From: Oceanobacillus sojae
Lineage (GTDB): Bacteria > Bacillota > Bacilli > Bacillales > Amphibacillaceae
DNA length: 64,000 bases
Assembly (NCBI RefSeq): GCF_900162665.1
Contig: NZ_LT727812.1
Coordinates: 205,649-269,648, forward strand
Reading direction: 5' to 3'
The notes beneath the pieces were generated by a model. It worked only from the letters and a program-made list of their open reading frames with translations. It was not told where the DNA came from and searched no databases. Each line of letters opens with the position of its first letter. Positions within the stretch are counted from its first letter, which is position 1. This document shows positions 1 to 64,000 of the stretch, one piece after another. A program made the position numbers and the translations under genes.

Positions 1-419
1 GCAAGTTCATTAATAGATGGAGAACGCCCTAAATTTTTCGACATTTCTTCCCGTTTCCGGCGAATTTTATTCCCCATCTCTTTTAAAGACCGGCTGACCT
101 TTACACTGCCGTCATCACGAATAAAACGCTGTATCTCGCCAATAATCATGGGAACGGCATAGGTAGAAAATTTTACGTTATAAGACAGATCAAATTTATC
201 AACTGCTTTGATCAGCCCGATACTTCCAATTTGAAATAAGTCATCTGGATCATACCCGCGATTTACAAACCGCTGAACAACTGACCAGACAAGCCGGACG
301 TTTCGACGGATAAGCTCTTCCCTTGCTTCATTGTCACCAGACTGGCTTAATTGAATCATTTTCTTTACCTGCTCATTGGAAAGCTGCTCTCTTTCCTCCG
401 TTTTATGAATATTCACCAT
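1..419 (-). CDS. sigF: RNA polymerase sigma-F factor (partial, C-terminus beyond window)
   Basis: First forespore-specific sigma factor, which directs early forespore transcription after asymmetric division. The visible 139 residues hold sigma region 2 with RLVWSVVQRF, the -10-recognition stretch GYDPDDLFQIGSIGLIKAVDKFD and FSTYAVPMIIGEIQRFIRDD, then the start of region 3 (VKVSRSLKEMGNKIRR). The ATG lies 7 bp after the spoIIAB stop, the third place in a spoIIAA-spoIIAB-sigF operon as in B. subtilis. The Shine-Dalgarno is poor, which suggests translational coupling. Regions 3-4 run off the left edge. Identity is near certain from the residue-level match to the family and the context. Confidence 0.96.
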   Translation of the reverse strand, partial: MVNIHKTEEREQLSNEQVKKMIQLSQSGDNEAREELIRRNVRLVWSVVQRFVNRGYDPDDLFQIGSIGLIKAVDKFDLSYNVKFSTYAVPMIIGEIQRFIRDDGSVKVSRSLKEMGNKIRRKREEMSKNLGRSPSINEL

Positions 420-426
420 TGATTTT

Positions 427-867
427 TTAGTTGTATACCGTTTTTGATTTTGATAATTGCTTCTTCATATAAACGGAAGTCCCTTTTTCAGGAGCAGAAA
501 TGACTTCCACGGTATCCATGAAATTTTCAATAATTGTAAAACCCATGCCGGATCGTTCCATTTCTGGCTTTGATGTAAATAAAGGTTCCCTTGCTTCATC
601 AATATTCAAAATGCCTTGTCCTTCATCGCGTATGGTCAGCTCTATTTCCCCATCATACAGCACGCAGTCGATATAGACCTTATGATGGGGTTCACTTCCA
701 TAGCCGTGAATAATAGCATTGGTTACTGCTTCAGAGACCACCGTTTTAATTTCTGTTAATTCCTCCATCGTTGGATCCAATTGTGTGACAAAAGATGCCA
801 CAGCTACTCTGGCAAAAGCCTCATTTTCACTTACACTGGAAAAAGAAATAGACATTTCATTTTTCAT
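427..867 (-). CDS. spoIIAB: Anti-sigma-F factor / serine kinase SpoIIAB
   Basis: Holds sigma-F inactive in the predivisional cell and mother cell, and phosphorylates SpoIIAA. It is a GHKL-fold protein of 146 residues, the usual length. The N-box [13 protein letters not shown] lies near residues 45-57, the G1 box IRDEGQGI near 78-85 and the G2 box [15 protein letters not shown] near 104-118. The start ATG overlaps the spoIIAA stop (ATGA), so the two are translationally coupled, which helps keep partner-switching proteins in ratio. Confidence 0.97.
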
Positions 868-1217
868 GATGTCACCCCCAAGCCTTGAAGTGCACGTTCT
901 TCATCTTCCTCTAAACGAATAATTTTGAAAAAGCCTGACATATCAAAAAGGCGGTGCAGGGAAGGAGCTACAGAGCACAGAACCATCTCTCCCCCTAATT
1001 GAACAACCTCTTTGTAGCGCCCTAAAACAACACCTAATCCAGAGCTGTCCATAAAGCTTACTCCCTTTAGGTTTAAGATGATATGTTTAATGGAATGCAT
1101 ATAAATCCAATCTTTCCACGTATCTCTTAATCCTTCTGCCTCATGATGATCCAATTCACCTTGCATACGTACAATCAGCACATCGCCTTTTACTTCAAAT
1201 TCAGTCTGTAATCCCAT
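864..1217 (-). CDS. spoIIAA: Anti-sigma-F factor antagonist SpoIIAA
   Basis: STAS-domain anti-anti-sigma factor. The unphosphorylated form displaces sigma-F from SpoIIAB, and SpoIIE dephosphorylates it at the septum. I place the start at the internal ATG because it follows a strong AGGAGGAG Shine-Dalgarno. The longer reading frame upstream, to 1277, has none. With this start the protein is 117 residues and the FMDSSGLG phosphorylation loop puts the target serine at residue 58, exactly as in B. subtilis. First gene of the spoIIA unit, behind a sigma-H promoter at 1341-1368. Confidence 0.97.
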
Positions 1218-1317
1218 GTGCAATGCTCCTCCTCTTTGTTGTGAAATAGTTTCCTTTTGCTTGAAATACCTGTCCAAAAAATCCGGGAAATTCTTTTCCA
1301 GCTATTGCTTTTAACAG

Positions 1318-1331
1318 CTTTTTGAACATCC
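1318..1331. repeat. Solo end of the TTTTTGAACATCC intergenic repeat, spoIIA leader
   Basis: CTTTTTGAACATCC here equals the right end of the TIR-bearing element at 14626-14760. It lies in the presumed 5' leader of spoIIAA. A degraded partner (TGTCCAAAAAAT, near 1271) might be the other end of a short copy, but this is weak. Confidence 0.45.
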
Positions 1332-1340
1332 TTATATAAG

Positions 1341-1381
1341 GAATTCTCTAAACAAATGACTATTTCCTGCTACTCGACAAA
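1341..1381 (-). promoter_or_regulatory. Sigma-H promoter with Spo0A box for the spoIIA operon
   Basis: Read on the minus strand, AGGAAAT (1362-1368) is followed by 12 bases and then AGAGAATTC (1341-1349). This matches the sigma-H consensus (RnAGGAwWW, 11-12 bases, RnnGAAT). TTTGTCGAG at 1373-1381 resembles a Spo0A box (TTTGTCRAA) just upstream of the -35. It sits between dacF and spoIIAA, where B. subtilis has its sigma-H/Spo0A-P promoter. A CCTTATATAAGG palindrome (1331-1342) lies over the expected start point. Confidence 0.75.
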
Positions 1382-1398
1382 AGAAGTGGAAATACGTA

Positions 1399-2577
1399 TT
1401 AATCGGCTGCTTTCACCATTTTTTGCAATGTTCGTTTTGTTAATTCAGGAATAGATGCTTGTGTAATATCTTCCTTAACGATCAGTGGTGTAGTATATAA
1501 AGGCTTATCATTTTCTTTGACAATAAGCTCCCCGACAACAGTTCCTTTTTTAATTGGAAATTTCCAATCATCCTGAATAGAAATTTCTGTTGTTACAGAC
1601 GGTTCTTCTTCTCCTTTTTTATGAAGGCTGTGAACATCCTGTTTGGTAACAATATCAAAGCTTTGAGGCTTTGCTTTTATTTGGTTCAGCTCCATCACCG
1701 TTTCTTCTTTGGCAAAAAGCTGCTTTGTATGATAGCTTTGGAAGCCATAGTCCAGTAATCCTGATACCATTTTATTGCGCTCTTTCGGTGTTTCAGCACC
1801 CATAACAACCGCAATCACCCGCATATCATCCCGCTTTGCTGTAGCAGTCAGACAATACTTCGCTTCATTTGTATAGCCTGTTTTCATGCCGTCTGCACCT
1901 GGATAGGAACGAATCAGCTTATTTGTATTCACAAGCCAGAACTCATTTTCTTCCCCCTGGCGTAAATAATCCTCATAGATAGACGTATAGTTCGTAATAT
2001 CTTCATATTGTAATAATGCTCTTGTCATAACAGCCATATCGTAAGCACTGCTGTAATGATTGTCTGCCGGAAGCCCGGTGGTATTTTCAAAATGAGTATC
2101 CTTAAGCCCAAGTTCTTCTGCTTTTTTATTCATTTTACTGACAAATTCTTCTTCTGTTCCTGCAATAGTTTCTGCCATTGCAACACTGGCATCATTTCCG
2201 GAAGCAATTGCTATCCCTTTTATTAAATCATTTACAGACATTTCTTCTCCGGCCTCCAGGAAAACTTGAGATCCTCCCATCGAAGCGGCGTATTCACTTA
2301 CAACAACAATATCCTCTTTGGAAATTTTATCGTTTTCCAACGCTTCCATAATTAAAAGCAGGGTCATTATTTTTGTCATACTGGCCGGTGGTAATTGTTC
2401 GTGTGCATCCTTGTCAAACAGAATTGTACCTGTATTTTGTTCAATTAAAACTCCCGATAAAGCATCCTCAGCTAAGCTTGTTTTTTCTTTATTCTCTTCA
2501 TTCGCTAAAACAGTTGAATAGTTGAAAAATGTCGTTCCGATAAGTAATCCAATCATCAATACGATTAGTCGCTTCAT
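1399..2577 (-). CDS. dacF: D-alanyl-D-alanine carboxypeptidase DacF
   Basis: Penicillin-binding-protein-5-type carboxypeptidase that trims peptide stems in spore peptidoglycan and so helps set cortex cross-linking. An N-terminal signal peptide (KRLIVLMIGLLIGTTFF) is followed by the serine active-site motif SMTK, then SGN (in IASGNDAS) and KTG (GMKTGYT). The C-terminal domain and tail are typical of this class. I chose the ATG at 2577, because the upstream ATG at 2592 lies inside the Shine-Dalgarno GGAGGG. It is directly upstream of spoIIAA as in B. subtilis, with no terminator between them, so late read-through into spoIIA is likely. Confidence 0.93.
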   Translation of the reverse strand: MKRLIVLMIGLLIGTTFFNYSTVLANEENKEKTSLAEDALSGVLIEQNTGTILFDKDAHEQLPPASMTKIMTLLLIMEALENDKISKEDIVVVSEYAASMGGSQVFLEAGEEMSVNDLIKGIAIASGNDASVAMAETIAGTEEEFVSKMNKKAEELGLKDTHFENTTGLPADNHYSSAYDMAVMTRALLQYEDITNYTSIYEDYLRQGEENEFWLVNTNKLIRSYPGADGMKTGYTNEAKYCLTATAKRDDMRVIAVVMGAETPKERNKMVSGLLDYGFQSYHTKQLFAKEETVMELNQIKAKPQSFDIVTKQDVHSLHKKGEEEPSVTTEISIQDDWKFPIKKGTVVGELIVKENDKPLYTTPLIVKEDITQASIPELTKRTLQKMVKAAD

Positions 2578-2608
2578 ACTGCTTCCCTCCAAATCACAAT
2601 AATACTTT

Positions 2609-2638
2609 TAGGATTTCCATTTTGGCTTTATTTCATAC
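2609..2638 (-). promoter_or_regulatory. Candidate sigma-F/sigma-G promoter of dacF
   Basis: On the minus strand GTATG (2634-2638), a 15-base spacer, then GGAAATCCTA (2609-2618). This approximates forespore promoters (GYATA, about 15, GGnnAnAnTA) with mismatches in both boxes. The position is right for dacF. By-eye match only. Confidence 0.4.
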
Positions 2639-2739
2639 TATTTTTAATTTGAAATATATAAATTGGAGCATCTTTTTTGTTGTTCGATAAACTCTACCCT
2701 ATACTGAAACTAGATTAGATAAAGAAGGGAGATTTATAT

Positions 2740-3462
2740 ATGGGACAGGACATCAGCGGTAAAATTGCATATATCACAGGGGGAAGCAGCGGAATTGGCA
2801 GAGCAGCTGCACATCAATTTGCCAAAGAAGGCGTTCATCTCGGATTAATTGCCAGAAGAAAAGAAAACCTTGAAGAAACGCAGCAGGAGCTGGAAACATA
2901 CGGCGTGAAGATTGCTATCTGCAGTGCAGATATTTCTAAGCCTGACCAAGTAAAAACAGCTGTTCAGCAGTTTGAACAGAAATTAGGGAAAGCTGATATA
3001 TTAATAAATAACGCAGCAATAAGTGATTACGGCAATTTTCAGGATATGGATGAGGAAGTCTGGAAGCATATTTTTGAAGTGAATGTTTTTGGAACATACC
3101 ATGTTTTAAAAGAAGTTCTTCCACACCTTGTAAGCAAACAAAAAGGAGATATTATTAATGTTTCCTCAAGCAACGGATTAAAAGCAACTGCAGGGTCAAC
3201 TGCTTACAGTGCTTCCAAATTTGCCATTCAGGGTATGTCAGAGGCTCTGATGCAGGAAGTTCGCAAAGAAAATATCCGCGTGTTTACCATGAACCCAAGC
3301 TTAGTTGCTACTGAGCTGGCATTTGGCGATAAACTGGAGGAAAAAAATGAAGATAAATTTATGCAGCCTGAGGACATAGCAGAGTATATGGTAGCCCAAT
3401 TAAAATTAAATCAGCGTATCTTTATTAAGCAGTCCGCACAATGGGCGACCAATCCATTTTAA
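2740..3462 (+). CDS. Short-chain dehydrogenase/reductase (SDR), 3-oxoacyl-ACP-reductase-like
   Basis: Classical SDR of 240 residues. It has the nucleotide-binding TGGSSGIG at residues 14-21, the NNAA structural motif, a catalytic serine in NVSSSNG and the YSASK Tyr-Lys pair. NADP preference is suggested by the arginines of LIARRKEN after beta-2. The substrate cannot be named from sequence. It stands alone on the plus strand with AGGGAGA ahead of the ATG and shares a bidirectional terminator with pdp. Confidence 0.85.
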   Translation: MGQDISGKIAYITGGSSGIGRAAAHQFAKEGVHLGLIARRKENLEETQQELETYGVKIAICSADISKPDQVKTAVQQFEQKLGKADILINNAAISDYGNFQDMDEEVWKHIFEVNVFGTYHVLKEVLPHLVSKQKGDIINVSSSNGLKATAGSTAYSASKFAIQGMSEALMQEVRKENIRVFTMNPSLVATELAFGDKLEEKNEDKFMQPEDIAEYMVAQLKLNQRIFIKQSAQWATNPF

Positions 3463-3492
3463 CAAGGCAATAATTCTATAATTTCCTGGTGC

Positions 3493-3540
3493 AATAAAAA
3501 AGAGATTCAGAAAAAAATATCTTCTAAATCTCTTTTTAAT
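3493..3540. terminator. Bidirectional terminator between the SDR gene and pdp
   Basis: AAAAAGAGATT (from 3496) pairs with AATCTCTTTTT (to 3537). T-runs on both strands serve both converging genes. Confidence 0.8.
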
Positions 3541-3550
3541 GCACTTATTT

Positions 3551-4843
3551 TCAATTAACAATACCAATAACACTTGATTTTACTTGAACAGGATGATCCG
3601 ATAACGTAATGGCATCCTTTATTTTCTTAATAACAGCGTCATTATCTTCCATATTAGTGTGGATTGTTGCAAGTTTATCGCCTGCCTGCAGCTTATCGCC
3701 TGTTTTTACATGGAAAGTGATTCCTACCTGATGATCAATTTGATCATCCTTTGTTTTTCTGCCGGCACCGAGAAGCATAGCGGCTTCCCCTATTTGCTGT
3801 GTTTCTATAGAAGCGATATATCCCGCTTGTTCCGCAGTTACATCAATAGATTGTTTAGCCTCCATTTCATGGATACTGTCCATCTTACCATCCTGCGCTT
3901 CAATAAAGGTTACAAACTTTTCATAAGCTTCTCCGCTTTGAATGACTTCTTTAACAAGCTTTCTGGCTTGTTCTTCGGTAGTTGCTTTTCCAGCTAAGAA
4001 AACCATTTGTGCTGCTATTTCTACGGATACATCATATAAATCCTGCCTATACTCCTGATCACGCAATAATTTTACCGCTTCCAACACTTCATTTCCGTTT
4101 CCGATCTCTGATCCGAGCGGCTGATCCATATTGGTTAACACAGCGACTGTTTCCCGATTTAACTTTTTCCCGATAGCGACCATTGTTTCAGCCAGCTTCT
4201 TTGCCTCTTCCTCTGTTTTCATAAAAGCACCGTTGCCGACTTTAATATCCAGGACAATTGCATCCGCACCCGAAGCAATTTTCTTACTCATTATTGAACT
4301 CGCTATTAAAGGAATCGAATCTACTGTACCTGTTACATCTCTCAATGCGTAAATCTTTTTATCGGCTGGTACTAAATTTCCTGATTGACCTACCAATGCA
4401 ATACCAAGCTCTTTCACCTGATCTTTAAATCTTTGCAATGGCAGCTCTGTATGAAATCCTTTAATCGCTTCCAGCTTGTCCACTGTACCGCCGGTATGCC
4501 CCAGTCCGCGTCCGCTCATTTTTGCAAAAGGAATTCCTAAAGAAGTAATTATCGGTGCAACAATTAAACTTACCTTATCCCCTACACCGCCGGTAGAATG
4601 TTTGTCAACAACAGTTGTATTTAAAAAGGATAAATCAATTGTCTCTCCAGACTTAACCATTAAATCTGTAAGGGCGGATGTTTCATCACTATTTAATCCC
4701 TGGAAATAAACAGCCATAAGCCAGCTTGAGATTTGATAATCTGGTATGGAATCATTAACATACCCATTTACAATATGTTCGATTTCTTCGTAGGATAATT
4801 CTTTACCATATTTTTTCTTATTTATAATCTCTACAGTATTCAT
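3551..4843 (-). CDS. pdp: Pyrimidine-nucleoside phosphorylase
   Basis: Phosphorolyses uridine, thymidine and deoxyuridine to base plus (deoxy)ribose-1-phosphate, feeding DeoB encoded just upstream. The glycosyltransferase family 3 fold is clear: N-terminal helical domain, then KHSTGGVGDK at about residues 84-93, the phosphate-binding SGRGLGHTGGT, and a C-terminal alpha/beta lobe. The start at 4843 (MNTVEII) is 9 bases after GGAAGG. The upstream ATG at 4852 directly abuts that site. It follows deoB by 39 bp. Confidence 0.95.
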   Translation of the reverse strand: MNTVEIINKKKYGKELSYEEIEHIVNGYVNDSIPDYQISSWLMAVYFQGLNSDETSALTDLMVKSGETIDLSFLNTTVVDKHSTGGVGDKVSLIVAPIITSLGIPFAKMSGRGLGHTGGTVDKLEAIKGFHTELPLQRFKDQVKELGIALVGQSGNLVPADKKIYALRDVTGTVDSIPLIASSIMSKKIASGADAIVLDIKVGNGAFMKTEEEAKKLAETMVAIGKKLNRETVAVLTNMDQPLGSEIGNGNEVLEAVKLLRDQEYRQDLYDVSVEIAAQMVFLAGKATTEEQARKLVKEVIQSGEAYEKFVTFIEAQDGKMDSIHEMEAKQSIDVTAEQAGYIASIETQQIGEAAMLLGAGRKTKDDQIDHQVGITFHVKTGDKLQAGDKLATIHTNMEDNDAVIKKIKDAITLSDHPVQVKSSVIGIVN

Positions 4844-4882
4844 GCTAACCATCCTTCCTATATTACAATGAATATTTCTCTT

Positions 4883-6064
4883 TTAGTTTTTTATATCGTC
4901 TAAAAAGCTTGTACCATGCTCAGGTAAAGGAACATTAAAATTATCAGCAACTGTTGCGCCTATATCAGCAAAAGTTGTCCGTATAGGAAGTTCCTTGCCT
5001 TCCTCAATGTTTGTATGGTAAACAATAAGCGGTACATATTCCCGTGTATGATCCGTTCCATGGTGGATCGGGTCATTTCCATGATCAGCTGTAATAATTA
5101 ACAAATCATCCTCCTGTAACTGTTCGAGTATTTCCGGAAGCTGTTTGTCATAAGTCTCCAATGCCTGTCCATAGCCGATTGGATCTCTGCGGTGCCCGTA
5201 TTTGGCGTCAAAATCAACAAGGTTAAGGAAGCTTAAGCCGGTGAAATCTTTTTTCATGGAGTCACTTAATTTTACCATGCCGTCGTCATTATCCTTTGTA
5301 CGGACTGCCTCTGTAATGCCCTCTCCATCATAAATATCAGAAATTTTCCCAAGCGCAATGACATCAATTTCAGCATCCTTTAATTCATTCATTACAGTAC
5401 GTCCAAAAGGTTTTAATGCATAATCATGACGGTTGGAAGTACGTTCAAAAGCACCGGGCTCTCCAACAAACGGGCGGGCAATAATACGTCCTACCATATA
5501 ACGTTCATCCAGTGTAAGCTCTCTGGCAATTTCGCAAATCCGATATAATTCATCAATTGGAACAATATCTTCATGTGCTGCAATTTGCAATACAGAATCT
5601 GCTGACGTATAGACAATCAGACTGCCGGTTTCCATATGCTCTTTTCCGAGCTCTACTAATATTTCTGTACCGGAGGCCGGCTTATTGCCAATTACTTTTC
5701 TGCCTGTTTTTTCTTCCAGCTCTTGAATAAGCTCATCCGGAAAGCCATCCGGGAATGTCCGGAACGGCTGATCGATGCGGAGTCCCATGATCTCCCAATG
5801 GCCAGTCATTGTATCTTTACCATTAGAAGCCTCCTGCATTTTTGTAAAATGTGCTTTCGGCTTGTCTGCCGGAGCAATTCCTTTGATTTCACGGATATTG
5901 CTCAAACCTAAGCTGCCCATAGTCGGCATATCCAGCCCATTCATCTCTTTTGCAATGTGCCCTAACGTATCTGATCCTAAATCATTAAACTTTTCTGCAT
6001 CTGGAGCTTCTCCGATTCCAACTGAATCCATGACAATTAAAAATACACGTTTAAATTGTTTCAT
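4883..6064 (-). CDS. deoB: Phosphopentomutase
   Basis: Interconverts (deoxy)ribose-1-phosphate and -5-phosphate in nucleoside salvage (named drm in B. subtilis). Member of the alkaline-phosphatase superfamily, with metal and phosphate ligands in [13 protein letters not shown], the catalytic-threonine loop of [10 protein letters not shown], and C-terminal ITADHGNDP and [10 protein letters not shown]. Strong AGGAGGT Shine-Dalgarno. It heads a deoB-pdp unit. The purine phosphorylase gene that sits between them in B. subtilis is absent here. Confidence 0.97.
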
Positions 6065-6119
6065 TTATATCTACCTCCTATGTACTATATTCCCGAAACA
6101 AGTGCTCAGTATGATAATT

Positions 6120-6147
6120 ATTATAGACGTTAGATGTCTGACAACAT
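6120..6147 (-). promoter_or_regulatory. Candidate promoter/operator region of deoB-pdp
   Basis: TATAAT (6120-6125, minus strand) lies beside an interrupted dyad AGAC-N7-GTCT (6125-6139) that overlaps TTGTCAGACAT. The arrangement suggests repressor control, but a good -35 at 17 bp is not visible and I cannot name the regulator. Confidence 0.35.
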
Positions 6148-6215
6148 AAGGATAAAGGAATTTCTTTTATTTGAAAAGCTTTTCGATATTCAACAACTCC
6201 ATTCTTAACCTGAAA

Positions 6216-7106
6216 TTATGCTCTGGGATGGTAAGTTTGATAAATATCTTTTAATCTTGCTTTCGTCACATGTGTATAAATTTGCGTAGTGGATATATCT
6301 GCATGTCCCAGCATTTCCTGCACAATTCTTAAATCTGCGCCATTTTCCAATAAATGCGTTGCAAAGGAATGCCTTAATGTATGCGGCGTGATGGTTTTGT
6401 GTATTCCCGCTTCCATCGCATGCCCTTTTAAAATTTTCCAGAAGCCTTGTCTGCTTAAAGGCCGGCCATGCTGATTTACAAAAAGTGCATTTTCCTGCTT
6501 ATTTTTCTTCACAAGCTCTTTTCTTGCGGTTTGCATATACTCCTCTAAAACAATTTTGGCTGTATCTCCCAAAGGAACAATTCTTTCTTTTGAACCTTTC
6601 CCCATACATTGCACAAAACCCATCGTTAAATGTAAATCTTCCAATTTTAAACCTATCATTTCAGATACCCGCAGTCCTGTAGCATATAATAATTCTAACA
6701 TAGCTTTATTACGCAACGACAGTGGTGTTGTTGTCTCAATGCTCAATAACTTTTCTACTTCCTCCTGAGAAAGGGTATCCGGCAGCTTCCGCTCTTTTTT
6801 CGGCGTCTCAATGTGAAGACTGGGATCTGTATCAGCAATTCTTTCCCGTATTAAAAACTGATGAAAGGATCTGATTGAAGAAATATGCCTGGAAATTGTA
6901 GCAGTTGACTTACCGCTGTCTTTTAATTCATATAAAAAACGCATAATATCATTACGGCTGATGTCATTCCATTCGTTATATCCTATTTTTGTCAATTGTT
7001 TTTCATAAGCAGTAAGATCTCTTTGATAAGAGGTCATCGTGTTATCCGACAGCCCTCTTTCTACCCGTAGAAAATGATAGAAATCTTCTAAAGCATATTT
7101 CAACAT
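6216..7106 (-). CDS. xerD: Site-specific tyrosine recombinase XerD
   Basis: Resolves chromosome dimers at dif together with XerC. It has 296 residues with an N-terminal SAM-like core-binding domain ([18 protein letters not shown]). The catalytic domain has its first arginine in ATGLRVSE, the [11 protein letters not shown] box and [14 protein letters not shown] carrying the nucleophilic tyrosine. Shine-Dalgarno AAAGGAG. Placed between yqzK and deoB as ripX is in B. subtilis. Confidence 0.96.
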
Positions 7107-7108
7107 AT

Positions 7109-7306
7109 CTATTCTCCTTTCAAAATATCAAATGGAAACCAGTCAGCCTCCTCGTTCGTCACCTTAACTGCCGGTCCTTCCGGTAAATCATAACGATGTA
7201 TTTCTTGAAACTCTTTATATATATAATGTAAACATACCGTAAAAAAGCAGGCGCCTATCATAAACAAAATAAATATTTTAACAGCCTCTTTAAAATGTTT
7301 CTCCAT
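7109..7306 (-). CDS. yqzK: YqzK family small membrane protein (DUF4227)
   Basis: 65 residues with one N-terminal membrane helix (about residues 11-29, [19 protein letters not shown]) and a short polar C-terminus. Function unknown. Identified mostly by its place directly before xerD, with 2 bp between stop and start. In B. subtilis fur precedes it directly. Here a gene on the other strand separates them. Confidence 0.75.
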
Positions 7307-7543
7307 ATTCCGACCTCCCTGTCTCTAAATGCCTGTTATTACTTTGTATTGTAATCAAACACTTATACAGTTAGAATATGCAAAAAACAATTTCAAAAAT
7401 ACTAGAAAAAGATGAAGGCGGCAAAAAAATAAGACAGCTTCTTCTGTTAATATTATACAATGGTTGGAACCAGAGTTAAACTACAAACACTTTTACATTG
7501 TTTAACCCGATGAGATAATAAAATGAAAAAGGAGGTCATACAG

Positions 7544-8407
7544 ATGATGGAAGAAAAATTAAAACAAATTGGTGACAACTCGTCTATTCAAACAATGACT
7601 CCCGTTTCCGGCGGAGATATTAACCGGGCTTATTATGTAAAAACCGAAAAACAAGAATACTTTGTAAAAGCAAATCAGAATACTGCCGATGATTTCTTCC
7701 AGGTGGAAGCTGATGGTCTTGAAAAAATACGCTCAACAGAAACAATCGCTGTTCCGGAAGTTTATTACTATGACAAATCCTCCAAAAATCAGGAGATGGT
7801 GCTGATAATGGAATGGATTCAGGGTGAAAAAACGGCAATGACGGAACAGCAATTAGGGATTCAGCTGGCTTCTATGCATTTAACTTACGGGCCCGCTCAA
7901 TATGGATTAGATAAATCAACTTATATTGGAAAACTTCCTCAGACAAATGGTTTGCATAATGATTGGGTTAATTATTTCTGCGGTCATCGTCTACAGCCGC
8001 AACTAGATTTATCTGTGCAGTTCAACCGGATGAATCAAAAAAGACGCTTAAAACTGGAAACATTGATAATTGATTTAGATAAATATCTACCAAATCAGCC
8101 ACGGGTTTCTTTATTGCACGGCGATTTATGGGGAGGCAATTGGATAACAGGGCATGGAGGAAAACCTTATCTCATTGATCCTTCTGTATTGTATGGAGAT
8201 CACTTATTCGAGCTTGCTTTTACTGAGCTTTTTGGCGGCTTTTCAGATACTTTTTATACGCAATATAAAGAAAGTCTGCCATTAGAGGATTATTATGAGG
8301 ATGTAAAGCCGATATATCAGCTTTACTACTTGCTTGTTCATTTAAATATGTTTGGAGAAGCTTATGGAGCCAGTGTAGATCGGATTCTAAAAAGATATAT
8401 CCGGTAA
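7544..8407 (+). CDS. Fructosamine/ketosamine-3-kinase family protein
   Basis: Kinase-like fold of the fructosamine-kinase family, which phosphorylates sugars on glycated amines so that the adduct falls apart. The PVSGGDINRAYYV glycine loop, the FVKAN lysine, LIMEWI hinge, the HGDLWGGN catalytic loop and the DPSVLYGDHLFELA metal motif are all present. The start is the ATG at 7544, 8 bases after AAGGAGG; the ATG at 7523 lies before that site. It lies opposite to its neighbours and splits the fur-yqzK-xerD arrangement, suggesting a later insertion. The precise substrate is unknown. Confidence 0.85.
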   Translation: MMEEKLKQIGDNSSIQTMTPVSGGDINRAYYVKTEKQEYFVKANQNTADDFFQVEADGLEKIRSTETIAVPEVYYYDKSSKNQEMVLIMEWIQGEKTAMTEQQLGIQLASMHLTYGPAQYGLDKSTYIGKLPQTNGLHNDWVNYFCGHRLQPQLDLSVQFNRMNQKRRLKLETLIIDLDKYLPNQPRVSLLHGDLWGGNWITGHGGKPYLIDPSVLYGDHLFELAFTELFGGFSDTFYTQYKESLPLEDYYEDVKPIYQLYYLLVHLNMFGEAYGASVDRILKRYIR

Positions 8408-8422
8408 ATTATTCATCTTTTT

Positions 8423-8479
8423 CCAGATTAAAATATACGGCAGCACAACAAACAGATGCTGCCACATATTTTAATCTGG
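8423..8479. repeat. Long interrupted inverted repeat after the fructosamine-kinase gene
   Basis: A 14-bp outer arm (8423-8436 with 8466-8479) and a 7-bp inner arm (GGCAGCA 8439-8445 with TGCTGCC 8457-8463) are separated by a 2x2 internal loop. It begins 15 bp after the stop codon. No U-tract follows on either strand, so it is not a standard terminator. It may be a transcript-end stabiliser or a weak terminator. Confidence 0.7.
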
Positions 8480-8566
8480 TTGCTATATCGGCGAAATCGC
8501 TGCACCCTTAAGATAGTGCAAATAAAGCAGCTTCTATTCTTATTTATGTAAGTATTTTTCCCAAAT

Positions 8567-8600
8567 AAAAAAACCTTTCTCTCTATTTGAAAAAGGTTTT
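8567..8600 (-). terminator. Terminator of fur
   Basis: On the minus strand AAAACCTTTTT ... AAAGGTTTTTTT, immediately after the fur stop; T-run of seven. Confidence 0.75.
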
Positions 8601-8607
8601 AATCTGA

Positions 8608-9081
8608 TTATGGGGTTGCTTTTTGAACATCTTCTTTTACGGCTGCGGCCTGACATTGGCGACAAATCCCATGAAAGGTTAATCGATGATCCTTTACCTC
8701 AAAGCCCCAATCATTTTCAACAATTTGTTCTACTTCACCTAATAAGTCATTCTCAATTTCTTCAACAGAGCCACATTCAATACAAACCAAATGATGGTGA
8801 AAGTGCTTTGCGCCTTCTTTGCGCAAATCATATCTTGATACACCATCGCCAAAATTAATTTTGTCTACTATTTTTAATTCAGATAATAATTCTAATGTAC
8901 GATAAACGGTTGCCAGACCAATTTCCGGTGATTTCTCCTTTACAAGAAGATAAACATCCTCCGCGCTTAAGTGATCGTCTTCTCTTTCCAGAAGCACTCG
9001 AACCGTAGCTTCCCTCTGGGGAGTTAATTTGTAGCTATGCGAATGTAGCTGTTTTTTTATCTTTTCAATCCGGTGTTCCAT
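8608..9081 (-). CDS. fur: Ferric uptake regulator Fur
   Basis: Iron-responsive repressor of 157 residues. Winged-helix N-terminus (LTPQREATVRVLL ... IGLATVYRTLELL), then the metal-binding HFHHHLVCIECGSVEEIE and the second Cys pair CRQC near residues 141-144. The two CxxC pairs form the structural zinc site. Synteny with spoIIM/nudF upstream and xerD downstream supports Fur over PerR or Zur. A possible 7-1-7 box lies upstream, suggesting metal or peroxide control. Confidence 0.94.
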   Translation of the reverse strand: MEHRIEKIKKQLHSHSYKLTPQREATVRVLLEREDDHLSAEDVYLLVKEKSPEIGLATVYRTLELLSELKIVDKINFGDGVSRYDLRKEGAKHFHHHLVCIECGSVEEIENDLLGEVEQIVENDWGFEVKDHRLTFHGICRQCQAAAVKEDVQKATP

Positions 9082-9154
9082 GGATAGTCGCCTCCCTCAC
9101 TTTACATCTTCATTATATGCATCTATCTTCCATGTGTCAAAGAGTATTCTCAAT

Positions 9155-9169
9155 TATTAATAATAATCA
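9155..9169 (-). promoter_or_regulatory. Candidate Fur/PerR box upstream of fur
   Basis: TGATTATTATTAATA on the minus strand matches about 12 of 15 positions of the 7-1-7 box TGATAATNATTATCA. It is 74 bp upstream of the fur start. The region is AT-rich, so chance matches are likely. Confidence 0.35.
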
Positions 9170-9262
9170 TTACAAACTAATATTGGTTATTATATTATAA
9201 ATGTAGTCTCTTAGCAAGATATAAGCAAATAAGGTAAAGTGATGGAAGGATTTATTCAATTA

Positions 9263-9907
9263 TTATCCATTATATCTTTTAATCCATTCTAACATTAGCG
9301 TATTGGACAGATAAGCTTCCATTAATGCTGCTAAAGCAGTAAATACCATTAAGATTGCAAAAATAATTAGCAACCGGATAAAAGGCGGCAGAATCTCCTG
9401 ATGATGATGCTTAAAAAATAATTTCTGCCATAAGCCTATAGAAAATATCATCGATACACTTCCAGCAATAATATAGATAGGTATAATTAATAGATTTTGA
9501 GGGGCAATGGATATAGCTGACAATAGTAGCCCTTGGCCCTGTAGCTGGCTTACCATAAATCCAACTGAAAAACCGACAACAAATCCTTTCATAAATACCA
9601 TAATCCAGATAATAGGAAGTCCAATCATGCTCAGTGCCAATAAAATCATAAAAGAAAGATACTTTATATGATATAGAAGGCTTCTAATAAAGATATCCTG
9701 CCGGCTGATCACTTCACCATCATTTGTCTGCTGCGTAAAAAAACGTTCTAAATAAAAGAATAAATTCTGTTTTTGCACAAAATCCATACTATTTACTAAG
9801 ATAGCTCCGAATACGATACCTGTCAGAAAAAGAATAATTGTAAATACATAAATCGTTGTATGGCGTTTTATATGCCCAATAATTAAATTATGAGAGGGAT
9901 TATACAT
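9263..9907 (-). CDS. spoIIM: Stage II sporulation protein M
   Basis: Polytopic membrane protein of the SpoIID-SpoIIM-SpoIIP complex that thins septal peptidoglycan and drives engulfment of the forespore. 214 residues with about five hydrophobic segments (near 18-40, 74-100, 105-125, 135-160, 175-200), N- and C-termini short. Strong AGGAGGATC Shine-Dalgarno. Position between nudF and fur matches B. subtilis. Confidence 0.92.
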   Translation of the reverse strand: MYNPSHNLIIGHIKRHTTIYVFTIILFLTGIVFGAILVNSMDFVQKQNLFFYLERFFTQQTNDGEVISRQDIFIRSLLYHIKYLSFMILLALSMIGLPIIWIMVFMKGFVVGFSVGFMVSQLQGQGLLLSAISIAPQNLLIIPIYIIAGSVSMIFSIGLWQKLFFKHHHQEILPPFIRLLIIFAILMVFTALAALMEAYLSNTLMLEWIKRYNG

Positions 9908-10038
9908 GTGGATCCTCCTGACTATAGTTCTTATACTACAATCTATGAGAACCCTACTTTAAACATACCTATTAATTTTATCTTTTAATAGAGCTTATAC
10001 ATATTAGCCATACTATGATTTTTTTAACGTTGTTCTTC

Positions 10039-10581
10039 TTATTTATTTAAAGCATGTAAATAAAGCACGGCGTAATTTGTTTTTGCGTCTTGAATACGCC
10101 CTTCTTCAACGAGTTTTTTTGCTTCTTCCAGCGTCACTTCCATAATTTCTACAAATTCATCATCGTCTCCGGCAGGCGGGTTTTCCATTTTAATTAAGTC
10201 GTTGGTGATGTAAACATATACCAGTTCATTAGCAAACCCCGGTGATGTGTAAAAGGATGTAACCTGCGATAGATTGGTGGTTGTATAGCCTGTTTCTTCT
10301 TCCAGTTCACGAACTGCAGCAGTTAATGGATTCTCGTTCTCTTCCAGCTTCCCTGCCGGAATTTCTATTAAAGTTCTTTCTAATGGTTTGCGATATTGTT
10401 CTACAAGTACAATTTTATTATCTGAAGTAATTGGAATTACTGCTACTGCTCCAGGGTGATATACAAGCTCTCTCTTAGCTGTTTCTCCATTCGGAAGCTT
10501 CACTTCATCCAGTTGAACATCTATAATATTTCCTTCAAATATTTTCTTGGTTGTAATTGTTTTTTCTTCAAAACGATGCAT
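10039..10581 (-). CDS. nudF: ADP-ribose pyrophosphatase (Nudix hydrolase)
   Basis: Hydrolyses ADP-ribose to AMP and ribose-5-phosphate. 180 residues. The Nudix box GKLEENENPLTAAVRELEEETGY fits GX5EX7REUXEEXGU, near residues 76-98. ADP-ribose-pyrophosphatase-type residues include YRKPLERTLIEIPAG before the box and a conserved proline after it (YTSPGF). Adjacent to spoIIM as in B. subtilis. Confidence 0.93.
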   Translation of the reverse strand: MHRFEEKTITTKKIFEGNIIDVQLDEVKLPNGETAKRELVYHPGAVAVIPITSDNKIVLVEQYRKPLERTLIEIPAGKLEENENPLTAAVRELEEETGYTTTNLSQVTSFYTSPGFANELVYVYITNDLIKMENPPAGDDDEFVEIMEVTLEEAKKLVEEGRIQDAKTNYAVLYLHALNK

Positions 10582-10878
10582 GTCTCCATCTCCACCTTTT
10601 TATAAATTATTACAGATATCCATTCAAAAAGCTTCCGTGGAAGGAAGTTTCATTTTTGTCTATCCTCATATTGATTCTAATTCGCTATGCTCTATTGTAG
10701 CAAGTCCATACTAATTTTTCTTCTGATTTGTTTTATTTTTTCACTCAACTTTTGTATCTAAAAACTATTTGTGTTATTACGAACAAATATAGACGTTTCT
10801 TCATTATGTATATTAATTGTATTCTTTTCCATCTGCCTCTACAATATAGGCATACGTAATTCATAGAGGAGGAATAAC

Positions 10879-11799
10879 ATGAAGAAACGGCAGCTTGGTA
10901 CAAGCAATATTGAAATCTCTGATTTAACACTTGGCTGTATGTCCCTGGGAACGAATGCGGAGCAAGGTAAAAAAATGATTGATTATGCTTTAGATAAAGG
11001 GGTTAATCACCTGGATACGGCAGACCTTTATAATTTTGGTGAAAATGAAAAAATTGTTGGAGAAGCGATTAAACACCGCAGATCTGATGTTGTTGTTACA
11101 ACAAAAGTCGGAAATCATTTCCAGGAAGGAAAGGATGACTGGTTCTGGGATCCATCGAAAAAATATATCCATGAAGCTGTCCGTAATAGCTTACAAAGAT
11201 TAAATACAGATTATATCGATGTGTATATGCTGCATGGCGGTACATTAGATGACCCTGTCAGCGAAACAATTGAAGCTTTTGAAGAATTAAAAAAAGATGG
11301 TTTAATCCGCACATATGGAATTTCCTCTATTCGGCCTAATGTCGTCCGTGAATATGCAATCCGGTCTTCTATCGATGTTTTAATGACACAATTCAGTCTC
11401 TTAGACAGACGGCCGGAAGAAGCGATTTTACCTATTGCAGAGGAAAATCAAATCAGTGTCGTTGTCCGCGGACCGCTTGCTAAAGGGCTGCTGAGCAATA
11501 AAGCTGATGAAGTACTCGATAAAAAAGGACAAGATGGATATCTTGATTATTCTTACAATGAATTAAAGTCACTTTACTATGAGCTCGAACAGGCATTACC
11601 TGACAGCTCTCTCCAACAATTAGCAATGTACTATGTTGCCAATCATCCTGCTGTTACATCAACAGTATTTGGAGCAAGTTCATTCGAACAATTAGAACAG
11701 AATATTGCTGTCCACCAATCCATCAATGAAATCACTGACGCTGCCTATCCTATTCTGCAACAGCTGACAAAAGCTGCCCAATATGAGCAGCACCGTTAG
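10879..11799 (+). CDS. yqkF: Aldo/keto reductase (YqkF-like)
   Basis: NADPH-dependent oxidoreductase of 306 residues. The (beta/alpha)8 signature starts with LGTSNIEISDLTLGCMSLGT, the catalytic Asp-Tyr pair is in HLDTADLYNFGENEKIVG, the catalytic lysine in TTKVG and the histidine in YMLHGG. The cofactor-binding end includes STVFGASS. Gene symbol given from its place next to nudF; the natural substrate is unknown. GAGGAGGA Shine-Dalgarno. Confidence 0.85.
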   Translation: MKKRQLGTSNIEISDLTLGCMSLGTNAEQGKKMIDYALDKGVNHLDTADLYNFGENEKIVGEAIKHRRSDVVVTTKVGNHFQEGKDDWFWDPSKKYIHEAVRNSLQRLNTDYIDVYMLHGGTLDDPVSETIEAFEELKKDGLIRTYGISSIRPNVVREYAIRSSIDVLMTQFSLLDRRPEEAILPIAEENQISVVVRGPLAKGLLSNKADEVLDKKGQDGYLDYSYNELKSLYYELEQALPDSSLQQLAMYYVANHPAVTSTVFGASSFEQLEQNIAVHQSINEITDAAYPILQQLTKAAQYEQHR

Positions 11800-11836
11800 A
11801 ATGAATAATATTCCAGTCACTCTGAGAACGGAAGAT

Positions 11837-11889
11837 TAAAAAAAACCGGTCAGCTTCAGAAAGGCATTATTGTCCTTTTGAAGCTGACC
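11837..11889 (-). terminator. Terminator of yqjQ
   Basis: GGTCAGCTTC (11848-11857) pairs with GAAGCTGACC (11880-11889). On the minus strand a T8 run follows. It may also limit read-through from the converging aldo-keto reductase gene. Confidence 0.85.
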
Positions 11890-11912
11890 TCGTTTAAAAA
11901 AGAAACACGTCA

Positions 11913-12719
11913 TTATTTTTTATCAAATTGAGATTTTAAAGCTTTTTCCATTAATTCCGGAAATAAGCGGTACAATATACTTCCGGTCTCCATCCACCAT
12001 GGCATATTAATTTCTCTTCTTTTTGTAAATAAAGAATGAACTACTTTAGATGCAACTTTTTCAGGCTGAAGCATATATTTTTCTACATTCTGTTGATATT
12101 TACCATCCTTATCCGCCATCTCAAAAAAGTTTGTCTTTACAGGACCAAGATTTACAGAAGTAACCGTCAGACTGCTTTCTCTGGTCTCCTGCCTGAGCAC
12201 ATTCGTAAAGCCCAGCATGGCATGTTTGGAAGCGACATAGCCTGCAGCTTTGGGAGTTGGTAATTTTGCAGCCTGAGAGACAATATTTATGATATGTGAT
12301 CTCCCCTTAAACTGCAGAAAGTGCGGCAGAAACGCTTTTGCATATTGAATACCTGCTAAAACGTTCACCTGAAACATTTCCTCTAACTCTTTCATATCTA
12401 TTTCCTCTACCTTCTCAAATACACCGAATCCTGCATTATTAATTAATCCGTGAACGCGCTTCTCTGTTTCCATTATTTCATTAATTTGTTTATCAATAGC
12501 TTCTCTTGAAAACGTTTCAATCGGGTAGACCTTGCAAAGGCCGTTATTCCTCTCTATTTCATCAGCTAATTCTTCCAGTAATTCTCTTGATCTGGCTATC
12601 AGGATAGGTATACCGCCATGAGCAGCGATTTCCTTGGCAATCTCTCTTCCTATCCCTTTAGATGCGCCGGTAATAATAATTTTTTTCTCATTTACAGCAC
12701 GATTTCTTCCTATTTTCAT
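11913..12719 (-). CDS. yqjQ: Short-chain dehydrogenase/reductase (YqjQ-like)
   Basis: Classical SDR of 268 residues with TGASKGIG (18-25), NNAGFG, a serine in NIVSQAAK and the active YVASK pair. The C-terminal helix-rich tail (PWWMETGSILYRLFPELMEKAL) may sit at the membrane, as in DltE/YqjQ-type enzymes. The symbol rests on similarity of location to B. subtilis. Substrate unknown. AAGGGT lies ahead of the ATG. Confidence 0.75.
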   Translation of the reverse strand: MKIGRNRAVNEKKIIITGASKGIGREIAKEIAAHGGIPILIARSRELLEELADEIERNNGLCKVYPIETFSREAIDKQINEIMETEKRVHGLINNAGFGVFEKVEEIDMKELEEMFQVNVLAGIQYAKAFLPHFLQFKGRSHIINIVSQAAKLPTPKAAGYVASKHAMLGFTNVLRQETRESSLTVTSVNLGPVKTNFFEMADKDGKYQQNVEKYMLQPEKVASKVVHSLFTKRREINMPWWMETGSILYRLFPELMEKALKSQFDKK

Positions 12720-12857
12720 AATTATCGACCCTTACTACATATAATTATTTAAGTGGACATACTATAACTATTGTACAACGAATCAATTACCCCGTACACC
12801 TGTTTAAACATTGACTTATAAACAAAAATCTAACACAATGAAGTTGGGGGTGAGACC

Positions 12858-13601
12858 ATGACATCCATTATCGCACACCGGGGAGCAAGCCGATATGCCC
12901 CTGAAAACAGTTTCCCTGCATTTAAGCTTGCATACGAAATGAAAGCAGATGGAATTGAAACAGATGTACAATTAACCAAAGACAATATTCCTGTCCTTTT
13001 TCATGACGAAAGCCTGAAACGGATTTTTGGAGAAAAAGGCTGGGTTAATCAATATACACTGGAGCAATTAAAACAACTGGATATGGGAAAATCTTTTCAT
13101 CCCAAATTTACAGGAACAAGAATTTTATCTTTAGAGGAATTTCTTGCCTGGATAAAAGATACACCATTAATGCTTCATTTAGAATTGAAAAATAATAAAA
13201 TGGAATATAAGAATCTGGAGGAAATTACATATCAGCTAATCGAACAATATCAGATGTCAGATAGAACATATTTCTCTACATTCTCTGACGCAAGTATAAC
13301 GCGTCTGGCAAGCTTTAAAGAGATTTCAAATATTGGCTGGTTAACTAAGCGGATCAGAAGGGATTTATTAGCATATGCTCTATCAATCGGAGCAACAGCT
13401 ATTCATATAAAGCATACTCTTTTGCGGCAGCGTCTTGTAAATGAGGCCTTAAAAAGCGAGATTCCTATACGGGTTTACACAGTCAATTCATCCCGTCTTT
13501 TAAACAGGTGCTTTTCATATAAAATAGACAGCATATTTACAGATGTTCCTGACAAAGCATTTGCTGCACGGAAAAAATTATATCGCAGTTTTTTAATTTA
13601 A
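12858..13601 (+). CDS. Glycerophosphodiester phosphodiesterase family protein
   Basis: GDPD-fold hydrolase of glycerophosphodiesters, 247 residues and cytoplasmic (no signal peptide). The catalytic His and metal ligands are visible: IAHRGASRYAPENS at 5-18, GIETDVQLTKDNIPVLFHDESL at about 32-53 with the second histidine, and LELK near residue 112. The end has the family's FTDVPDKA. It stands between yqjQ and rnz on the opposite strand to yqjQ. Confidence 0.88.
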   Translation: MTSIIAHRGASRYAPENSFPAFKLAYEMKADGIETDVQLTKDNIPVLFHDESLKRIFGEKGWVNQYTLEQLKQLDMGKSFHPKFTGTRILSLEEFLAWIKDTPLMLHLELKNNKMEYKNLEEITYQLIEQYQMSDRTYFSTFSDASITRLASFKEISNIGWLTKRIRRDLLAYALSIGATAIHIKHTLLRQRLVNEALKSEIPIRVYTVNSSRLLNRCFSYKIDSIFTDVPDKAFAARKKLYRSFLI

Positions 13602-13701
13602 AAAGGGACAATTATCAATTTTTAGCCTTATACATTGATGATTGATGCGTATTTGGGTAAAATCTTTAATTATAATATTATATATAGGGTGAGATGGTAA
13701 C

Positions 13702-14619
13702 ATGGAAATTACTTTCTTAGGCACTGGAGCCGGACTTCCTTCTAAAGAAAGGAATGTAACAGCGATTGTGCTGAGTATGCTGCAGGAGCTAAATGAAGTT
13801 TGGCTGTTTGATTGTGGGGAAGCTACACAGCATCAGCTGCTTCGGACAAAAATTAAACCAGGAAAAATAAATAAAATATTTCTTACCCATATGCATGGAG
13901 ATCATATTTATGGATTGCCGGGATTCTTAAGCAGCAGATCTTTTCAGGCTGGTACGGATAAACCGATGACTGTTTATGGTCCTGAAGGAATAAAGGACTT
14001 TATTGAATATGCTTTAAAGCTAAGTCATACCCATTTAACTTATCCTCTTACAATCATTGAAATAAATGAAGGATTATTATTTGAAACAGAAGCAATCGAA
14101 GTACATGCAAAAAAACTTGCACATGGTATACCAAGCTTTGGTTTTCGCATTGTTGAAAAAGATAAACCAGGTGAGCTGCTAGTTGAAAAATTAAAAGAAA
14201 AAGGTATCCGTCCTGGTCCAATTTACGGGGAGATAAAAGAAAAACCTGCTGTCACTCTTAAAGATGGCAGTGTTATTCATCAAAAAGATTTTATCGGGCC
14301 CCCTAAAAAAGGCAGGATTATTTCTATTCTTGGTGATACAACCTATCAGACAGCCCATGAAGAATTTGTTAAAAACAGTGATTTGTTAATTCATGAAGCA
14401 ACTTTTGCTGCTGATAAAGAAACACTCGCAAAGAACTATTTTCATTCAACAACTATACAAGCTGCAAAATTAGCGGTTGACGCCAGCTGTAAACAATTAA
14501 TTTTGACACATATATCTTCAAGGTATCAATTTTCTGAAATGGATGCGTTTCTTGAAGAAGCAAGAGAAGTGTTTTCGAATACCTCTATTGCAAGCGACTT
14601 TAGTGTGTTTCAATTATAG
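13702..14619 (+). CDS. rnz: Ribonuclease Z
   Basis: tRNA 3'-end endonuclease that cuts precursors lacking an encoded CCA. Metallo-beta-lactamase fold of 305 residues. The zinc motif [13 protein letters not shown] lies near residues 62-74, with [17 protein letters not shown] at the N-terminus, LGDTTYQ later, HEATFA and the final HIS motif (LTHISSRY). Length and all ligands normal. GGGTGAGATGG precedes the ATG. Confidence 0.95.
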
Positions 14620-14625
14620 TTTGAA

Positions 14626-14760
14626 GTGCGTGTTGAAAAAGACTGATAAAAAGACCGAAAAGTTTGAGGCAATGCTGCGTATGCACTTAAATAAGGGAGC
14701 ACACTTAGTAAAAGACCTTTCATGAAGTGTCACTTTTATTAGACTTTTTGAACATCCTCT
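14626..14760 (+). repeat. TIR-bearing small intergenic repeat
   Basis: About 135 bp whose ends form an inverted repeat: TGTTGAAAAAGACTGATAAAA (from 14631) against the reverse complement of TTTTATTAGACTTTTTGAACA (to 14754), about 18 of 21 matching. An internal region has no convincing gene. Its outer end recurs at 1318, 21077, 49128 and 51498. Structure is that of a miniature non-autonomous element or mobile intergenic repeat; no target-site duplication is plain. Confidence 0.6.
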
Positions 14761-14788
14761 GGAAGGAAGAAAGGGAGAGACAGATTTG

Positions 14789-16168
14789 ATGACCTTACAA
14801 GAAAACTATCAACAAATCGTTGATGATCACCGGAAGTATGTTGAGCAAGGAAATACGGTTGATTATACATTTCGTAAACATCAATTAGAAAAAATTAAAA
14901 AAATACTTAAAGACTATGAAACTGAAATATATGATGTACTAAAAAAAGATTTGAATAAACCAGATCATGAAATTATCACTACGGAGATAGGTATTATTCA
15001 TACTGAATTAGAATTTGCAATCAAAAATCTCCGTTATTGGATGCAGCCTGAAAAAGTTGCTTCTCCATTAACTCATAAAGGCTCTAAAAGCTATATTATG
15101 AAAGAGCCGCTCGGTGTTGTACTGGTGATATCGCCATGGAACTATCCTTTACAATTATCCCTGGTACCGGTTATTGGAGCAATCGCAGCCGGCAACTCAG
15201 TAGTATTAAAGCCTTCTGAGCATGCTCCACATACCTCTGATCTACTTGCCAGAATGATAGAAGAGAATTTTGATCCATCTTATTTCTCTGTTATTCAGGG
15301 TGCTGTTGAAGAGACGACTGAGCTGTTAAAACAGCGATTTGATCATATTTTCTTCACTGGAGGAAGTGCTGTTGGAAAAATCGTTATGCGTGCTGCAAGC
15401 GAGCATTTGACACCAGTCACATTAGAGCTCGGCGGGAAAAGTCCTGCCATTGTCGATGAAGATGCAAATATTCAAATTGCCGCAAAACGGATTGTATGGG
15501 GAAAATATACAAATGCCGGACAAACCTGTGTTGCTCCAGACTATTTATTAGTACAGGAGTCCGTTAAATTCAAACTGCTGAAAGCAATGAAAAAACAGAT
15601 CAAATCCATATTCGGCAAGAATTTAAGCCAGGGTGCAAATTTTTCGAAGATTATTAATGAAAATCATTTTAAACGTTTAGTTGCATTCCTGAATGAGGAT
15701 CATATTGTACATGGCGGAGAATATAATCAGGAAGAACTGATTATTGAGCCGACCATTCTTGATAAGATTGATTGGGATGATCCAATTATGCAGGAAGAGA
15801 TATTTGGGCCCATTCTGCCGGTACTGCAATTTGAAAATATTGAGGATGCTCTCTCACTGATTAAATCGAAGGAAAAACCATTGGCTCTATATTATTTTGG
15901 TGAAAATCCAAGAATGCAGTCTCAAGTAATGGAATACGTTTCGTTTGGCGGCGGTGCTATCAATGATACATTCTTCCATTTAGCAAATCCGCATCTTCCA
16001 TTTGGCGGTGTCGGACAAAGCGGTCTGGGAAATTATCATGGAAAAGCCAGCTTTGATATTTTTTCACATCAGAAAAGTGTTTTAAAACAGACCACAAAAT
16101 TCGATTTTCCGTTCCGTTATACAGGCGGTACGGTTTCATCAAATATATTGAAGAAATTCCTGTCATAA
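14789..16168 (+). CDS. Aldehyde dehydrogenase (NAD(P)-dependent)
   Basis: Class-3-type aldehyde dehydrogenase that oxidises (fatty) aldehydes to acids. 459 residues. NAD-binding GGSAVGK, PWNYPLQL, catalytic general-base region VTLELGGKSP (Glu near 209), the nucleophilic Cys in NAGQTCVAPDY, and the C-terminal EEIFGPILPV and FGGVGQSG motifs are present. The start is the ATG at 14789, 9 bases past GGGAGAG; an adjoining TTG is less likely. Similar to ywdH-type genes. It forms no operon, since a terminator follows at once. Confidence 0.92.
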   Translation: MTLQENYQQIVDDHRKYVEQGNTVDYTFRKHQLEKIKKILKDYETEIYDVLKKDLNKPDHEIITTEIGIIHTELEFAIKNLRYWMQPEKVASPLTHKGSKSYIMKEPLGVVLVISPWNYPLQLSLVPVIGAIAAGNSVVLKPSEHAPHTSDLLARMIEENFDPSYFSVIQGAVEETTELLKQRFDHIFFTGGSAVGKIVMRAASEHLTPVTLELGGKSPAIVDEDANIQIAAKRIVWGKYTNAGQTCVAPDYLLVQESVKFKLLKAMKKQIKSIFGKNLSQGANFSKIINENHFKRLVAFLNEDHIVHGGEYNQEELIIEPTILDKIDWDDPIMQEEIFGPILPVLQFENIEDALSLIKSKEKPLALYYFGENPRMQSQVMEYVSFGGGAINDTFFHLANPHLPFGGVGQSGLGNYHGKASFDIFSHQKSVLKQTTKFDFPFRYTGGTVSSNILKKFLS

Positions 16169-16173
16169 GAAAT

Positions 16174-16225
16174 AAAAAGCCATGATTTTACATCTATTAA
16201 ATCAGAAGTAAAATCATGGCTTTTT
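16174..16225. terminator. Bidirectional terminator overlapping the dinB stop codon
   Basis: A perfect 18-bp stem (16174-16191 with 16208-16225) with T-runs on both strands. On the minus strand the 5' arm includes the last codons and the TGA of dinB (16214-16216). Confidence 0.88.
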
Positions 16226-17467
16226 ATAATCGTCTAAAAAATCCTTTTGAAAGCTTGTTCGCGGCTGCTGTTCTTTATCCTTCTCATTATTCAGGGATAG
16301 AAATACATTCTTGCCATATTTATCTGTCAATTGTTCCATTGTTTCATACAGCTTTTCTTTCTTTACATTATCACGGTAGGTAAACAAGTCAAGCTGCTCC
16401 CCTACTTGCCGCTTCTCTTCTAAATTTTGTAAAGAAACGCCCAATAGCCGGACCGGCTCTTCGTTCCAATGTTTTTTTAATAATTCTTTCGCTACAAAAA
16501 GGATATCCTTTTTCTCATCAATATATTTTTGTAATGTTTTGCTGCGTGTAATCGTTTGGTGGTTATGAAAACGAATCATCAGCTGAACGCTTTTTCCTGT
16601 CGCACTCTTTCTTTTTACTCTTTTAGCTACATTTTCAACGAGGTGGTCCAGCAGCTGATGCAGTTCATCCCAATCTGTGGAATCATGCGCTAAGGTTTGT
16701 GAGCTGCCGATACTTTTAAAATCATGCACTGCTTCCGGATCAACCGGCCGATAATCTATCCCATTGGCAAGATTCTTTAATCTTTCACCATTCACACCTA
16801 ATAATTGCTTTAAGGAATAAACATCATGTGCAGCCAGGTCACCAATCGTATGAATAGATACTTTCTTTAATTTTTCAGCTGTTTTTGCTCCGATCCCGTG
16901 CATCTCTTCAATTGGGAGCGGCCATAGTGTCAATGCTAATTCACGCTTGCGCAGAATCGTTATTCCTAACGGCTTCTTCATATCTGATGCCATTTTTGCC
17001 AAAAATTTATTCGGTGCAATACCGAGACTGCATGGAATATCCAGCTCTCTTAAAATCCTCTGTTGAAGATAGCCAGCAATTTCTATGGGAGTACCCAGCT
17101 CTTTTGTATCTGTAATGTCCAAATATCCTTCATCAATTGAAACTGGCTGGACTAACGGTGTAATCTCAGAAAGCATCTTAAAAATAGCGCGGGATGCTTC
17201 CCGGTATCTGTCAAAATTAGGCCGCATCAATAATAAATCAGGGCATAGTTTCTTTGCCTGCCAAACCGGCATGGTTGTTTTAACACCCTTTGCCCTCGCC
17301 TCATAGCTGCTCGTTACAATAATGCCTTTGCGTTCTTCCGGATTTCCGGCTATGGCAATCGGCTTTCCCTTTAATTCCGGATTATGTGCCATTTCTACAG
17401 ATGCGTAGAAACAGTTCATATCAATATGAAAGATTACGCGTCCCTTTGAATTTGCAGAATGAGCCAT
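16214..17467 (-). CDS. dinB: DNA polymerase IV (DinB/YqjH-type Y-family polymerase)
   Basis: Error-prone translesion DNA polymerase. Carboxylate triad residues are in FHIDMNCFYASVE (Asp near 16), then the SIDEGYLDIT Asp-Glu pair, with the fidelity-loop region ending in the little-finger domain. The EQLDLF motif near residue 365 resembles a beta-clamp-binding pentamer (QLDLF). The start is the ATG at 17467 with AGGGGTGG ahead; a GTG 9 bases earlier is also open. Corresponds to yqjH. The gene ends inside a terminator. Confidence 0.93.
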   Translation of the reverse strand: MAHSANSKGRVIFHIDMNCFYASVEMAHNPELKGKPIAIAGNPEERKGIIVTSSYEARAKGVKTTMPVWQAKKLCPDLLLMRPNFDRYREASRAIFKMLSEITPLVQPVSIDEGYLDITDTKELGTPIEIAGYLQQRILRELDIPCSLGIAPNKFLAKMASDMKKPLGITILRKRELALTLWPLPIEEMHGIGAKTAEKLKKVSIHTIGDLAAHDVYSLKQLLGVNGERLKNLANGIDYRPVDPEAVHDFKSIGSSQTLAHDSTDWDELHQLLDHLVENVAKRVKRKSATGKSVQLMIRFHNHQTITRSKTLQKYIDEKKDILFVAKELLKKHWNEEPVRLLGVSLQNLEEKRQVGEQLDLFTYRDNVKKEKLYETMEQLTDKYGKNVFLSLNNEKDKEQQPRTSFQKDFLDDYKKP

Positions 17468-17537
17468 GTTACCCACCCCTATTCTATAAAAAAAGTCAAG
17501 AAAATCGCTTGGTCTTTAAAATACTGGTGTTCTAGCC

Positions 17538-17665
17538 AAGGAGATGTCCGCTGCGGGAAGTCGCTTTCCGCGGGCAACGCCTCAGCCTCCTCGAAAGAAG
17601 TACACTTTCTGTGGGGTCTTCACCTGTTGCTTTTCCCGCAGGAGTCGACTTCCCTCCGCTCCCAT
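17538..17665 (-). repeat. GC-rich intergenic repeat, copy 1 (inverted)
   Basis: A GC-rich sequence in an otherwise AT-rich genome. On the minus strand it reads GACTCCTGCGGGAA, then GACCCCACAG, CGAGGAGGCTGAG and CCCGCGGAAAGCGACTTCCC. It is itself partly palindromic at its ends. It is homologous in reverse orientation to the copy at 17719-17851. I recall like sequences between genes in many Bacillaceae, but have no firm name. Confidence 0.75.
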
Positions 17666-17718
17666 CTTTGAAGAAATATGTTTCATTTGCTTTCTTTTAA
17701 AGAAATGAAGCTGATTCT

Positions 17719-17851
17719 AGCGGAAGAAATACACGGAGACTCCTGTGGGAATGCGCAGTGGGAAGACCCCGCAGGAAAAAAGTGCTCTTCTTTTTTTCGA
17801 GGAGGCTGAGCTCAAGCCCACGGAAAGCGTAGTGTATTTCTGGAGCGGCTA
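17719..17851 (+). repeat. GC-rich intergenic repeat, copy 2 (direct)
   Basis: Shares GAGACTCCTGTGGGAA, GAAGACCCCGCAGGAA, TCGAGGAGGCTGAG and CCACGGAAAGCG with copy 1 in the opposite orientation. The two form a head-to-head pair about 54 bp apart that fills most of the dinB-yqjE gap. It holds no credible gene. Confidence 0.75.
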
Positions 17852-17880
17852 TCCTCAACATTTTATACTTTCCTACTCTT

Positions 17881-17918
17881 TAAAAAAGAGAACACACTCC
17901 ATCATGGAATGCGTTCTC
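17881..17918 (-). terminator. Terminator of the M20 peptidase gene
   Basis: GAGAACGCATTCCAT (minus) pairs with the opposite arm ending GTTCTC, then T6. It begins 46 bp past the stop. Confidence 0.8.
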
Positions 17919-17964
17919 CTTCTTGTTTCCGCAGAAAGCCGCTCCAGGAATGGAAGCTTTGATC

Positions 17965-19086
17965 TTATTTTGCTGCGACTTTAACAATCTCCACAATAAA
18001 CTCTGTTACTTTGACAAGATCTTCCGTTTTTATCCGTTCATTTGTAGTATGAATTCCCTCATAGCCGACAGCTAAGTTTACAGTAGGAATGCCGTATCCT
18101 GCAATGACGTTTGCGTCACTGCCGCCGCCGCTTTGTTCTAATTTACTTTCTCTGCCGATGGCACGTGCAGCTTCACGGGCAACCTCTACCACTTGAGACC
18201 CCTCTTCAAAATAATAGCCTGGATATGCGACAACAACATTCACATCAGCTGATCCGCCAAGCTCTTCAGCTGCCTCTTCGAAAGCTGTTTTCATTTTTTC
18301 GACCTGTGCTTCCATCTTCTCAGGCACTAATGAACGTGCTTCAGCCAAGATCTCGACATGATCAACTACAATATTTGTCTGCTTGCCGCCCTCGAACCGG
18401 CCAATATTTGCTGTTGTGTCCTTATCGATCCGGCCTAATGGCATTTTAGAAATTGCTTTGGATGCGATTGTAATAGCAGACACACCTTTTTCAGGCTCCA
18501 GACCGGCATGTGCTGTTTTTCCGGTTATGGTTGCGTGAATCTTTGCCTGTGTTGGTGCAGCAACAACAATGTCACCAACATCTCCATTACTGTCTAACGC
18601 ATAGCCATAACGTGCATCCAGCTTAGAAGAATCTAATGCTTTTGCTCCTACTAGACCGGATTCTTCTCCTACCGTAATTATAAATTGAATCTGTCCGTGA
18701 GGGATATTGTTTTCCTGAAGTACTCTAATCAGCTCAAACATAGCAGCTAAGCCTGCTTTATCATCTGACCCGAGGATTGTATCACCCTCAGAAGAAATCA
18801 CGCCATCTTTAATAATTGGACGGATACGCTTACCAGGGACAACGGTATCCATATGAGAAGTAAAGTAAATTGCATCAGCAGCTTCTTTAGTAGCCGGCAA
18901 TGTGCAAATTAAATTTCCCGCTCCATGGCCAGTCTGCTCTTTTGAATTATCTTCTTCTACCTGGACACCTAAAGCTTCAAATTTTTTGGTTAAAATGGAT
19001 GCTATTTCTCTTTCAAACCCTGTTTCAGAGTCTACTTGAATAAGCTCTAAAAATTCATTAACTAATCTTTCTTCATTCACAGTCAT
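17965..19086 (-). CDS. yqjE: M20 family peptidase T-like protein (YqjE)
   Basis: Zinc-dependent aminopeptidase/tripeptidase-like hydrolase of 373 residues. First metal motif FTSHMDTVVPG (about 75-85), bridging Asp in LGSDDKAGLAA (Asp about 107), catalytic Glu and zinc ligand in TVGEESGLVGA, followed by DSNGD and a dimerisation domain, and the final His in GYEGIHTTNE. Called peptidase-T-like because of the EESGLVGAK signature; substrate not proven. AGGAGGT Shine-Dalgarno. Confidence 0.9.
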   Translation of the reverse strand: MTVNEERLVNEFLELIQVDSETGFEREIASILTKKFEALGVQVEEDNSKEQTGHGAGNLICTLPATKEAADAIYFTSHMDTVVPGKRIRPIIKDGVISSEGDTILGSDDKAGLAAMFELIRVLQENNIPHGQIQFIITVGEESGLVGAKALDSSKLDARYGYALDSNGDVGDIVVAAPTQAKIHATITGKTAHAGLEPEKGVSAITIASKAISKMPLGRIDKDTTANIGRFEGGKQTNIVVDHVEILAEARSLVPEKMEAQVEKMKTAFEEAAEELGGSADVNVVVAYPGYYFEEGSQVVEVAREAARAIGRESKLEQSGGGSDANVIAGYGIPTVNLAVGYEGIHTTNERIKTEDLVKVTEFIVEIVKVAAK

Positions 19087-19275
19087 ATTTGTAACCTCCT
19101 ATCCAATAGGCTACTATATTTTTAAAGTTTTTTACAGTAGAAAGCATTGAACCGCCAGTATTTGCGCTAATGATAAGGAGGATTTCTGGAAAAAAGATAT
19201 TATTAACTTGTCTGATCAGCAAATTCGCGTTAGAATAACGGTAGATGATATCGGATGATGAGGGAGGATATTTTC

Positions 19276-19404
19276 ATGTCAGCAAAACAATCCGTGCAAA
19301 AGAAACAATCTAAACGCGTACGCCGCAATAAAATTATCGTATACTTCATGGTTGCCCTTATGGTTATTTCAGCAATTACAGCCGGCTTAGCGGCATTTGT
19401 CTAA
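19276..19404 (+). CDS. prli42: Stressosome-associated miniprotein Prli42
   Basis: 42 residues: a basic N-terminus (KKQSKRVRRNK) and one C-terminal membrane helix (IIVYFMVALMVISAITAGLAAFV). AGGGAGG precedes the ATG by a normal distance. Charge, helix and position by yqjE/yqjA match Prli42, which in Listeria tethers the RsbR stressosome to the membrane. Too short for automatic gene calls, but coding is supported by the Shine-Dalgarno, helix and an immediately following terminator. The alternative is another single-helix miniprotein. Confidence 0.75.
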   Translation: MSAKQSVQKKQSKRVRRNKIIVYFMVALMVISAITAGLAAFV

Positions 19405-19410
19405 AAAAAG

Positions 19411-19458
19411 AAAATGCTGTGCAGAAATTATTGGATACATTTCTGCACAGCATTTTTT
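19411..19458. terminator. Bidirectional terminator after prli42
   Basis: A perfect 18-bp stem (19411-19428 with 19439-19456) with T6 on the plus strand and an A-run at the other side, so it may also stop read-through from yqjA. Confidence 0.88.
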
Positions 19459-19498
19459 ATGATTTACTTAATAATATAGCAGGACGGTTCCCCGGCTT

Positions 19499-20482
19499 TC
19501 ATTTCATTTTTACCTTCCTGTGTTTCCGGGGAGATTCATCGCTTTTCTTAAATTTATTTTTTATAATTAAATAATCCTCTATTTCATTTAATAATTGAAA
19601 TAAATAAGCTCTTGTTTCAAATTCTTCCCGTGTTCCTGGCAAGTCCTGTGCATGAAATTCTCTGCGCAGCTCTTTTAATTCCTCTAAAAAGGTAACAGCT
19701 GTGTTTCCTGGATGGACAGCTTTGGATAGCCGTTCAAAGAAATCCGCAATTTCAATGGCAATGGCATCCGTTTTCGTCAAATGAGTTACTAGCGGAAGCA
19801 TTTTCTTCAAAAGCTCAAACTGTCTTTCTCTCATTTTAAAATAATTATAAAAAGTATGTTCATTACGTAACAAATGATTATCTCTATCCCGAATGACTAA
19901 TTGTTTCGCGTCAACGAGTATATCTTCTGTAATTGCAATTTCTTTTCCTCGCCACATTTCATTCTCATCCCGGATATACAGAGAATATTCATATAAAATA
20001 CGGCTAAAATTACTTTCTAACCGAATCTGAAGCTTCTTTAGTTTATTTTCTAAGCTGGGCATATAAAGATTCATCAGCAATCCTGTTCCAAGCCCAATTG
20101 TAATAAGAACAAACTGTTCTCCAATCAAAGAAAGCGTCACATGTCCAGACCCATACAGATTCAGCATGACAACAGAACTGGAGGCAATACCTGGAGTTGC
20201 CTTTAACGTAACAGTTGCAGGGATAAACAATAAAAGCAGTATAAATATAGAAATTGTATAATAGCCGATTAATTCAAAAATAACCCATGAAAAAACAACG
20301 GCTGCTGCACATGCAACAAACCGCTGCCAGGCACTTAGAAAGGAAGATTTTCTTGATGGCTGAATGCATAGAATTGTTAGAATTCCAGCTGAAATAAAAT
20401 TTGAAAGGCCGACCCATTGCGCTAATGATACAGCAATTGGTGCACCAACTGCTGTTTTCAAGGTGCGATATCCAATTTTCAC
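19499..20482 (-). CDS. yqjA: Aromatic acid exporter family membrane protein (YqjA-like)
   Basis: 327 residues. The N-terminal half has about four hydrophobic segments (near 10-40, 45-75, 80-100, 115-135), typical of the ArAE_1 family, and the C-terminal half is a charged soluble domain with helical pattern (REFELLKKMLPLVTHLTKTD). GTG start 9 bases after AGGAGGT. Ends in a basic tail (KHRKVKMK). Efflux of aromatic acids is inferred from the family and is not shown here. Confidence 0.78.
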   Translation of the reverse strand: MKIGYRTLKTAVGAPIAVSLAQWVGLSNFISAGILTILCIQPSRKSSFLSAWQRFVACAAAVVFSWVIFELIGYYTISIFILLLLFIPATVTLKATPGIASSSVVMLNLYGSGHVTLSLIGEQFVLITIGLGTGLLMNLYMPSLENKLKKLQIRLESNFSRILYEYSLYIRDENEMWRGKEIAITEDILVDAKQLVIRDRDNHLLRNEHTFYNYFKMRERQFELLKKMLPLVTHLTKTDAIAIEIADFFERLSKAVHPGNTAVTFLEELKELRREFHAQDLPGTREEFETRAYLFQLLNEIEDYLIIKNKFKKSDESPRKHRKVKMK

Positions 20483-20524
20483 CCTTTATGTACCTCCTGT
20501 GGTATTTTCACATAGGTAAAGCAA

Positions 20525-20551
20525 AGAAGACTGCCAAATGGCAGCCCTTCT
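20525..20551 (-). terminator. Candidate terminator of brxB
   Basis: On the minus strand AGAAGGGCTGCC pairs around ATTT with GGCAGTCTTCT, followed by TTGCTTT. It starts 8 bp after the brxB stop. The U-tract is imperfect. Confidence 0.55.
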
Positions 20552-20559
20552 ATAATTTC

Positions 20560-20991
20560 TTACACTTCTTCACAATATTGGTCAAACAGACTTTGAAGTT
20601 TTGCGGAAACGTCCATTGCACTATGGCCTTCAATTTGATTTCGTTCTACCATTGCAAGGATTTTTCCATCCTTAAGTAATGCGAAACTAGGAGAAGATGG
20701 TGCGAATCCTTCAAAATAAGTTCTTGCTCTCTCTGTTGCTTCCGGGTCCTGCCCAGCAAATACAGTCAATAAATGATCCGGACGCTTATCATAATGAATC
20801 GCATTTCCTGCCGCTGGACGAGCTACTCCGCCTGCACATCCGCAGGTAGAATTAACCATAACAAGGGTTGTACCTTCACGGGACAGCGCTTCATCCACTT
20901 CTTCTGCTGTACGTGCTTCTTCATAGCCTGCTTCTGTTATATCTGTTCTGGCAACTTTAACGACATCCTGCATAAATAAATCAAAATCCAT
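20560..20991 (-). CDS. brxB: Bacilliredoxin BrxB (YqiW/YphP family)
   Basis: Thioredoxin-fold protein that removes bacillithiol from S-bacillithiolated proteins. It has 143 residues with the family CGC active-site motif in [13 protein letters not shown] (Cys near 50-52). It lies next to the bkd operon as yqiW does in B. subtilis. GGGTGGAG precedes the ATG. Confidence 0.92.
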
Positions 20992-21076
20992 TGAACTCCA
21001 CCCTTTTGCTTAAAATATATTTATAGCTTATCAGCTAGTCATTAAAAATTCAATCTATTGGCTTTCCTTCTGTTAG

Positions 21077-21119
21077 AGGATGTTCAAAAAGCCCCCAAAA
21101 ATGACTTTTTGAACATACC
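21077..21119. repeat. Short TIR-only copy of the TTCAAAAAG repeat
   Basis: ATGTTCAAAAAG (21080-21091) and CTTTTTGAACAT (21105-21116) form a 12-bp perfect inverted repeat with a 13-base middle. GAGGATGTT at the left end matches the outer end of the element at 14626-14760. Sited 4 bp past bkdB, it could act as the end hairpin of the bkd transcript. Confidence 0.7.
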
Positions 21120-21122
21120 CTA

Positions 21123-22397
21123 TTAATAAAGGGTGATGGAAGATTCATTCATACCTTCAAGAATTTCTTTTACTCGTGATAAAAATCTTCCGCATACAAG
21201 TCCGTCTAAAATACGATGATCCAGGGAAAGGGATAAATTCACCATATCACGGGCTGCAAACATATCCTCAATAATGACAGGCCGTTTTACAATTGATTCT
21301 ACTTGTAAAATTGCTGCCTGTGGAGAATTAATCACTCCCATCGAGGAAACGGACCCAAAGGAGCCTGTGTTATTTACAGTAAATGTACCACCCTGCATAT
21401 CCTCCGCTGACAGTTTACCCTGGCGTGCTTTTGCAGCAAGTGTTGTAATATCACGGGCAATTGCTTTCACTGTTTTTTCATCTGCGTGCTTAATCACAGG
21501 AACAAATAATTCTTTATCCTTGGCTACTGCAATGGATAAATGAACATCTTTTTTCTGAATAATCTTATCTCCTGCCCACATACTGTTTAATTCAGGGTAT
21601 TCCTTTAAGCCTTGGGCAACTGCCTTTACAAAAAACGCAAAAGGCGTTAAAGAAAAGCCTTCCTGATTTTTAAATGATTCCTTTACGCTATTACGATATT
21701 TTACTAAGTCCGTAACATCAACCTCTATCTGCATCCAGGCATGCGGGATTTCCTGCTTTGACCGGACCATGTTGTCAGCAATTACTTTTCGGACACCTTT
21801 CACAGGAATTTCAATATCTCCTGCAGAGGTCTGGATGCTTCCTCTTGGAACAGATGGTGTTTCTTTTGCAGGAGATGTCCCTGCTTTCTTCTCTTGCGAA
21901 GGCTTTACCTGTTCTTGAGATGCATCTTTATTTCCAATAAACTTCTCAACATCTTTTCTGGTAATTCTTCCACCCTTGCCTGTTCCATCAATTTTAGTTA
22001 AGTCGACATTATGCTCCTGAGATAAGCGTAATACGGCAGGGGAATATCTTTTTTTCATGGAACTGTCTTTATTCGCTGCTTCATTCTTAACTTTATCATC
22101 TTCCATATCCGGTTCTTTTTCACCAGCTGCTTCCGAATCTCCTGAAGCAGCAGCCTGATCTGTTTCTATATAACAGATCAGGGCCCCGATCTCCACTGTT
22201 TCTCCTTCTTCTACCACAAGCTCTGTGATGGTCCCTGTATAGGAGGAGGGGACTTCTGCATTTACTTTATCCGTCATTACTTCAGCAATAGGGTCGTATT
22301 TATTCACCTGGTCCCCGACAGAAATAAGCCAAGTACTGACCGTTCCTTCTGTTACACTCTCACCAAGCTGAGGCATTGTCATTTTTTCAACACTCAT
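21123..22397 (-). CDS. bkdB: Branched-chain alpha-keto acid dehydrogenase E2 (lipoamide acyltransferase)
   Basis: E2 core of the bkd complex: moves the branched acyl group from lipoate to CoA. 424 residues: lipoyl domain at 1-77 with the lipoyl lysine in MTDKVNAEV, a Ser/Glu-rich linker, the E1/E3-binding domain (YSPAVLRLSQEHNVDL, about 117-155), a second linker, and the catalytic domain from about 195, with HRILDG. Last gene of the operon; the repeat hairpin follows at once. Confidence 0.96.
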   Translation of the reverse strand: MSVEKMTMPQLGESVTEGTVSTWLISVGDQVNKYDPIAEVMTDKVNAEVPSSYTGTITELVVEEGETVEIGALICYIETDQAAASGDSEAAGEKEPDMEDDKVKNEAANKDSSMKKRYSPAVLRLSQEHNVDLTKIDGTGKGGRITRKDVEKFIGNKDASQEQVKPSQEKKAGTSPAKETPSVPRGSIQTSAGDIEIPVKGVRKVIADNMVRSKQEIPHAWMQIEVDVTDLVKYRNSVKESFKNQEGFSLTPFAFFVKAVAQGLKEYPELNSMWAGDKIIQKKDVHLSIAVAKDKELFVPVIKHADEKTVKAIARDITTLAAKARQGKLSAEDMQGGTFTVNNTGSFGSVSSMGVINSPQAAILQVESIVKRPVIIEDMFAARDMVNLSLSLDHRILDGLVCGRFLSRVKEILEGMNESSITLY

Positions 22398-22411
22398 AGG
22401 TCTACCTCCAA

Positions 22412-23395
22412 TTAATATTCCGCTAGGTCGCGCATTGCTTTTTCAACTTTATCCGGGTTTAACATAAAATATTTTTCCATTGTCGGTGCATAAGGCATCG
22501 CCGGCACATCAGGACCAGCCAGACGCTCGATTGGAGCGTCTAATTCAAATAAGCAATTCTCTGAAATAATGGCAGCTGCTTCACTTATCACACTGCCTTC
22601 TTTATTATCCTCCGTAACAAGGAGAACCTTTCCGGTTTTGCTGGCCGCTTCTATAATAGCTTCCTGATCCAGCGGATATACCGTACGTAAATCAAGGATA
22701 TGTGCTTCTATTCCGTCTGCTGCTAATCTCTCGGCAGCCTGCAATGCAAAATGAACACATAGACCATAAGTAATGACAGTAATATCGTCACCTTCTCTTT
22801 TTACATCTGCTTTTCCAATCGGAAGAACATAATCATCCTCAGGTACTTCTTCTTTCAGTAAACGATAAGCACGCTTATGTTCTAAAAATAAGACAGGATC
22901 ATTATCGCGAATAGAGGCTTTCAATAACCCTTTTACATCATACGGACTTGAGGGCATAACAATTTTTAAACCCGGCTGATTTGCAAACAGTGCTTCTACA
23001 GATTGAGAGTGATACAAAGCACCATGTACACCGCCTCCATATGGAGCCCGGATCGTAATAGGGCAATTCCAATCATTGTTGGAGCGATAGCGGATTTTTG
23101 CAGCTTCGGAAACTATTTGGTTTACTGCCGGCATGATAAAATCAGCAAATTGCATCTCTGCAACCGGCCGTTTTCCGTACATTGCAGCACCAATAGCAAC
23201 ACCCGCAATAGCAGACTCTGCCAGTGGGGTATCCAATACACGGTCTTCCCCAAAAGTATCATATAGTCCATGTGTTGCTTTAAACACGCCACCCTTTTTA
23301 CCTACATCCTCACCAAGTATAAATACATTCTCATCTTTTTGCATCTCTTCTTTTAGAGCTGCTGTAATTGCTTGTATATAAGACATAACAGGCAT
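22412..23395 (-). CDS. bkdAB: Branched-chain alpha-keto acid dehydrogenase E1 beta
   Basis: Beta subunit of the thiamine-diphosphate E1. It decarboxylates keto acids of Leu, Val and Ile together with BkdAA. 327 residues with the transketolase-like pyrimidine and C-terminal domains (LGEDVGKKGGVFKAT, ADFIMPAVNQIVSEAAKIRY, CPITIRAPYGGGVHGALYHSQS). 14 bp separate it from bkdB and 3 bp from bkdAA, so all are cotranscribed. Confidence 0.96.
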   Translation of the reverse strand: MPVMSYIQAITAALKEEMQKDENVFILGEDVGKKGGVFKATHGLYDTFGEDRVLDTPLAESAIAGVAIGAAMYGKRPVAEMQFADFIMPAVNQIVSEAAKIRYRSNNDWNCPITIRAPYGGGVHGALYHSQSVEALFANQPGLKIVMPSSPYDVKGLLKASIRDNDPVLFLEHKRAYRLLKEEVPEDDYVLPIGKADVKREGDDITVITYGLCVHFALQAAERLAADGIEAHILDLRTVYPLDQEAIIEAASKTGKVLLVTEDNKEGSVISEAAAIISENCLFELDAPIERLAGPDVPAMPYAPTMEKYFMLNPDKVEKAMRDLAEY

Positions 23396-23398
23396 TGA

Positions 23399-24403
23399 TT
23401 ATTCCCCTCCTTCGTCCAATTCCTCATAAACATACTTCAATGTATCCTCTGGAGCTGCATATGGAGCTTTTTCTGCATAATCTGTTGCTTCATTCACAAG
23501 CTCGTTCAGGCGCTCATGAATTTCTTTTTCTTTTGCGTCATCTATAATATTCTTTTCTTTTAATTTTTCAGCAAATGTAATAATGGAATCCTTCTCTTTT
23601 GCTTTCTTTACTTCATCCTGTTCCCGATAAACACGGTCATCATCATCACTGGAGTGTGCTGTGAAGCGATAGGTTACTGCTTCAATCAGCGTTGGGCCTT
23701 CCCCGTTGACCGCTCTTTCTCGTGCTTCTTTGACTGCCTGATAAACAGCAATAGGATCATTTCCATCCACAGTAACTCCTGGCATTCCATAAGATGACGC
23801 TCTTTGGGAAACCGTCTCACTTGCTACTTGACGGTCATAAGGTACAGAAATAGCATACTTATTATTTTCAACCATTGTAATAACCGGAAGTTTATGGACA
23901 CCTGCAAAGTTTAATCCCTCATGAAAATCACCTTGGTTGGAAGAACCTTCTCCCAAGGTAACAAACGTTGCAATATCTTTTTTATCCATTTTGCTTGCTA
24001 ATGCTACACCAACCGCATGAGGGACTTGCGTTGTTACCGGAGATGAACCGGTCAGAATGCGATTTTTCTTTTGACCAAAGTGGCCTGGCATTTGACGGCC
24101 TGCTGAATTTGGATCTTCTGCTTTTGCAAACGCAAATAGCATTAAATCTTTTGCTGTCATTCCAAAAGCTAAAACGACTCCTAAATCTCTATAATACGGA
24201 GCTGTATAATCAACAGAACGATCCAGTGCAAAAGCTGCTCCGACCTGTGCTGCTTCCTGTCCTTGACAGGAAACCACAAATGGTATTTTTCCTGAACGGT
24301 TTAACAGCCACATTCTTTCATCTATCTTTCTTGCTAACAGCATCATTTCAAACATTTCGACAGCCATCTCGTTGCTTACATTTTCCCAAGATGTTTGTTT
24401 CAT
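23399..24403 (-). CDS. bkdAA: Branched-chain alpha-keto acid dehydrogenase E1 alpha
   Basis: Alpha subunit of E1 with the thiamine-diphosphate motif of about GEGSSNQGDFHEGLNFAGVHKLPVITMVENN (residues about 150-180), and EAVTYRFTAHSSDDDD near the phosphorylation loop region. 334 residues. Stands between lpdV and bkdAB. Confidence 0.95.
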   Translation of the reverse strand: MKQTSWENVSNEMAVEMFEMMLLARKIDERMWLLNRSGKIPFVVSCQGQEAAQVGAAFALDRSVDYTAPYYRDLGVVLAFGMTAKDLMLFAFAKAEDPNSAGRQMPGHFGQKKNRILTGSSPVTTQVPHAVGVALASKMDKKDIATFVTLGEGSSNQGDFHEGLNFAGVHKLPVITMVENNKYAISVPYDRQVASETVSQRASSYGMPGVTVDGNDPIAVYQAVKEARERAVNGEGPTLIEAVTYRFTAHSSDDDDRVYREQDEVKKAKEKDSIITFAEKLKEKNIIDDAKEKEIHERLNELVNEATDYAEKAPYAAPEDTLKYVYEELDEGGE

Positions 24404-24449
24404 ATTATTTCCCTCCTTCAGCCATTTCCCAGCATTAAATCGTGTTCAT

Positions 24450-25871
24450 TTATCCATGAATCTGTTTTCCGTCAACTGCCAGAGCTGCTTCACCGATAAC
24501 CTCTGATAAGGATGGATGCGGGTGAATTGTCTGACTGATTTCCCATGCCGTTGCGTCTAATACTTTTGCCAATCCGGCTTCAGATATCATATCTGTTACA
24601 TGTGGACCAATCATATGGACTCCCAATAAATCCTGTGTTTTTTTATCTGTAATGATTTTTACAAAGCCGTCTGTTTCACCATAAACCAGCGCTTTTCCAA
24701 CAGCTTTGAAAGGAAATTTTCCGATGACAAGCTCATAACCTTCTTCTTTTGCCTGTTTCTCTGTCAGGCCGACCCTTGCTGCTTCCGGGTTTGCATATAT
24801 ACAACTTGATACTGCATTATAATCTATTTTTTGCGGGTTTTCATCTGCGATATGCTCAACAGCAATAATGCCTTCATGAGAAGCCACATGTGCAAGCTGC
24901 ATACCACCGATTACATCTCCAATTGCATAAATATGTGATTCCTTTGTCTGGTAAAAACCGTTTGTATCAATGACATGATTCGAAATTTGGATATCCGTGT
25001 TCTCAATTCCGATATTTTCGATATTTGCTTTTCTTCCGACAGATACAAGCATTTTTTCAGCTTCAAAGCGTTCGGTTTTATCCCCAATCATTGCCTCAAC
25101 GGAGATATAATCGTTTTTCGCTAATGTATCTGCCTGGACATTAGCACCCGTTACAATTTTCACGCCTCTTTTTTTCAATTGCTTTTCCATCTCTTTTGCC
25201 ACATCTTTATCCTCTGTCGGCAAAATTTGCTTTTGATATTCCAGCACAGTTACATCTACCCCGAAATCATTCAGCATGGAGGCCCATTCAACACCGATAA
25301 CTCCACCGCCTACAATGAGCATGGATTTCGGAAGTTCTTCCATTTCCAGCGCTTCATTGGAGCTGATGACAAGCTCCCCATCAAAATCCAGACCTGGTAA
25401 GGTATTTGGCTCAGAACCGGTTGCGATTAACACATTTTTAGGAATTAACATATCGTTTTCGTCGCCGTTTTCATACTCGACAGAGATAGTACCAGGCATT
25501 GGCGAGAAAATACTTGGCCCTAAGACACGGCCAAATCCCTGATAGACATCAATCTTTCCTTTTTTCATCAGCCCCTGGACACCTTTGTGTAATTGATCAA
25601 CGATTGCTTTTTTTCTTTGCTGTACCTTGATAAAGTTTAAGACTGGCTCATTTACCTCCACACCAAATTCATCAGCATTTCTGGTTTGCTGATAAACTTC
25701 CGCACTGCGGAGTAATGCTTTAGAAGGAATACAGCCTCTATGTAAACATGTTCCTCCTAATGCAGCTTTTTCAACGATTGCTACTTTCATTTTTAATTGA
25801 CTTGCACGGATAGCAGCAACATAGCCGCCTGTTCCGCCGCCTAAAATGACTAAATCGTACTCTGCAGCCAT
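24450..25871 (-). CDS. lpdV: Dihydrolipoyl dehydrogenase (E3) of the bkd complex
   Basis: Flavoprotein that reoxidises lipoamide. 473 residues. FAD motif ILGGGTGGYVAAI, redox-active Cys pair in GGTCLHRGCIPSKALL, NAD motif IVGGGVIGVEWASM and the C-terminal HPHPSLSE catalytic histidine-glutamate pair. It abuts the buk-like stop directly (TAG then ATG). Confidence 0.96.
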   Translation of the reverse strand: MAAEYDLVILGGGTGGYVAAIRASQLKMKVAIVEKAALGGTCLHRGCIPSKALLRSAEVYQQTRNADEFGVEVNEPVLNFIKVQQRKKAIVDQLHKGVQGLMKKGKIDVYQGFGRVLGPSIFSPMPGTISVEYENGDENDMLIPKNVLIATGSEPNTLPGLDFDGELVISSNEALEMEELPKSMLIVGGGVIGVEWASMLNDFGVDVTVLEYQKQILPTEDKDVAKEMEKQLKKRGVKIVTGANVQADTLAKNDYISVEAMIGDKTERFEAEKMLVSVGRKANIENIGIENTDIQISNHVIDTNGFYQTKESHIYAIGDVIGGMQLAHVASHEGIIAVEHIADENPQKIDYNAVSSCIYANPEAARVGLTEKQAKEEGYELVIGKFPFKAVGKALVYGETDGFVKIITDKKTQDLLGVHMIGPHVTDMISEAGLAKVLDATAWEISQTIHPHPSLSEVIGEAALAVDGKQIHG

Positions 25872-26966
25872 CTAATTAGCCTCCTCTGCTACGTATATCT
25901 TTACTTCCCCGGGATTATTTAAAATTTCTAAAACCCCTTCATTCATTGCCTCTAAATCATTTTTTCCCGGAAATACCATTACATCAGCAATCCAGTTTAT
26001 TCTCGGAATAATTGCATCAATGACAAAATCATTCTCATTAATCTTTCCGGTAAAAACAATTCCGTCAACCTCACCGTGTAATACTGTACTCATTGCTCCA
26101 ATTTCTTTGGCAATCTGGTATGCCTGCGATTCGATTATTTCTTTTGTGTGCGGATCTCCCTGCAGCAGCCTGGAACGGATTATAGCAGGATCTTCTGTGT
26201 GCAAATAAGCCTTTAATCCCCCAGCTTGCTGTAATTGATTCCAATCAAAATCCTGTACACTGGAATATTGCTCAGATATATAGTTCAGAAAGCCCTTTAA
26301 CGGGACACTTCCGGAGCGATCAATCGTAAAAGGACCTTCTCCATCAACACCATTCGTTACATCTATAATTTTTCCCGAGTGATGTGAAGCAATGGTAATC
26401 CCTCTCGCAATATGAATGGAGATAAGTTTTAAAGAACTGTATGCAGCTCCAATTTGTTTAGCCGCAATTCTGCCGGCATGCCGATGATTAAGAGAATGAA
26501 AGATGCTGGCCCTCTTTATTTCCGGAATGCCTGTATACTTAGCTATTTTCTGCATTTCATCCACTACTGGCGGGTCAACAATATACGCCTGTATATTTAA
26601 ATTCTCAGCAATGTCATAAGCAAGGATCGCTCCCAGGTTAGATACATGCTCTCCATAGGCATTTGTTTTTAAATCATAGAGCATCGCATCATTTACCTGA
26701 TAAGTTCCACCTCTGATTGGACGTAATATTCCACCCCGGCCGCATACACTTATGAAACGCGATGTATTCATTCCATCCAAATCAAGCTGTTCAAAAATGG
26801 CCTGCTTTCTGTAAACGACCTGATCGTTAAGCTGGTCAAAATGATTTAACTCATCTTCATCGTGAATAATCGTCTGCTGATATAAATGATGGTTTCCTTC
26901 AAATACACCAATTGTGGTGATATACATGTCGGGGTAGATAACTAAAACACGTCCACTCTGACTCAC
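25872..26966 (-). CDS. buk: Butyrate/branched-chain fatty-acid kinase-like protein with degenerate active-site motifs
   Basis: By position and by conserved segments (CGRGGILRPIRGGTYQVN at about 75-92, IVDPPVVDEM, ASIFHSLN, DVTNGVDGEGPF) this is the Buk of the bkd operon, 364 residues. The key ASKHA motifs have drifted. Residues 11-18 read YPDMYITT where kinases have NPGS[ST]STK. HIARGI (185-190) replaces HLGGGI. FTGKIN (305-310) replaces LTGGIA. I infer weak or no kinase activity. No ptb gene precedes it. It may have another role or be decaying, though the frame is fully open. Confidence 0.8.
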   Translation of the reverse strand: MSQSGRVLVIYPDMYITTIGVFEGNHHLYQQTIIHDEDELNHFDQLNDQVVYRKQAIFEQLDLDGMNTSRFISVCGRGGILRPIRGGTYQVNDAMLYDLKTNAYGEHVSNLGAILAYDIAENLNIQAYIVDPPVVDEMQKIAKYTGIPEIKRASIFHSLNHRHAGRIAAKQIGAAYSSLKLISIHIARGITIASHHSGKIIDVTNGVDGEGPFTIDRSGSVPLKGFLNYISEQYSSVQDFDWNQLQQAGGLKAYLHTEDPAIIRSRLLQGDPHTKEIIESQAYQIAKEIGAMSTVLHGEVDGIVFTGKINENDFVIDAIIPRINWIADVMVFPGKNDLEAMNEGVLEILNNPGEVKIYVAEEAN

Positions 26967-27023
26967 AATACAACCTCCATTATTTTCCTATAATAGTACC
27001 TTATAAAATGAAGAGGTACGATT

Positions 27024-28121
27024 CTACTGTCTATGATCTAAAATATTCCGTTCATTTATAATAAATTGGCTGCGGGAATTTTTCTTTGCCTGAATTCTTT
27101 CTTCCGCAAGACGGTCAGCTGCAATATATGTTGGTATTTGATCACGATTCGAAATCGCAAATACCTGCTCCAGGTTTTTGTATATACGCTGTACATTATG
27201 TAATGCACGCTCACGATTATAACCAATTAATTCATCAGCAACATTTATTACTCCGCCTGCATTAATCACATAATCCGGGGCATATAAAATTCCGTTTTGA
27301 TGCAGGATATCACCATGCTCTGGACTTTTCAGCTGATTATTAGCAGATCCTGCAACTACTTTGGCTTTTAGTCTCGGAATTGTATTATCATTAATGGTCG
27401 CACCAAGTGCACAAGGTGCATAGATATCACATTCCACATCGTAAATATCATCCGGGTCTACTGCTTTGGCATTAAAATCATTCTGCGCACGCTTCACTGC
27501 ATCCTTATTGATATCTGTTACTATTAATTCGGCACCTTCTTCATGCAATAATTTACATAAGCTGTAGGCAACATTTCCGACTCCTTGAACAGCAATCACT
27601 TTACCTTCTAAGGATTCTGTTCCGAAAGCCTCCTTAGCTGTTGCTTTCATTCCCTGGTATATTCCGAGTGCTGTAACCGGTGAAGGATTTCCTGCTGCTC
27701 CGCTGTAAGAAGTCACTCCTGTAACATATTCTGTTTCCAGCGCAATTTGATCCATGTCTGATTCATTTGTCCCTACATCTTCAGCAGTAATATATCTGCC
27801 GCTTAAGCTTTGGATATAACGTCCGAATGCACGGAACATTTCCGGATTCTTATCCTTCTTAGGATCTCCTATAATAACTGTTTTTCCGCCGCCAAGATCT
27901 AAACCGGCAGCAGCATTTTTATATGTCATTCCTTTTGCCAGCCGCAGGGCATCCTCAATTGCTTCTTCTTCTGAAGCATAGGTCCACATTCTGGTTCCTC
28001 CCAGTGCAGGCCCCAATGTTGTATCATGGATTGCGATAATAGCTTTCAGCCCGGATTGTTTATCCTGACAGAAAAGCAACTGCTCATAATCATATTTTTC
28101 CAAGTAATTAAAGATTTCCAT
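27024..28121 (-). CDS. bcd: Leucine dehydrogenase (branched-chain amino acid dehydrogenase)
   Basis: Deaminates Leu, Ile and Val to the keto acids used by the bkd complex. 365 residues. [11 protein letters not shown] carries the catalytic lysine near 80, [11 protein letters not shown] the catalytic Asp, [12 protein letters not shown] the NAD-binding glycine loop. The start at 28121 ([14 protein letters not shown]) fits the GGAGGGG 7 bases upstream; an open stretch to 28145 precedes it. In B. subtilis ptb lies between bkdR and bcd; here only 136 bp remain. Confidence 0.95.
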
Positions 28122-28202
28122 ATTTACCCCTCCTGAATAAATCAACGATAAATTATTATCTAACTTATATTTATCTATAAAATTTTAAATATGCTTTAAA
28201 TC

Positions 28203-28251
28203 GGATGATTGTCCTCATCCACTATTTATATAACTCTGCAAAATATTGCAG
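28203..28251. promoter_or_regulatory. Two dyads between bkdR and bcd, possible regulator sites
   Basis: GGATGA-N6-TCATCC (28203-28220) and CTGCAA-N4-TTGCAG (28236-28251, 14 of 16 palindromic). The second begins 7 bp from the bkdR end and could be an operator for BkdR. No TGGCAC-N5-TTGCA (-24/-12) promoter was found in 28122-28257. A sigma-A promoter is not clear. The first may be the bkdR terminator stem, though no U-tract follows. Confidence 0.4.
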
Positions 28252-28257
28252 AATAAA

Positions 28258-30291
28258 TTACTCAATCTGATATTTTTCAAGCTTATAATACAGATTGCGA
28301 ACGGATATTTGTAAGACTTTTGCTGTTTTCGTCTTATTTTTATTACATTGCTGATAAACTTCCTGCAAATACATTTTTTCATAACGGTCCAGTGCTTCTT
28401 GTAATTTTAGCGGTTCCTCTGTTTCCACACTGCCTTCTGAAAACGTACTTTGTTTTGTTTGCAATTCCGGTAAATGAGAAGCCTCAATCTGTTCCTCTGT
28501 ATTACCAATAAATATCATAGAATGACTTATAACATTAGCCATTTCTCTTATATTACCCGGCCAATGATATTGCATCAGCTTATCCAGAGCTTCATCGGAT
28601 ATTCCTTGAACATTTTTCCCGTATTCTTCATTAAGCTGATAAATAATATGTTCTACCAGCATAGGGATATCCTCTTTCCGTTCTTTTAATGACGGAATGG
28701 ATATCGGCAGTTTATTAATTTGATAATACAGATCCTCCCGAAATTTCTTATTCATAACAGCTTTTTCTAAATTAATATTTGTCCCGGCAATAACACGGAC
28801 ATCAACAGAAACAGGCTTTGTTGCTCCAACAGGAACGACCTGGTTCTCTTTTAACACATGCAGTAATTTTTCCTGAATAGCTAAGGAGAGATTACCAATC
28901 TCATCAAGAAAGATGCTCCCGTTATTAGCCTGTTCAAACAATCCTTTCCGGCCTGTTAATTTCTCACCTGCTGCACCGAACAATTCTTTCTCAAGCATTG
29001 ATTCAGACAATGTTGAACAATTAACGCGGAGGAATTTATTATATTTGCGATTACTTTCATGATGTATAGCATGAGCGAACAGTTCTTTACCAGTGCCTGT
29101 TTCTCCTCTTAAAAGAACAATCGCGGGTGTCTTTGCGCCTACTTTTGCCTGTTCTAAAGCAAGTTTCATTTCTGGTGAATTACCGATAATATCATCAAAC
29201 GTATACCTTGCTTCCAAATTACGGATAATCTGTCTGGCTCTTTTTAACTCTTTTGTCACAGATTGTAATTCACTGACGTCATGAAGTACACCGACACTGC
29301 CTTTCATTTTTCCTTGAACAATAACCGGCGCAACATTTACAATGACATCTTTCCTTGCAGGACCAACCTTCATATGTACTCCGCGAACAGCACGGCGCGT
29401 TTTTAAAACCTTCAGATGTACACTGTCTCCTTCTGATATATCCACTGTTGCCGGTTTACCAATCACTTCATCTTCTGTTAAACCGGTTAAACGTGTATAA
29501 GCAGGATTAATGATTAAGCCGTTCCCATTCTCATCAACAACACTGATCGCTTCATCAGAGGATTTAATAATTGCCTCCAGCATTGTCTTTATTTCATTTA
29601 AGTCTGTATTCTCTTCTGCTAATTGAACTACCTCTGTAATATCCTTGAAAACAGCAAAAGCTCCTACCAGATCACCAGTTTTATTAATAATTGGTATACG
29701 TGATGCAATTACTTTCTTACCATTATCTAAAATCGTCTTCTGGTTTAATTCTTTTCTCTGACTCCTCAGAACATGTGACAAACGGCTGGTTTTCAATAAT
29801 TCTTTTACATGCTTTCCTTTGTAGTCTCTTTCCTTTTTGCCGAGAATCTGCTCCGCCCGACGATTTAGCAGCTGGACCTGCTCGTCTTTATTAACTACAA
29901 TCATGCCGTCATTCATATGATTTAAAATTAATTCCAGACGGCTTGCCTGTACCTTTACTTCATTCGTTAAAGTAGTCTTTTCATGAATTAATTCATAAAT
30001 AATATTTGCTACAGATCCGGGAATAATGATCGTTTTTCTTGGAAAGAGCTCAATCATTTTTTCAAATAAATCTTCCTCGCCTGTTACGTTTACAACAATA
30101 TCAATATTATGGTGGATCCACTCTTTCCATTCTGTACTTGTATGAATATTCATCTCTTCAGCTAACTTCATGGCAGGAGCATTCGGATCCTTGTCAACAA
30201 TTGCACAAATTTTCATTCGTTTTGTTTCTTTAAATAGGCGAAATAATGCTGTACCACCTTTTCCGGCGCCGACTATCAGAATTTGCTTCAT
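28258..30291 (-). CDS. bkdR: BkdR-like PAS/AAA+/Fis-HTH regulator of the bkd operon, with altered sigma-54 contact loop
   Basis: 677 residues. A Rossmann-like N-terminal domain (ILIVGAGKGG), two PAS domains (about 118-218 and 235-340), an AAA+ domain with Walker A GETGTGKE (396-403) and Walker B IFLDEIG, and a C-terminal Fis-type helix-turn-helix (about 645-672). The GAFTGA loop used to touch sigma-54 reads GEKLTG (442-447), and the Arg that follows FREDL by four residues is Gln (524). I infer lost sigma-54 activation. Start chosen 9 bases after AAGGTGG. Confidence 0.85.
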   Translation of the reverse strand: MKQILIVGAGKGGTALFRLFKETKRMKICAIVDKDPNAPAMKLAEEMNIHTSTEWKEWIHHNIDIVVNVTGEEDLFEKMIELFPRKTIIIPGSVANIIYELIHEKTTLTNEVKVQASRLELILNHMNDGMIVVNKDEQVQLLNRRAEQILGKKERDYKGKHVKELLKTSRLSHVLRSQRKELNQKTILDNGKKVIASRIPIINKTGDLVGAFAVFKDITEVVQLAEENTDLNEIKTMLEAIIKSSDEAISVVDENGNGLIINPAYTRLTGLTEDEVIGKPATVDISEGDSVHLKVLKTRRAVRGVHMKVGPARKDVIVNVAPVIVQGKMKGSVGVLHDVSELQSVTKELKRARQIIRNLEARYTFDDIIGNSPEMKLALEQAKVGAKTPAIVLLRGETGTGKELFAHAIHHESNRKYNKFLRVNCSTLSESMLEKELFGAAGEKLTGRKGLFEQANNGSIFLDEIGNLSLAIQEKLLHVLKENQVVPVGATKPVSVDVRVIAGTNINLEKAVMNKKFREDLYYQINKLPISIPSLKERKEDIPMLVEHIIYQLNEEYGKNVQGISDEALDKLMQYHWPGNIREMANVISHSMIFIGNTEEQIEASHLPELQTKQSTFSEGSVETEEPLKLQEALDRYEKMYLQEVYQQCNKNKTKTAKVLQISVRNLYYKLEKYQIE

Positions 30292-30491
30292 ACTTTTCAT
30301 CCACCTTGAATTTATTTGCACACTTTCATCATACGATACCGTGCATAATTTAGCAAACGAATTCTATTTCTATTTTTCGACTTATTTTGATATACTTATG
30401 TCGACGCTAAAAAAAAGTGGAAATACATATTGGTTTAAAAGTGCTCAGCAGAAAAAGTTATTGGAACTATATATAAAGGAGTTCGAGTTTT

Positions 30492-30725
30492 ATGCAAAGA
30501 AACCTTGCTTTAATCATCCTGTTTATTCCCGGGCTGATTGCAGCTTTTGGCATTAAATTAATGCGTGATACACTTTTTAATGAGTTCTACCCTATTTTTA
30601 TCTACGGAAGTATTCAATTTATCGTTGGCCTGATATTATTTGCAGGCGGGCTGGTTTTTCTCGGCGGTTTTATCATTTATAGGGATAGAAAGAAACGTAA
30701 TCAGGAAAGAAAAACGCAAAGCTGA
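30492..30725 (+). CDS. yqzF: DUF2627 small membrane protein (YqzF)
   Basis: 77 residues with two hydrophobic segments (about 6-22 and 35-60) and a basic C-terminal tail (RDRKKRNQERKTQS), so it likely sits in the membrane with its tail inside. Divergent from bkdR. The name comes from its place near the bkd region. Function unknown. AAAGGAG precedes the ATG. Confidence 0.75.
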   Translation: MQRNLALIILFIPGLIAAFGIKLMRDTLFNEFYPIFIYGSIQFIVGLILFAGGLVFLGGFIIYRDRKKRNQERKTQS

Positions 30726-30758
30726 AAAATTCTGTTCTATATAGAGACAGAATTTTTT
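30725..30758 (+). terminator. Terminator of yqzF
   Basis: AAAAATTCTGT pairs with ACAGAATTTTT around CTCTATATAGAG; T-run at the end. It begins at the stop codon. Confidence 0.8.
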
Positions 30759-31075
30759 ATTTTATTGCGGAAAATCAACTGTAAAAGTACCGCTCACTGA
30801 AGTTTCATTTATATATACAGCTTGAATTTATACTTTGAAAAACCTCATATATACTCTAATGATTCATTTTTAAACCTTGTTTTTTATTCCAGATTAACTG
30901 AAATTGTAATTTTGAAATTAATTAAAGAGAATGAAAGCGTTATTTTCGCTATTTTTCTTTCTTTTTTTCGTTTTCCTCTTTAATTTAACAGAAAATATGT
31001 TATATTAATAAAAATATAAAATACCACGTATTATATCTTCATATTATTATAGTCGTTTATGGAGGAAATTTTGAA
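30759..31075 (+). promoter_or_regulatory. AT-rich leader of the aspartokinase gene
   Basis: 317 bases. A long imperfect stem pairs AATTAAAGAG (30921-30930) with a CTCTTTAATT near 30975. TGAAAGCGTTATTT (30933-30946) resembles a cre site at 12 of 14 positions. No lysine riboswitch sequence landmarks were seen. A weak -10 like TTATATTAA near 30999 may start transcription. Confidence 0.35.
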
Positions 31076-32485
31076 ATGGGGGATCATCAAATGAAAGTAG
31101 CAAAATTTGGAGGAAGTTCTGTAGCAAATGCAACACAAATTAAAAAGGTAGCGAACATAATTAAGTCAGATCCCTCCCGAAAGGTTATTGTTGTATCTGC
31201 ACCAGGAAAGCGTTTCTCCGATGATGTAAAAATGACGGATTTGCTAATAGACCTTTGCTATGCAAAACAAAATAATCAAGATTATAAGCTGCATTTGCAT
31301 AGAATCATGGATAGATTTCAAGAAATTATAAATGATTTAGAGCTGGGCAATGATATTTTAGAAGATATCCAGCAAACAATCGAAAAATATCTGCAATTCG
31401 ATACATCGCCTTTAGGACAGCTTGATGCATTAAAATCTATTGGAGAAGACAGCTCTGCTAAAATAGTAAGTGCTTATTTACAACGTTTGGGCCTAAATGC
31501 AAGCTATGTTAATCCGAAAGAGGCAGGAATTTTTGTAAGTAATGAGCCTGGGCAGGCACAGCTTTTGCCTGAAAGCTTTTCTATTATTTATCAGCTCCGT
31601 GAACGTGACGGTGTTTCCGTAGTTCCGGGATTCTTTGGTTATTCTAAAGAAAATGATTTAGTTACCTTCTCGCGTGGCGGATCAGATATTACAGGAGCTA
31701 TTCTTGCTGCCGGTACCAAAGCTGGTTTGTATGAAAATTTCACAGATGTAGATTCTGTTTTTGCGGTAAACCCGAATTTCGTGGAAAATCCAAAGGATAT
31801 TACCGAATTAACCTATAAGGAAATGCGGGAGCTTTCTTATGCAGGTTTTTCTGTTTTTCATGATGAAGCACTTATCCCTGCTTTTAAAGAGCAAATCCCT
31901 GTTTGCATTAAAAATACAAACAATCCGGAGGCGCCCGGAACCATGATTGTTGCTGAAAGAGATGCTACAGACCAATGTGTCGTCGGTATTGCAAGTGATG
32001 TCGGCTTCTGCAGCTTATACGTAAGTAAATTTTTAATGAACCGTGAAGTCGGTTTTGGCAGAAAGCTTCTGAACATTTTTGAAGATGAAGGAATTTCCTT
32101 TGAGCATGCTCCTTCCGGAATTGATGATATGTCTGTGATCTTTAGAGATCACCGGTTCACTCCAGATAAAGAGCAGGTTGTTATTGATAGGATTCGTAAT
32201 GAATTGCAGGTGGATACCGTAAGTATTCATCGTGATTTAGCTGTAATTATGGTTGTTGGGGAAGGGTTGGTAAATACGATTGGTGTTGCCGCTAAAGCGA
32301 CAGCCTCCTTTGCCAAAGCAGGTATTAATATTGATATGATTAACCAGGGCTCTTCTGAAGTATCCATGATGTTCGGCGTTCATGCCGTTGATTTGGAAAA
32401 AGCGATTCAATCACTGTATAAAGAATTTTTTACGGAGGATGAATCCAATTTAGAATTCCCTTCTATATCCGCTAAAAGACATTAG
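31076..32485 (+). CDS. Aspartate kinase
   Basis: Phosphorylates aspartate, first step to lysine, threonine, methionine and diaminopimelate. 469 residues. KFGGSSVA opens the kinase domain, with SRGGSDITGA further on, followed by two C-terminal ACT domains (CVVGIASDVGFCSLYVSKF and IGVAAKATASFAKAGINIDMINQGSSEVSMMFGV). The length and insertion pattern resemble the single-chain class III type (YclM) rather than LysC. GGAGG lies 10 bases before ATG 31076; the ATG 15 bases later (KVAKFGG) is an alternative. Monocistronic, as a strong terminator follows. Confidence 0.92.
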   Translation: MGDHQMKVAKFGGSSVANATQIKKVANIIKSDPSRKVIVVSAPGKRFSDDVKMTDLLIDLCYAKQNNQDYKLHLHRIMDRFQEIINDLELGNDILEDIQQTIEKYLQFDTSPLGQLDALKSIGEDSSAKIVSAYLQRLGLNASYVNPKEAGIFVSNEPGQAQLLPESFSIIYQLRERDGVSVVPGFFGYSKENDLVTFSRGGSDITGAILAAGTKAGLYENFTDVDSVFAVNPNFVENPKDITELTYKEMRELSYAGFSVFHDEALIPAFKEQIPVCIKNTNNPEAPGTMIVAERDATDQCVVGIASDVGFCSLYVSKFLMNREVGFGRKLLNIFEDEGISFEHAPSGIDDMSVIFRDHRFTPDKEQVVIDRIRNELQVDTVSIHRDLAVIMVVGEGLVNTIGVAAKATASFAKAGINIDMINQGSSEVSMMFGVHAVDLEKAIQSLYKEFFTEDESNLEFPSISAKRH

Positions 32486-32493
32486 AATTTTTG

Positions 32494-32538
32494 AAGCACC
32501 GCTCTAAACAGACAGTCTGTTTAGAGCGGTGCTTTTTA
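32494..32538 (+). terminator. Terminator of the aspartokinase gene
   Basis: 20-bp perfect arms (32494-32513 with 32515-32534), GC-rich at the base, then TTT. It begins 8 bp past the stop. Confidence 0.92.
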
Positions 32539-32621
32539 TATACTGGAACAACCAATTTACGAAACATAATATCGCTTTCAAACGTATAATAGCTATCTTC
32601 TGACAGAGAGGTGGCTTATTT

Positions 32622-33116
32622 ATGAAAAATGCTAAAAAAGTTATTTCGTTATTTGCAATATCTTGCATGCTTTGTATTATTGTCGGGCCGATGGCTATAT
32701 GGGTTGTTTATCAAAAGGCGGCTTTTCCAGGGGAATTAACTTCAAGTGAAATAGCAGCAAGTGAGACTTTTTCACCTGCAGATCATCGGAAGGATACAGA
32801 AATTTGGGCATACCCGGTCACAACCAATCTCAATGAAGTACATTGTGTTACAGAAAAGGATGATCAAGAAATCCCTTTGAACTCCAAAAATACAGAAGTC
32901 GCCTTTTCTGATACAAAGGTAACGCATCTTTTTACAAATGATGGCGAATACTCACATTTTGACCGTATACAATGTCAAGGCGGAGGATTAGAATCCATTT
33001 TTATTTCCTCTCACTTCTCTGGTCAGACAGCATATCGTTTAATTATTGCTGTCTCTATAGCTACACCTGTTTTAGTTGGAACAGGATTTATTCTATATCG
33101 CAGAAATCAGCGGTAA
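32622..33116 (+). CDS. Hypothetical two-TM protein
   Basis: 164 residues. Membrane helices at about 7-30 and 139-158, with a roughly 108-residue outer domain between and a short basic tail. The outer domain has two cysteines (VHCVTE and RIQCQGG) that could form a disulfide. No family recognised. AGAGGTGG precedes the ATG at a usual distance. Composition resembles its neighbours, and a terminator-like hairpin lies about 230 bases later. Confidence 0.7.
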   Translation: MKNAKKVISLFAISCMLCIIVGPMAIWVVYQKAAFPGELTSSEIAASETFSPADHRKDTEIWAYPVTTNLNEVHCVTEKDDQEIPLNSKNTEVAFSDTKVTHLFTNDGEYSHFDRIQCQGGGLESIFISSHFSGQTAYRLIIAVSIATPVLVGTGFILYRRNQR

Positions 33117-33347
33117 TCCATGAAAGTGCATTTTCAGATAAAATTCATCTCATTTTTGTTATCGATTTGATAGCAAACTTGAAGTCCTGATATGAAATAA
33201 TTTTATTGTTCATTAAGAATAATTACTGCTGTTTTAGACTATTTGTCATCTATTAAATGATTTTCTAATTTTTTGTATTTTCTTTTAATAATATTGTATT
33301 TATTTGGGAATTTTTAATTAAACTCCTTATTCTTATGTTAAAATAAC

Positions 33348-33378
33348 AAAGGACTGTTTTAGACGAGCAGCCCTTTTT
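33348..33378 (+). terminator. Candidate terminator downstream of the hypothetical gene
   Basis: AAAGGACTG pairs (one mismatch) with CAGCCCTTT around a 11-base loop; TTTTT at the end. Confidence 0.5.
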
Positions 33379-33413
33379 ATCGCACACAACCAGAAACCTC
33401 AGCGCCATTTCAC

Positions 33414-33476
33414 ATCAAAAAAAGATACAGTGCAAGAACAAAAGTCCCTGCACTGTATCTTAAAAAATCCATTATG
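33414..33476. repeat. Left flanking repeat of the toxin-antitoxin cassette (terminator-like hairpin)
   Basis: Contains GATACAGTGCA pairing with TGCACTGTATC, and AAAAAATCCATTAT at the right. It is a near copy of 34389-34454, about 90% alike, with the hairpin preserved by paired changes. Between 33117 and 33611 I see no gene. See findings. Confidence 0.75.
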
Positions 33477-33611
33477 ATGTGGTATGATTTTTTCCGCTTT
33501 CGTTAGAAGTATTCAGTAGTCAGAACCGTTCACAAAGGCTGCATCCTTTTTGGAAAGAAGAACACTGGGGCTCTTTTACACATCATGAGCCATAGGCATT
33601 GTCTGTATTAC

Positions 33612-34019
33612 TCATCGTGCTGTTGAATACTCTTTTATCCATTCCGCAATATCCTCAATAGACGGCTTTTCATTCACAACGAAAACAGTATAGTCTTCTG
33701 CTTCTTTTTGGTTCACAAGAAATTGATAGCCATTTAACCATAAAAATTGTTTCATACATGCGAAACCGGTCCTTTTATTACCATTATGGAAAGCGTGATT
33801 TTGAGATATACTGGCATATAACGCAGCAGCTTTATCGAATATTCCCGGGTATGCATCACTGCCTAAAACTGATTGTTGAGGCCTGCCTAATGCACTTAAT
33901 AATAAATGTCTTTCCTTAACCCCTATTTGTTCTTTAGGTGTATACTTCTTAATAATGGCAGCATTTAATATGATAGCTTCTTTTTCAGTTAAATAACGAG
34001 GGTTTAATTGATCTGTCAT
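33612..34019 (-). CDS. doc: Doc/Fic family toxin (death on curing)
   Basis: Type II toxin. Doc inactivates EF-Tu by phosphorylation. 135 residues with the Fic core HAFHNGNKRTG at 75-85, the Doc-type His, Asn, Lys and Arg, and LSALGRPQQSVLGSDAYP before it. Start ATG overlaps the antitoxin TAA by one base (TAATG), so the pair is coupled. Partner antitoxin upstream. Similar length to P1 Doc (126). It lies between two copies of a terminator hairpin. Confidence 0.88.
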   Translation of the reverse strand: MTDQLNPRYLTEKEAIILNAAIIKKYTPKEQIGVKERHLLLSALGRPQQSVLGSDAYPGIFDKAAALYASISQNHAFHNGNKRTGFACMKQFLWLNGYQFLVNQKEAEDYTVFVVNEKPSIEDIAEWIKEYSTAR

Positions 34020-34285
34020 TATCTATCTGCAAGGTTCCTCAAAGTATCATCATAATTCTCGAACAGATCTTGTAAACCGTCTAAAAAATCTTGATCGATG
34101 TCATTTAGAACATCTAAATTTAATTCTTTGTATCTTTTTACTGAAACGCTGCCATCTTCCTTTAATTCAAATCTTATATCATCACCTTGTTGCGCTTTCA
34201 AGTGCTTCAACACTTCTGGCGGAAGTGTTATTCCAAGGCTGTTACCAATTTTTGTTATTTTTCTTTCCACGTGTTTCACCGCCAT
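34019..34285 (-). CDS. AbrB/MazE-type antitoxin paired with Doc
   Basis: 88 residues. N-terminal SpoVT-AbrB swapped-hairpin DNA-binding domain (ERKITKIGNSLGITLPPEVLKHLKAQQGDDI, about 6-38) and an acidic C-terminal tail (LDVLNDIDQDFLDGLQDLFENYDD) that likely wraps Doc. First in the operon; AGGAGGAA Shine-Dalgarno. The combination of an AbrB-type antitoxin with a Doc-type toxin, in place of a Phd-type, is known in Firmicutes. It probably represses its own promoter through the repeated sites upstream. Confidence 0.88.
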   Translation of the reverse strand: MAVKHVERKITKIGNSLGITLPPEVLKHLKAQQGDDIRFELKEDGSVSVKRYKELNLDVLNDIDQDFLDGLQDLFENYDDTLRNLADR

Positions 34286-34327
34286 TTCTTTTCCTCCTAT
34301 CTTTATCTAAAACAGCAAAAAGTATAA

Positions 34328-34379
34328 CTTATAATGTAATAACCGTTATAACAATTCGTATTTATTATAACGTAATAAG
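34328..34379 (-). promoter_or_regulatory. Promoter/operator repeats of the toxin-antitoxin operon
   Basis: TTATAANGTAATAA occurs at 34329-34342 and again at 34365-34378, 36 bp apart. GTTATAAC (34345-34352) is a palindrome between them. Repeats 43-92 bases upstream of the antitoxin start suit autorepression. Confidence 0.55.
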
Positions 34380-34388
34380 TAGTAATTA

Positions 34389-34454
34389 GTCAATAAAAAA
34401 AGATACTGGCAAGAATAAATAGTCCCTGCACAGTATCTTAAAAAATCCATTATT
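34389..34454. repeat. Right flanking repeat and glnA terminator
   Basis: AAGATACTG ... CAGTATCTT with CCCTGCAC in the loop side and AAAAAATCCATTAT at the right. It lies 38 bp past the glnA stop with an A-run on the left, so on the minus strand it ends in T7 and works as the glnRA terminator. Near copy of 33414-33476. Confidence 0.75.
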
Positions 34455-34491
34455 GATCAGAATTTAATAAATAAAATCCCTTTTGTTTGTA

Positions 34492-35829
34492 TTAATAGTT
34501 CGTCAAATACTGCTCGCGCTCCCATGGGTGCACCGTAGTACGGAACATATCCCACTCGATATCCTTCGCTTCAATAAAGTGTTCAAATAAATGCTCACCT
34601 AAGGAATCTACCAGCACTTCATCCTGTTCAAGCAGGTTCATAGCTTCCTTCAATGTTGACGGTAAATCTTTTACACCATTTTCTTCACGTTCTTTTTTAT
34701 TCATGACGTAGATATTGCGGTCAACAGACTCTGGAACTTCTAATTCTCTCTTAATACCATCCAAACCGGAAGCCAACAGAACAGATAACGCCATGTATGG
34801 GTTCGCTGTCGGATCCACACTGCGGACTTCTACACGCGTACTTAATCCGCGGGAGCTTGGAATACGTACAAGCGGACTGCGGTTTGAAGCTGACCACGCT
34901 ACATAACAAGGTGCTTCATAGCCCGGTACCAATCGTTTATACGAGTTAACTGTCGGATTTGTTACTGCAGTAAAGTTTGTTGCGTGATCAATGATTCCGG
35001 CAATAAACTGATAAGCTGTTTTACTTAACTCCAGCTCACCTTTTGTATCATAGAATTTATTTTCTTTACCGGCAAAAAGAGACATGTTCACATGCATTCC
35101 GGAACCGTTCACTCCAAATAAAGGCTTCGGCATAAATGTTGCATGCAGATTATGCTTTCTGGCAATTGTTTTTACTACTAATTTAAAGGTTTGAATATCA
35201 TCCGCATGCTTTATTGCATCCGAGTATTTAAAATCAATTTCATGCTGCCCCGGTGCAACCTCATGGTGGGATGCTTCAATCTCAAAGCCCATTTCTTCAA
35301 GCTCTAAAACAATATCACGGCGGCAGTTTTCACCCAAGTCGGTTGGGGCTAAATCAAAATAGCCGCCATGGTCATTTAATTCCAATGTAGGTTCTCTATT
35401 TTCATCCAGTTTAAATAAGAAGAACTCCGGCTCTGCACCAATATTAAACGCATCAAACCCTAATTCCTCCATTTTTTCCAGGTTGCGCTTCAGGTTATAG
35501 CGCGGGCAGCCTGCGAATGGAGTACCATCCGGATTATAGATGTCACAGATAAAGCGCGCCACTTTTCCTTTTTCAGAAGTCCAAGGAAATACGATGAAGG
35601 TATCCAAATCCGGGTGCAGGAGCATATCTGACTCCTCAATACGTACAAACCCTTCAATACTGGATCCATCAAAAGCCATTTTATTATCTAAGGCTTTGTT
35701 TAATTGGCTTAAAGGAATTTCAACATTTTTAATCGTCCCGAGCATATCTGTAAACTGCAGACGAATAAAACGTACATTCTCCTTCTTAATCTGACTTATA
35801 ATTTCTTCTTTGGTTAATTTCTTAGCCAT
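34492..35829 (-). CDS. glnA: Glutamine synthetase type I
   Basis: Makes glutamine from glutamate, ammonium and ATP. 445 residues (start MAKKLTKEE at 35829 with AGGAGGAG; a 16-residue upstream extension lacks a site). Substrate and metal motifs: [53 protein letters not shown] and the flap region. Feedback-inhibited GlnA is also the sensor that activates GlnR and TnrA in Bacillus. Second in glnR-glnA. Confidence 0.97.
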
Positions 35830-35916
35830 TTGTTCTCCTCCTAAAAATCTTTGATAATATGAAAAGAAAGTCTTCACTACATTGGATGTGCAGTCAGAAA
35901 TCTTTTTAACCTGATA

Positions 35917-36324
35917 CTAGTGTTTCACAAAAAAGCGTGCTAATTCCCCTTGTCTCATACTTGCTTTCCCGTATCTGCCAGCTTCATTTAATTCGTTTTT
36001 CAGGATTCCCCTCAGCTCTTCGTCGGTCAGATTAGCCGGTGTTTTTTTCTTTTTCTCCGTTACTGCCTCCAAAGTTTCTTTTTTCTCTTCGTCCAGCAGA
36101 AGCTTAATTCCAGCCATATTTAGTCCTCTGTCCAAGAGATCCTTAATTTGAAGCAGCCTGTCTACATCATTAAATGAAAATAGACGCTGATTTCCTTTGG
36201 TCCGCTCTGGAGCAATTAAATCATTTGCTTCATAATAACGAATTTGTCTTGCAGTCAGTTCGGTTAATTTCATTACTATTCCTATAGAGAATAAGGGCAT
36301 TGAACGACGGTCCATATCATTCAA
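35917..36324 (-). CDS. glnR: Nitrogen regulator GlnR
   Basis: MerR-family repressor of glnRA. 135 residues. Winged helix-turn-helix MPLFSIGIVMKLTELTARQIRYYEANDLI, a coiled coil and a C-terminal tail (LKNELNEAG ... RQGELARFF) that is held in an autoinhibitory state until feedback-inhibited GlnA binds. TTG start 7 bases after GGGGG; the nearest in-frame ATG is too far from it. Confidence 0.95.
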   Translation of the reverse strand: MNDMDRRSMPLFSIGIVMKLTELTARQIRYYEANDLIAPERTKGNQRLFSFNDVDRLLQIKDLLDRGLNMAGIKLLLDEEKKETLEAVTEKKKKTPANLTDEELRGILKNELNEAGRYGKASMRQGELARFFVKH

Positions 36325-36354
36325 AAGATGACCCCCTTCTTTGTTAATGTGTTC

Positions 36355-36405
36355 AGTATATAATATGTCAGTTTTAATGTCAATTAAGTGTCAGGTTATT
36401 TGACA
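36355..36405 (-). promoter_or_regulatory. glnRA promoter with GlnR/TnrA boxes
   Basis: TTGACA (36378-36383), 17 bases, TATACT (36355-36360) on the minus strand. A perfect GlnR/TnrA box TGTCA-N7-TGACA lies at 36389-36405. A second, half-degenerate site (TGTCA-N7-TGTCA) at 36366-36382 overlaps the -35, 23 bp away. Confidence 0.85.
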
Positions 36406-36439
36406 TATAAATCACGCTTTACTTTCTTTTTCCCGATGG

Positions 36440-37681
36440 CTAAGAAATTAAACCTTTATTTTCCAATGTTTTCACAGCTTCCACGATGGCAATTTTAACA
36501 TGCGTATAGGTTAATCCACCTTGAACATAGGCTGTATAAGGAGGACGAATGGGTCCGTCGGCAGACAGTTCGATACTTGCGCCTTGAATAAATGTACCTG
36601 CAGCCATAATAACCTGATCTTCATAACCGGGCATTTCACTTGGATAGGGTTTGACATATGAATTTATTGGTGAATTCTCTTGAATTGCCTGGCAAAAAGC
36701 AATCATTTCCTCCGCTGTATTAAAAGTAACTGTTTGTATCAGATCTGTCCTTTTCTCCTGATAAGATGGAGATGTTTTAAAGCCCGCCAGTTCTAAAAAC
36801 CGCGCTGTAAATAGAGCGCCTTTTAAAGCCTCTCCTACGGTATGCGGCGCCATAAAAAAGCCCTGATACATTTCCTGCAGCATTCCAAGAGAAGCTCCTG
36901 TTTCTTTCCCGAGGCCAGGTGCTGTCAGTCTGTTGGCACATAAATGGATAAGGTCTTTACGGCCTGCTATATAGCCTCCTGCCCGTACCAGTCCTCCTCC
37001 AGGATTTTTAATAAGCGATCCCGCAATTAAATCAGCGCCGACATGCAAGGGCTCTTTTGTTTCCGTAAACTCTCCGTAACAGTTGTCCACAAATACAATA
37101 ACAGAGGAGTCTATTTCTTTTACGAAAGCAATCATTTCTTTTATTTCATTAACTGTAAAGGAAGGCCTTGTACCATAACCTTTTGAGCGCTGAATAGCAA
37201 TAACTTTTGTCTCTTTTGTCCAGCTTCTTTTTATCTCTTCAAAGTCAACTTCTCCAGTATTTTTTAATGCAACCTCGCGATAACCAATTTGAAAATCAGC
37301 AAGCGATCCTTCTTCTTTTCCCGGCTTTCCGATTACTTCCTCTAATGTATCGTATGGATGTCCTGTAATGTATACCAGCTCGTCCTGCGGGCGCAGTACA
37401 CCGAATAAAGCGGTTGTAATAGCATGTGTGCCGGATACGATTTGCGGACGCACAACAGCATCCTCTCCGCCAAAAACGTCGGCATATACTGCTTCTAAGC
37501 CTTCTCTGCCCAAATCATCGTATCCATAGCCTGTTGTTCCCTGCAGGTGCGAGTCGCTGATTCTGTGATTCCTGAAGGCCTCCAGAACACGTCTTTGATT
37601 TTTCTCTACAATTTCCTGGATATACTGATGACCTTCCAAACAATCTTTTTCTGCTTCTATAACTAGTGATTCTGCTTGCAT
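36440..37681 (-). CDS. ynbB: Aluminium-resistance/YnbB-like PLP-dependent enzyme
   Basis: Fold-type-I PLP protein of 413 residues related to cystathionine gamma-lyase and methionine gamma-lyase. The Schiff-base lysine is probably in AIQRSKGYGTRPSF. VSGTHAITTALFGVL and GSLIKNPGGGLVRAGGYIAG are active-site loops. Exact reaction unknown. Lies between hflX and glnR, as ynbB does in B. subtilis; 4 bp after hflX. Confidence 0.88.
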   Translation of the reverse strand: MQAESLVIEAEKDCLEGHQYIQEIVEKNQRRVLEAFRNHRISDSHLQGTTGYGYDDLGREGLEAVYADVFGGEDAVVRPQIVSGTHAITTALFGVLRPQDELVYITGHPYDTLEEVIGKPGKEEGSLADFQIGYREVALKNTGEVDFEEIKRSWTKETKVIAIQRSKGYGTRPSFTVNEIKEMIAFVKEIDSSVIVFVDNCYGEFTETKEPLHVGADLIAGSLIKNPGGGLVRAGGYIAGRKDLIHLCANRLTAPGLGKETGASLGMLQEMYQGFFMAPHTVGEALKGALFTARFLELAGFKTSPSYQEKRTDLIQTVTFNTAEEMIAFCQAIQENSPINSYVKPYPSEMPGYEDQVIMAAGTFIQGASIELSADGPIRPPYTAYVQGGLTYTHVKIAIVEAVKTLENKGLIS

Positions 37682-37685
37682 TTAT

Positions 37686-38927
37686 TTACTTCTCCTCTAC
37701 AAAACGGTGAAATGGATGATCTTTTCTGACATAGCCCTGAACATGAAATTGATTTGTTTCTTCCAGCAGCTCTTTTTTAACTACTAACGCAGCGGATTGC
37801 AGCTGATATAATAAATCTCCTTCACTCGAATCTAATACAATGTCAAATAAATCCCATTCTTCCTTTAATACCTCTTCTATTTTTACTAATAATGCTTGTA
37901 AATCCTCTTCTTTCAATGCGCTGATTTGAATATTCGGGAATTGATTAGCTAAAAAGAAATCTGCTTTCAGCTGGTCTTTTTTATTATAAACCGTTAATAC
38001 AGGGATATGGCCGGCATCTAATTCGGTTAAGAGTTTACGGACCGTTTCCTGCTGCTGTGATAAATCAGGATCAGAAATATCCACTACATGCAATAGAAAG
38101 TCTGCTTCTCTCACTTCCTCCAGAGTTGATTTAAACGCTGCAATCAGTGCAGTAGGAAGATCCTGAATAAAACCTACTGTATCCGTAATTAAACTTTTCA
38201 ATCCGCCGGGCAACTGAATACGGCGGGTAAGCGGATCCAGGGTGGCAAATAATTGATCCTCTTCTAATGAGTGACTTTTGGTCAACCGGTTAAAAATAGT
38301 CGACTTTCCCGCATTTGTATAACCGACAATGGCAATTTGAAAGACATCATTTGCTCTTCTCCGCTTTCTATACTGATCGCGCTGCTTCACTACTAATTGA
38401 AAACGGCGTTTTATATCATAAATTCTTCTTTCAATATGCCGGCGGTCTGTTTCTAATTTTGTTTCTCCCGGACCTCTTGTCCCGATTCCGCCGCCGAGTC
38501 TTGATAAATTAGCCCCTTGTCCATGCAGACGGGGAAGCAAATACTCCAGTTGAGCAAGTTCTACCTGGAGCTTCCCCTCCTTTGTTTGTGCACGCATTGC
38601 AAAAATATCCAATATTAATTGACTCCGGTCTAAGACACGGACATCCAGCGTGTCTGCTAAATTGCGAACTTGACCAGCAGATAACTCATTATTTGCTACT
38701 ACTAAATCAATTTCCTCGTTCTGTACAATCTGAGCAACTTCCTGAAGCTTCCCCTCACCAATATAGGTGGCTGGATGGATACGGTCCCGATTTTGCGTAA
38801 TCACATGCTGTACTACTCCTCCAGCAGTTTTACACAGAGAAATCAATTCATCTAAAGAAGACTGAAATTGACGTTCTGATTTTTGGGATTGATTAACCGA
38901 AATTACTAATACTTTTTCTACTGTCAT
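37686..38927 (-). CDS. hflX: GTPase HflX
   Basis: Ribosome-associated GTPase that splits stalled or hibernating ribosomes. 413 residues. N-terminal HflX domain and glycine-rich LSRLGGGIGTRGPGETKLE linker, then G1 GYTNAGKST, G3 DTVGFIQDLP, G4 NKKD and a C-terminal domain. Cotranscribed with ynbB (4 bp). Confidence 0.94.
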   Translation of the reverse strand: MTVEKVLVISVNQSQKSERQFQSSLDELISLCKTAGGVVQHVITQNRDRIHPATYIGEGKLQEVAQIVQNEEIDLVVANNELSAGQVRNLADTLDVRVLDRSQLILDIFAMRAQTKEGKLQVELAQLEYLLPRLHGQGANLSRLGGGIGTRGPGETKLETDRRHIERRIYDIKRRFQLVVKQRDQYRKRRRANDVFQIAIVGYTNAGKSTIFNRLTKSHSLEEDQLFATLDPLTRRIQLPGGLKSLITDTVGFIQDLPTALIAAFKSTLEEVREADFLLHVVDISDPDLSQQQETVRKLLTELDAGHIPVLTVYNKKDQLKADFFLANQFPNIQISALKEEDLQALLVKIEEVLKEEWDLFDIVLDSSEGDLLYQLQSAALVVKKELLEETNQFHVQGYVRKDHPFHRFVEEK

Positions 38928-39016
38928 AGCCTACCTCTTTCTTATCGCTTAGTACATTAAAAATTTTACTTTCTTAACATGTAAAAAAGGTCTTATATAT
39001 ATCATACCCACTAATT

Positions 39017-39928
39017 CTATTCTAGCAACAAATCCTGCTCTGTTAAAATAATTAAATCTCTGGATACAATCTGTTCCGAGGTAAGCAGCCGGACCGCCTG
39101 CATACGGATTGCCTTCTCAATAACATTTCTTACATATCTCGCATTGGAAAAATTAATGCTGTCTTCCCGGAGTTTTTTTGACAAATGATTGCGCAGCTTC
39201 CATTCCGCCGGCTTTGATAATTGATATTGCCTTTCTTTAAGCATGCGGTTACCAATGTTTAGCAGTTCATCCACAGAGTAATCATCAAAATCTAAAATAA
39301 ATGGAAATCTGGATTCAAGTCCGGGATTCATTGTAAGGAAACGATCCATTTCCCGGGGATAGCCGGCGAGAATAAGAACGATATCTTCTCTAGAGTCTTC
39401 CATATGTTTTACCAGCAGATCAATTGCCTCTTTCCCAAAATCCTTCTCACCGCCTCGTGATAAAGAATATGCTTCATCAATAAATAAAACACCGCCCATT
39501 GCTTTCTGAATGACAGCCCTTGTTTTTTGCGCCGTCTGCCCAATGTATTCTCCTACTAAATCTGCACGTTCTGCTTCGATAAAGTGACCTTTGGAAAGAA
39601 TATTGATATTATGATAGAGCTTAGCTAATTTACGGGCAACTGTGGTTTTTCCCGTTCCCGGATTTCCCTTAAACAGCATATGAAGAACCTGTTTTGAACT
39701 TTTTAAACCTTGCTCCTTCCTCTTTTCATTTATAAGAATATTTGCGTAGATTTCTTTAATAGACGTTTTTAAATCATCCAAGCCGACAAAAGATGCAAAT
39801 TCTTTATCTATTATTTCAAGTGGCGAATGTTTTTGCTTTTTTACACGGACCTCCCTGCCGGTTTGCGGTGTATTCTCGTGTAAAATAATATTAATACGGC
39901 CATTTTTATAACCTTCCGCTTGTGCCAA
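39017..39928 (-). CDS. spoVK: Stage V sporulation protein K
   Basis: AAA+ ATPase needed for spore maturation. 303 residues. Walker A GNPGTGKTT, Walker B VLFIDEAYSL, and a sensor-type region LESRFPFILDF. The rest matches SpoVK (KGHFIEAERADLVGEYIGQTAQKTRAV). TTG start, preceded by GGGGTGATGG. A sigma-E-like promoter could lie near 39960-39995, but the match is poor. Confidence 0.93.
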   Translation of the reverse strand: MAQAEGYKNGRINIILHENTPQTGREVRVKKQKHSPLEIIDKEFASFVGLDDLKTSIKEIYANILINEKRKEQGLKSSKQVLHMLFKGNPGTGKTTVARKLAKLYHNINILSKGHFIEAERADLVGEYIGQTAQKTRAVIQKAMGGVLFIDEAYSLSRGGEKDFGKEAIDLLVKHMEDSREDIVLILAGYPREMDRFLTMNPGLESRFPFILDFDDYSVDELLNIGNRMLKERQYQLSKPAEWKLRNHLSKKLREDSINFSNARYVRNVIEKAIRMQAVRLLTSEQIVSRDLIILTEQDLLLE

Positions 39929-40086
39929 TTCTCCATCACCCCTTATTCATTAACAATATACGCAGATAACTGAAAAGGGGTGACAAATGCCTATGGATTC
40001 GTAATAGCTTATGTAATTATTTTTTTAAAGAGAGGGATGTTATATATTATACTATGTGAAACAGAAGTTCGTATATAAAGAAAATA

Positions 40087-40140
40087 AACCCGTCTCCCGA
40101 TGCTTTAGTGTTTGAAGGGAAGCATCATTCAGCAGGGTTA
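40087..40140 (-). other. Nested stem-loop between gltD and spoVK
   Basis: AACCC pairs with GGGTT across an inner GATGCTT...AAGCATC stem (about 40099-40125). On the minus strand a T-rich tract (TTTATTTTC) follows. It may be a second terminator behind gltD or a spoVK leader element. The gap 39929-40266 has no gene. Confidence 0.45.
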
Positions 40141-40162
40141 TACAGTCCGTTACTCTGCAATA

Positions 40163-40208
40163 AATAAGTGAGGTGAAATTCCAGGAATAGAATTTCACCT
40201 CACTTATT
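40163..40208 (-). terminator. Terminator of gltBD
   Basis: Arms of 19 bp perfect (40163-40181 with 40190-40208) and an 8-base loop; on the minus strand TTATTTATT follows. 58 bp past the gltD stop. Confidence 0.8.
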
Positions 40209-40266
40209 AGCATATCACCCATGACATACTGCAAATTCGGGTTTCATATTTGATTATTCTTTTAGC

Positions 40267-41763
40267 CTACATAGTTGCAACAGTCGGCAAGGAAGTCTCA
40301 CCCATTAAATATTTATCAACCTGATAAGCCGCTTCTCTCCCCTCGTTAATCGCCCAGACAATTAAGCTCTGTCCTCTGCGGGCGTCCCCTGCTGCAAACA
40401 CATTTTCTTCTGTTGTTAAAAAATTTCCGTAGGCTGCCAGCACACGATTTCTCATTGTTTTCACCCCAAAAGCATCTAAAACGGGCTCTTCCGCACCTTC
40501 AAAGCCGATAGCAATCAAAACAAGCTGTGCCGGCCAGATTTTTTCTGTTCCCGGAATTTCCTCGAAAAAGAAGACACCATTTTCATCTTGTTTTTTCTCC
40601 ATTTGAATAGTGTGCAGCTCTGTCAGATTTCCCTTTTCGTCTGTTACAAACTTCTGTGTTTGAATAGAATACTCGCGGATATCCCTGCCGAACTTTTCTT
40701 TCGCTTCTTTGTGTGCGTATTCCAGGCTGAATACTTGCGGATAAGCCGGCCACTGATTTTTTTCAGCCCGTTTAATCGGAAGCTGTGGGTGCTTACCGAA
40801 TTGTACAATGCTTTTAGCCCCTTGACGAATTGCCGTTGCAATACAGTCTGCACCAGTATCTCCGCCGCCGATAACAATAACATCTTTCCCGTCAGCATTT
40901 AACTCATCTTCCAATTCGATATTATTATCAAGCAGCTTCTCCGTTGAGCGGGTCAGATAATCCATTGCAAAGCGGACGCCTTTTCCATCTCTGCCTTCTA
41001 AAGGCAGCTCACGATGCTTCTGAGCACCAGTGCATAGAATAACAGAATCAAAAGTTGCTTTGATTTCTTCTGCTGAAATATCCTTGCCTGCCTCTGTATT
41101 TAAAACAAAATGGATACCCTCCTGACGAAGCAGCTGGATACGCCGTTCAACAACGCTTTTCTCCAGCTTCATATTGGGAATGCCATAGGTTAATAACCCG
41201 CCGGCACGATCAGCGCGTTCATAAATCGTCACCTCATGACCTGCTTGATTCAACTGATCGGCTGCAGCTAACCCAGCTGGACCCGATCCAATAATAGCAA
41301 CCCTTTTTCCAGTACGTATATCTGGAATTCTCGGTTCGATCCAGCCTTCTTCAAAACCTTTATCAATAATTTTCTGCTCGATATTTTTAATCGTTACCGC
41401 AGGATCATGGATTGCTACTGTGCAGGAGCCTTCACATGGTGCCGGGCAGACTCTGCCGGTGAATTCAGGAAAATTATTTGTTTTCATCAATCTGTCTAAC
41501 GCTTCCTTCCATCTGCCTTTATATACAAGATCATTCCATTCCGGGATCAGATTATAGACAGGACAGCCGGATGTTGCACCTTCTATTTCCATGCCAATAT
41601 GACAAAAGGGGATACTGCAATCCATACAGCGTGCCCCTTGTTCTCTTGCTGCTTTATCAGAGAAAGAGCCAGCGTATTCTTCCCAGTCTTTAACCCGCTC
41701 CAGCGGTTCACGCTCACTTGCAGTTTTTCTTTTTATTTCCATAAATCCTGTTGCTTTACCCAT
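40267..41763 (-). CDS. gltD: Glutamate synthase small subunit
   Basis: FAD/NADPH flavoprotein of 498 residues that supplies electrons to GltB. Iron-sulphur cysteines in CMDCSIPFCH and CPAPCEGSC, FAD motif IIGSGPAGLAAADQL, and NADPH motif VIGGGDTGADC. Its ATG overlaps the gltB stop by 8 bp, so translation is coupled. Confidence 0.96.
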   Translation of the reverse strand: MGKATGFMEIKRKTASEREPLERVKDWEEYAGSFSDKAAREQGARCMDCSIPFCHIGMEIEGATSGCPVYNLIPEWNDLVYKGRWKEALDRLMKTNNFPEFTGRVCPAPCEGSCTVAIHDPAVTIKNIEQKIIDKGFEEGWIEPRIPDIRTGKRVAIIGSGPAGLAAADQLNQAGHEVTIYERADRAGGLLTYGIPNMKLEKSVVERRIQLLRQEGIHFVLNTEAGKDISAEEIKATFDSVILCTGAQKHRELPLEGRDGKGVRFAMDYLTRSTEKLLDNNIELEDELNADGKDVIVIGGGDTGADCIATAIRQGAKSIVQFGKHPQLPIKRAEKNQWPAYPQVFSLEYAHKEAKEKFGRDIREYSIQTQKFVTDEKGNLTELHTIQMEKKQDENGVFFFEEIPGTEKIWPAQLVLIAIGFEGAEEPVLDAFGVKTMRNRVLAAYGNFLTTEENVFAAGDARRGQSLIVWAINEGREAAYQVDKYLMGETSLPTVATM

Positions 41764-44700
41764 TTACTCTGGCTCCTTTCTCATTCCTGATGATTGTTTC
41801 TTCATCTAAGGTTACAGTCATTTTTTTATTTTTCTTTGCCATAAATGCTTCATAACGAGCATCCTCTGCGCTTAAGCCCTGCGCTTTGAACCATTCGATT
41901 TGCTGCAGCATTAATTTATAATCTGTTGGAATCACTTTTATGAATTTCTTTATTTCTTCCTGCCAGTTCTTTAAAATAAACGCTGCTTTTTCACTATCCG
42001 TATAATCCAGATGGTTAATAATTAAATCCTTTACTTCCTCCTGTTCTTTGGGATCAGTTAATTTTTCAAATTGAATCAGCGCCTTATTTGTCAAGGACTT
42101 AAATGCTGAAATATCGTCCGGTCTTACATAGGCGATACCGCCCGACATTCCGGCAGCGAAATTCTTGCCGACATTCCCAAGGATAACAACCCGGCCGCCT
42201 GTCATATATTCACAGCCATGATCTCCAACACCTTCTACCACAATTTTCGCGCCACTATTTCTGACTGCAAATCGTTCGCCTGCATAGCCTTGAATATATG
42301 CCTCTCCACTTGTTGCGCCATAGAAGGACACATTTCCTGCAATAACATTATGACTTGGATCAATCGTTGAATCCTTTGGAGCACGGACAATTACCTTACC
42401 TCCGGAAAGCCCTTTTCCAACATAGTCATTGGCATCGCCAGTCACTGTCATTGTCATACCTGATGGAATAAATGCTCCAAAGCTTTGACCGGCTGATCCT
42501 GTGAAATGTAAATTAATTGTATCCTCCGGCAGACCTTCCTCTCCGTATTTTGCAGTAAGCTCGCTGCCGACAATCGTACCGGTAACACGGTCTGTATTTT
42601 TAATCGGAAAGCTTGCCTGCATGGCTTCTCCTGTCTTTAATGCATCTTGAACAGCAGGCAAAATTTCTTTTAAATCTAAGGATTGGTCTAACTTATGATC
42701 TTGCACGGCGGTATTTCTTTTTGTGCCTTCCGATTGATAGATCAGGGTTGATAAATCAAGATATTTCGCTTTCCAATGTGTATCGGCACGACGGGATCTT
42801 TCCAGGTATTCTGTATGTCCAATCATTTCATCCATTGTCCGGAAACCAAGCTCTGCCATAATTTCACGAACCTCTTCAGCGATAAACCGCATATAGTTCA
42901 CAACATGATCCGGATCTCCGGCAAACTTTTTACGAAGCTCCGGATTTTGTGTTGCAACACCAACCGGACAGGTGTCTTTATGACAGACGCGCATCATTAC
43001 ACAACCAACTACAACTAATGGGGCTGTAGCAAATCCGAATTCTTCCGCTCCAAGCAATGCTGCAGTTACGACGTCTTTTCCGGTTAACAGTTTGCCATCT
43101 GTTTCTAAAATAACACGGTCTCTCAGTCCATTTAACATTAATGTCTGATGCGCTTCTGCCAAGCCTAATTCCCATGGAAGTCCAGTATGCTTTATACTGG
43201 TTTTTGGTGACGCGCCTGTTCCGCCATCGTAACCGACAACAGAGATAACATCGGCATTCCCTTTTGCCACCCCTGCAGCAATCGTTCCGACTCCTGATTT
43301 TGCTGCCAGCTTGACGCTAACTCTTGCTTTGCGGTTTGCATTTTTCAAATCATGGATCAGCTGTGCCAAATCCTCGATAGAATAAATATCATGATGCGGC
43401 GGCGGTGAAATCAAATCCACTCCAGGTGTAGATCTGCGCACATCGGCAACCCATGGGTAAACTTTTTCAGCTGACAGCTGACCGCCTTCCCCAGGCTTTG
43501 CTCCCTGTGCTACTTTAATTTGCAGCTCTTTTGCATTTACTAAATAGTTGCTCGTTACACCAAACCGACCGGATGCTACCTGTTTAATCGCACTGGAACG
43601 TAAATCTCCATTTTCATCCGGAGTGAACCGGGATTTATCCTCTCCGCCTTCCCCGCTGTTGCTTTTACCGCCGAGACGATTCATCGCAATTGCCAGTGTT
43701 TCGTGTGCCTCTTTACTAATTGAACCAAATGACATCGCACCCGTTTTAAAACGTTTGACAATGGATTCAACCGATTCAACTTCTTCAATAGATATAGGTT
43801 CCTTTTTCTTAAAATCAAATAGATTTCGCAAAAAGCTTATACGTTCTTCGTTGGATTCTTTAGAAAATTGTTTAAAAAGCTTATAATCACCCCGTCGGCA
43901 CGACCATTGCAGCTTATAAATTGTCGAGGGATTAAACGCATGATGTTCACCTGTTTTTCTCCATTGAAAATCACTTCCGGAATCAAGCAGCTGGCTAATC
44001 GCTTCCTGATACCCTTCATGGTGACGTTTTTCTGTTTCCAGCTGAATTACGTCAAGTCCAATTCCATCAATTTGTGAAGCTGTACCGGTAAAATGTTCTT
44101 CAATGACCTGTTTGCTGATCCCGACAGCTTCAAAAATTTGTGCACCACGATAGCTCTGCACAGTTGAAATACCAATTTTAGACATTACCTTGATGATGCC
44201 CTCTGAAGCAGCTGCTATATATTTCGCCTGCGCTTCTTTTGGAGCCAAAGCCAATTTACCCGCTTCGAATGCCTGCTGATAGGTTTGATAAACCAGGTAA
44301 GGATAAATTGCATCTGCTCCATAACCGAGCATTGCTGCAAAATGGTGTACCTCACGCGCCTCACCTGATTGGATAATGATACTCGCTTTCGTACGGATAC
44401 CTTCACGGATTAGAAATTGATGCAGCCCGCTGACCATAAGTAATGCCGGTATTGCTTTTCGCTTGTGATCCATTTCTGTATCACGCAACACAAGAATATT
44501 TTTCCCATTTTCAATAGCAGTTCTTGCTTGTTCAAATACCCGATGCAGCGACGCTTCCATATTCTCTGTAAACAATGTCTCCATGATTTCTGTCTGTAAA
44601 CCATCGAGTTCATTATTTTCTATCTTTCTCATTTGTACATTTGATAAAATTGGTGAGTCTAATCTTACCCGTTTTTTCTTTTCTGTTTCCGGATGAAGGA

Positions 44701-46330
44701 TATCCCCCTCACTTCCAAGCCATGTCAGCATCGAGGTCACCAGTTGTTCCCGATAAGCGTCAATCGGAGGATTCGTTACCTGGGCAAAAAGCTGTTTAAA
44801 ATAATTAAATAAACTTTGCGGATGCTCAGATAAAACGGCTAATGGGGCATCATTTCCCATTGCTCCAATCGGGTCTTTTCCATCCTGGACCAATGGAATT
44901 AAATATTTTTCGATATCCTCCATGGTATAACCGAACGCTTTTTGTTTATGGAACAATTGCGGATCCAGTTCTCTGGTTTCTTCCACTTCTGGTTCTAAAA
45001 CCGTTGTTTGTTCTTCCAGCCAGTTTTGATAAGGATATGCATTCGTAATAGCCGATTTTATTTCTTCATCAGAAATAATTCTTCCTTCCCCGATATCTAC
45101 TAACAGCATTTTTCCCGGGCTCAATCGTTCTTTTAATAGAATATTACTCTCTTCTGCATCAATCACTCCAACTTCGGAGGAATAAATAATATAATCATCT
45201 TTTGTGACATAATATCTTGCCGGGCGCAAACCATTTCTATCTAAAATAGCTCCAATTTGTTTTCCATTCGTAAAAGTGATCGACGTCGGTCCGTCCCATG
45301 GCTCCATCATCAGGCTGTGATACTGATAAAAAGCACGCCGCCTTTCACTCATATGATCATTTTTATCCCAAGGCTCCGGGATAAGCATCATTGCTGCATG
45401 TGCAGGCTCTCTGCCTGCCAGAGTTAAAAATTCCAGCGCATTATCCAATGTTGCTGAATCACTGCCGTCTCTGCGGAGAATTGGCAATAATTTTTTCAAA
45501 TCATCACCAAACGCTTCAGAAACAAATTGCTTTTCTCTTGCCCGCATCCAATTTACATTTCCACGTAATGTATTAATTTCGCCATTATGGATTAAATAAC
45601 GGTTCGGATGTGCCCGTTCCCATGAAGGAAATGTGTTTGTACTGAACCGGGAGTGAACGAGCGAAAAAGCGGAAACAAAATCAGCTTCTTGTAATTCCAA
45701 ATAAAATCCATTTACCTGCTCTGGAGTCAGGAGACCCTTATATACGATAGTTCTGCTGGAAAGGCTGGGAACATAAAAACGAATATCTCTTTTTTCTGCC
45801 CAATGCTCTGCCTGTTTGCGGATAACATATAACTTTCTCTCAAAATCCAGATCATCAGCAGTTCCATTCGCCTGAATAAATACTTGTTTAATTTCCGGAA
45901 GTGTTTCAACCGCTCCCTTTCCAATACAAGAGGAATTAACAGGCACATTTCTCCAGCCGATTAACTGCTGTCCTTCTTGTGCAATGAAAGCATTTACTTT
46001 CTCCATTACTTCCAGCTGCTCCTGTTCGCTTTGAGAGAAAAAGACCATGCCGACAGCATATTCACCAGCTGGGGGAAGCTTAAAGTCCCGACATACTCTT
46101 CTGAAATATTGATCAGGAATCTGCACCATTAATCCGGAACCATCACCAGTCATTGGATCACTTCCCTGCCCGCCGCGATGCTCCAGCTTGCACAGCATAT
46201 TTAATCCTTGTGTAACAATATCATGTGTCTGCTTTCCTTTTATATGCGCATATAAGCCAATTCCACAGGCATCATGTTCAAAATCCGGGTGATATAGCCC
46301 TTGTGCTTTTGGCAAATCTCGAAAAACCAT
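41756..46330 (-). CDS. gltB: Glutamate synthase large subunit
   Basis: 1524-residue subunit that hydrolyses glutamine and transfers ammonia to 2-oxoglutarate (gltA in B. subtilis). After processing, the N-terminal nucleophile is the Cys of DACGIGLYAH (residue 22, as in B. subtilis). FMN domain TGASPKTSIKHTG, a 3Fe-4S motif C-x5-C-x4-C (CVMMRVCHKDTC), and the C-terminal beta-helix GXXGXXXG repeats (GGRVVILGNVGKNFAAGMSGG). Start at 46330 lies 8 bases after GGAGG; the ATG at 46345 sits on it. Confidence 0.96.
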   Translation of the reverse strand: MVFRDLPKAQGLYHPDFEHDACGIGLYAHIKGKQTHDIVTQGLNMLCKLEHRGGQGSDPMTGDGSGLMVQIPDQYFRRVCRDFKLPPAGEYAVGMVFFSQSEQEQLEVMEKVNAFIAQEGQQLIGWRNVPVNSSCIGKGAVETLPEIKQVFIQANGTADDLDFERKLYVIRKQAEHWAEKRDIRFYVPSLSSRTIVYKGLLTPEQVNGFYLELQEADFVSAFSLVHSRFSTNTFPSWERAHPNRYLIHNGEINTLRGNVNWMRAREKQFVSEAFGDDLKKLLPILRRDGSDSATLDNALEFLTLAGREPAHAAMMLIPEPWDKNDHMSERRRAFYQYHSLMMEPWDGPTSITFTNGKQIGAILDRNGLRPARYYVTKDDYIIYSSEVGVIDAEESNILLKERLSPGKMLLVDIGEGRIISDEEIKSAITNAYPYQNWLEEQTTVLEPEVEETRELDPQLFHKQKAFGYTMEDIEKYLIPLVQDGKDPIGAMGNDAPLAVLSEHPQSLFNYFKQLFAQVTNPPIDAYREQLVTSMLTWLGSEGDILHPETEKKKRVRLDSPILSNVQMRKIENNELDGLQTEIMETLFTENMEASLHRVFEQARTAIENGKNILVLRDTEMDHKRKAIPALLMVSGLHQFLIREGIRTKASIIIQSGEAREVHHFAAMLGYGADAIYPYLVYQTYQQAFEAGKLALAPKEAQAKYIAAASEGIIKVMSKIGISTVQSYRGAQIFEAVGISKQVIEEHFTGTASQIDGIGLDVIQLETEKRHHEGYQEAISQLLDSGSDFQWRKTGEHHAFNPSTIYKLQWSCRRGDYKLFKQFSKESNEERISFLRNLFDFKKKEPISIEEVESVESIVKRFKTGAMSFGSISKEAHETLAIAMNRLGGKSNSGEGGEDKSRFTPDENGDLRSSAIKQVASGRFGVTSNYLVNAKELQIKVAQGAKPGEGGQLSAEKVYPWVADVRRSTPGVDLISPPPHHDIYSIEDLAQLIHDLKNANRKARVSVKLAAKSGVGTIAAGVAKGNADVISVVGYDGGTGASPKTSIKHTGLPWELGLAEAHQTLMLNGLRDRVILETDGKLLTGKDVVTAALLGAEEFGFATAPLVVVGCVMMRVCHKDTCPVGVATQNPELRKKFAGDPDHVVNYMRFIAEEVREIMAELGFRTMDEMIGHTEYLERSRRADTHWKAKYLDLSTLIYQSEGTKRNTAVQDHKLDQSLDLKEILPAVQDALKTGEAMQASFPIKNTDRVTGTIVGSELTAKYGEEGLPEDTINLHFTGSAGQSFGAFIPSGMTMTVTGDANDYVGKGLSGGKVIVRAPKDSTIDPSHNVIAGNVSFYGATSGEAYIQGYAGERFAVRNSGAKIVVEGVGDHGCEYMTGGRVVILGNVGKNFAAGMSGGIAYVRPDDISAFKSLTNKALIQFEKLTDPKEQEEVKDLIINHLDYTDSEKAAFILKNWQEEIKKFIKVIPTDYKLMLQQIEWFKAQGLSAEDARYEAFMAKKNKKMTVTLDEETIIRNEKGARVNG

Positions 46331-46374
46331 TCTGCGTTCCTCCATTCCGTTTCCATTAAAAGTGGGTAAGATAC

Positions 46375-46403
46375 ATTTTATGTTTTTTTATCTATCCAAA
46401 CAA
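46375..46403 (-). promoter_or_regulatory. Candidate gltBD promoter
   Basis: TTGTTT (46398-46403), 17 bases, TAAAAT (46375-46380) on the minus strand, in the divergent gltB-gltC gap. Clear GltC boxes were not resolved. Confidence 0.4.
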
Positions 46404-46450
46404 TATATAATAAACATAATACTAATCTAATTTTGATATGAGGTGGAAAT

Positions 46451-47344
46451 ATGGAACTGCGTCAACTGAAATATTTTGTTGCAGTAGCAGAACGGGAGCA
46501 TGTGTCAGAGGCTGCGTTGGAACTGCATGTTGCCCAGTCGGCAATCAGCAGGCAAATTTCAAATTTAGAAAGGGAATTAGGAGTTCAGCTTTTTGAAAGA
46601 GTCGGAAGAAATGTACATTTAACAACAATCGGAAGAATATTCTTAACACACATAAAATCAGCTTTAAAAGGGGTGGATTATGCAAAGAAGCAGGTAGATG
46701 AATACTTGGACCCGGAGCGGGGCTCGATAAAAATCGGTTTTCCGACAAGTCTGGCAAGCAATCTCTTACCAACGGTACTATCAGCTTTTAAGAAAAAGCA
46801 TCCACATATACGCTTTCAATTAAGACAGGGCTCTTATAATTTTTTAATTGAAGCTGTCAGAAACAGAGAAATTGATTTAGCCTTTCTTGGGCCAGTGCCT
46901 GATAATCAGCCTGATATTATTGGGAAGGTTCTTTTTATGGAAAATTTTTATGCCCTTATTCCCAGATCTCATTCTAAATCTGCAGAAGAAAAAATTGCAG
47001 CAGAGGATTTAGAACATGAAAATTTTGTGCTGTTTCCAGAGGGCTATGTACTTCATCAGCTTGTTATTGATTTTTGTATCCGTTCAGGTTTCACACCAAA
47101 TATTTATTCTCAGGGGGAGGATTTAGATGCTATTAAAGGACTTGTAGCGGCCGGAATGGGGATTACTTTACTACCTGAAAGTGCTTTTAATGATTTAAAC
47201 ACCGCATACAGTTCTAAAGTAGCGATTGATAACTCGCCTTTAAAACGCACAGTCGGAATAATTATTCCAAAAAACCGTAATCTGGCACCCTCTGAAATGG
47301 TTTTTTATAATTTTATTCAGGATTATTTTCAGGTCGGGGAATAA
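46451..47344 (+). CDS. gltC: LysR-type activator GltC
   Basis: 297 residues: LysR helix-turn-helix at 1-60 (LRQLKYFVAVAEREHVSEAALELHVAQSAISRQI) and periplasmic-binding-like effector domain from about 90. Divergent from gltB, the classic arrangement for the glutamate-synthase activator. GAGGTGG precedes the ATG. Confidence 0.92.
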   Translation: MELRQLKYFVAVAEREHVSEAALELHVAQSAISRQISNLERELGVQLFERVGRNVHLTTIGRIFLTHIKSALKGVDYAKKQVDEYLDPERGSIKIGFPTSLASNLLPTVLSAFKKKHPHIRFQLRQGSYNFLIEAVRNREIDLAFLGPVPDNQPDIIGKVLFMENFYALIPRSHSKSAEEKIAAEDLEHENFVLFPEGYVLHQLVIDFCIRSGFTPNIYSQGEDLDAIKGLVAAGMGITLLPESAFNDLNTAYSSKVAIDNSPLKRTVGIIIPKNRNLAPSEMVFYNFIQDYFQVGE

Positions 47345-47392
47345 CGAAAAGTGCAAGACATTGCGTAAAATAACAGATAGCGGATAGCGGGT

Positions 47393-47440
47393 ATAAGAAA
47401 AACAGGCTTCTATTTTTTAATAGAACCCTGTTTTTCTTAT
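47393..47440. terminator. Bidirectional terminator between gltC and mtnN
   Basis: ATAAGAAAAACAGG ... CCTGTTTTTCTTAT with inner TTCTA/TAGAA; A- and T-rich on both ends. Confidence 0.8.
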
Positions 47441-47443
47441 AAT

Positions 47444-48133
47444 CTATAATTTACGAACCATTTTTATAATAACATCCGCTGCATTCTTTGCAGCTTTTTC
47501 TAAAAATACATCAAAGGAAACAGATGATTCTTTTCCTGCAATATCAGATAGTGCCCGAATAATAACAAATGGTGTTTTATACTGGCAGCATACCTGTGCA
47601 ATTGCAGCAGCTTCCATTTCTAAAGCCAGCATTTCCGGGAACCGCTCACGTACAACAGCTATTTGATCCTCTCTTTGCATAAATGAATCACCTGTTGCGA
47701 TAATACCGAATTCTGCCTGGATATCTGATTCCAAAATAACCCCGCCGGCTAATTTTACCAATTCTGGTGAGGCCGTGTAGGATGCCGGCATGCCGGGAAC
47801 TTGTCCATAAGCATAATTAAATGCTGTCGCATCTACATCATGATGTAATACCTCTGTCGAAATAACAACATCCCCAACATCCAGGTTTTCAGCAAACCCG
47901 CCGGCAGAACCTGTATTAATAATTTTATCAGGGTTAAACCGTTCGTGCAGGATAGTTGTAGACATTGCCGCATTTACTTTCCCAATACCGGACAGCAGAA
48001 GGACAACTTTTTTTCCTTCCAGATAGCCCTGATAAAAATAACTATTTGCAATTTCGATTTCTTGTATATCTGTCATTTTTTGCTTCAGCAATTCAATTTC
48101 TTCATCCATTGCTCCAATAATTCCTATCGTCAT
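47444..48133 (-). CDS. mtnN: 5'-methylthioadenosine/S-adenosylhomocysteine nucleosidase
   Basis: Cleaves methylthioadenosine and SAH; opens methionine salvage and AI-2 synthesis. 229 residues from ATG 48133, 6 bases after GGAGG; the ATG at 48139 abuts that site. GIIGAMDEEIELL at the start, TGSAGGFAENLDVGDVV, and MEMEAAAIAQV-type active-site region (LALEMEAAAIAQVC) with catalytic Glu and Asp (ALSDIAG). Confidence 0.95.
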   Translation of the reverse strand: MTIGIIGAMDEEIELLKQKMTDIQEIEIANSYFYQGYLEGKKVVLLLSGIGKVNAAMSTTILHERFNPDKIINTGSAGGFAENLDVGDVVISTEVLHHDVDATAFNYAYGQVPGMPASYTASPELVKLAGGVILESDIQAEFGIIATGDSFMQREDQIAVVRERFPEMLALEMEAAAIAQVCCQYKTPFVIIRALSDIAGKESSVSFDVFLEKAAKNAADVIIKMVRKL

Positions 48134-48145
48134 CTTCATCCTCCA

Positions 48146-48862
48146 TTACTGCCCTGCGTCATTTTCAATCAGCTTTTCTACCTTTGTCGGCTGCCAGCCT
48201 TCTCCATCTACCCAATCTAAGAACACACGATAAAATTCGGAGCTGCTGGAGTCAGAAACCGTAGCAATGACTTTGTCAGGGCCATTATTCCCAACCCAGT
48301 GTTCTATCATACCATCTTCACTTAAACCGGTAACCAAAGAGGTTGCTTTTTTTATTTCAGCACGATCTTGAGACCCATCGCCAAAGTCTGTGTTATGCTC
48401 TCCTTCCTGCTCTGTACCTACAGGATCCCAGTCGCCTGTATATGCTTCTGAAACATTGTTATCTGACGGCTCAGCAGATTCCCTGTCCTCGTATGAATTA
48501 TCTTCGTCCTCTGCATCCTCGTTGTCTTCTTCTTCTTTGGAGGCATCCTCCTCTTTATCTTCATCTTCATTTTCTTCGTCTTTATTTGCATCCTCGTTAT
48601 CATTATTATCTTCGTCATTTGAATCAGGATCAGTTATTAGAAAGCCATTATCATCTTCTCCGCCGCCTTCTTCCCCATTATTTCCCTCCGACGTATTTTC
48701 AGATGCATCTGATTCAGTACCCTCGTCAGCTGTATCATTTTCGCCAAATACCCATATTGCAAGGAAGACCACCAAAACGACTCCTGCAGCAATGGACAGA
48801 ATGGTAATTGCATTTGTATTTTTTCTTCTTTTTTCAAATTTATTTGATCTTGTTTGATTCAC
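48146..48862 (-). CDS. yrrS: YrrS family protein (DUF1510)
   Basis: Single N-terminal membrane helix (about 20-40), then a long acidic low-complexity linker (about 42-150, mostly Asp, Glu, Asn, Ser), then a C-terminal YrrS/DUF1510 domain with WDP, TSLVTGLSEDGMIEHWVG and RVFLDWVDGEGWQP. Function unknown; in B. subtilis it is encoded with pbpI, not found here. GTG start at 48862, 6 bases after GGGGGAG; TTG 48865 is the other choice. Confidence 0.88.
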   Translation of the reverse strand: MNQTRSNKFEKRRKNTNAITILSIAAGVVLVVFLAIWVFGENDTADEGTESDASENTSEGNNGEEGGGEDDNGFLITDPDSNDEDNNDNEDANKDEENEDEDKEEDASKEEEDNEDAEDEDNSYEDRESAEPSDNNVSEAYTGDWDPVGTEQEGEHNTDFGDGSQDRAEIKKATSLVTGLSEDGMIEHWVGNNGPDKVIATVSDSSSSEFYRVFLDWVDGEGWQPTKVEKLIENDAGQ

Positions 48863-49127
48863 CAAATACTCCCCCTAACTACAACTATTTGTATTATACT
48901 ATCATATCGAGTTTAACAATCCTTGTCTATTCAATTTTAGCATAAAACTGCTGTTTGTTTCTTCTATAAGCTAAAGTATTGATAGAACAAAATGAAGATG
49001 AGGATTTTACTATACCCTTAAAATTCAACTATGTAATACTATTCGTACAGATTCACTGATTTTTAACGTTTTAAGAACAAAAAAACGGACAGGTGAATAG
49101 AATAAGCCCTTTGCGTCATCTTTTTTG

Positions 49128-49148
49128 GACTTTTTGAACATCCTCTTT
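49128..49148. repeat. Solo end of the TTTTTGAACATCCTCT repeat
   Basis: GGACTTTTTGAACATCCTCT equals the right end of the 14626-14760 element. No good partner arm was found within about 100 bases. Confidence 0.5.
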
Positions 49149-49176
49149 AAGAAAAGCCAAAAAAATATATCTTATC

Positions 49177-49226
49177 AGTAATAACAAAACTTACAGCTGC
49201 ATGCAGCTGTAAGTTTTGTTATTACT
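49177..49226. repeat. 50-bp perfect palindrome downstream of greA
   Basis: Arms of 25 bp with no spacer, axis between 49201 and 49202 (core GCTGCATGCAGC). On the minus strand a TATATTTTTTT run follows, so it may be the greA terminator. It starts 100 bp past the greA stop. Within 48866-49326 this and the solo repeat are the only structures; no gene is seen. Confidence 0.85.
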
Positions 49227-49326
49227 TAAGTATAAGTTCTTGTAAAGTCATTTCTTAAACAGAGCGCTTACTATTCATCAATTAAGATTCAAAATACAGA
49301 ACTGCGAAGCAAACGCTTTCCAATTT

Positions 49327-49803
49327 TTAATCTACACTTGTTATTCGTACTTCAATATCTCCAGCAGGTGTAGCTACTGTAACTTCCTGTCCAATTTCCT
49401 GTCCTAACAGACTTTTAGCCATTGGCGAATCATTGGAAATTTTTCCTTCAAACGGATCAGCTTCTGCACTTCCAACAATGGTGTAAGTTTCTTCATCTCC
49501 ATCAGGCAATTCAATAAATGTAACTGATTTACCCAATGAAACAACATCCGGATTTTCATTATCGTTCTCAATAATTACTGCATTACGAATCATTTTTTCC
49601 ACTTGTGTAATACGCTGTTCTACAAATGCCTGTTCATCTTTAGCAGCGTCATATTCCGAATTCTCAGACAGATCCCCAAAATCACGGGCTACTTTTATTC
49701 TTTCAACGACCTCTTGTCGACGGTCTGTTTTTAAATAATGCAGTTCTTCCTCTAACTTATCTTTCCCCTCTTGTGTCATGTAAAAGCTTTTTTCTGCAGC
49801 CAT
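49327..49803 (-). CDS. greA: Transcription elongation factor GreA
   Basis: Stimulates RNA polymerase to cleave backtracked transcripts. 158 residues. N-terminal coiled coil ([16 protein letters not shown] ... with [22 protein letters not shown] at the tip) and C-terminal FKBP-like domain ([16 protein letters not shown]). GAAGGAG precedes the ATG. The pbpI gene found before it in B. subtilis is absent. Confidence 0.96.
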
Positions 49804-49998
49804 TTCTATACACTCCTTCTCGTATCATTTCTTTTCAGGGATAAACGCAGCATATTTTGATTTAAAAAATATACCGCTGCTTATTTCCCATGTATATAAA
49901 TTAATTAATAAAATTGGCTATATAGCTTATGTGCTAATTATTGAAAATATACTAATCAATACTATGGCAGATATTACCTAAAATATCAAGAAAAATAA

Positions 49999-50637
49999 TT
50001 ACCTATTTGAATTCTTTATTAAGATATTTTCTATTTTAGATGCCATAATATCTACTGCAACATGGTTCTCTCCGCCTTCTGGAATGATTAAATCTGCATA
50101 TCTTTTCGACGGTTCAATAAATTGCATGTGAGCCGGGCGAACCACTTGAATATATTGATCAATGACCGATTCTAACGTCCTGCCGCGCTCTTTAATATCC
50201 CTTAACAGGCGGCGGACAATTCGTAAATCAGCATCTGTATCAACAAATACTTTGATATCCATTAAATCAACCAGATTTACATCTTCCAAAATCAATATTC
50301 CTTCAACAATAATTACTTCTTTCGGTTCAACATGAATCGTTTCCTTTGAACGATTATGGACTTTATAATCGTAAACGGGTTTTTCTATCGATTTATATTC
50401 CAACAATTGTTGCAGGTGCTCTACTAATAAATTATTATCAAACGCTAATGGATGATCATAATTAGTTTTCAATCTTTCCTCCAATGGAAGATGCGACTGA
50501 TCTTTGTAGTATGCATCCTGTTCAATGACTAGAATGGATGTTTCTTTAAAACGGTTGCAGATCGATTTTGTTACTGAGGTTTTTCCACTCCCGCTTCCGC
50601 CGGCGACGCCTATTACAATGGGCTTTTCTTTTTCCAT
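49999..50637 (-). CDS. udk: Uridine kinase
   Basis: Phosphorylates uridine and cytidine in pyrimidine salvage. 212 residues with P-loop [25 protein letters not shown], the NYDHPLAFD motif and [12 protein letters not shown] lid. TAAGGAG Shine-Dalgarno. Second gene after yrrM in the row yrrM-udk-greA. Confidence 0.96.
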
Positions 50638-50658
50638 GCTATTATCTCCTTACATTTC

Positions 50659-51297
50659 TCATCTCTTATAGCTAATGGAAACACCATCATCAATCGGTAT
50701 AATAGACGTATGATAATCTGGATGGTTCATTAGCATTTCATTGTAAGCTTTTAATTTTCGTACTAAGGTTTTATATTTTTTAGGCGTTTCTTCATCCGAA
50801 TAAACCATCCCGCGAAATAATACATTATCTGTAATTAATATGCCGCCGGAAATGAGTATTCTATCTGCCAAATCAAAATAAGATTGATATTGCCCTTTTG
50901 CAGCATCAATAAAAATAACATCGAACTGCTTCTTTTTTTCAGCTAAATTCTGCATGACGTCAGCAGCATCACCTAAGATAACTTCAATCTGACTGTTACG
51001 CTTCTGTTCCTGAATATTTGTAACAGCTTCAAGATATCGTGTCTCATCTTTTTCAATGGTCGTAATTTTAGCATCCTGTGCTCCCTCTAACATTCGCAAT
51101 GCAGAATAGCCAATTGCTGTCCCCACCTCTAAAATAGCTTGAGGCTGCTTCATAGTTAAAATAAGGTTAATCATATGCATGCTGTTTCGGTGGATGATTG
51201 GAACATGATTTATTTCTGCATATTTTTCAAGTGCCTTTGCAGAATCTGGTGAAGCAGGCAGCAAATTTTCCAGGTAGTTTTCTATTTTTTTATCCAT
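50659..51297 (-). CDS. yrrM: SAM-dependent O-methyltransferase YrrM
   Basis: Class I methyltransferase (COMT-like) of 212 residues. SAM motif ILEVGTAIGYSALRML, acidic loop TTIEKDETR, metal ligand FIDAAKGQ, and ITDNVLFRGMV. Likely acts with TrhP-type genes on 5-hydroxyuridine of tRNA (family inference). The yrrN and yrrO peptidase-family genes that flank it in B. subtilis are missing. The start at 51297 follows AAAGGA; the longer frame begins with a TTG lacking a site. Confidence 0.88.
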   Translation of the reverse strand: MDKKIENYLENLLPASPDSAKALEKYAEINHVPIIHRNSMHMINLILTMKQPQAILEVGTAIGYSALRMLEGAQDAKITTIEKDETRYLEAVTNIQEQKRNSQIEVILGDAADVMQNLAEKKKQFDVIFIDAAKGQYQSYFDLADRILISGGILITDNVLFRGMVYSDEETPKKYKTLVRKLKAYNEMLMNHPDYHTSIIPIDDGVSISYKR

Positions 51298-51419
51298 TTC
51301 ATCATTTCCTTTGAGTTGCAAAGCGTTAAATTTCTTCTATATGTGCATATTCATTTTCCCAAATAATGAATATGCTGCCTTTCAGTATTCCCATAAATTT
51401 AATATTTTCCTAATCTGTA

Positions 51420-51462
51420 AAAAAGAAAACGGAACATGGAGAAATTCTCCATAAGTCCGTTT
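51420..51462 (-). terminator. Terminator of mltG
   Basis: ACGG ... TATGGAGAA pairs with TTTCTCCAT ... CCGT; on the minus strand TTTTCTTTTTT follows. Confidence 0.75.
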
Positions 51463-51468
51463 AAGGGC

Positions 51469-51504
51469 TGTTCAAGCTGACACTTCTAATCATCTATTTG
51501 AACA
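51469..51504. repeat. Degenerate TTCAA/TTGAA repeat copy at the mltG end
   Basis: TGTTCAAG (51469-51476) and TTGAACA (51498-51504) are inverted arms. The latter continues into ATACTC and resembles the repeat end at 21111. Confidence 0.4.
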
Positions 51505-51510
51505 TACTCT

Positions 51511-52632
51511 TTAATTTATATATTTTTCCCGGTTTTCAATATGTTCTTCAAATGTTTCAGCAAAGTGGATATTGCCATCTTCATCATGTAAGAAAAATAG
51601 ATAATCTGAATCTTCCGGAGATACCACTGCTTTCAAAGAGTTTTCCGCAAAATTCGATATTGGGCCTATTGGTAATCCCTTAACAAAATATGTGTTATAT
51701 GGTGACTCTACCTCTAGATCCTCAAAGGTAACCACCGCCTGGTGCTCTCCTTTTGCGTATAAAACAGTCGGGTCCGTCTGCAATTCTATACCTTCATCCA
51801 AACGATTGTAGAATACACCTGCGATTTGTGGACGCTCCTCTTCATGGGCAGTTTCCTTCTCCACAACAGATGCAAATGTTATCGCTTCGTGGGGCGTTAA
51901 ATCCCGCTCTGCAATCTCTCCCTCATATTGCTGAAAAATGGAATTGGTTTGTTCGACCATACGATCTATTATGGATTCAATAGTTGGTTCTTCTTCATAA
52001 AAATCATATGTAGAAGCAAACATATACCCCTCTAAAGGAGTACGGATTTCATCATCTAAGATATCCTCCGTTAATAAAGAAGGATATTTTTCCATTAATT
52101 CTTCAATAAAATCAGGATCATTAGCAACCTCTAAGAAATCTTCCTTGGAAAAATCAAGCTGTTTACTGTATATCTCAGCAATTTGGTCAACTGTCAATCC
52201 TTCAGGAATTGTTACAGTATGTACAGCGTCAATAATAACTCTTCCATGCTGCAATGATTCAATAATTTCATCCATATCCATCGCTGTATTAAAAGTATAG
52301 TTTCCAGCCTGGAATTCGTTCACATTATTAAATTTTGTATAGAAACGGAACACACGTGCATCTTTTATAATTCCATTTTCTTCAAGAATACCGGCTATCG
52401 TAGAGCTGGAAGATCCTATCGGAATTTCTACTTCTACCTGTGTTGAGTTATCTTCGTCAACGGGCTCCAATGCCGAATTAATATATATATATCCTGAAAT
52501 ACTCCCGATTATTATAATAAGAGTAAAACATACAATAATAATTGCTACAATTTTTCTAACTTTAGATGCTTCTTCTCCTCTTTTTATAAGATTCTTCTGG
52601 AATCCATTATGTTTGTCATCTTTTGACACCAT
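51511..52632 (-). CDS. mltG: Endolytic murein transglycosylase MltG
   Basis: YceG-like membrane protein that cuts nascent glycan strands. Cytoplasmic tail, one membrane helix (about 26-50), a LysM-like region and the YceG catalytic part with VVEKETAHEEERPQIAGVFYNRL, including the catalytic Glu. 373 residues from ATG 52632 or 372 from the GTG that follows it. AAAGGGGGGG precedes. Confidence 0.9.
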   Translation of the reverse strand: MVSKDDKHNGFQKNLIKRGEEASKVRKIVAIIIVCFTLIIIIGSISGYIYINSALEPVDEDNSTQVEVEIPIGSSSSTIAGILEENGIIKDARVFRFYTKFNNVNEFQAGNYTFNTAMDMDEIIESLQHGRVIIDAVHTVTIPEGLTVDQIAEIYSKQLDFSKEDFLEVANDPDFIEELMEKYPSLLTEDILDDEIRTPLEGYMFASTYDFYEEEPTIESIIDRMVEQTNSIFQQYEGEIAERDLTPHEAITFASVVEKETAHEEERPQIAGVFYNRLDEGIELQTDPTVLYAKGEHQAVVTFEDLEVESPYNTYFVKGLPIGPISNFAENSLKAVVSPEDSDYLFFLHDEDGNIHFAETFEEHIENREKYIN

Positions 52633-52835
52633 GCCCCCCCCTTTCATCCGCTTTATTATACTAAATTCATATAAAATTATCCAATATTCCTGTTATTTTC
52701 TTTCATACTTCTTTATTTTAAACAGAAACTTTTATTTTCATAAGGAATTTTGGAGAAAAATATATTTTTTTGCAGACATCGAAAGGTTTTTATTATATAA
52801 AGCCGGCCTTGGAATAAAATATAAAGGCATTGTAA

Positions 52836-52875
52836 AAGAAAGCTGATGTCACCAAACGTGAACATCAGCTTTCTT
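52836..52875 (-). terminator. Terminator of the alaS-ireB-ruvX-yrzB unit
   Basis: AAGAAAGCTGATGT (minus) pairs with ACATCAGCTTTCTT around a 12-base loop; TTTAC follows. It starts 8 bp past the yrzB stop. Confidence 0.75.
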
Positions 52876-52883
52876 ATCTTGTT

Positions 52884-53159
52884 TTACTCTTCTTCTTCTG
52901 CTAATGTGTTTAACATTTCCTCTACCATATTCCATTCATCGTCAGATTCAATAGGGTATAATGTGTAATCTTCATTTTCCTGTTCCTCATAGCGGAATGC
53001 ATATACCTCTACTTCTTCATCCTCTGCCTGTTCAGCAGGTACGACAGCTATATAAGATTGTTCTGTTTCATCCACATCGAATGTGAAGAGCACTTCGAAA
53101 AGATGCTCATCCCCATTTTCATCAGGGATAATAATCCGTTCTTTTTCCTCTAATGCCAT
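52884..53159 (-). CDS. yrzB: DUF1292 family acidic protein (YrzB)
   Basis: 91 residues, strongly acidic, with IIPDENGDEHLFEVLFTFDV and the closing DDEWNMVEEML typical of DUF1292. Function unknown, yet the alaS-ireB-ruvX-yrzB order is widely kept in Firmicutes. Overlaps ruvX by one base. Confidence 0.9.
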   Translation of the reverse strand: MALEEKERIIIPDENGDEHLFEVLFTFDVDETEQSYIAVVPAEQAEDEEVEVYAFRYEEQENEDYTLYPIESDDEWNMVEEMLNTLAEEEE

Positions 53160-53584
53160 TAAATAACGCCTCCTTTTGAATCAAGATAACCCTGCAAAAT
53201 CATTACAGCTGCCATCTTATCAATTACTTTTTTTCTTTTTTTCCGGCTCATGTCTGCTTCTAAAAGAACACGTTCAGCCGCCATTGTCGTTAAACGCTCG
53301 TCCCATAATACAACAGGTAAATTATATTTTTCTTCCAAATAAGCAGCATAACGCTCGGACGCTTCGCCTCTTTCGCCAATCGAACCGTTCATGTTTTTAG
53401 GCAGCCCGACAACAACCCGGGATACTTCACTATCCTCTATAATGGTTTGAAGTTCTTTATCCGCAGAACTGAACTCGTTCTCATCCCAATAAATAGTGGT
53501 TAGTCCCTGTGCTGTCCAGCCAAGAGCGTCACTAATTGCAACACCTATTGTTTTTGAACCTACGTCTAAACCTATTACTTTCAT
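53159..53584 (-). CDS. ruvX: RuvX/YqgF family Holliday-junction-resolvase-like protein
   Basis: 141 residues, RNase-H-like fold with [14 protein letters not shown], then [10 protein letters not shown] and [16 protein letters not shown]. The family has been linked to pre-16S rRNA 5'-end processing (B. subtilis YrrK) and to recombination. ATGA overlap with ireB, one-base overlap with yrzB. Confidence 0.93.
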
Positions 53585-53850
53585 GAATTCTCCTTATTCT
53601 GTTCTAGATAAAACTTTACAAGTTCTTCAATAACTTCATCCCGTTCAACTTTACGAATTAAATTACGAGCATCATTATACCTAGGAATATAAGCAGGGTC
53701 ACCCGATAATAGATAACCGACGATCTGATTAATCGGATTATATCCTTTTTCCTGTAATGATTCATGAACAGTCAATAAAATTTTTTTAATGTCCTGGTCA
53801 AATGGTTCTTCGGAAAAGTTGAATTTCATTGTTTTATCAATTGAACTCAT
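53581..53850 (-). CDS. ireB: IreB family regulatory phosphoprotein (YrzL)
   Basis: 89 residues from ATG 53850 (AGGTGT ahead; an 11-residue upstream extension is unlikely). Starts [12 protein letters not shown], carries [34 protein letters not shown]. In Enterococcus IreB is a target of the IreK kinase in cephalosporin resistance. Downstream of alaS. Confidence 0.92.
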
Positions 53851-53944
53851 AATGACACCTCGTCCTTCGTTAACCTTCTTCATCTATTCTAACATGTTTA
53901 TCTCTATCATTATACTTATTTACAAGAAAACATACAACCAATGA

Positions 53945-56587
53945 TTAGGCATTTGTCGCTTCTGTTACATAACTTAAAGCACTTTGTAATGCTTCTGTAA
54001 CCTTAGATGGGTCTTTACCCCCAGCTTGCGCCATATCTGGACGGCCGCCGCCGCCACCGCCGCAAATTGTAGCAGCCTGTTTTACCAGGTTACCAGCATG
54101 AAGGTTTTGTTTCATCAAGTCTTTTGTTACCCCTGCAACAAGCTGTACTTTATTATTATGCACAGCTGCAAGCAGAATTACACCTGATTCTATTTTTTGT
54201 TTTAATTCATCTACCATCGACCGTAATTGATTCATATCCTTCACGTCAACCTGTTTAGCCAGTACTTTTACATTATTTACCTCTTTTATTTCATCTAAAA
54301 TAGAAGATGCCTCTAAATTAGATAACTTAGCTTGTAAAGAATCTACATGCTTTTGTTTCTCTTTTAATTCTGATTGTAATAAAGACACTTTTTGAGGAAC
54401 TTGTTCATCTTTTGCTTTTAATAATGCGCCAGACTGCTTCAACAGTTCAATCTTGTTGTTTAAAAAGTTATAAGCTTCTTTGCTTGTTACAGCTTCAATT
54501 CTTCTTGTGCCTGCACCTATTCCACTTTCTGATACAATTTTAAACAATCCGATTTCTGCTGTATTACCGACATGACATCCACCGCATAATTCAATACTGT
54601 AATCACCGATTTGAACGACACGGACAATATCGCCATATTTCTCTCCAAACAATGCCATTGCGCCCATTGCTTTAGCTTCTTCAATTCCTTTGGTTTCAAT
54701 GAAAACCGGCAATGAATCCCATATTTTTTGATTTACAATTTTTTCGATTTTTTCCAGTTCCTCATCGGCTACACTGCTGAAATGAGAAAAATCAAACCGG
54801 AGACGATTAGGCTGATTTAAAGACCCTGCCTGATTAACATGTGAACCGAGTACATCTTTTAATGCCTGATGCAGTAAATGTGTTGCTGTATGGTTTTTAA
54901 TAACATCGGTGCGGAATGTCCGGTCAACGGCAGCTTTTACTTCTTCAGAAACCGAAAATACGCCTTCCTTTACTTCTACCCGGTGAATATGCTGTCCATT
55001 TGGTGTTTTTTGTACATCTGTAACTACAGCAAGAGAATGCTCTGTCTGAATCGTACCAATATCAGCTACTTGTCCGCCACTTTCAGCATAGAATGGTGTT
55101 TCTTTCAGCAGAATAAATGCTTCCTGTCCAGCAGCTGCTGATTCCACGACTTCTTTCTCCTGAATAATTGCTTGAATAACTGTAGCTCTTTCCAGCTCCG
55201 TATATCCAATAAACTCGCTTTCTACATCAATAGTTGAAAAGACGGTATCCTGGACCTGCATGGAATCAACCTTTTGACGTGCATTTCTTGCTCTTTCGCG
55301 CTGGAGTTTCATTTCATTTTCAAAGCCTTCCTGATTCACAGTAAATCCAAGCTTTTCAACGTATTCCTCAGTTAATTCCTTTGGAAAACCATAGGTATCA
55401 TATAAACGGAATACTTCTTCTCCGGGAAATACATTGCTTCCTTTTTCTTTTTCCGTCTCAATGAGCTTTGTCAGAATTTCTAAACCGTCATTTAACGTTT
55501 CATGGAAACGCTCTTCCTCTACTTTAATAATTTTTTGAATGTAGTCTGTTTCTTTTACCACCTCTGGATAGAAATCCTTCATGATTTCAGCTACTACCGG
55601 GACCAGGCGGTACATAAAAGCTTCATGAATATTAATATCCTTCGCAAAACGGATAGCACGGCGAATCAGTCTGCGCAAAACATAGCCTCTGCCTTCATTA
55701 GACGGCATCGCACCATCTCCAATTGCAAAGCTCACTGTCCGGATATGGTCGGCAATGACTTTAAATGCAGTATCAGCCGCATCATTTTCTCCATATTTGC
55801 TGTCTGCGATCAATTCTGTTGCCTGAATAATCGGCATAAATAAATCCGTTTCATAATTCGTAGGCACATCTTGAATAATGGAAGTTAATCGTTCCAGGCC
55901 CATCCCTGTATCAATATTTTTCTTAGGCAACGGCGTGTACGTATCATCCGGGTTATGGTTAAACTGAGAAAATACCAGATTCCAGACCTCTAGATATCTG
56001 CTGTTTTCACCGCCTGGATAAAGCTCTGGATCAGCAGGATCATTTCCATAGCTTTCTCCTCTGTCATAGAAAATCTCTGTATTTGGTCCGCTTGGCCCTT
56101 CTCCAATATCCCAGAAGTTCTCTTCTAATCGAATAATGCGTTCTTTTGGCAGACCTATTTTTGTAAGCCAAAGATCATAAGCTTCATCATCTTCCGGGTG
56201 GACAGTAACAGATAATTTCTCCGGTTCAAAGCCAATCCATTTTTCATCCGTCAGAAACTCCCATGCCCACTCAATTGCTTCTTCCTTAAAATAATCACCA
56301 ATGGAGAAATTACCCAGCATCTCAAAAAATGTATGATGACGGGCTGTAAAACCGACATTCTCAATATCATTTGTACGTATAGCTTTTTGAGCATTCACTA
56401 TTCTTGGATTATCTGGAATGATTCGTCCGTCAAAATATTTTTTTAATGTCGCCACACCACTATTAATCCATAACAGTGTAGGGTCATCATGAGGTACTAG
56501 AGAAGCACTGGGCTCTACCTGATGCCCTTTCTCTTTAAAAAAGTCAATAAACATTTGCCGCGTTTCTGCAGAACTCAATGATTTCAT
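53945..56587 (-). CDS. alaS: Alanyl-tRNA synthetase
   Basis: Class II synthetase of 880 residues: N-terminal catalytic domain (motif 2-type [18 protein letters not shown]), tRNA-recognition domain, an editing domain with [10 protein letters not shown] and the CGGCHV zinc site, and a C-terminal Ala domain with glycine run [15 protein letters not shown]. Behind a T-box leader that specifies alanine, so alanine shortage raises expression. Head of alaS-ireB-ruvX-yrzB. Confidence 0.97.
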
Positions 56588-56614
56588 TATATTTTTCCTC
56601 CTTTATTATACAAA

Positions 56615-56830
56615 ACAAAAAATCTCCTCTCTGCATCGTTGCAGGGACGAGATTTCGCGGTACCACCCTTATTATGAACAAATTATATGTTCATCACTTT
56701 ATTCATTATAACGGTATGATACCGACGGGGATTAGCCGTACTCCGATGCAGCTTTCCATAACAATATAATTAGGAGTCCTTTCAGCCGGGGGATTCCCTC
56801 TCTTGAAATATCATGTCATGTACTTAACAC
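56615..56830 (-). ncRNA. T-box leader (Ala specifier) of alaS
   Basis: T-box sequence AGGGTGGTACCGCG (56656-56669, minus) followed by a terminator stem ending ATTTTTT (56617-56655). The specifier loop upstream carries GCT (56784-56786), an alanine codon, in CCGGCTGAAAGG. Uncharged tRNA-Ala should bind and stop the terminator from forming. The stem I boundary (up to about 56876) is approximate. Confidence 0.9.
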
Positions 56831-56882
56831 CTTCAACGTGATTTGCGTGATTATTTTTTGTTATTTGTGTGATTATAGCGTT

Positions 56883-56911
56883 ATTATATTGATTTTTCTG
56901 CTGTATGTCAA
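56883..56911 (-). promoter_or_regulatory. Sigma-A promoter of alaS
   Basis: TTGACA (56906-56911), 17 bases, TATAAT (56883-56888), a full consensus match on the minus strand, immediately before the T-box. Confidence 0.88.
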
Positions 56912-57029
56912 TTTTTCTTCTTTAAGATCGAATTCTTGTTGTGATGATCTGATTGCCAGTTAAATTACTATATAAGTTGAACTTATAAATGAATCAAGAG
57001 CACATATCAGATCAATGAAGAATTCTAAT

Positions 57030-58094
57030 TTAGCTCGCTTTTGAAATTTGATATTGCTGAATCAGTACTTTCAACATTGTAAAAACAGGTACAGAAATAA
57101 CCATCCCTATTACACCGGCGAGCTGTCCGCCCAATAACAAGGCAAAGATGATACCGATTGGATGAATTTTTACTGTTTTCCCCATAATATATGGTGATAA
57201 CAGATTACTTTCAATCAATTGAATGACAAATATAATTATGATAACAAATAATGCTTTTTCCGGCTGTACCATATAAGCGACTGTTACTACTGGAATGGCG
57301 CCAATAATTGGTCCGAAATAGGGAATAATGTTGACAATTGCCAAAATAATCCCAAGCAATAAAGCGTATGGCAAATCTAACCATATCCAGCACAGGGTAG
57401 AAATAACACCAACTGCTGCACTGATAATGAACTGTCCGCGAATATAACCGCCCAGCCCCTTACTTATTTCCCTGCATACATTTCCAGTTTCATCCCGATA
57501 TTTATGAGGGATAAAACGAAATAGAAATGATTTGATAAAAGGATAGTCCTTTAAGAAATAAAACACCAGGACGGGGATAATAGTCAACAGTATGACAGCA
57601 TCCATCATCCCGTTAAAACCGCCAATGATTTTTCCTGAAAAGCTGTTCATCGTATTTTCTAAAGATTGAATGAACATGTCCATCCGGTCGTGTACTGTCT
57701 CCGGCAGAAAAGAAGTGGAGGTATACATCTTATTTAAACCATTCTGATACAGCTCAATAAATTCAGGGAAATTACGGCTCATTTCCTTCATTTGTTCCAC
57801 CATTAATGGATAAGCACGATAGATAGCATAACCGGCACCGCCAAAAAAAAGGACATAAATAATTAATACTGCTATGCCGCGATGAATGCGGTACTTATAC
57901 AGCCATTCAATCAAAGGATGCAGCAGAAAAGCCAAAATCCCCGCAATTAAAAAAGGAAGCAAAAGCTTGCCGACAAAGGAAAAAAATGCTCCATAATAGG
58001 GTTTTGTAATGGCTAAAAAATACAAAAGAATAAAGGAAAGGATAGCAATTACTAAGTAATAGACAACTTGCTTCGCTTTTATTTTTTTCCACAT
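57030..58094 (-). CDS. yrrI: AI-2E family transporter (YrrI)
   Basis: Polytopic membrane protein of 354 residues with about seven hydrophobic segments and the family FIxPxFG-type stretch (IIPYFGPIIGAIPVV). Substrate unknown; despite the family name many members do other transport. Start at 58094 after GGGAGTG; a GTG 9 bases earlier overlaps that site. A stem-loop covers the Shine-Dalgarno. Confidence 0.85.
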   Translation of the reverse strand: MWKKIKAKQVVYYLVIAILSFILLYFLAITKPYYGAFFSFVGKLLLPFLIAGILAFLLHPLIEWLYKYRIHRGIAVLIIYVLFFGGAGYAIYRAYPLMVEQMKEMSRNFPEFIELYQNGLNKMYTSTSFLPETVHDRMDMFIQSLENTMNSFSGKIIGGFNGMMDAVILLTIIPVLVFYFLKDYPFIKSFLFRFIPHKYRDETGNVCREISKGLGGYIRGQFIISAAVGVISTLCWIWLDLPYALLLGIILAIVNIIPYFGPIIGAIPVVTVAYMVQPEKALFVIIIIFVIQLIESNLLSPYIMGKTVKIHPIGIIFALLLGGQLAGVIGMVISVPVFTMLKVLIQQYQISKAS

Positions 58095-58101
58095 AAGAAT
58101 C

Positions 58102-58139
58102 ACTCCCAGTCCATGGTAGTGTATCCAAGTGGCTGGGAG
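58102..58139 (-). promoter_or_regulatory. Stem-loop over the yrrI Shine-Dalgarno
   Basis: On the minus strand ACTCCCAG (58132-58139), right after the zinc-ribbon gene stop, pairs with CTGGGAGT (58102-58109), which holds the GGGAGTG site before yrrI. CCA and TGG add three pairs. No U-tract, so it is not a terminator. Confidence 0.5.
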
Positions 58140-58140
58140 T

Positions 58141-58329
58141 TTATAATAAACTTCTCTCTTCTTTTGAAAATAAATCGTCTAATGAACTGAGCGTCCCGTC
58201 CGCTTCTATCTGGTGGATATGTAATTCCTTTCCAGATACGGTTAATTCAATCGAACACACCCAGCAGTAATAGCTTGTAGGGCTTAATTTTCCAATTTGT
58301 TTTTCCCTGCAATTTGGACATTCCAGCAT
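58141..58329 (-). CDS. Small zinc-ribbon protein
   Basis: 62 residues. Two cysteine pairs CPNC (4-7) and CWVC (22-25) form a likely zinc knuckle, then a short acidic tail (DDLFSKEERSLL). Not identified beyond the ribbon. AAAGGA precedes the ATG, and a yrrI-linked stem-loop follows its stop. Confidence 0.75.
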   Translation of the reverse strand: MLECPNCREKQIGKLSPTSYYCWVCSIELTVSGKELHIHQIEADGTLSSLDDLFSKEERSLL

Positions 58330-58393
58330 ACTTCTTCATTCCTTTTCTGCTAAATCAGTCCAAGTATTGCCCTAAACAGGATTTTTTATACAC

Positions 58394-60730
58394 TTAATCC
58401 ATAAAATCATATGGCGATAATTCTTCTTCAGGTATATCTTCTACAGCTTCATATTCCTTTTTTTCTGCTTTTTGGTTAGCTAACTGGATTTTAAGCATTT
58501 CCTGCAAGGAAGTATATCTCCGGTTTGTATCTTCTGTCTGCACACCTTTGATAAATGCTTCTTTTTCACCACAGATGATTAAAGACTCTTTTCCTCTGGT
58601 AATCGCTGTATATAAAAGGTTTTTTCGCAGCATGCGGTGATGTGAATAAACCACAGGAAGAATCACAATTGGAAATTCACTCCCCTGTGATTTATGAATG
58701 GAGATACAAAAAGCATGCGTAAAATTATTATAATCTTTCCGGATAAAGACCACTTCTTTATCTTCAAAAGCAATCACAATTTGCTCTTCATTGTCGACAT
58801 TTTCTTCTGCTTTAAAAATAGCTACAATTTCGCCGATATCTCCATTATATATGCCATCCTCCGGTTGATTAATTAACTGAATCACCCGATCCCCGGTACG
58901 ATAAACAACATCTTGAAAAGCAATCTCACGTTTCTTCTCTCCCGGGGGATTAATTAACTGCTGCAACGCTTCATTAATCGCATGAATTCCGGCCTGCGAA
59001 CGATACATCGGTGACAGGACCTGGATAGAAGCAGGATCAATCCCTTTTTTCTGTGCTTTATCAATAATGGATGTCAATACATCGACCATCTGATAGTCAC
59101 GACAGGAAATAAAGCTGAAATCCCGTGCATTTTCCAAAGAATTTTCATTACAGCTGGCATATTTGATTTCATGAGCAAGCTGAATAATCTTAGAACCTTC
59201 CTTTTGACGATATACATCTCTTAAGGAGATAACCGGTAAAACGTCACTTTTCATTAAATCTGTTAAAACCTGGCCTGGTCCCACAGAGGGAAGCTGATCT
59301 TCATCTCCAACCAAAATAATCTGCATCGTATCCGGGATGGCTTTAAACAGATTATTTGCAAGCCATGTATCCACCATGGAAAATTCATCTACGATAAGCA
59401 GCCTCCCCGATAATGGCTCATGTTCATCTTTTTCAAAATTACCCATTCCATTCCAGCCAAGCAGCCGGTGAATGGTGACAGCCGGCAAACCGGTAGATTC
59501 TGACATCCTTTTTGCCGCCCGCCCTGTAGGAGCTGTTAAAATAAATGGAAAGCTGTCTTTATTTTTATAATCCGATAGATTTAAAGAAAGCTCATGAATC
59601 TTCGCAAAAGCCTGGATGATACCGGTTATAACCGTTGTTTTTCCAGTTCCCGGTCCACCTGTTAAAATCATAATTTTAGAATGGATTGCCTGAACAATGG
59701 CATCAAATTGCTCTTTTCCGTAGCTTAATGACTCTTCCTCTTCAATATCGCCGGTTATTTTCAACAGCTCCGCTAAAGGCACCTCATCTTCTATCGGCTT
59801 TGTCAGTATTTTTTTCAGACTTGCTGTAAAGTTGTCCTCCGCATAATATAATGAAGGCAAATATACTCTGTCATCGATCAGGATGATTTTTTTCTCCGTA
59901 TTCAGCTGCATCATAACATCTGAGACAGAGCTTTTATCCGAATGAGGAAGATGCAGTAAGTAAATAATTTCCTGCACACATTTTTCAAATGGAAGATAAA
60001 CATGTCCTGCTTGTATACTCTGCTGGAGGACATAGATTACCCCTGCACCGATACGGCTTTCATGTGTATGGGAAATACCTTGCTGAGAAGCTATCTGATC
60101 TGCCATTTTAAAGCCAAAGCCTTCAATATCAAACACAAATTGATACGGATCTTTTCCAAGAACCTCCATCGCCTTATCACGATAAGTCTGATAAATCACC
60201 TGAGCCATCTTCAATCCAATTCCGTAGCCTGATAATTGAACAGCAACCCGTTCAAAGCCCTGGTTTTCTTTTAAACGTTCTGCCAAACGTTTTCCAGTTT
60301 CCTTTGATAATCCAGAAATCCCATCTAAAACAGACGGATTATCCATAATTTTAGAAACAGCCTTTTCTCCCAGCTCCTCCACGATCTTCAGTGCACTTTT
60401 TTTCCCGACACCGTAAAACAAATCGCTGGACAGGTATTGAACAAGCCCATCCTTTGTTGTTGGCAAGATAGTCTCATAGGACTGCACCTTTAATTGTGAT
60501 CCGTAGCGGGGATGCTTTTCCAATGCTCCATAAAAACGATAAGCTGTCTGCTCCTGAAGCTGATCAAAATAACCCTTTACAATGATTTCTTTATCTTCAT
60601 AATCAAGGTTTGTTTTTGTGATTTTAATTAGGACGATAGAAAAATGCTCTGCTTCGTTACGAAAAATGGTATTTAATACGGTCCCCGTTACAAAAGGCAG
60701 TGCTTCCTTTGCTGCTACCTGGTTTTCCAT
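58394..60730 (-). CDS. recD2: RecD2/YrrC-type ATP-dependent DNA helicase
   Basis: Superfamily 1B helicase of 778 residues: N-terminal OB and helix-hairpin-helix part (SSDLFYGVGKKSALKIVEELG), P-loop ILTGGPGTGKTTV, LLIVDEFSMVD Walker B, GDEDQLPSVGPG motif III and C-terminal FCISIHKSQGSEFPIV. RecD2 acts in DNA repair and replication-fork work without RecBC. Follows a TPR gene as in B. subtilis yrrB-yrrC. Confidence 0.93.
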   Translation of the reverse strand: MENQVAAKEALPFVTGTVLNTIFRNEAEHFSIVLIKITKTNLDYEDKEIIVKGYFDQLQEQTAYRFYGALEKHPRYGSQLKVQSYETILPTTKDGLVQYLSSDLFYGVGKKSALKIVEELGEKAVSKIMDNPSVLDGISGLSKETGKRLAERLKENQGFERVAVQLSGYGIGLKMAQVIYQTYRDKAMEVLGKDPYQFVFDIEGFGFKMADQIASQQGISHTHESRIGAGVIYVLQQSIQAGHVYLPFEKCVQEIIYLLHLPHSDKSSVSDVMMQLNTEKKIILIDDRVYLPSLYYAEDNFTASLKKILTKPIEDEVPLAELLKITGDIEEEESLSYGKEQFDAIVQAIHSKIMILTGGPGTGKTTVITGIIQAFAKIHELSLNLSDYKNKDSFPFILTAPTGRAAKRMSESTGLPAVTIHRLLGWNGMGNFEKDEHEPLSGRLLIVDEFSMVDTWLANNLFKAIPDTMQIILVGDEDQLPSVGPGQVLTDLMKSDVLPVISLRDVYRQKEGSKIIQLAHEIKYASCNENSLENARDFSFISCRDYQMVDVLTSIIDKAQKKGIDPASIQVLSPMYRSQAGIHAINEALQQLINPPGEKKREIAFQDVVYRTGDRVIQLINQPEDGIYNGDIGEIVAIFKAEENVDNEEQIVIAFEDKEVVFIRKDYNNFTHAFCISIHKSQGSEFPIVILPVVYSHHRMLRKNLLYTAITRGKESLIICGEKEAFIKGVQTEDTNRRYTSLQEMLKIQLANQKAEKKEYEAVEDIPEEELSPYDFMD

Positions 60731-60742
60731 GCTAATTACCCC

Positions 60743-61414
60743 TTATTTATCATCAAATTGCTCCATATACTGTAACGCAATTTCCTTTCCGTTTGCAGCC
60801 AGCACATGATCAGACTGTAATTCAAGTGCTTTTTCAAAATGGTTTAAGGCTTGTTTTGTATTTTCATGGAATAATGCAATCACGCCCAGATTATAATAAG
60901 CATCGCTATGCTCGTTATTTAATTCAAGTACTTTTTCAAATGTTTTTTGGGCTTCATCTAAAATTTCTCCCTGTGCAAGAGAGAGACCATATTGAAATAG
61001 ATAACTTTCGTCCTGTGAATCAAGTTCTGTTGCCCGCAGCAAATACGGCAGAGACAGCTTCCATTGTTCCTGGTTTCGGAAGCACATACCCAGCATAAAG
61101 TAAGCATCTGCTTCTTCAAGTCCCAATTCAATTGCTTTTAGGAAGCTTTGCTGTGCTTTACCAAAGTCTTCCTGATCAAAATAAAGATTACCTAAACCAT
61201 AGTATGCTGTTGCCGCTGTATCATCCAGTTCAATAGCGCGCTTCAAAAAGCGCTCTGCCCGTTCCATCTCATTCAGCTGCATTAAAAGATTTCCAAAATT
61301 AATATATCCCAATGGGTCATTCGGGGATTCTTCAATTACCTCATTAAACAGTTTTGCTGCTTCTTCATATTTTTTTTCATTTAGCAGTGTAATTGCCTGC
61401 TGATTTTTATCCAT
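60743..61414 (-). CDS. yrrB: Tetratricopeptide-repeat protein (YrrB-like)
   Basis: 223 residues, almost wholly TPR repeats of about 34 residues (YEEAAKLFNEVIEESPNDPLGYINFGNLL, then five or more). Protein-protein scaffold. Lies 12 bp before recD2 and 16 bp after mnmA, so probably one transcript. Confidence 0.88.
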   Translation of the reverse strand: MDKNQQAITLLNEKKYEEAAKLFNEVIEESPNDPLGYINFGNLLMQLNEMERAERFLKRAIELDDTAATAYYGLGNLYFDQEDFGKAQQSFLKAIELGLEEADAYFMLGMCFRNQEQWKLSLPYLLRATELDSQDESYLFQYGLSLAQGEILDEAQKTFEKVLELNNEHSDAYYNLGVIALFHENTKQALNHFEKALELQSDHVLAANGKEIALQYMEQFDDK

Positions 61415-61429
61415 TCATAACCCACCCTG

Positions 61430-63698
<2,269 letters not shown>

Positions 63699-63720
63699 GA
63701 TTCAAAATCCTTTCTTCCCA

Positions 63721-64000
63721 TTAAATATAAAACATATATGCCTCGCGCGGGCCGTTATCACCCTCGTCATAATTTGCTAAATCTTCCAAGGTTGTTTTTT
63801 CTAATACATCTTTTACTGCATCCCTGATTTGCATCCATAAAGATGCCTGGGCCGGCTTTTCATTTTCCATACCCTCCACAATTGTCAAAGGTCCTTCCAG
63901 CACACGGATAACATCACCTGCTGTAATTTCATCAGGTTTTTTCGCAAGCTGGTATCCACCATATGCCCCGCGTATACTTTTGATCAGACCGGCATTTCTT
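63721..64000 (-). CDS. cymR: Rrf2-family regulator CymR (partial, N-terminus beyond window)
   Basis: Repressor of cysteine metabolism genes, working with CysK. The visible part, about 92 residues, has RNAGLIKSIRGAYGGYQLAKKPDEITAGDVIRVLEGP, AQASLWMQIRDAVKDVLEKTTLEDLANY and the family end REAYMFYI. The helix-turn-helix start is off the right edge. First in cymR-desulfurase-mnmA. Confidence 0.9.
   Translation of the reverse strand, partial: RNAGLIKSIRGAYGGYQLAKKPDEITAGDVIRVLEGPLTIVEGMENEKPAQASLWMQIRDAVKDVLEKTTLEDLANYDEGDNGPREAYMFYI

Follow-up and report, generated by a model that had tools for sequence, protein, structure and literature searches.

The BkdR regulator encoded in the stretch of DNA analyzed here (64,000 nucleotides, hereafter the window) has lost the GAFTGA motif of loop 1, and the bkd operon that follows it has lost its -24/-12 promoter. 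The two losses go together in the relatives surveyed and, with SigL and other activators still present in the genome, they strongly support, at the level of sequence, the proposal of an earlier note on this DNA that this BkdR would be independent of sigma-54. The overall reading, which we consider reasonably probable, is that BkdR was uncoupled from sigma-54 and survives as a regulator of sigma-A promoters.

The gene bkdR is the minus-strand ORF at 28258-30291 (677 residues from ATG; ORF list, translation and Pfam), reading ...EKELFGAAGEKLTGRKGLFEQANNGS...FREDLYYQINKLP..., and starting at a GTG upstream, at 30321, would add 10 residues. The protein is composed of an N-terminal DapB_N/Rossmann-like region, two PAS domains, an AAA+ domain that scores 185 bits with the Pfam model Sigma54_activat and contains Walker A and Walker B, a lid and a Fis-type HTH. 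It is 97% identical to the BkdR of O. sojae, and its full-length similarity and its place directly ahead of the bkd genes mark it as the orthologue of the activator that serves the bkd operon with sigma-54. Where GAFTGA belongs, the protein reads GEKLTG (28951-28968, minus strand, residues 442-447; translation and alignment), exactly as the earlier note had described. The entire shortened loop, AAGEKLTGR (28948-28974, minus strand, residues 440-448), is five residues shorter than in the GAFTGA-bearing orthologues. Since the alignment leaves 9 residues between LFG and KG against 14 in those orthologues, GAFTGA was deleted and the remainder rewritten, rather than exchanged letter for letter.

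Two further positions of the AAA+ domain have changed, as judged from an alignment to PspF, TyrR and DhaR of E. coli K-12. In PspF, Arg131 belongs to loop 2 and Arg168 is the second arginine finger. Opposite the former, where at least 97% of the 107 genes with both motif and promoter (see below) encode Arg, the window BkdR has Pro487 (28831-28833, minus strand), and opposite the latter it has Gln524 (28720-28722, minus strand), the Gln correctly noticed before as following FREDLYY. The equivalents of PspF K42, D107, E108, R162 and R227 are retained, so that Walker A, Walker B, the sensor II Arg and one arginine finger (Arg518, equivalent to R162) are in place. A predicted structure (12 sequences; mean pLDDT 63, pTM 0.28) was set aside. 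The idea that this BkdR is TyrR-like holds as an analogy, because loop 1 is deleted in E. coli TyrR too, but not as membership: the TyrR model NF008085 of NCBIfam gives 260.3 bits where its cut-off is 576, and TyrR keeps the Arg at the R168 position that the window BkdR has lost.

Behind bkdR, on the same minus strand, lie bcd, the first structural gene (27024-28121; ORF list), and the rest of the operon, buk, lpdV, bkdAA, bkdAB and bkdB (21123-26966; order and translations); these names, with bcd as leucine dehydrogenase, and those of ptb and lysC/aspartokinase, are the ones we take to apply. No ptb separates bkdR from bcd in the window operon, which keeps buk (25872-28121); the genome encodes a single PTA_PTB protein, far off (G000:C16:107601-108545), and this one protein may have to fill both functions. 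Directly behind bkdR, many relatives have a gene other than bcd, which presumably resembles ptb.

For the promoter we used a matrix derived from the 107 promoters of the motif-bearing genes, which score at least 17.6 bits where shuffled regions reach at most 7.4; given this origin, a very different promoter would be missed. Between 20000 and 31500, the best match to this -24/-12 matrix reaches 8.3 bits and lies inside lpdV, and over the whole window the -24/-12 pattern occurs at chance level (5 found, 6.0 expected), with the best matrix match (11.5 bits, about 35127, plus strand) outside the bkd region. What is kept is the old enhancer dyad TCTGCAATATTTTGCAGA (TGCAA-N4-TTGCA; 28235-28252, minus strand), directly past the bkdR stop codon. 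The remaining bkdR-bcd gap (28122-28234, minus strand) shows no -24/-12 element, no terminator-like site and no sigma-A promoter above chance. In the genes with motif and promoter, a TGCA-N6-TGCA dyad, mostly TGCAA-N4-TTGCA, sits between bkdR and the -24 element; it is perfect in 65 of 107 and has at most one mismatch in 93 of 107, the corresponding frequencies in 150-nt shuffles being 0.1% and 3.8%. All 34 genes outside the motif and promoter class together retain 8 perfect dyads, or 9 with one mismatch allowed, most of them in the window's own clade, so that most other loss lineages have dropped it. A spacing of N7, which we also considered, occurs in 1/107 only and was rejected. The strict dyad occurs twice more in the genome, both times inside coding sequence according to the ORF lists, hence no second BkdR target was found.

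The genome itself encodes sigL, whose presence the earlier note had suggested checking. Perfect TTGGCAY-N5-TTGCW matches number 13 elsewhere in the genome and none for the reversed control pattern, and other activators (L001, L002, L005 and L006) keep GAFTGA or GSFTGA. One locus, L004 (G000:C16:338358-338858), has GSYTDA in place of GAFTGA and, some 0.6 kb downstream of it, a perfect -24/-12 match. In the genus survey rpoN was present in 28 of 28 genomes. In the family survey it is retained in 15 of the 21 motif-less genomes, and loss of SigL was therefore rejected as the general cause; it is missing from the other 6 of 21, from 1 of 67 genomes with motif and promoter and from 1 of 3 with the motif only, such that rpoN loss is linked with motif loss in some lineages. 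The draft genome G146 (about 150 contigs) has an intact BkdR motif and promoter at L126 and no rpoN that we could find; sequence may be absent from the draft, or the loss may be very recent. The O. jeddahense and O. oncorhynchi type genomes carry a second, diverged rpoN (L061, G010:C2:177430-177846; L062, G015:C1:1678354-1678770; 90-96 bits) within about 6-11 kb of an additional gene for a sigma-54 activator; the two may form a sigma-54 system of their own.

We then asked how motif and promoter are distributed among relatives. BkdR was found in 23 of 28 genomes in the genus survey (E at most 1e-100) and in 91 of 159 in the family survey (E at most 1e-150), and the best 80 of 333 contig loci were added, giving 171 loci. 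Loci identical over the last 450 residues were merged, which left 141 distinct genes and dropped 30; the sequences of L124, L126 and L128-L130 are N-terminally partial. The motif was counted as kept only in the strict form GAF[TS]GA. The window gene belongs to clade A (L011-L017 and L134, the last from O. sp. J11TS1), in which all 8 distinct genes are motif-less; genes identical to three of them over the last 450 residues belong to O. sojae, O. jeddahense and O. oncorhynchi. The nearest relatives outside the clade in the genus survey, L018 and L019, have a perfect GAFTGA. A second, separate motif-less group of the genus, clade B, consists of L031, L033 and L179 (O. luteolus, O. indicireducens and O. 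alkalisoli). A sequencing or assembly error in the loop, raised earlier as a possible refutation, is refuted by the eight clade A genes, which come from separate assemblies, share the loss and have related but different loops.

Between bkdR and bcd, the genus survey found TGGCA[C/T]-N5-TTGC[A/T] in 14/14 motif-bearing genes and in 0/9 motif-less ones. Over the 141 distinct genes, 107 have motif and promoter, 5 the motif only, 29 neither and 0 the promoter only. Five genes counted as motif-less carry substitutions, GTFSGA (L163), DAFSGA (L101), GAFEGA (L181 and L186) and GAFSES (L108), that are possibly functional according to the portion of PMC3162934 available to us; recounted as motif-bearing, they give 107 genes with both, 10 with the motif only, 0 with the promoter only and 24 with neither. 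With a looser promoter pattern, two motif-less genes had matches, both poor (L166, -7.3 bits; L169, -13.2 bits), and the motif-only gene L110 has a 12.0-bit match about 490 nt downstream, probably inside the next gene. By parsimony, on a tree from which the loop columns had been left out, the loop changed at least 8 times and the promoter at least 10; branches are long and the placement of L122, L125 and L127 is unsure. In a tree-aware pair test with only 5 supported pairs, the promoter follows the loop in 2 to 4 of 5 across random pairings, and the remaining pairs show no promoter difference and never the contrary (p 0.125 at best). In L025 (G019), BkdR keeps GAFTGA and the promoter and lacks 4 residues directly after the motif.

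Some genes seem to have been caught midway. Two motif-bearing Halobacillus genes have an intact loop beside a broken promoter: L158 has TTGGCAC at the right place with the -12 element destroyed, and in L157 the -12 element is damaged (6.3 bits). Such half-broken promoters beside intact loops suggest that the promoter goes first and, reading the sequences in this way, it was probably lost before the loop. Other loops of Halobacillus and Thalassobacillus differ from the motif by one or two residues (GAFPGA, GSFPGA, GAFEGA, GAFYGA and GTFSGA), none with a promoter that reaches the threshold. The gap after bkdR has shrunk to 22-49 nt in Halobacillus and in g33/g34 and measures 76 in the Thalassobacillus gene L169; there is little or no room for a promoter in the shrunken gaps, so the bkd genes of Halobacillus and g33/g34 are most likely read from upstream. 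The start-codon rule behind these lengths is a simple one and goes wrong for at least two motif and promoter genes (26 and 42 nt); the short gaps of the motif-less genes L163, L166, L181, L108, L112 and L115 were inspected by eye.

Despite the loss of the loop, BkdR appears to be maintained. Whole-protein dN/dS in 8 clade A pairs is 0.044-0.058, similar to the 0.051-0.073 of the three measurable motif-bearing pairs of the genus, and by this measure BkdR is under purifying selection; the pairs L026/L028, L031/L033 and L181/L186 are saturated and have no value. The residues that changed fastest at the protein level are those of the loop. The 107 reference genes have 235 near-invariant columns, and at 23 of these clade A carries fixed changes: AAA+ accounts for 17, the lid for 4, and PAS2 and the N-terminal region for 1 each. 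PAS1 and the HTH have none, and in the HTH 13 of 13 such columns are unchanged. The changes cluster at loops 1 and 2 and at the second arginine finger. Clade B has 11 fixed changes, 10 of them in AAA+, and shares with clade A the loop and S435, A474 and Q481. No fixed change is common to all five Halobacillus genes, in keeping with a more recent loss.

The other DNA element that has been conserved is ahead of bkdR. A sigma-A-type promoter, TTGCTA-17-TATGAT, lies at 30328-30356 (minus strand); the pattern search by itself found 1 with 1.2 expected by chance, and its support is the conservation in relatives. Seven nucleotides past the -10, at about +1, relatives have TGCAA-N4-TTGCA at what would be an operator position, and the window has TGCAAATAAATTCA (30307-30320, minus strand; 8/10 letters), identical in 8/8 clade A genes. 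A dyad at +1 is usually a mark of repression. Across the 73 upstream regions compared for this distance, 34 genes combine a match to the promoter pattern with a dyad that has no more than one mismatch, and in every one of them exactly 7 nt separate -10 and dyad; 8 more, those of clade A, have two dyad mismatches, and 31 have no match to the promoter pattern. The full geometry (-35/17/-10/7/dyad, at least 18 of 22 letters, shuffle maximum 16) was scored in the upstream regions of 91 of the 141 genes. It is found in 26 of the 27 motif-less genes examined (29 exist; the exception is L127), in 5/5 motif-only genes and in 36/59 motif and promoter genes. The remaining 23 of those 59, with Bacillus-type outgroups among the lowest, fall below 18, as does L127, so that the geometry is not universal.

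In clade A the core promoter is also flanked by a 12-nt inverted repeat (left arm GAATTCGTTTGC, 30353-30364; right arm GCAAATAAATTC, 30308-30319; minus strand), whose arms match at 10/12 in the window, 12/12 in L015 and 10 to 12 of 12 in the four clade A genes tested, a level reached by 0-2 of 100 shuffles. The three motif-bearing genes tested do not show it (8/12, reached by 81-92 of 100 shuffles). In 8 clade A pairs, 81-86 of the 88 positions of the promoter block are identical against 28-50% of the bkdR-bcd gap (dyad and ribosome site omitted, indels counted as differences), at a dS of 0.85-1.4 for six of these pairs. The motif-bearing pair L018/L019 has 84/88 in the block and 78% in the gap, and L020/L021 has 75/88 in the block; Fisher values for this comparison ignore kinship, and no weight was put on them.

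At the far end of the process, 5 of the 28 genus genomes have no BkdR match although bcd is there. The region upstream of bcd could be read in 3 of these 5 genomes (all except those of L232 and L233), and by eye it has TTGTAC-17-TATAAT in G004 and G027 and TTGTAC-18-TATAAT in G001. A sigma-A-type promoter before bcd is thus a real outcome in the genus. In the same three genomes (L229-L231), a cre-like AAAGCG box accompanies this near-consensus promoter.

These observations could be joined as follows. The ancestral BkdR would have had two parts to play, repressing at its own sigma-A promoter and activating bkd with sigma-54, from dyads of one type. A BkdR-type dyad, an autorepression site to judge by its position, would already have stood at about +1 of the bkdR promoter, which is of sigma-A type. 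In the first step the bkdR-bcd gap would have lost its -24/-12 promoter; with it would have gone the reason to keep GAFTGA, and decay of the loop, of the loop-2 arginine and of the second arginine finger may have followed. Continued sensing of its signal and DNA binding would be the reason why BkdR was kept, its remaining work being most likely at sigma-A promoters. The bkd genes would now be transcribed by read-through from the bkdR promoter, possibly helped in clade A by a weak gap promoter under the control of the kept dyad. In its most specific form, namely a two-faced ancestor that in several lineages shed its activator face step by step and always in one sequence (promoter, loop, and later the ATPase), so that what remains is a regulator that controls a fused bkdR-bkd operon through sigma-A alone, we regard this account as evenly balanced between right and wrong. 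Weighing against it, the gap of clade A is unshrunken (135-191 nt) and the +1 site degenerate, and the downstream dyad, kept in 7 of its 8 genes (6 perfect, 1 with one mismatch), also fits a hidden sigma-A promoter in the gap.

A rival explanation places the control of bkd in that gap: BkdR, bound to the kept dyad, would directly activate a weak sigma-A promoter there in the manner of TyrR, without ATP-driven remodelling. That the dyad stayed in clade A while the surrounding gap diverged speaks for it. So do the same deletion in TyrR, the string TATAGATA..TATAAG common to five of the eight clade A gaps (L011, L012, L013, L015 and L134), and NtrC of R. capsulatus and Caulobacter, which has no GAFTGA and is reported at sigma-70 promoters in the accessible part of PMC10274813. 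However, sigma-A-like matches are at chance in the window gap (2 on the two strands together, with 1.8 expected) and no better than shuffles in the eight clade A gaps (p 0.20-0.89), and the dyad is lost in O. jeddahense (L015). We think it a serious but rather doubtful explanation; the sequences point to a retained repressor role at bkdR's own promoter at least as much as to activation of this type.

Two other explanations appear very improbable. BkdR might still depend on sigma-54, with an unusual loop and a promoter elsewhere, as SigL and other -24/-12 sites exist in the genome and five genes counted as motif-less, the window's not among them, carry possibly functional substitutions; but the best match near the operon is far below the reference promoters and those in the window are at chance, none of the 29 motif-less genes has the promoter, and loop 2 and one arginine finger have changed too. 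Just as improbably, bkdR could be a decaying gene without function, which would agree with the missing loop and catalytic residue and with the genomes that have no BkdR match beside bcd, but not with a dN/dS of about 0.05 at a dS around 1, as in the motif-bearing relatives, the intact HTH, or the lack of internal stops in all 23 genes of the genus survey.

To our knowledge, sigma-54 activators that act without sigma-54 are single cases whose origin is not settled. Here, one orthologue family forms a series of intact pairs, half-broken promoters with an intact loop, loops with one or two changed residues and full deletions, up to loss of the bkdR gene with a sigma-A-type promoter instead in some genomes. 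Being a natural series among close relatives, it makes the order and cause of the switch testable and, if our reading is true, it would be a repeatable route to TyrR-type, sigma-54-independent regulators with intermediates alive today. Calling these proteins "sigma-54-dependent regulators" on the strength of Pfam PF00158 alone is probably a mistake. It was already known that changes in GAFTGA mark sigma-54-independent regulators, as the consulted portions of PMC3162934 and PMC10274813 state. The loss of the BkdR loop joined to that of the promoter was not found in the open-access literature, although the supplement of PMC3162934 on defective activators, outside that search, may name some of these proteins.

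The sensory domains of TyrR and DhaR differ from those of BkdR. Both E. coli proteins are similar to the window BkdR in having an activator-type AAA+ domain with a shortened loop 1 (alignment), and both are named as shown to be sigma-70 dependent in the part of PMC3162934 we had; unlike the window BkdR, TyrR keeps the Arg at PspF R168 and DhaR is changed at more catalytic positions. NtrC of Rhodobacter capsulatus and Caulobacter is a parallel in that orthologues of a sigma-54 activator had GAFTGA deleted and are reported to work at sigma-70 promoters, but these are alphaproteobacterial response regulators, and the available sections of PMC10274813 contain no count of matching promoter loss. 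BkdR of B. subtilis and B. thuringiensis shares with the window protein its domain content, including in B. thuringiensis the two PAS/PAC domains, and its position ahead of the bkd operon, yet both keep GAF[T/S]GA (S in B. subtilis), and the bkd operon of B. thuringiensis keeps its -24/-12 promoter (TTGGCACGGTATTTGCT), BkdR and sigma-54 being required, according to the accessible text of PMC4428206 and PMC3162934. A parallel to the dual role proposed for the ancestral BkdR is SoxR of B. thuringiensis, a sigma-54 activator that, as far as the available text of PMC4941409 goes, represses its own promoter, which has no -12/-24 elements, through the same binding site; it keeps GAFTGA, as the part of PMC4428206 at hand reports for all eight B. 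thuringiensis activators.
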